Below are positions 1 through 10,896 of a stretch of 10,896 nucleotides of DNA, piece after piece. A model generated the notes under the pieces. That model worked only from the letters and a program-made list of their open reading frames with translations. It was not told the DNA's origin and made no database searches. A program made the translations under genes and the position numbers. Position 1 is the first letter of the stretch. Every line of letters begins with the position of its first letter. The stretch is from contig DBWH01000043.1 in the NCBI GenBank assembly GCA_002308595.1, forward strand, positions 1 to 10,896. Reading direction: 5' to 3'. The DNA comes from Mageeibacillus sp. UBA1243. Its GTDB lineage: Bacteria; Bacillota; Clostridia; UBA1212.

Positions 1-86
1 TTAAGATATTTGTCAACGCTCAATATTTTGGTGACAGGCAAACAGTTGTGAACAATCCATTAAATATGGCTATTTTTTCAATAAAA

Positions 87-716
87 TTATTGTTTATTAT
101 GGGTCTTTGCGGATTTTGCCCTATCGTTGAAAAAGCTTACCACCGCTTCAAGCTGTGATTCGTTCTCAAACCCGTCTTTTGCTACAAAATACACGTCAGA
201 CCTTGTCTGATAGCCTTTGAAATAAAAGATCAGAAGGGTCTTGGTCTGCTTCATTTTCGAGAAATAATCAAGGTTGACCTCGGTTTCCTCAAAAGCGATC
301 TCGACCGTAAATTTATCTTTGTAAAAGGATGTTTTTCTCCGCGCCACAGTATCAGACGCGCTGCGCACGGTGTTGTTTATGTATCTTCTTACGGAAATGA
401 GCCCGTACACGCCAAGGACAATCAGCAGCAAACCTACAGAAAGCTCCACGATATTTGCAGTCGAGATCATGCGCTTGCCGAGAAGAGCGTTCACAAGCGC
501 GGAAAAGCCTTCCGAGAAGAGGCCGAGGATGATCATGCAAGTGTTCGTGATGATCGGGCCCTTCATGACGCGCGTCAGGACCGCCTTGTTCATTTCGTCG
601 GTTACGGTCGTGTTGTTGACAGCAAAAGGCTCCTCCTCAGGCGCTGCTTCGGGATTTACCGTTTCGTCGCCTTGGCGGTTTACTGTTTCTTCAATAATGT
701 TTGTATCGTCGCTCAT
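87..716 (-). CDS. Two-TM membrane protein, YcxB-like C-terminal domain (tentative)
   Basis: A 209-aa protein of unknown function. The N-terminus (residues 1-45) is acidic and probably cytosolic and disordered. Two hydrophobic segments follow at about 55-78 and 86-109, joined by a short basic turn (GKR at 80-82). The C-terminal 85 residues form a soluble alpha/beta region: a stretch from FYKDKF (131), then a YFSKMKQTKTLL segment, then FVAKDGF (177-183) and a final helix. This order (two TM helices, then a small domain ending in a 'pK-x-x-F' strand and a helix) resembles the YcxB-like family, but that is my reading of the pattern and not a search result. The start codon at 714-716 is preceded by a GGGGAAA-type ribosome site. 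The gene begins 21 bp after nadE stops, so it is probably the last gene of the run in view. Confidence 0.75.
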   Translation of the reverse strand: MSDDTNIIEETVNRQGDETVNPEAAPEEEPFAVNNTTVTDEMNKAVLTRVMKGPIITNTCMIILGLFSEGFSALVNALLGKRMISTANIVELSVGLLLIVLGVYGLISVRRYINNTVRSASDTVARRKTSFYKDKFTVEIAFEETEVNLDYFSKMKQTKTLLIFYFKGYQTRSDVYFVAKDGFENESQLEAVVSFFNDRAKSAKTHNKQ

Positions 717-737
717 AAGTCATTTCCCCGGGATGTG

Positions 738-1490
738 TCAGAAGCCTTCGTATGCGTCTTCTGAAGGCTCAAATGAGGGCATCAGTTCCAGTTTGAATCT
801 GTTTATCCTGTTCAGCCTGTCAATGCGTTCTTTAGCCTCAGGATCGTCACAGACGCCCGTCCTGATATATCTGTCGAGTGTTTCGTAAGTAAAGCCAAGA
901 TTGTCCTCGTCTGTCTTTCCTGAAAGGCCGTCAGACGGTGCTTTGTAAACGAGCGCGTCGGGAAGTCCGAGAAGCTTTCCGAGCTCCCTTACTTCTGTTA
1001 CTGTGAGGTGCGACAGAGGGCTGAAATCGCCGACGGAATCGCCGTACCTTGTCGAGTAGCCGACGTAGTCCTCGGAGAGGTTGCACGTGTTTACCACGCG
1101 GCCGTTCACGCACTGTGAAACGTAGTAGAGTGTGCTCATTCTGATCCTTGGCGGCAGGTTGATCTCGGCCTGCCTTGTCGCCTCAAGCGCGTCAGGCACC
1201 GCGGCCTTGAGGGCCTTGACTGATTCGCCTATATTTACGACAAAATGTCTGATGCCAAGGTGATTTACGAGCATGTGCGCGGCCTCGATGTCGCTCTGAA
1301 CGCCGCAGGGCATAAGCACGCCGATGACATTCTCCCTTCCGAGAGCCTCAGCGCAGATTGCCGCCGCAACGGACGAGTCCTTGCCGCCGGAGATACCGAC
1401 GACCGCCTTGCAGCCCTTGCCGTTTTTTTCGAAAAAATCCCTGATCCAAACGACCAGTTCGTCTCTTACTTTTGAAATATCAAGCTTCAT
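738..1490 (-). CDS. nadE: NH3-dependent NAD+ synthetase
   Basis: Amidates nicotinic acid adenine dinucleotide to NAD+ using ATP, the last step of NAD synthesis, in the cytosol. The 250-aa protein is the short ammonia-using form with no N-terminal glutaminase (nitrilase) domain. The ATP-pyrophosphatase P-loop SGGKDSS is at residues 34-40. NLSEDYVGYSTRYGDSVGDF and, further on, KAPSDGLSGKTDEDNLGF are the family's substrate and ATP-binding signatures; the usual second motif reads KxPSADL-x-x-GQTDE, so it is well kept. The ATG at 1488-1490 overlaps the 3' end of the upstream 225-aa gene by 11 bp and has GAGG six bases upstream, which argues for translational coupling. It is one of two PP-loop (SGGKDS) enzymes in this gene run, the other being the ttcA-like gene. 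Confidence 0.96.
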   Translation of the reverse strand: MKLDISKVRDELVVWIRDFFEKNGKGCKAVVGISGGKDSSVAAAICAEALGRENVIGVLMPCGVQSDIEAAHMLVNHLGIRHFVVNIGESVKALKAAVPDALEATRQAEINLPPRIRMSTLYYVSQCVNGRVVNTCNLSEDYVGYSTRYGDSVGDFSPLSHLTVTEVRELGKLLGLPDALVYKAPSDGLSGKTDEDNLGFTYETLDRYIRTGVCDDPEAKERIDRLNRINRFKLELMPSFEPSEDAYEGF

Positions 1491-2157
1491 CGGATTCCTC
1501 CGTCATTCCGCGTATGTACGCCTCCGTACACGCCGCAAGCCGCGCCGGCACATTGCCGTCACAGTATTTTTCCGTAAGGTAGTAAAGCTCCGCCGCAAGG
1601 CGTGCAAAATTTCCGTTCTTTATCGTAAAAACAATCTTTTTATAGTTCTCGGGTGTCTCTTCACAGAGCTGGCTCAGTCCCGATAATAAAAGAGCCGCAA
1701 GTATCCTTGCCGGCCTGCATTTTGAAAAAAGATTGCAAAATCCGTCACCGCCGCATTCCGCGTCTTTTCCCTGCTTTTCAAAAGATGCGCGCATAAGCGC
1801 ATAAAAGATATAAAAGTCTTTCTTTTCAGATTTTTTTATAACGGTTTTTTTCGCGGCGCATGAGGAAGGATAAAGCCGCGCCGCGCCCTCCAAAGACGCG
1901 ATTTCCGTTATCTTTTTTGACAGAAAAGCTTCCGAAAAACAAAACTCCGCCGTATCGTCCTTTACCGCGCACCTGAAAGACTCAAGCCGGAATGAGTTTT
2001 CATTTTTACCGAGAAATGCGCAAAAATCAGAAACTGCTTCCTTCCGGCACCTTAGGTCGAGCACAAGGTCCGGCGCATCAGGGATGTCCTGTTCCCGCGC
2101 GGCATTTTTAGAGAGGCTCTTTCCCGGTATCGAAAGCTCAAGGCGCAGTTCGTTCAT
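1480..2157 (-). CDS. Unrecognised 225-aa protein, possible DALR-like C-terminus
   Basis: I do not recognise this family with confidence. The 225-aa soluble protein has no signal peptide and no TM segment. The first 100 residues look alpha/beta and contain several Cys (37, 46, 63, 73, 100). A Lys-rich linker at 103-113 precedes a helical C-terminal half. There, YALMRASFEK (119-128), ARILAALLLSGL (150-161) and RLAAELYYLTEKYC (186-199), then RLAAC (206-210), are spaced rather like the helices of the DALR anticodon-binding domain of arginyl-tRNA synthetase. This is a weak, by-eye resemblance. The gene starts in an ATGA overlap with the murI stop and has a strong GGAGG seven bases before the ATG, and its end overlaps nadE by 11 bp, so it is a genuine, coupled operon member. 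Its coding strand has more homopolymeric A runs than its neighbours. Confidence 0.85.
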   Translation of the reverse strand: MNELRLELSIPGKSLSKNAAREQDIPDAPDLVLDLRCRKEAVSDFCAFLGKNENSFRLESFRCAVKDDTAEFCFSEAFLSKKITEIASLEGAARLYPSSCAAKKTVIKKSEKKDFYIFYALMRASFEKQGKDAECGGDGFCNLFSKCRPARILAALLLSGLSQLCEETPENYKKIVFTIKNGNFARLAAELYYLTEKYCDGNVPARLAACTEAYIRGMTEESDEA

Positions 2158-2963
2158 GAAAATGCCTCCGTATCGGCCCTGAAAACCCTGCCGCCAAGGT
2201 CCCCCAGGAAAAGCTTTCCGAGAGTCCCGAACTTTTCGACACTGTCGCTTGTGTAGTATTCGGTGGATGCATTGGCGGTTTCGCTCTTAAGGCCCTCGTC
2301 TTTGAGCGTCTTTTCGAGCTTCATCGCGACCGCCTTTGCGGAGTTGACGAGCGTGACCCTGTCTCCGAGCACATCGCCGATGACCTTTTCAAGGTAAGGA
2401 TAGTGCGTGCAGCCGAGCACCAGCGTGTCTATGTCGCCGATATCGCCAAGGTACTTTCTCGCGACCTGGTAAGTGATCTCGTTGTCCCACCAGCCCTCCT
2501 CGACAAGAGGAACGAAGAGCGGGCAGGCCTTGGCGGTAATCTCGCACGACGGCATGAGCGCCTTGACGGCTCTCTCGTAGACACCGCTTCCGACGGTTGC
2601 CGAGGTTCCGATTACGCCTATTTTTCCGGATTTTGTGACCGAAACGGCCTGCTCCGAGCCCGCGCCGATAACGTCAACGACAGGCACGCCGAACGAGTCA
2701 AGTATCTCCCTTCCGGCGCACGCCGCAGCCGTGTTGCAGGCAACGACAACTGCCTTCACGCCCTTCGAAAGAAGGAACGCGACGTCCTGCTTCGTGTAAG
2801 CCCTGACCGTCTCAAACGACTTGGTTCCGTAAGGCGCCCTTCCGCTGTCGCCGAAATAGACAAGGCTCTCGTTCGGGAGGAGCTTTCTAACTTCCTTGAG
2901 CACCGTCAGACCGCCGAGGCCCGAGTCGAATATTCCTATTGGCCTGTTAATGTTTTCAGTCAT
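2154..2963 (-). CDS. murI: Glutamate racemase
   Basis: Converts L-glutamate to the D-glutamate built into peptidoglycan stem peptides; cytosolic and cofactor-independent. The 269-aa length is normal. All hallmarks are visible: GIFDSGLGGLTV (10-21, with Asp13), YFGDSGRAPYG (36-46), VACNTAA with catalytic Cys76, and GCTHYP with catalytic Cys185 and His187. The ATG at 2961-2963 has an AGGA site about eight bases upstream. It follows ddl by 36 bp and overlaps the next gene by 4 bp (ATGA). With ddl immediately upstream, the pair supplies two D-amino-acid steps of cell-wall precursor synthesis. Confidence 0.97.
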   Translation of the reverse strand: MTENINRPIGIFDSGLGGLTVLKEVRKLLPNESLVYFGDSGRAPYGTKSFETVRAYTKQDVAFLLSKGVKAVVVACNTAAACAGREILDSFGVPVVDVIGAGSEQAVSVTKSGKIGVIGTSATVGSGVYERAVKALMPSCEITAKACPLFVPLVEEGWWDNEITYQVARKYLGDIGDIDTLVLGCTHYPYLEKVIGDVLGDRVTLVNSAKAVAMKLEKTLKDEGLKSETANASTEYYTSDSVEKFGTLGKLFLGDLGGRVFRADTEAFS

Positions 2964-2999
2964 CTCAATTATCCTGATTTACCGCCAAAAACGACCTTT

Positions 3000-4064
3000 T
3001 CAGATCGTGCGGCTGTTTTCTTTTTTGCTGAGAATTGCGAGGTCGACAAGCTCCGTGATGAGGTCCTTTATCGACAGTCCCTCGTTCTCCCACATCTTGG
3101 GGTACATGCTGATCGACGTGAAGCCGGGGATGGTGTTGATCTCGTTAAGATAAATCTCGCCGGTCTCCCTGTCCTTGAAAAAGTCTACCCTCGCAAGGCC
3201 CTCGCAGTCAAGCGCGATATATGCCCTGACGGCAAGCTTTTTAATAAGCTCCCTGTCAGCCTCGGAGATGTCTGCGGGTATTCTTGTCGAACTGGTCCCG
3301 TTGATGTATTTGTCGTCGTAGTCGTAAAACTCGCTTGTTGAAATAATCTCGCCGGGCGTCGCGGCCTTCGGCTCTCTGTTTCCGAGCACCGCGCACTCAA
3401 TTTCCCTTGCCGGTATGTATTTCTCGACAAGCACCTTTCTGTCGTACCTTGCGGCCTCGGTCACGCTGCCGCCAATGTCACTCTCCGCCGTCACCTTAAA
3501 AGCTCCGACGCTGGAGCCCGAATTTGACGGTTTCACAAAGCACGGATAGCCTATTTTTTCGGCAATTTCCTTCCTGATCGCGTCCATGTCGGCAAGGTCT
3601 CTTCTCTCAACCGTCACCGACGGAACGACAGGTATTCCCGCCTCTTTGAGGATGATCTTAGTGTAAACCTTGTCCATGCACACCGCCGACGAAAGTATGC
3701 CGGCGCCCACGAAAGGTTTTCCGAGCACCGAGAGCAGGCCCTGTATCGAGCCGTCCTCAGCCATGATTCCGTGCATGACCGGGAACACAACGTCGCACCG
3801 GTAGATTGTATCCACCGCGGGGGCAATGCCTCTCTTTTCTCCGTCCGGAACGGCCGCCCACTTTTCCGACACGATGCTCTCAACGTCAATATTGCCATTT
3901 TCGCCGGCCATATTGATGAAGTCGCCCTCTTTCGTGATGCCGCAGGCTTTCACCTCAAAACGGTCAAAGTCAATGTTTCTCAGTACGGTTCCCGCCGAAA
4001 TGCAGGATATTTCGTGTTCGGTCGACTGTCCGCCGAACATCACAAGCAGTTTAGTTTTTTTCAT
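3000..4064 (-). CDS. ddl: D-alanine--D-alanine ligase
   Basis: ATP-grasp enzyme that joins two D-Ala for the peptidoglycan pentapeptide terminus. With the start used here it has 354 aa. Motifs in order: GGQSTEHEIS (11-20, catalytic Glu16), MHGIMAEDGSIQG (97-109; the usual HGxxGEDG has Ala for one Gly), FVKPSNSGSSVG (176-187, ATP grasp), FYDYDDKY (246-253, omega loop), and NEINTIPGFTSISMYPK (307-323, Mg2+ and substrate binding). The Tyr-containing omega loop and SMYP favour true D-Ala-D-Ala activity over the D-Ala-D-Lac (VanA-type) activity. I chose the ATG at 4062-4064, not the upstream ATG at 4091, because family proteins begin MKK-x-x-hydrophobic-GG and GAGG lies six bases before it. It overlaps the hflX 3' end by 14 bp. 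Confidence 0.96.
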   Translation of the reverse strand: MKKTKLLVMFGGQSTEHEISCISAGTVLRNIDFDRFEVKACGITKEGDFINMAGENGNIDVESIVSEKWAAVPDGEKRGIAPAVDTIYRCDVVFPVMHGIMAEDGSIQGLLSVLGKPFVGAGILSSAVCMDKVYTKIILKEAGIPVVPSVTVERRDLADMDAIRKEIAEKIGYPCFVKPSNSGSSVGAFKVTAESDIGGSVTEAARYDRKVLVEKYIPAREIECAVLGNREPKAATPGEIISTSEFYDYDDKYINGTSSTRIPADISEADRELIKKLAVRAYIALDCEGLARVDFFKDRETGEIYLNEINTIPGFTSISMYPKMWENEGLSIKDLITELVDLAILSKKENSRTI

Positions 4065-5889
4065 CTTTTGCCTCGTATTTGGAAAAATCACTCTTCCAGT
4101 ATTTTACATCAATCTTTCCCCTGACGTAAACACCGTTTCCGGAAAAATCCTCAAAATCAATATTTCCGTTGTCGTGCAGGTAGGAAAGGGTTTTCCCGTC
4201 GGAATAGGGAATGAGCAGCGAGAAATCCTTCTCCGAAGCCGAAAAGAAGCCGATCACAGCCTCCTTGAGCTTGTCCATGCCCTCGCCCGTCTTTGTGCTG
4301 ATATAGTACGTGATTGCGTCTATGGGTCCCGTGTTGTCTGCCGCCAATTCGCTTGCGGGCAGAAGATCCATCTTGTTCACGACAACGTAGCAGGGCTTTC
4401 CGCCCGCTCCGAGCTCCTTGATGATCTCGTTTACGACCTCTATCTGATTGGCGGCATCGGGGTTGCTGCCGTCGACAACGTGAAGCAGCAGGTCCGCGTA
4501 CTTCAGCTCCTCGAGGGTCGATTTGAAAGCCTCCACAAGGTCGTGCGGCAGTTTCTTTATAAAGCCAACCGTGTCGATGATGAGGAAGTCCTTGTTGTCG
4601 TCCGTCACAAGGCGCCTGACCGAAGGGTCAAGTGTAGCAAAAAGCATGTTCTCGGCAAGCACGTCGCCGTTGCAGAGCGCGTTCAAAAGGCTCGATTTTC
4701 CGGCGTTTGTGTAGCCGACCACAGCAACCTGCGGTATCTCATTCTTCTTCCGCTCTTTCCTGAGCGTGTCTCTTACGGCCGAAACCTTCCTGAGCTCGTC
4801 CTCAAGGAACGAAATTCTGCGCTTAATGTAGTTTCTGTCGGCTGTGAGCTTGCTTTCGCCGGGGCCCCTTGTTCCGATGCCGCCGCCAAGCCTTGACAGC
4901 GCGATGCCCTTGCCGGTGAGCCTCGTCAGCCTGTATTTCTGCTGGGCCATTTCGACCTGAAGCCTGCCCTCGCGGGACTTTGCCCTCGCGGCGAAAATGT
5001 CAAGTATGAGAGTGGTCCTGTCAATGACCCTGAGACCCGTTGCGTCCTCAAGATTTCTCACGGTGCCCGCCGAAAGCTCGTCATCGACAATGAGAAGCGT
5101 TGCCGACAATGCCTGTGCCTTGAGTGAGATTTCGCGCGCAATGCCCTTGCCGATATAAAATCTCGGGTCGTGCGAAGGTCTCCTCTGCACAAACTCGCCT
5201 ACGACCTCAGCGCCCGCAGTCCTCGCAAGCTCTTTAAGTTCAAGGAGCGCCGTCTCGGGAGTCACCTTTTTCTCGTCCGCCGGAAGTATAACGCCGCAAA
5301 GAATCGCCTTTTCTGCGTCCTCCTCAAGCCTCTCGGGGAGCGCGTCGGCGGCCTCGCCGTCAATTCTCGCAAGCTCTTCAAAAAGCGCGTTGAACTGACC
5401 AACCCGCCAAACCGGCTCGGGCCCCATCGTCTCATACTCCGTAAACAGGCCCTCGCCGTCCCTTCTTAGAACGGTCACGGAGATGCCCGTTGCCCTCTCC
5501 TCGTCAACGTTTACACCTATAACGCCGCACGCGTCAAGCCGCAGCGACTTCAGTGAGCCTATGTCAACCTCTGACGGGAGCGACGCCCCGTTTGGATGCG
5601 TGTGCCAGAGTCTTATGCCTGAAAGCCTCTTGTCGCCTCTTCTTGTGTCAAGCAGGCCCTCGAGGTTCACGCTCTCCGAGTTTCCGACGCATATCGCCTC
5701 GACGCGGTTTTTGCGGTCAATGAGCGCCGCAAATTCGATGGCCGCTGAAGACGTTGCGAGCACGAGCGCGTCCCTTATTTCGACAGGCAGGAACTCACCC
5801 GGGGAATACACGTTCCCGATGAAACCGTCAAGGTATTCGAGCAGGTTCTTCCTCACCGAGGAGGTGTTCCCGTAAATCTTTCCCGTCAT
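4051..5889 (-). CDS. hflX: GTPase HflX with N-terminal JAMM/RadC-like domain
   Basis: HflX is a ribosome-binding GTPase that splits stalled 70S ribosomes. This 612-aa protein is about 180 residues longer than E. coli HflX. The HflX part starts near residue 196 (CGVILP), with the DPRFYIGKGI nucleotide-binding-domain motif at 241-250, a charged coiled coil at about 350-385, Walker A GYTNAGKSS (392-400), G3 DTVGF (439-443), and G4 NKMD (505-508). The extra N-terminus (1-170) carries a JAMM zinc-site pattern: Glu52 in IEFAALIDRKNR, then HTHP with His96 and His98, Ser106 and Asp109 (H-x-H-x10-D), as in RadC. The start is at 5887-5889, only 6 bp after the ttcA-like stop, with a weak ribosome site (AAGA-type), consistent with coupling. 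I recall similar long HflX proteins in Clostridia; the domain's role is unknown to me. Confidence 0.95.
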   Translation of the reverse strand: MTGKIYGNTSSVRKNLLEYLDGFIGNVYSPGEFLPVEIRDALVLATSSAAIEFAALIDRKNRVEAICVGNSESVNLEGLLDTRRGDKRLSGIRLWHTHPNGASLPSEVDIGSLKSLRLDACGVIGVNVDEERATGISVTVLRRDGEGLFTEYETMGPEPVWRVGQFNALFEELARIDGEAADALPERLEEDAEKAILCGVILPADEKKVTPETALLELKELARTAGAEVVGEFVQRRPSHDPRFYIGKGIAREISLKAQALSATLLIVDDELSAGTVRNLEDATGLRVIDRTTLILDIFAARAKSREGRLQVEMAQQKYRLTRLTGKGIALSRLGGGIGTRGPGESKLTADRNYIKRRISFLEDELRKVSAVRDTLRKERKKNEIPQVAVVGYTNAGKSSLLNALCNGDVLAENMLFATLDPSVRRLVTDDNKDFLIIDTVGFIKKLPHDLVEAFKSTLEELKYADLLLHVVDGSNPDAANQIEVVNEIIKELGAGGKPCYVVVNKMDLLPASELAADNTGPIDAITYYISTKTGEGMDKLKEAVIGFFSASEKDFSLLIPYSDGKTLSYLHDNGNIDFEDFSGNGVYVRGKIDVKYWKSDFSKYEAKDEKN

Positions 5890-5895
5890 AGCTTT

Positions 5896-6603
5896 TCAGT
5901 CTTTTTTATCCCAGATGCAGCGCTTCACGGCGCCGAAAACGTTTTCTCTGAATATATGGTTTTCGCGGTTTAAGCGATTTAAAGTCTCTTTTATGTCAGC
6001 CCGCTTTGAAGTCTTGTCCATGGGGCACGGGCTCGTCACCACAGGATACTCAAGGGCTCTCATGAATCCCCTGATTTCGCTCTCCTCAACGTAAATCATC
6101 GGTCTGATGACAGTCACATCTTTCCGCTCGAGGTACGTCTTCGGCTCAAAACAGTAGAACCGTCCCTCGTACGAAAGGCTCAGGAAAGCGGTCTCGACAA
6201 CGTCATTCCTGTGGTGCCCGAGCGCGACAATATCGCAGCCGAGTTTCTTGGCGTTGTCGTTAAGAGCCCCGCGCCTCAGGTTTGCACAGAGAGCGCAGGG
6301 ATTTTTCTCTTGGCGTATGTCAAATACGATCTCTTTGATGTGAGTCTCGCACACCTCGTAGGGCACGCCAATGCTTTTGCAATAATCCGCCACGGGCCCG
6401 AAATCCATGTTTTCGAACCCCATGGAGACTGTCACCGCCTGAACGTCAAAATGCTTCGGATAGAATCTTCTGAGCGCAGCCAGCACCGAGAGGAGTGCCA
6501 TGCTGTCCTTGCCGCCAGATATGCCTACGCACACCTTCGAGTCTTCAGGGATCATGTCGTATTCCTGAACGGCCTTGCGGACAAGGCTCAGCATCCGGCG
6601 CAT
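5896..6603 (-). CDS. ttcA: TtcA-family tRNA thiolation ATPase
   Basis: A TtcA/TilS-like PP-loop protein; TtcA makes 2-thiocytidine at tRNA position 32 with ATP and an Fe-S cluster. With the start used here it has 235 aa. It shows SGGKDS (29-34), NPCALCANLRRGAL with Cys103 and Cys106, GHHRND (129-134) and SPCPMDKTSKR with Cys193. The three cysteines match the [4Fe-4S] ligands of TtcA. The usual GHHxDD motif reads GHHRND here, so whether C32 is the true target is open. The start is ambiguous. The ATG at 6601-6603 has GGAAGG upstream and fits the family N-terminus. An in-frame TTG at 6697-6699 has a better GGAGG (6709-6713) nine bases upstream and would add 32 acidic/Lys-rich residues and overlap the lipoprotein gene by 17 bp. 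Confidence 0.88.
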   Translation of the reverse strand: MRRMLSLVRKAVQEYDMIPEDSKVCVGISGGKDSMALLSVLAALRRFYPKHFDVQAVTVSMGFENMDFGPVADYCKSIGVPYEVCETHIKEIVFDIRQEKNPCALCANLRRGALNDNAKKLGCDIVALGHHRNDVVETAFLSLSYEGRFYCFEPKTYLERKDVTVIRPMIYVEESEIRGFMRALEYPVVTSPCPMDKTSKRADIKETLNRLNRENHIFRENVFGAVKRCIWDKKD

Positions 6604-6682
6604 CGAATCCTTCCGAGCCTTTTCCCTGTCGTCGTCAGCGCTGTTTCCGGCGGAATCTTCGATGGCTTTATTCTTTTCTTCG

Positions 6683-8152
6683 TCAAGATCTGCCGCCAAG
6701 GCCGGAGTCCTCCGTTGTGAAATCGATATACTTTTTGGCGAGTTCCAGTGCCGCGTCATAGTCAACGTCTTTTATCGCGTATTCTTCCTTGGCCATGAGC
6801 TCTTTGATGTAGTCGTTGTAGAGAGTCGCGAGTTTTGAGTACTCGACGTTCTTTCTGACGGACTCGACATTGGCGGTTTCGGAATCGACAACGATACCGA
6901 GCGCTTCGTCGAACGTTACGATGCCTTCGACAGTAACAAGGTAGAGTCCTGTTTCAGTCTCAACGAGCTCCGGAGTCAGTGAAACGGCGTCTTTTGCAAA
7001 TGCCCAGTCGATGACCTCGTTGGGGAGGTTGCCGACGTTTGTGGTGTAAACGTTGACGTCAACAAGACCCATTGTCGTAGCCGCATCTGAAGCCTCCGAG
7101 AAGCCCTTAACGATGCTGTCAAACGAGTGGCCCTGCTCAACAAGCGAGATGTAAGTCTCGATATTTTTCTTTTTGGTTTCAATTTCCTCTTCGGAAAGAT
7201 CTTTGCCTTCGGAGTCTTTCTTTGAAAGGTAGAGGGCCCTCACCGTGCGGTATCCGTAGATGTTCCGGTTCTCCTCGTATTCCTCTCTGAACTTCTCGTA
7301 GTAGGCTTTTTTCAGTTCCTCATACTTTGCGTAGTCAACCTTGTACTGTGCAAGCTTCTCGTCGTACTCAGCCTTCTTGGTGTTGTATTCTTCAAGCTTG
7401 GTCTGGTATGCAGCCTTGTCGTCGTCTGATGCGTCCTCTGCAGGCTCTGAGGGCTTCTCGGGCTCTTCCGGAATCTTGGGTTCGTCCATTCCGATGACCC
7501 AGCCGTTGGCATCAGCCCAGTAGTTTTCGTGTAGTTCGGCGTAGACCTGCTGCTTTGTGTAGCGCTTGGCGTCGTTTACAGTCATACCGTAAACGTAGGA
7601 GAAATATTCGTCTCTCGAGCAGCCGTACATTGCCGCGCCGTAGTCGGCCTCGCTGTCAATGTAAGAGATGATCTGCGAAAGCTCGGCCTCGTCAACCTTG
7701 TACTTGGCGTCATCCTTAGTTGCAAGCTCTTTGCCTTCCTTGTAGGCAATTTTGAAGCCCTGCGCAATTTCAAGAGTTCTGTCGGCGGCGCGTCTTAAGT
7801 ACGTGACGCCCTCCTCGTCCTCTGAATTGAAGAATTCACGCATTTTTGCGAGGTTTTCCTCATCTGTTGCGTTCGGGTCGTAAACGCCGTCGGCCTTGTA
7901 GTAGAGCTCTCTCACCGCCTGGTAGAGGAAGTAGTAGAACTCGTTGCTGTAGATCAGCTGGTCGCCCGCTTTTGCGACGTAGGTGACGGTCTCAGCGGCG
8001 TCGTTGTACGTCTTCTCACTGCTTCCCGGCGTGGGACTTGCTGCGGGCTCTTCGGTCGGCTTGGTTTTGTTGTCGTTTGAGCACGATACCGCTGCGGCGG
8101 AAAGAATGATCACCGCCAATATCATTGCCAGAACTTTGGTTAGCTTTTTCAT
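6683..8152 (-). CDS. Lipoprotein foldase, parvulin/PrsA-SurA-like, with coiled-coil insert
   Basis: Probably a membrane-anchored extracytoplasmic chaperone or peptidyl-prolyl isomerase. The 489-aa protein has a lipoprotein signal: Lys-rich start, hydrophobic core 7-20 and lipobox AVSC with Cys24, followed by a Ser/Thr/Pro-rich spacer (25-50). Residues 60-220 form a helical SurA_N-like region (YSNEFYYFLYQ at 68-78). A Pro/Glu-rich stretch (224-240) and a highly charged coiled coil (about 245-297) follow, with Tyr at 249, 256, 263, 270, 277 and 284. Residues 300-415 (RALYLSKKD, then ETGLYLVTVEG) resemble a parvulin domain, and a helical tail closes the protein. Isomerase activity is not assured, as I cannot verify the active-site residues. 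The ATG at 8150-8152 has GAGAGG five bases upstream. An 86-bp gap separates it from rqcP. Confidence 0.85.
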   Translation of the reverse strand: MKKLTKVLAMILAVIILSAAAVSCSNDNKTKPTEEPAASPTPGSSEKTYNDAAETVTYVAKAGDQLIYSNEFYYFLYQAVRELYYKADGVYDPNATDEENLAKMREFFNSEDEEGVTYLRRAADRTLEIAQGFKIAYKEGKELATKDDAKYKVDEAELSQIISYIDSEADYGAAMYGCSRDEYFSYVYGMTVNDAKRYTKQQVYAELHENYWADANGWVIGMDEPKIPEEPEKPSEPAEDASDDDKAAYQTKLEEYNTKKAEYDEKLAQYKVDYAKYEELKKAYYEKFREEYEENRNIYGYRTVRALYLSKKDSEGKDLSEEEIETKKKNIETYISLVEQGHSFDSIVKGFSEASDAATTMGLVDVNVYTTNVGNLPNEVIDWAFAKDAVSLTPELVETETGLYLVTVEGIVTFDEALGIVVDSETANVESVRKNVEYSKLATLYNDYIKELMAKEEYAIKDVDYDAALELAKKYIDFTTEDSGLGGRS

Positions 8153-8238
8153 AATTACCTCTCGTTTTCTTTTAGTTTTACCCGGCCGCCTTACGGAACA
8201 CTGAGCACGGCGGCGTCATATTTACCTGAGCGCTTTAA
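8153..8238 (-). promoter_or_regulatory. 86-bp gap before the lipoprotein gene, possible internal promoter
   Basis: This is the largest unambiguous gap in the minus-strand run. On the minus strand TTGATT (8237-8242) and TATGAC (8215-8220) are 16 bases apart and each match 4 of 6 consensus bases, a weak internal promoter. Downstream, GCCGCC/GGCGGC arms (8185-8190 and 8209-8214, 18-base loop) could form a leader hairpin. No U-tract follows on the minus strand, so I do not call a terminator. Confidence 0.25.
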
Positions 8239-8478
8239 TCAAAGCAGCTCGTACATCTCTCCCGCGTCATTCTTTTTCACGGTTTCCTGAACGCTCTTCA
8301 CACGGAATTTCACGGCGCCCTGGGCAAAAGCGATCTCGACAATGTCTCCGACCTTCACGTCGTAGCTCGCCTTCACGACACGCCCGTTCACGGATACTCT
8401 TCCTCCGTCGGCGGCGTCATTGGCGACAGTCCGTCTCTTTATTACCCTTGAAACCTTCAGATACTTGTCAATTCTCAT
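8239..8478 (-). CDS. rqcP: S4-domain ribosome quality-control protein RqcP
   Basis: A 79-aa, almost pure S4 RNA-binding domain: MRIDKYLKVSRVIKRRTVA (1-19), then RVSVNGRVVKASYDVKVGD (27-45). It closely resembles B. subtilis YabO/RqcP as I remember it, including the MRxDKxLKVSRxIKRRT start and the MYxxL ending. RqcP helps RqcH add poly-alanine tails to nascent chains on obstructed 60S-equivalent (50S) subunits. The order mazG then rqcP is the same as yabN-yabO in Bacillus, which supports the call over the related Hsp15. The start lies one base after the mazG stop (TGACATG), with AGGG about eight bases upstream, so translation is probably coupled. Confidence 0.93.
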   Translation of the reverse strand: MRIDKYLKVSRVIKRRTVANDAADGGRVSVNGRVVKASYDVKVGDIVEIAFAQGAVKFRVKSVQETVKKNDAGEMYELL

Positions 8479-8479
8479 G

Positions 8480-9151
8480 TCACTTTCCCTGTTTCTCCTC
8501 GATCACCGCGTCGGTCTTGCGCTTCAGTGCAAGCTCGCACTCGGTACCCTTCTCGGTTGCTCTCCTGCAGATCTCGTAAAGGAGCTCGCCGACTTCTTTT
8601 TCGTCTCCGAAATCGACACCGCCAAGGTCAAACTCCCTGACCCCGGTCGTCTCGCCTGCCCTTTCGATCTTCTTGGCGGCTTTCTGAGCCCTCAGAAGCG
8701 CCGGAAAACACTTCGGGATATCGTCAAGGTCTTCTTTGAGCGTCGAAAAGCCCTTCTCCTTCTGCTTGGCCTGTTCCCAGGTTGCGAGCGCCTCCTCGGG
8801 ACAGTCGGCTTTGACGTCTCCGAAAATGTGCCTGTGCCTCTCGATCATCTTTTCGGTGCAGCGCGTTGCCACATCGTCAAGATCAAACTCGCCGTCCTCT
8901 TGCCCTATAACCGAGTGGAAAAGGACCTGGAGCAGGACATCGCCAAGCTCCTCGACCATCTTGTCCCTGTCATTTTTGTCGATCGCATCGACAACCTCAT
9001 ACGCTTCCTCAATCATCGGTTTTTCCATCGAATAGTGAGTCTGCGCTCTGTCCCAGGGGCATCCGCCGGGGCTTCTCAAAAGCTCGACAATTTTCAGCAG
9101 ATCATTGACAGTATATTTCCCGTCTTTACCCTTTTTCGGAGGCTCAATCAT
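8480..9151 (-). CDS. mazG: Nucleoside triphosphate pyrophosphohydrolase MazG, degenerate second domain
   Basis: Hydrolyses (d)NTPs to NMP and PPi; thought to clean up non-canonical or excess nucleotides and to affect (p)ppGpp. The 223-aa protein is shorter than E. coli MazG (263 aa). The first MazG domain is complete: CPWDRAQTHYSM (31-42), EEAYE (48-52) and EELGD (67-71), which form the acidic Mg2+ site, then RHRHIFGD (105-112). The second domain starts at LLRAQKAAKKIERAG (152-166), but the acidic EExxE helix expected after it is missing. It resumes at EVGELLYEICRRA (186-198), where Asp of ExxD is Glu. Catalysis should therefore depend on the first domain. The ATG at 9149-9151 has GGAG seven bases upstream. 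It is the first gene of the minus-strand run, divergent from tadA. Confidence 0.95.
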   Translation of the reverse strand: MIEPPKKGKDGKYTVNDLLKIVELLRSPGGCPWDRAQTHYSMEKPMIEEAYEVVDAIDKNDRDKMVEELGDVLLQVLFHSVIGQEDGEFDLDDVATRCTEKMIERHRHIFGDVKADCPEEALATWEQAKQKEKGFSTLKEDLDDIPKCFPALLRAQKAAKKIERAGETTGVREFDLGGVDFGDEKEVGELLYEICRRATEKGTECELALKRKTDAVIEEKQGK

Positions 9152-9178
9152 TGCTTTTCTCCGCTTCTTTGATATAAT
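9151..9178 (+). promoter_or_regulatory. Possible tadA promoter
   Basis: A perfect plus-strand TATAAT (9173-9178) lies 16 bases after TTGCTT (9151-9156), a half-matching -35. It would start transcription near 9185, leaving a leader of about 180 bases before tadA. It overlaps the mazG start region. A second A/T-rich candidate, TATAAA at 9277-9282, has TTGAAA 20 bases upstream, which is too far for a normal sigma-A promoter. Confidence 0.3.
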
Positions 9179-9183
9179 TCATG

Positions 9184-9202
9184 TGCGGCGAAAGCCGCCG
9201 CA
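9184..9202. repeat. Inverted repeat between the divergent -10 elements
   Basis: TGCGGCG (9184-9190) and CGCCGCA (9196-9202) are perfect 7-bp inverted arms around a 5-base loop; on the plus strand an alternative GCGGC-GAAA-GCCGC hairpin has a GNRA loop. It falls between the two candidate -10 boxes and near both predicted transcription starts, so it could be an operator or a 5'-end mRNA hairpin. Confidence 0.45.
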
Positions 9203-9216
9203 GGCAATACACATTC

Positions 9217-9225
9217 ATTATACCA
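9217..9225 (-). promoter_or_regulatory. Extended -10 promoter for mazG
   Basis: On the minus strand the sequence reads TGGTATAAT: a perfect TATAAT (9217-9222) with the TGn extension just upstream. The -35 at 9240-9245 (TTTGCC, 17-bp spacer) is weak, as is common with extended -10 promoters. Transcription would start near 9210, giving a leader of about 60 bases before mazG. It may drive much of the minus-strand gene run. One TTGGCGG copy (9230-9236) lies in the spacer. Confidence 0.55.
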
Positions 9226-9289
9226 CCTTTTGGCGGTGCGGCAAAGCATTTTGAAACCGTCTTAAAGGAAAACGGGTATAAAAAATGAC

Positions 9290-9311
9290 CCGGAAATGCT
9301 CAGTTTCCCGG
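9290..9311 (+). repeat. Small hairpin in the tadA leader
   Basis: GGAAA (9292-9296) pairs with TTTCC (9304-9308) around a 7-base loop and can extend by CC/GG past a one-base bulge. It is followed by an A/T-rich stretch, not a U-tract, so it is not a clear terminator. Its role is unknown. Confidence 0.3.
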
Positions 9312-9364
9312 CTCGATTATCGCGCAGAATCTTTAAATAATAATAAAAAAGGAAACGTCAGGCG

Positions 9365-9829
9365 ATGGAACCCCTCTTCAGCATGGAAGACGCAATCAAA
9401 TACATGAACGCTGCGCTCTGTGAGGCATCTCTTGCGGCGGATTCCGGCGAGATTCCCGTGGGCTGTGTCATTGTGGATTTCAGCGGAAAAACGCTTGCAA
9501 AGTCGCACAACACGCGCGAGAAGGAGCTTGACGTTGCGGGACACGCCGAGATAAAGGCGATTAACCTTGCCGCCAAGGCGACCGGCTCGCTCAACCTCTC
9601 AGACTGCGCCCTCTTTGTGACCCTCGAGCCCTGCCCGATGTGCAAAGCCGCCATCGCCGCCTCAGGCATCAAAGCGGTCTTCTGCGGCGCCGGCGCGACG
9701 TCCGTCTCAGGCGAAAACTCTGTCAGGATTAAAGAGGACTCGCTTCCGTTTGAACTTTACAGAGGAATACTCGGTGACAGGTGCGAAAAGCTTCTGAAAG
9801 ATTTTTTCGAAAACAAAATCCGCCGTTAA
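9365..9829 (+). CDS. tadA: tRNA-specific adenosine deaminase (TadA family)
   Basis: Zinc-dependent deaminase expected to convert A34 to inosine in tRNA-Arg(ACG). The 154-aa protein shows HNTRE (48-52), GHAEIKAI with His60 and Glu62, and LEPCPMC with Cys90 and Cys93, the complete zinc and proton-shuttle set. The segment after the site (AIAASGIKAVFCGAGATSVSG) is more divergent than usual, and the region before the final helix is short; the C-terminal helix CEKLLKDFFENKIRR is typical. A related CMP/dCMP-type deaminase with another substrate cannot be excluded. The start at 9365 has AAAAGGAAA upstream at about 11 bases; the next ATG (9383) has no ribosome site. It is the only plus-strand gene, divergent from mazG and convergent with the glutamate dehydrogenase gene. 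Confidence 0.9.
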   Translation: MEPLFSMEDAIKYMNAALCEASLAADSGEIPVGCVIVDFSGKTLAKSHNTREKELDVAGHAEIKAINLAAKATGSLNLSDCALFVTLEPCPMCKAAIAASGIKAVFCGAGATSVSGENSVRIKEDSLPFELYRGILGDRCEKLLKDFFENKIRR

Positions 9830-9852
9830 ACCGGTTTAATAACTAACTAACG

Positions 9853-9900
9853 AAAAGGCACCGCGGGGTCAGGCGTCAGAGCCGTTCCCGCGGTGCTTTC
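9853..9900. terminator. Bidirectional Rho-independent terminator
   Basis: Arms GCACCGCGGG (9858-9867) and CCCGCGGTGC (9887-9896) are perfect 10-bp complements around a 19-base loop. They are flanked by an A-rich run on the left (9853-9856) and TTTCGTTT on the right, so either transcript would end in a U-rich tail. It lies between the convergent tadA and gdhA stops. The tail on the right is interrupted by CG, so strength is uncertain. Confidence 0.8.
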
Positions 9901-9934
9901 GTTTAAGCTGTTTCAGCTTTTAAGGTTTTTGTTA

Positions 9935-10896
<962 letters not shown>

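Follow-up and report, generated by a model that had tools for sequence, protein, structure and literature searches.

The hflX locus

The window, a stretch of 10,896 nucleotides from Mageeibacillus sp. UBA1243 analysed here as a whole, encodes on its minus strand (5889 to 4051) an HflX protein of 612 amino acids, taken from the list of open reading frames, which has an extension of about 190 residues ahead of the HflX core. The features of this gene are as follows, where rows refer to the 75 dereplicated Bacillota domains described below.

4051..5889, minus strand: hflX gene, JAMM-HflX fusion, 612 aa (open reading frame; TIGR03156 433.7 bits against a cut-off of 216.75; PF13167, PF16360 and PF01926 above cut-off)
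5341..5889, minus strand: N-terminal JAMM/MPN+ domain, residues 1-183
5734..5736, minus strand: Glu52, predicted catalytic glutamate (aligns on the RadC Glu; Glu in 73 of 75 rows)
5587..5604, minus strand: His96-Thr-His98-Pro-Asn-Gly, predicted zinc ligands (kept in 72 of 75 rows for His96 and in 73 of 75 for His98)
5563..5574, minus strand: Ser106-x2-Asp109, predicted oxyanion Ser and zinc-ligand Asp (of the 75 rows, 74 have a letter at the Ser position, all of them Ser, and 73 at the Asp position, all of them Asp)
5314..5340, minus strand: linker, residues 184-192 (residues 184-189 with pLDDT <50 in the full-length model, pTM 0.58)
4255..5307, minus strand: HflX core, residues 195-545, comprising ND1, the helical domain, the G domain and the start of the C-terminal part (TIGR03156 match 195-545)

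The TIGR03156 equivalog match, well above its curated cut-off, places the protein in HflX, and Pfam models found the HflX order kept, with GTP-bdg_N at residues 214-300, GTP-bdg_M at 302-380 and the G domain at 387-506. The start call is sound because close homologues start at the same place; upstream is a gene for a PP-loop protein, closest to TtcA, with its stop 6 bases ahead of the hflX start. In the full-length predicted model the JAMM domain stands apart, with residues 184-189 as a weak link, and its position is not fixed (pTM 0.58). Residues 1-183 are almost certainly a genuine JAMM/MPN+ metallohydrolase domain of a RadC-like branch; a short flexible linker connects it to an HflX that is ordinary in all other respects.

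Elsewhere in the window, the minus strand at 8239-8478 encodes a 79-aa S4-domain protein of Hsp15/RqcP-like type that adjoins a MazG gene and is separated from hflX by two genes. The sequence-only reading had called it RqcP; its best NCBIfam match is Hsp15 (8e-6, far below cut-off), which leaves RqcP as a plausible name. A 225-aa frame at 1480-2157 (minus strand), between a frame that is MurI-like by eye and an NAD synthase gene, had no match in Pfam or NCBIfam.

A JAMM/MPN+ domain related to RadC

Glu52, His96-x-His98, Ser106 and Asp109, noticed initially from the letters alone, were confirmed in the translation at those positions and with that spacing, so the window protein carries the E - HxH - x7 - S - x2 - D pattern of JAMM/MPN+ proteins. 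The form E-x30-60-HxH-x7-S-x2-D occurs once across the six frames of the window; shuffling the first 188 residues 200,000 times produced it in 5 cases, and a stricter form with HxHPxG in none.

Pfam models identified the domain weakly. Searched alone, it matched Prok-JAB (PF14464) at 7e-4 and 19.9 bits, below the curated cut-off of 25, and RadC (PF04002) at 0.065 and 13.6 bits, below the cut-off of 22.1. Among 15 diverse relatives, at E up to 1, Prok-JAB matched 10 (best 3.4e-6) and the RadC model 9 (best 5.3e-4). In PADLOC, 13 JAB models fell over the same residues (best E 0.0012). An alignment of 15 domain rows searched against the PDB at E up to 10 matched 20 sequences, of which 17 were JAMM/MPN proteins, all weakly (AMSH-like proteases at E 0.06, RadC at 1.2, AF2198 at 2.2), and the remaining three were an unrelated reductase. 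The single window sequence matched one unrelated PDB chain only (E 0.38), and matches of profile A2 were dominated by HflX and other GTPases, which made them uninformative on the JAMM domain.

The predicted structure has the MPN fold. With this fold as the Foldseek query, the first 38 among the 50 matches listed were MPN/JAMM proteins by title or recall, and by VIA the figure was at least 48 among the 50 matches listed, the titles of 2kks and 9is6 being undecisive. These matches include enzymes of deubiquitinase type, namely JAMM1 with SAMP2, Rpn11, AMSH and BubCD.

HMM-HMM comparison of the 15 domain rows with six RadC sequences gave 96% probability (E 4e-9) over 69 columns, compared to at most 0.8% for 20 column-shuffled RadC alignments, and the alignment set E52 on the RadC Glu, HTHPNG on HNHPSG and S..D on S..D. 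Searched against whole genomes, the domain profile found HflX first and RadC, weakly, second; three weak matches in a class-level survey (G294, G309 and G322) fell on RadC genes, and four weak matches fetched from a phylum-level survey (L171-L174) were RadC by sequence. The HMM-HMM match and the genome matches indicate common ancestry with the RadC (PF04002) JAMM domain, and the genome of the window has a separate RadC as well (G000:C59). The JAMM reading and its closeness to RadC, both proposed from sequence, are thus supported by the predicted fold, by the profiles and by RadC as the second family found in genomes. The window domain found no match in viral contigs; a relative's domain had four weak partial matches there.

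The motif might also be read as having arisen by chance in an N-terminal extension of the ordinary kind, an idea to which the Pfam scores, all under cut-off, lend something, but the predicted fold, the HMM-HMM match and the conservation described below refute it, and we give it practically no weight.

The domain can be compared to several known families. RadC has its own N-terminal helix-hairpin-helix part; the domain here is followed by HflX. The JAMM domain of RadC (PDB 2qlc) has HNHPSG in place of HTHPNG, and the domain here is HflX-fused and scores below the Pfam RadC cut-off. JAMM1 of P. furiosus and AF2198 are free-standing, unlike the fused domain, to which they have 13-16% identity; the JAMM1 structure 5lda, by its title, includes the ubiquitin-like SAMP2. 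The deubiquitinases Rpn11, CSN5 and AMSH have the fold and the JAMM motif in common with our domain but have no HflX part, and are eukaryotic, ubiquitin-directed and furnished with larger insertions.

Distribution of the fusion

JAMM-HflX fusion is a widespread but minority form. In a survey of the class, the domain profile matched 48 of 148 genomes, two of these solely on RadC, leaving 46 with a fusion; each had one strong domain match, and an HflX match was in the same reading frame in all 46. HflX itself was above its cut-off in 109 of the 148. In a survey of the phylum, 102 of 299 genomes were matched, 54 of them at E <= 2e-11 in frames of 522-702 residues, the rest being weak matches in frames of 215-335 residues; the HflX part was in the same frame for 52 of the 54 (by a G-domain motif, found in 45 of 46 loci, or by HflX listing), with G033 and G050 counted as fusions by frame length alone. 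HflX was above cut-off in 228 of these 299 genomes, and the window's genome was included in both censuses. The architecture had been described from sequence as lineage-wide, and it is indeed present across the lineage, but its occurrence is patchy. Named relatives with the fusion, among the best 80 of 285 confirmed loci, include Acetivibrio, Thermoclostridium, Pelosinus, Phascolarctobacterium and Christensenellaceae.

Many matches of the domain search were short, labelled "partial" or accompanied by HflX domains. On long contigs, three proteins of 247-321 aa (P0131, P0140 and P0151) have a JAMM domain and no full HflX G domain; they could be split genes or truly free-standing. Some HflX frames are longer still, at 740-830 aa (L016, L021, L023 and L029), with the G domain at 208-240, which puts their extra length at the C-terminal end.

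Frames of at least 90 residues around 81 loci (the best 80 of 285 plus the window) revealed no conserved partner gene. Apart from HflX and two opposite-strand families at the hflX position, which were taken as antisense frames, the commonest neighbour family was present in 16 of the 81. This bears on whether the domain could act on a non-ribosomal protein, for instance a small ubiquitin-like one, as a deconjugase or processing peptidase, with the fusion serving to regulate HflX more than rescue: the structural matches to JAMM1 with SAMP2, Rpn11, AMSH and BubCD speak for such an activity, but a conserved neighbour is missing from the 81 loci, and we regard it as improbable. NFACT_N of RqcH type (136 of 148 class genomes) and RadC (135 of 148) offered no discrimination because they are near-universal among these genomes.

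A tree of the HflX core made by a quick method from 92 rows (72 with an intact domain, 6 with a degenerate one and 14 without it) had domain-less forms interspersed among domain-bearing ones, with four changes. Gain and loss are not separable in this tree because its deep forks are weak, long branches meet and the root is not known; loss of the domain from a long ancestor is possible.

Conservation and loss of the metal site

In the fused domains, every one of which was read, the five JAMM residues are intact in 45 of 46 from the class and 47 of 54 from the phylum. The eight exceptions comprise four EFRSD, all from one family, and one each of NYFS-, KYTDA, QVH-- and EYYLT; each has at least two of the five residues changed, which fits a metal site that is either kept or given up. 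This census is independent of the loci found with the HT pattern, but it is profile-based and misses decayed copies. Four long HflX frames that the profile had not matched were fetched: L224 (G150) proved to be a decayed, site-less copy, and no JAMM domain was seen in L223, L225 or L226. Bacillota HflX proteins that kept the domain and lost the metal site are L166-L168 and L170 (f89), L162 and L163 (f46), L169 (f96), L213 (f151) and L224 (f88).

By conservation, the five residues take 2nd, 3rd, 8th, 9th and 11th place among the 167 columns of the 75 dereplicated Bacillota domains, whereas five random columns would all fall within the first 11 with a probability of 4.5e-7. The homologues therefore rule out chance. 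Of the rows used, 42 of the 75 for conservation and 42 of the 92 in the tree come from the best-80 loci. These loci have a bias towards H96, because the search patterns include H96 and T97 (the conserved HT). The sequence-only reading had proposed profile searches, site conservation among homologues and the predicted fold as its checks, and none of the three went against it: MPN/JAB matches exist, free variation of the site is not seen in most genomes, and the predicted fold is MPN.

A broader set of 361 domain rows (359 returned proteins and the window) divided into 146 with EHHSD, 212 with Gln for Glu but HxH and Asp kept, and 3 that were other or partial. The set is redundant. Its Desulfovibrio-type Gln rows were retrieved with the window as query and most Myxococcota rows with P0053 as seed, and each of these two groups is redundant. 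The Gln forms are carried by HflX of Myxococcota and Desulfovibrio (P0043, P0053 and P0241-P0359). R59, G69, R93 and D119 are common to the active and Gln forms, and Arg59, Arg88 and Arg93 are highly conserved.

Predicted role on the ribosome

Knowledge of HflX as a splitting factor comes chiefly from E. coli, Listeria and mycobacteria, whose proteins share ND1, the helical domain, the G domain and the C-terminal part with ours. The E. coli hflX gene (1281 bp) is too short for an extra JAMM domain. A parallel is the mycobacterial HflX extension, which, in the part of the review PMC12493154 available to us, is described in the same position, directly ahead of ND1, where it contacts uL16 and helix 38, extends to the H69-H71 junction and disorders rRNA helices H68-H71. 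It is 39-58 aa long, compared to a folded domain of 183 aa here, and JAMM residues go unmentioned in that part of the text (PMC12493154). The same part reports extended HflX in several Clostridium and Paenibacillus species, and describes no JAMM domain (PMC12493154).

In the mechanism that we propose, GTP-bound HflX would dock on a stalled or idle 70S ribosome and split it, and the JAMM domain would come to rest on the intersubunit face of the 50S subunit, near uL16, helix 38 and H69-H71. We place it there because it directly precedes ND1, like the mycobacterial extension as set out in the available part of PMC12493154. A zinc-activated water of the domain could then cut a peptide or isopeptide bond in a substrate exposed solely on split or stalled subunits, for example a bound factor, the tail of a ribosomal protein or what is left of a nascent chain. 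We give this combination of a JAMM domain with HflX-delivered cutting on the ribosome, the best explanation overall, about an even chance. Zinc binding, peptidase activity and a role in rescue are conjectures; hydrolysis by the domain is rather probable, since the catalytic Glu and Ser have been retained, and that the substrate is ribosome-bound we rate at a little short of even.

A related idea is that the JAMM domain replaces Prp in Bacillota. Prp is a cysteine peptidase that trims the N-terminus of bL27, and both bL27 and uL16 are situated near the position expected for the domain. Prp was nonetheless present in 35 of the 46 fusion-bearing genomes and in 74 of the 102 others, and the window's genome has both; since Prp is about as frequent with the fusion as without it, we rejected replacement as very improbable.

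The domain might instead be a zinc-stabilised docking or rRNA-binding module, not an enzyme, which assists HflX in holding or distorting the 50S in the manner of the mycobacterial extension; the latter's disordering of H68-H71, in the available part of PMC12493154, is consistent with this, as are the Gln substitution with HxH and Asp kept in 212 of 361 rows of the redundant set, the persistence of the domain after loss of its site in eight genomes of the two censuses and one found later, and the high conservation of Arg59, Arg88 and Arg93. In the Bacillota forms, however, the catalytic Glu and Ser match the zinc ligands in conservation, and docking alone needs neither, so we consider a purely docking role possible but unlikely. 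The Gln and site-lost lineages show that in them the domain either serves a second, non-catalytic purpose or is being lost. We tentatively suggest that Bacillota HflX carries a live metallopeptidase, active only once docked on the split 50S, that would cut a ribosome-bound peptide or conjugate there and so make splitting and proteolytic clearance one step, and that the Gln version of Myxococcota and Desulfovibrio may bind without cutting.

The JAMM-HflX fusion is not named in the titles and openings of abstracts listed from the open-access literature that was searched, and the word HflX is absent from PMC1779556. The fusion is real and has a conserved active site; the case for its identity is strong, and its function is now a well-posed question. 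HflX in 54 of 299 sampled genomes of the phylum carries what mostly looks like an intact protease-type active site, and if this site cuts, then the rescue of stalled ribosomes has a proteolytic step in these bacteria, which we know from no other bacterium. The RadC-type JAMM fold, with an unclear role in RadC itself, gains a setting in translation, and the natural Glu-to-Gln and site-lost forms provide ready controls.
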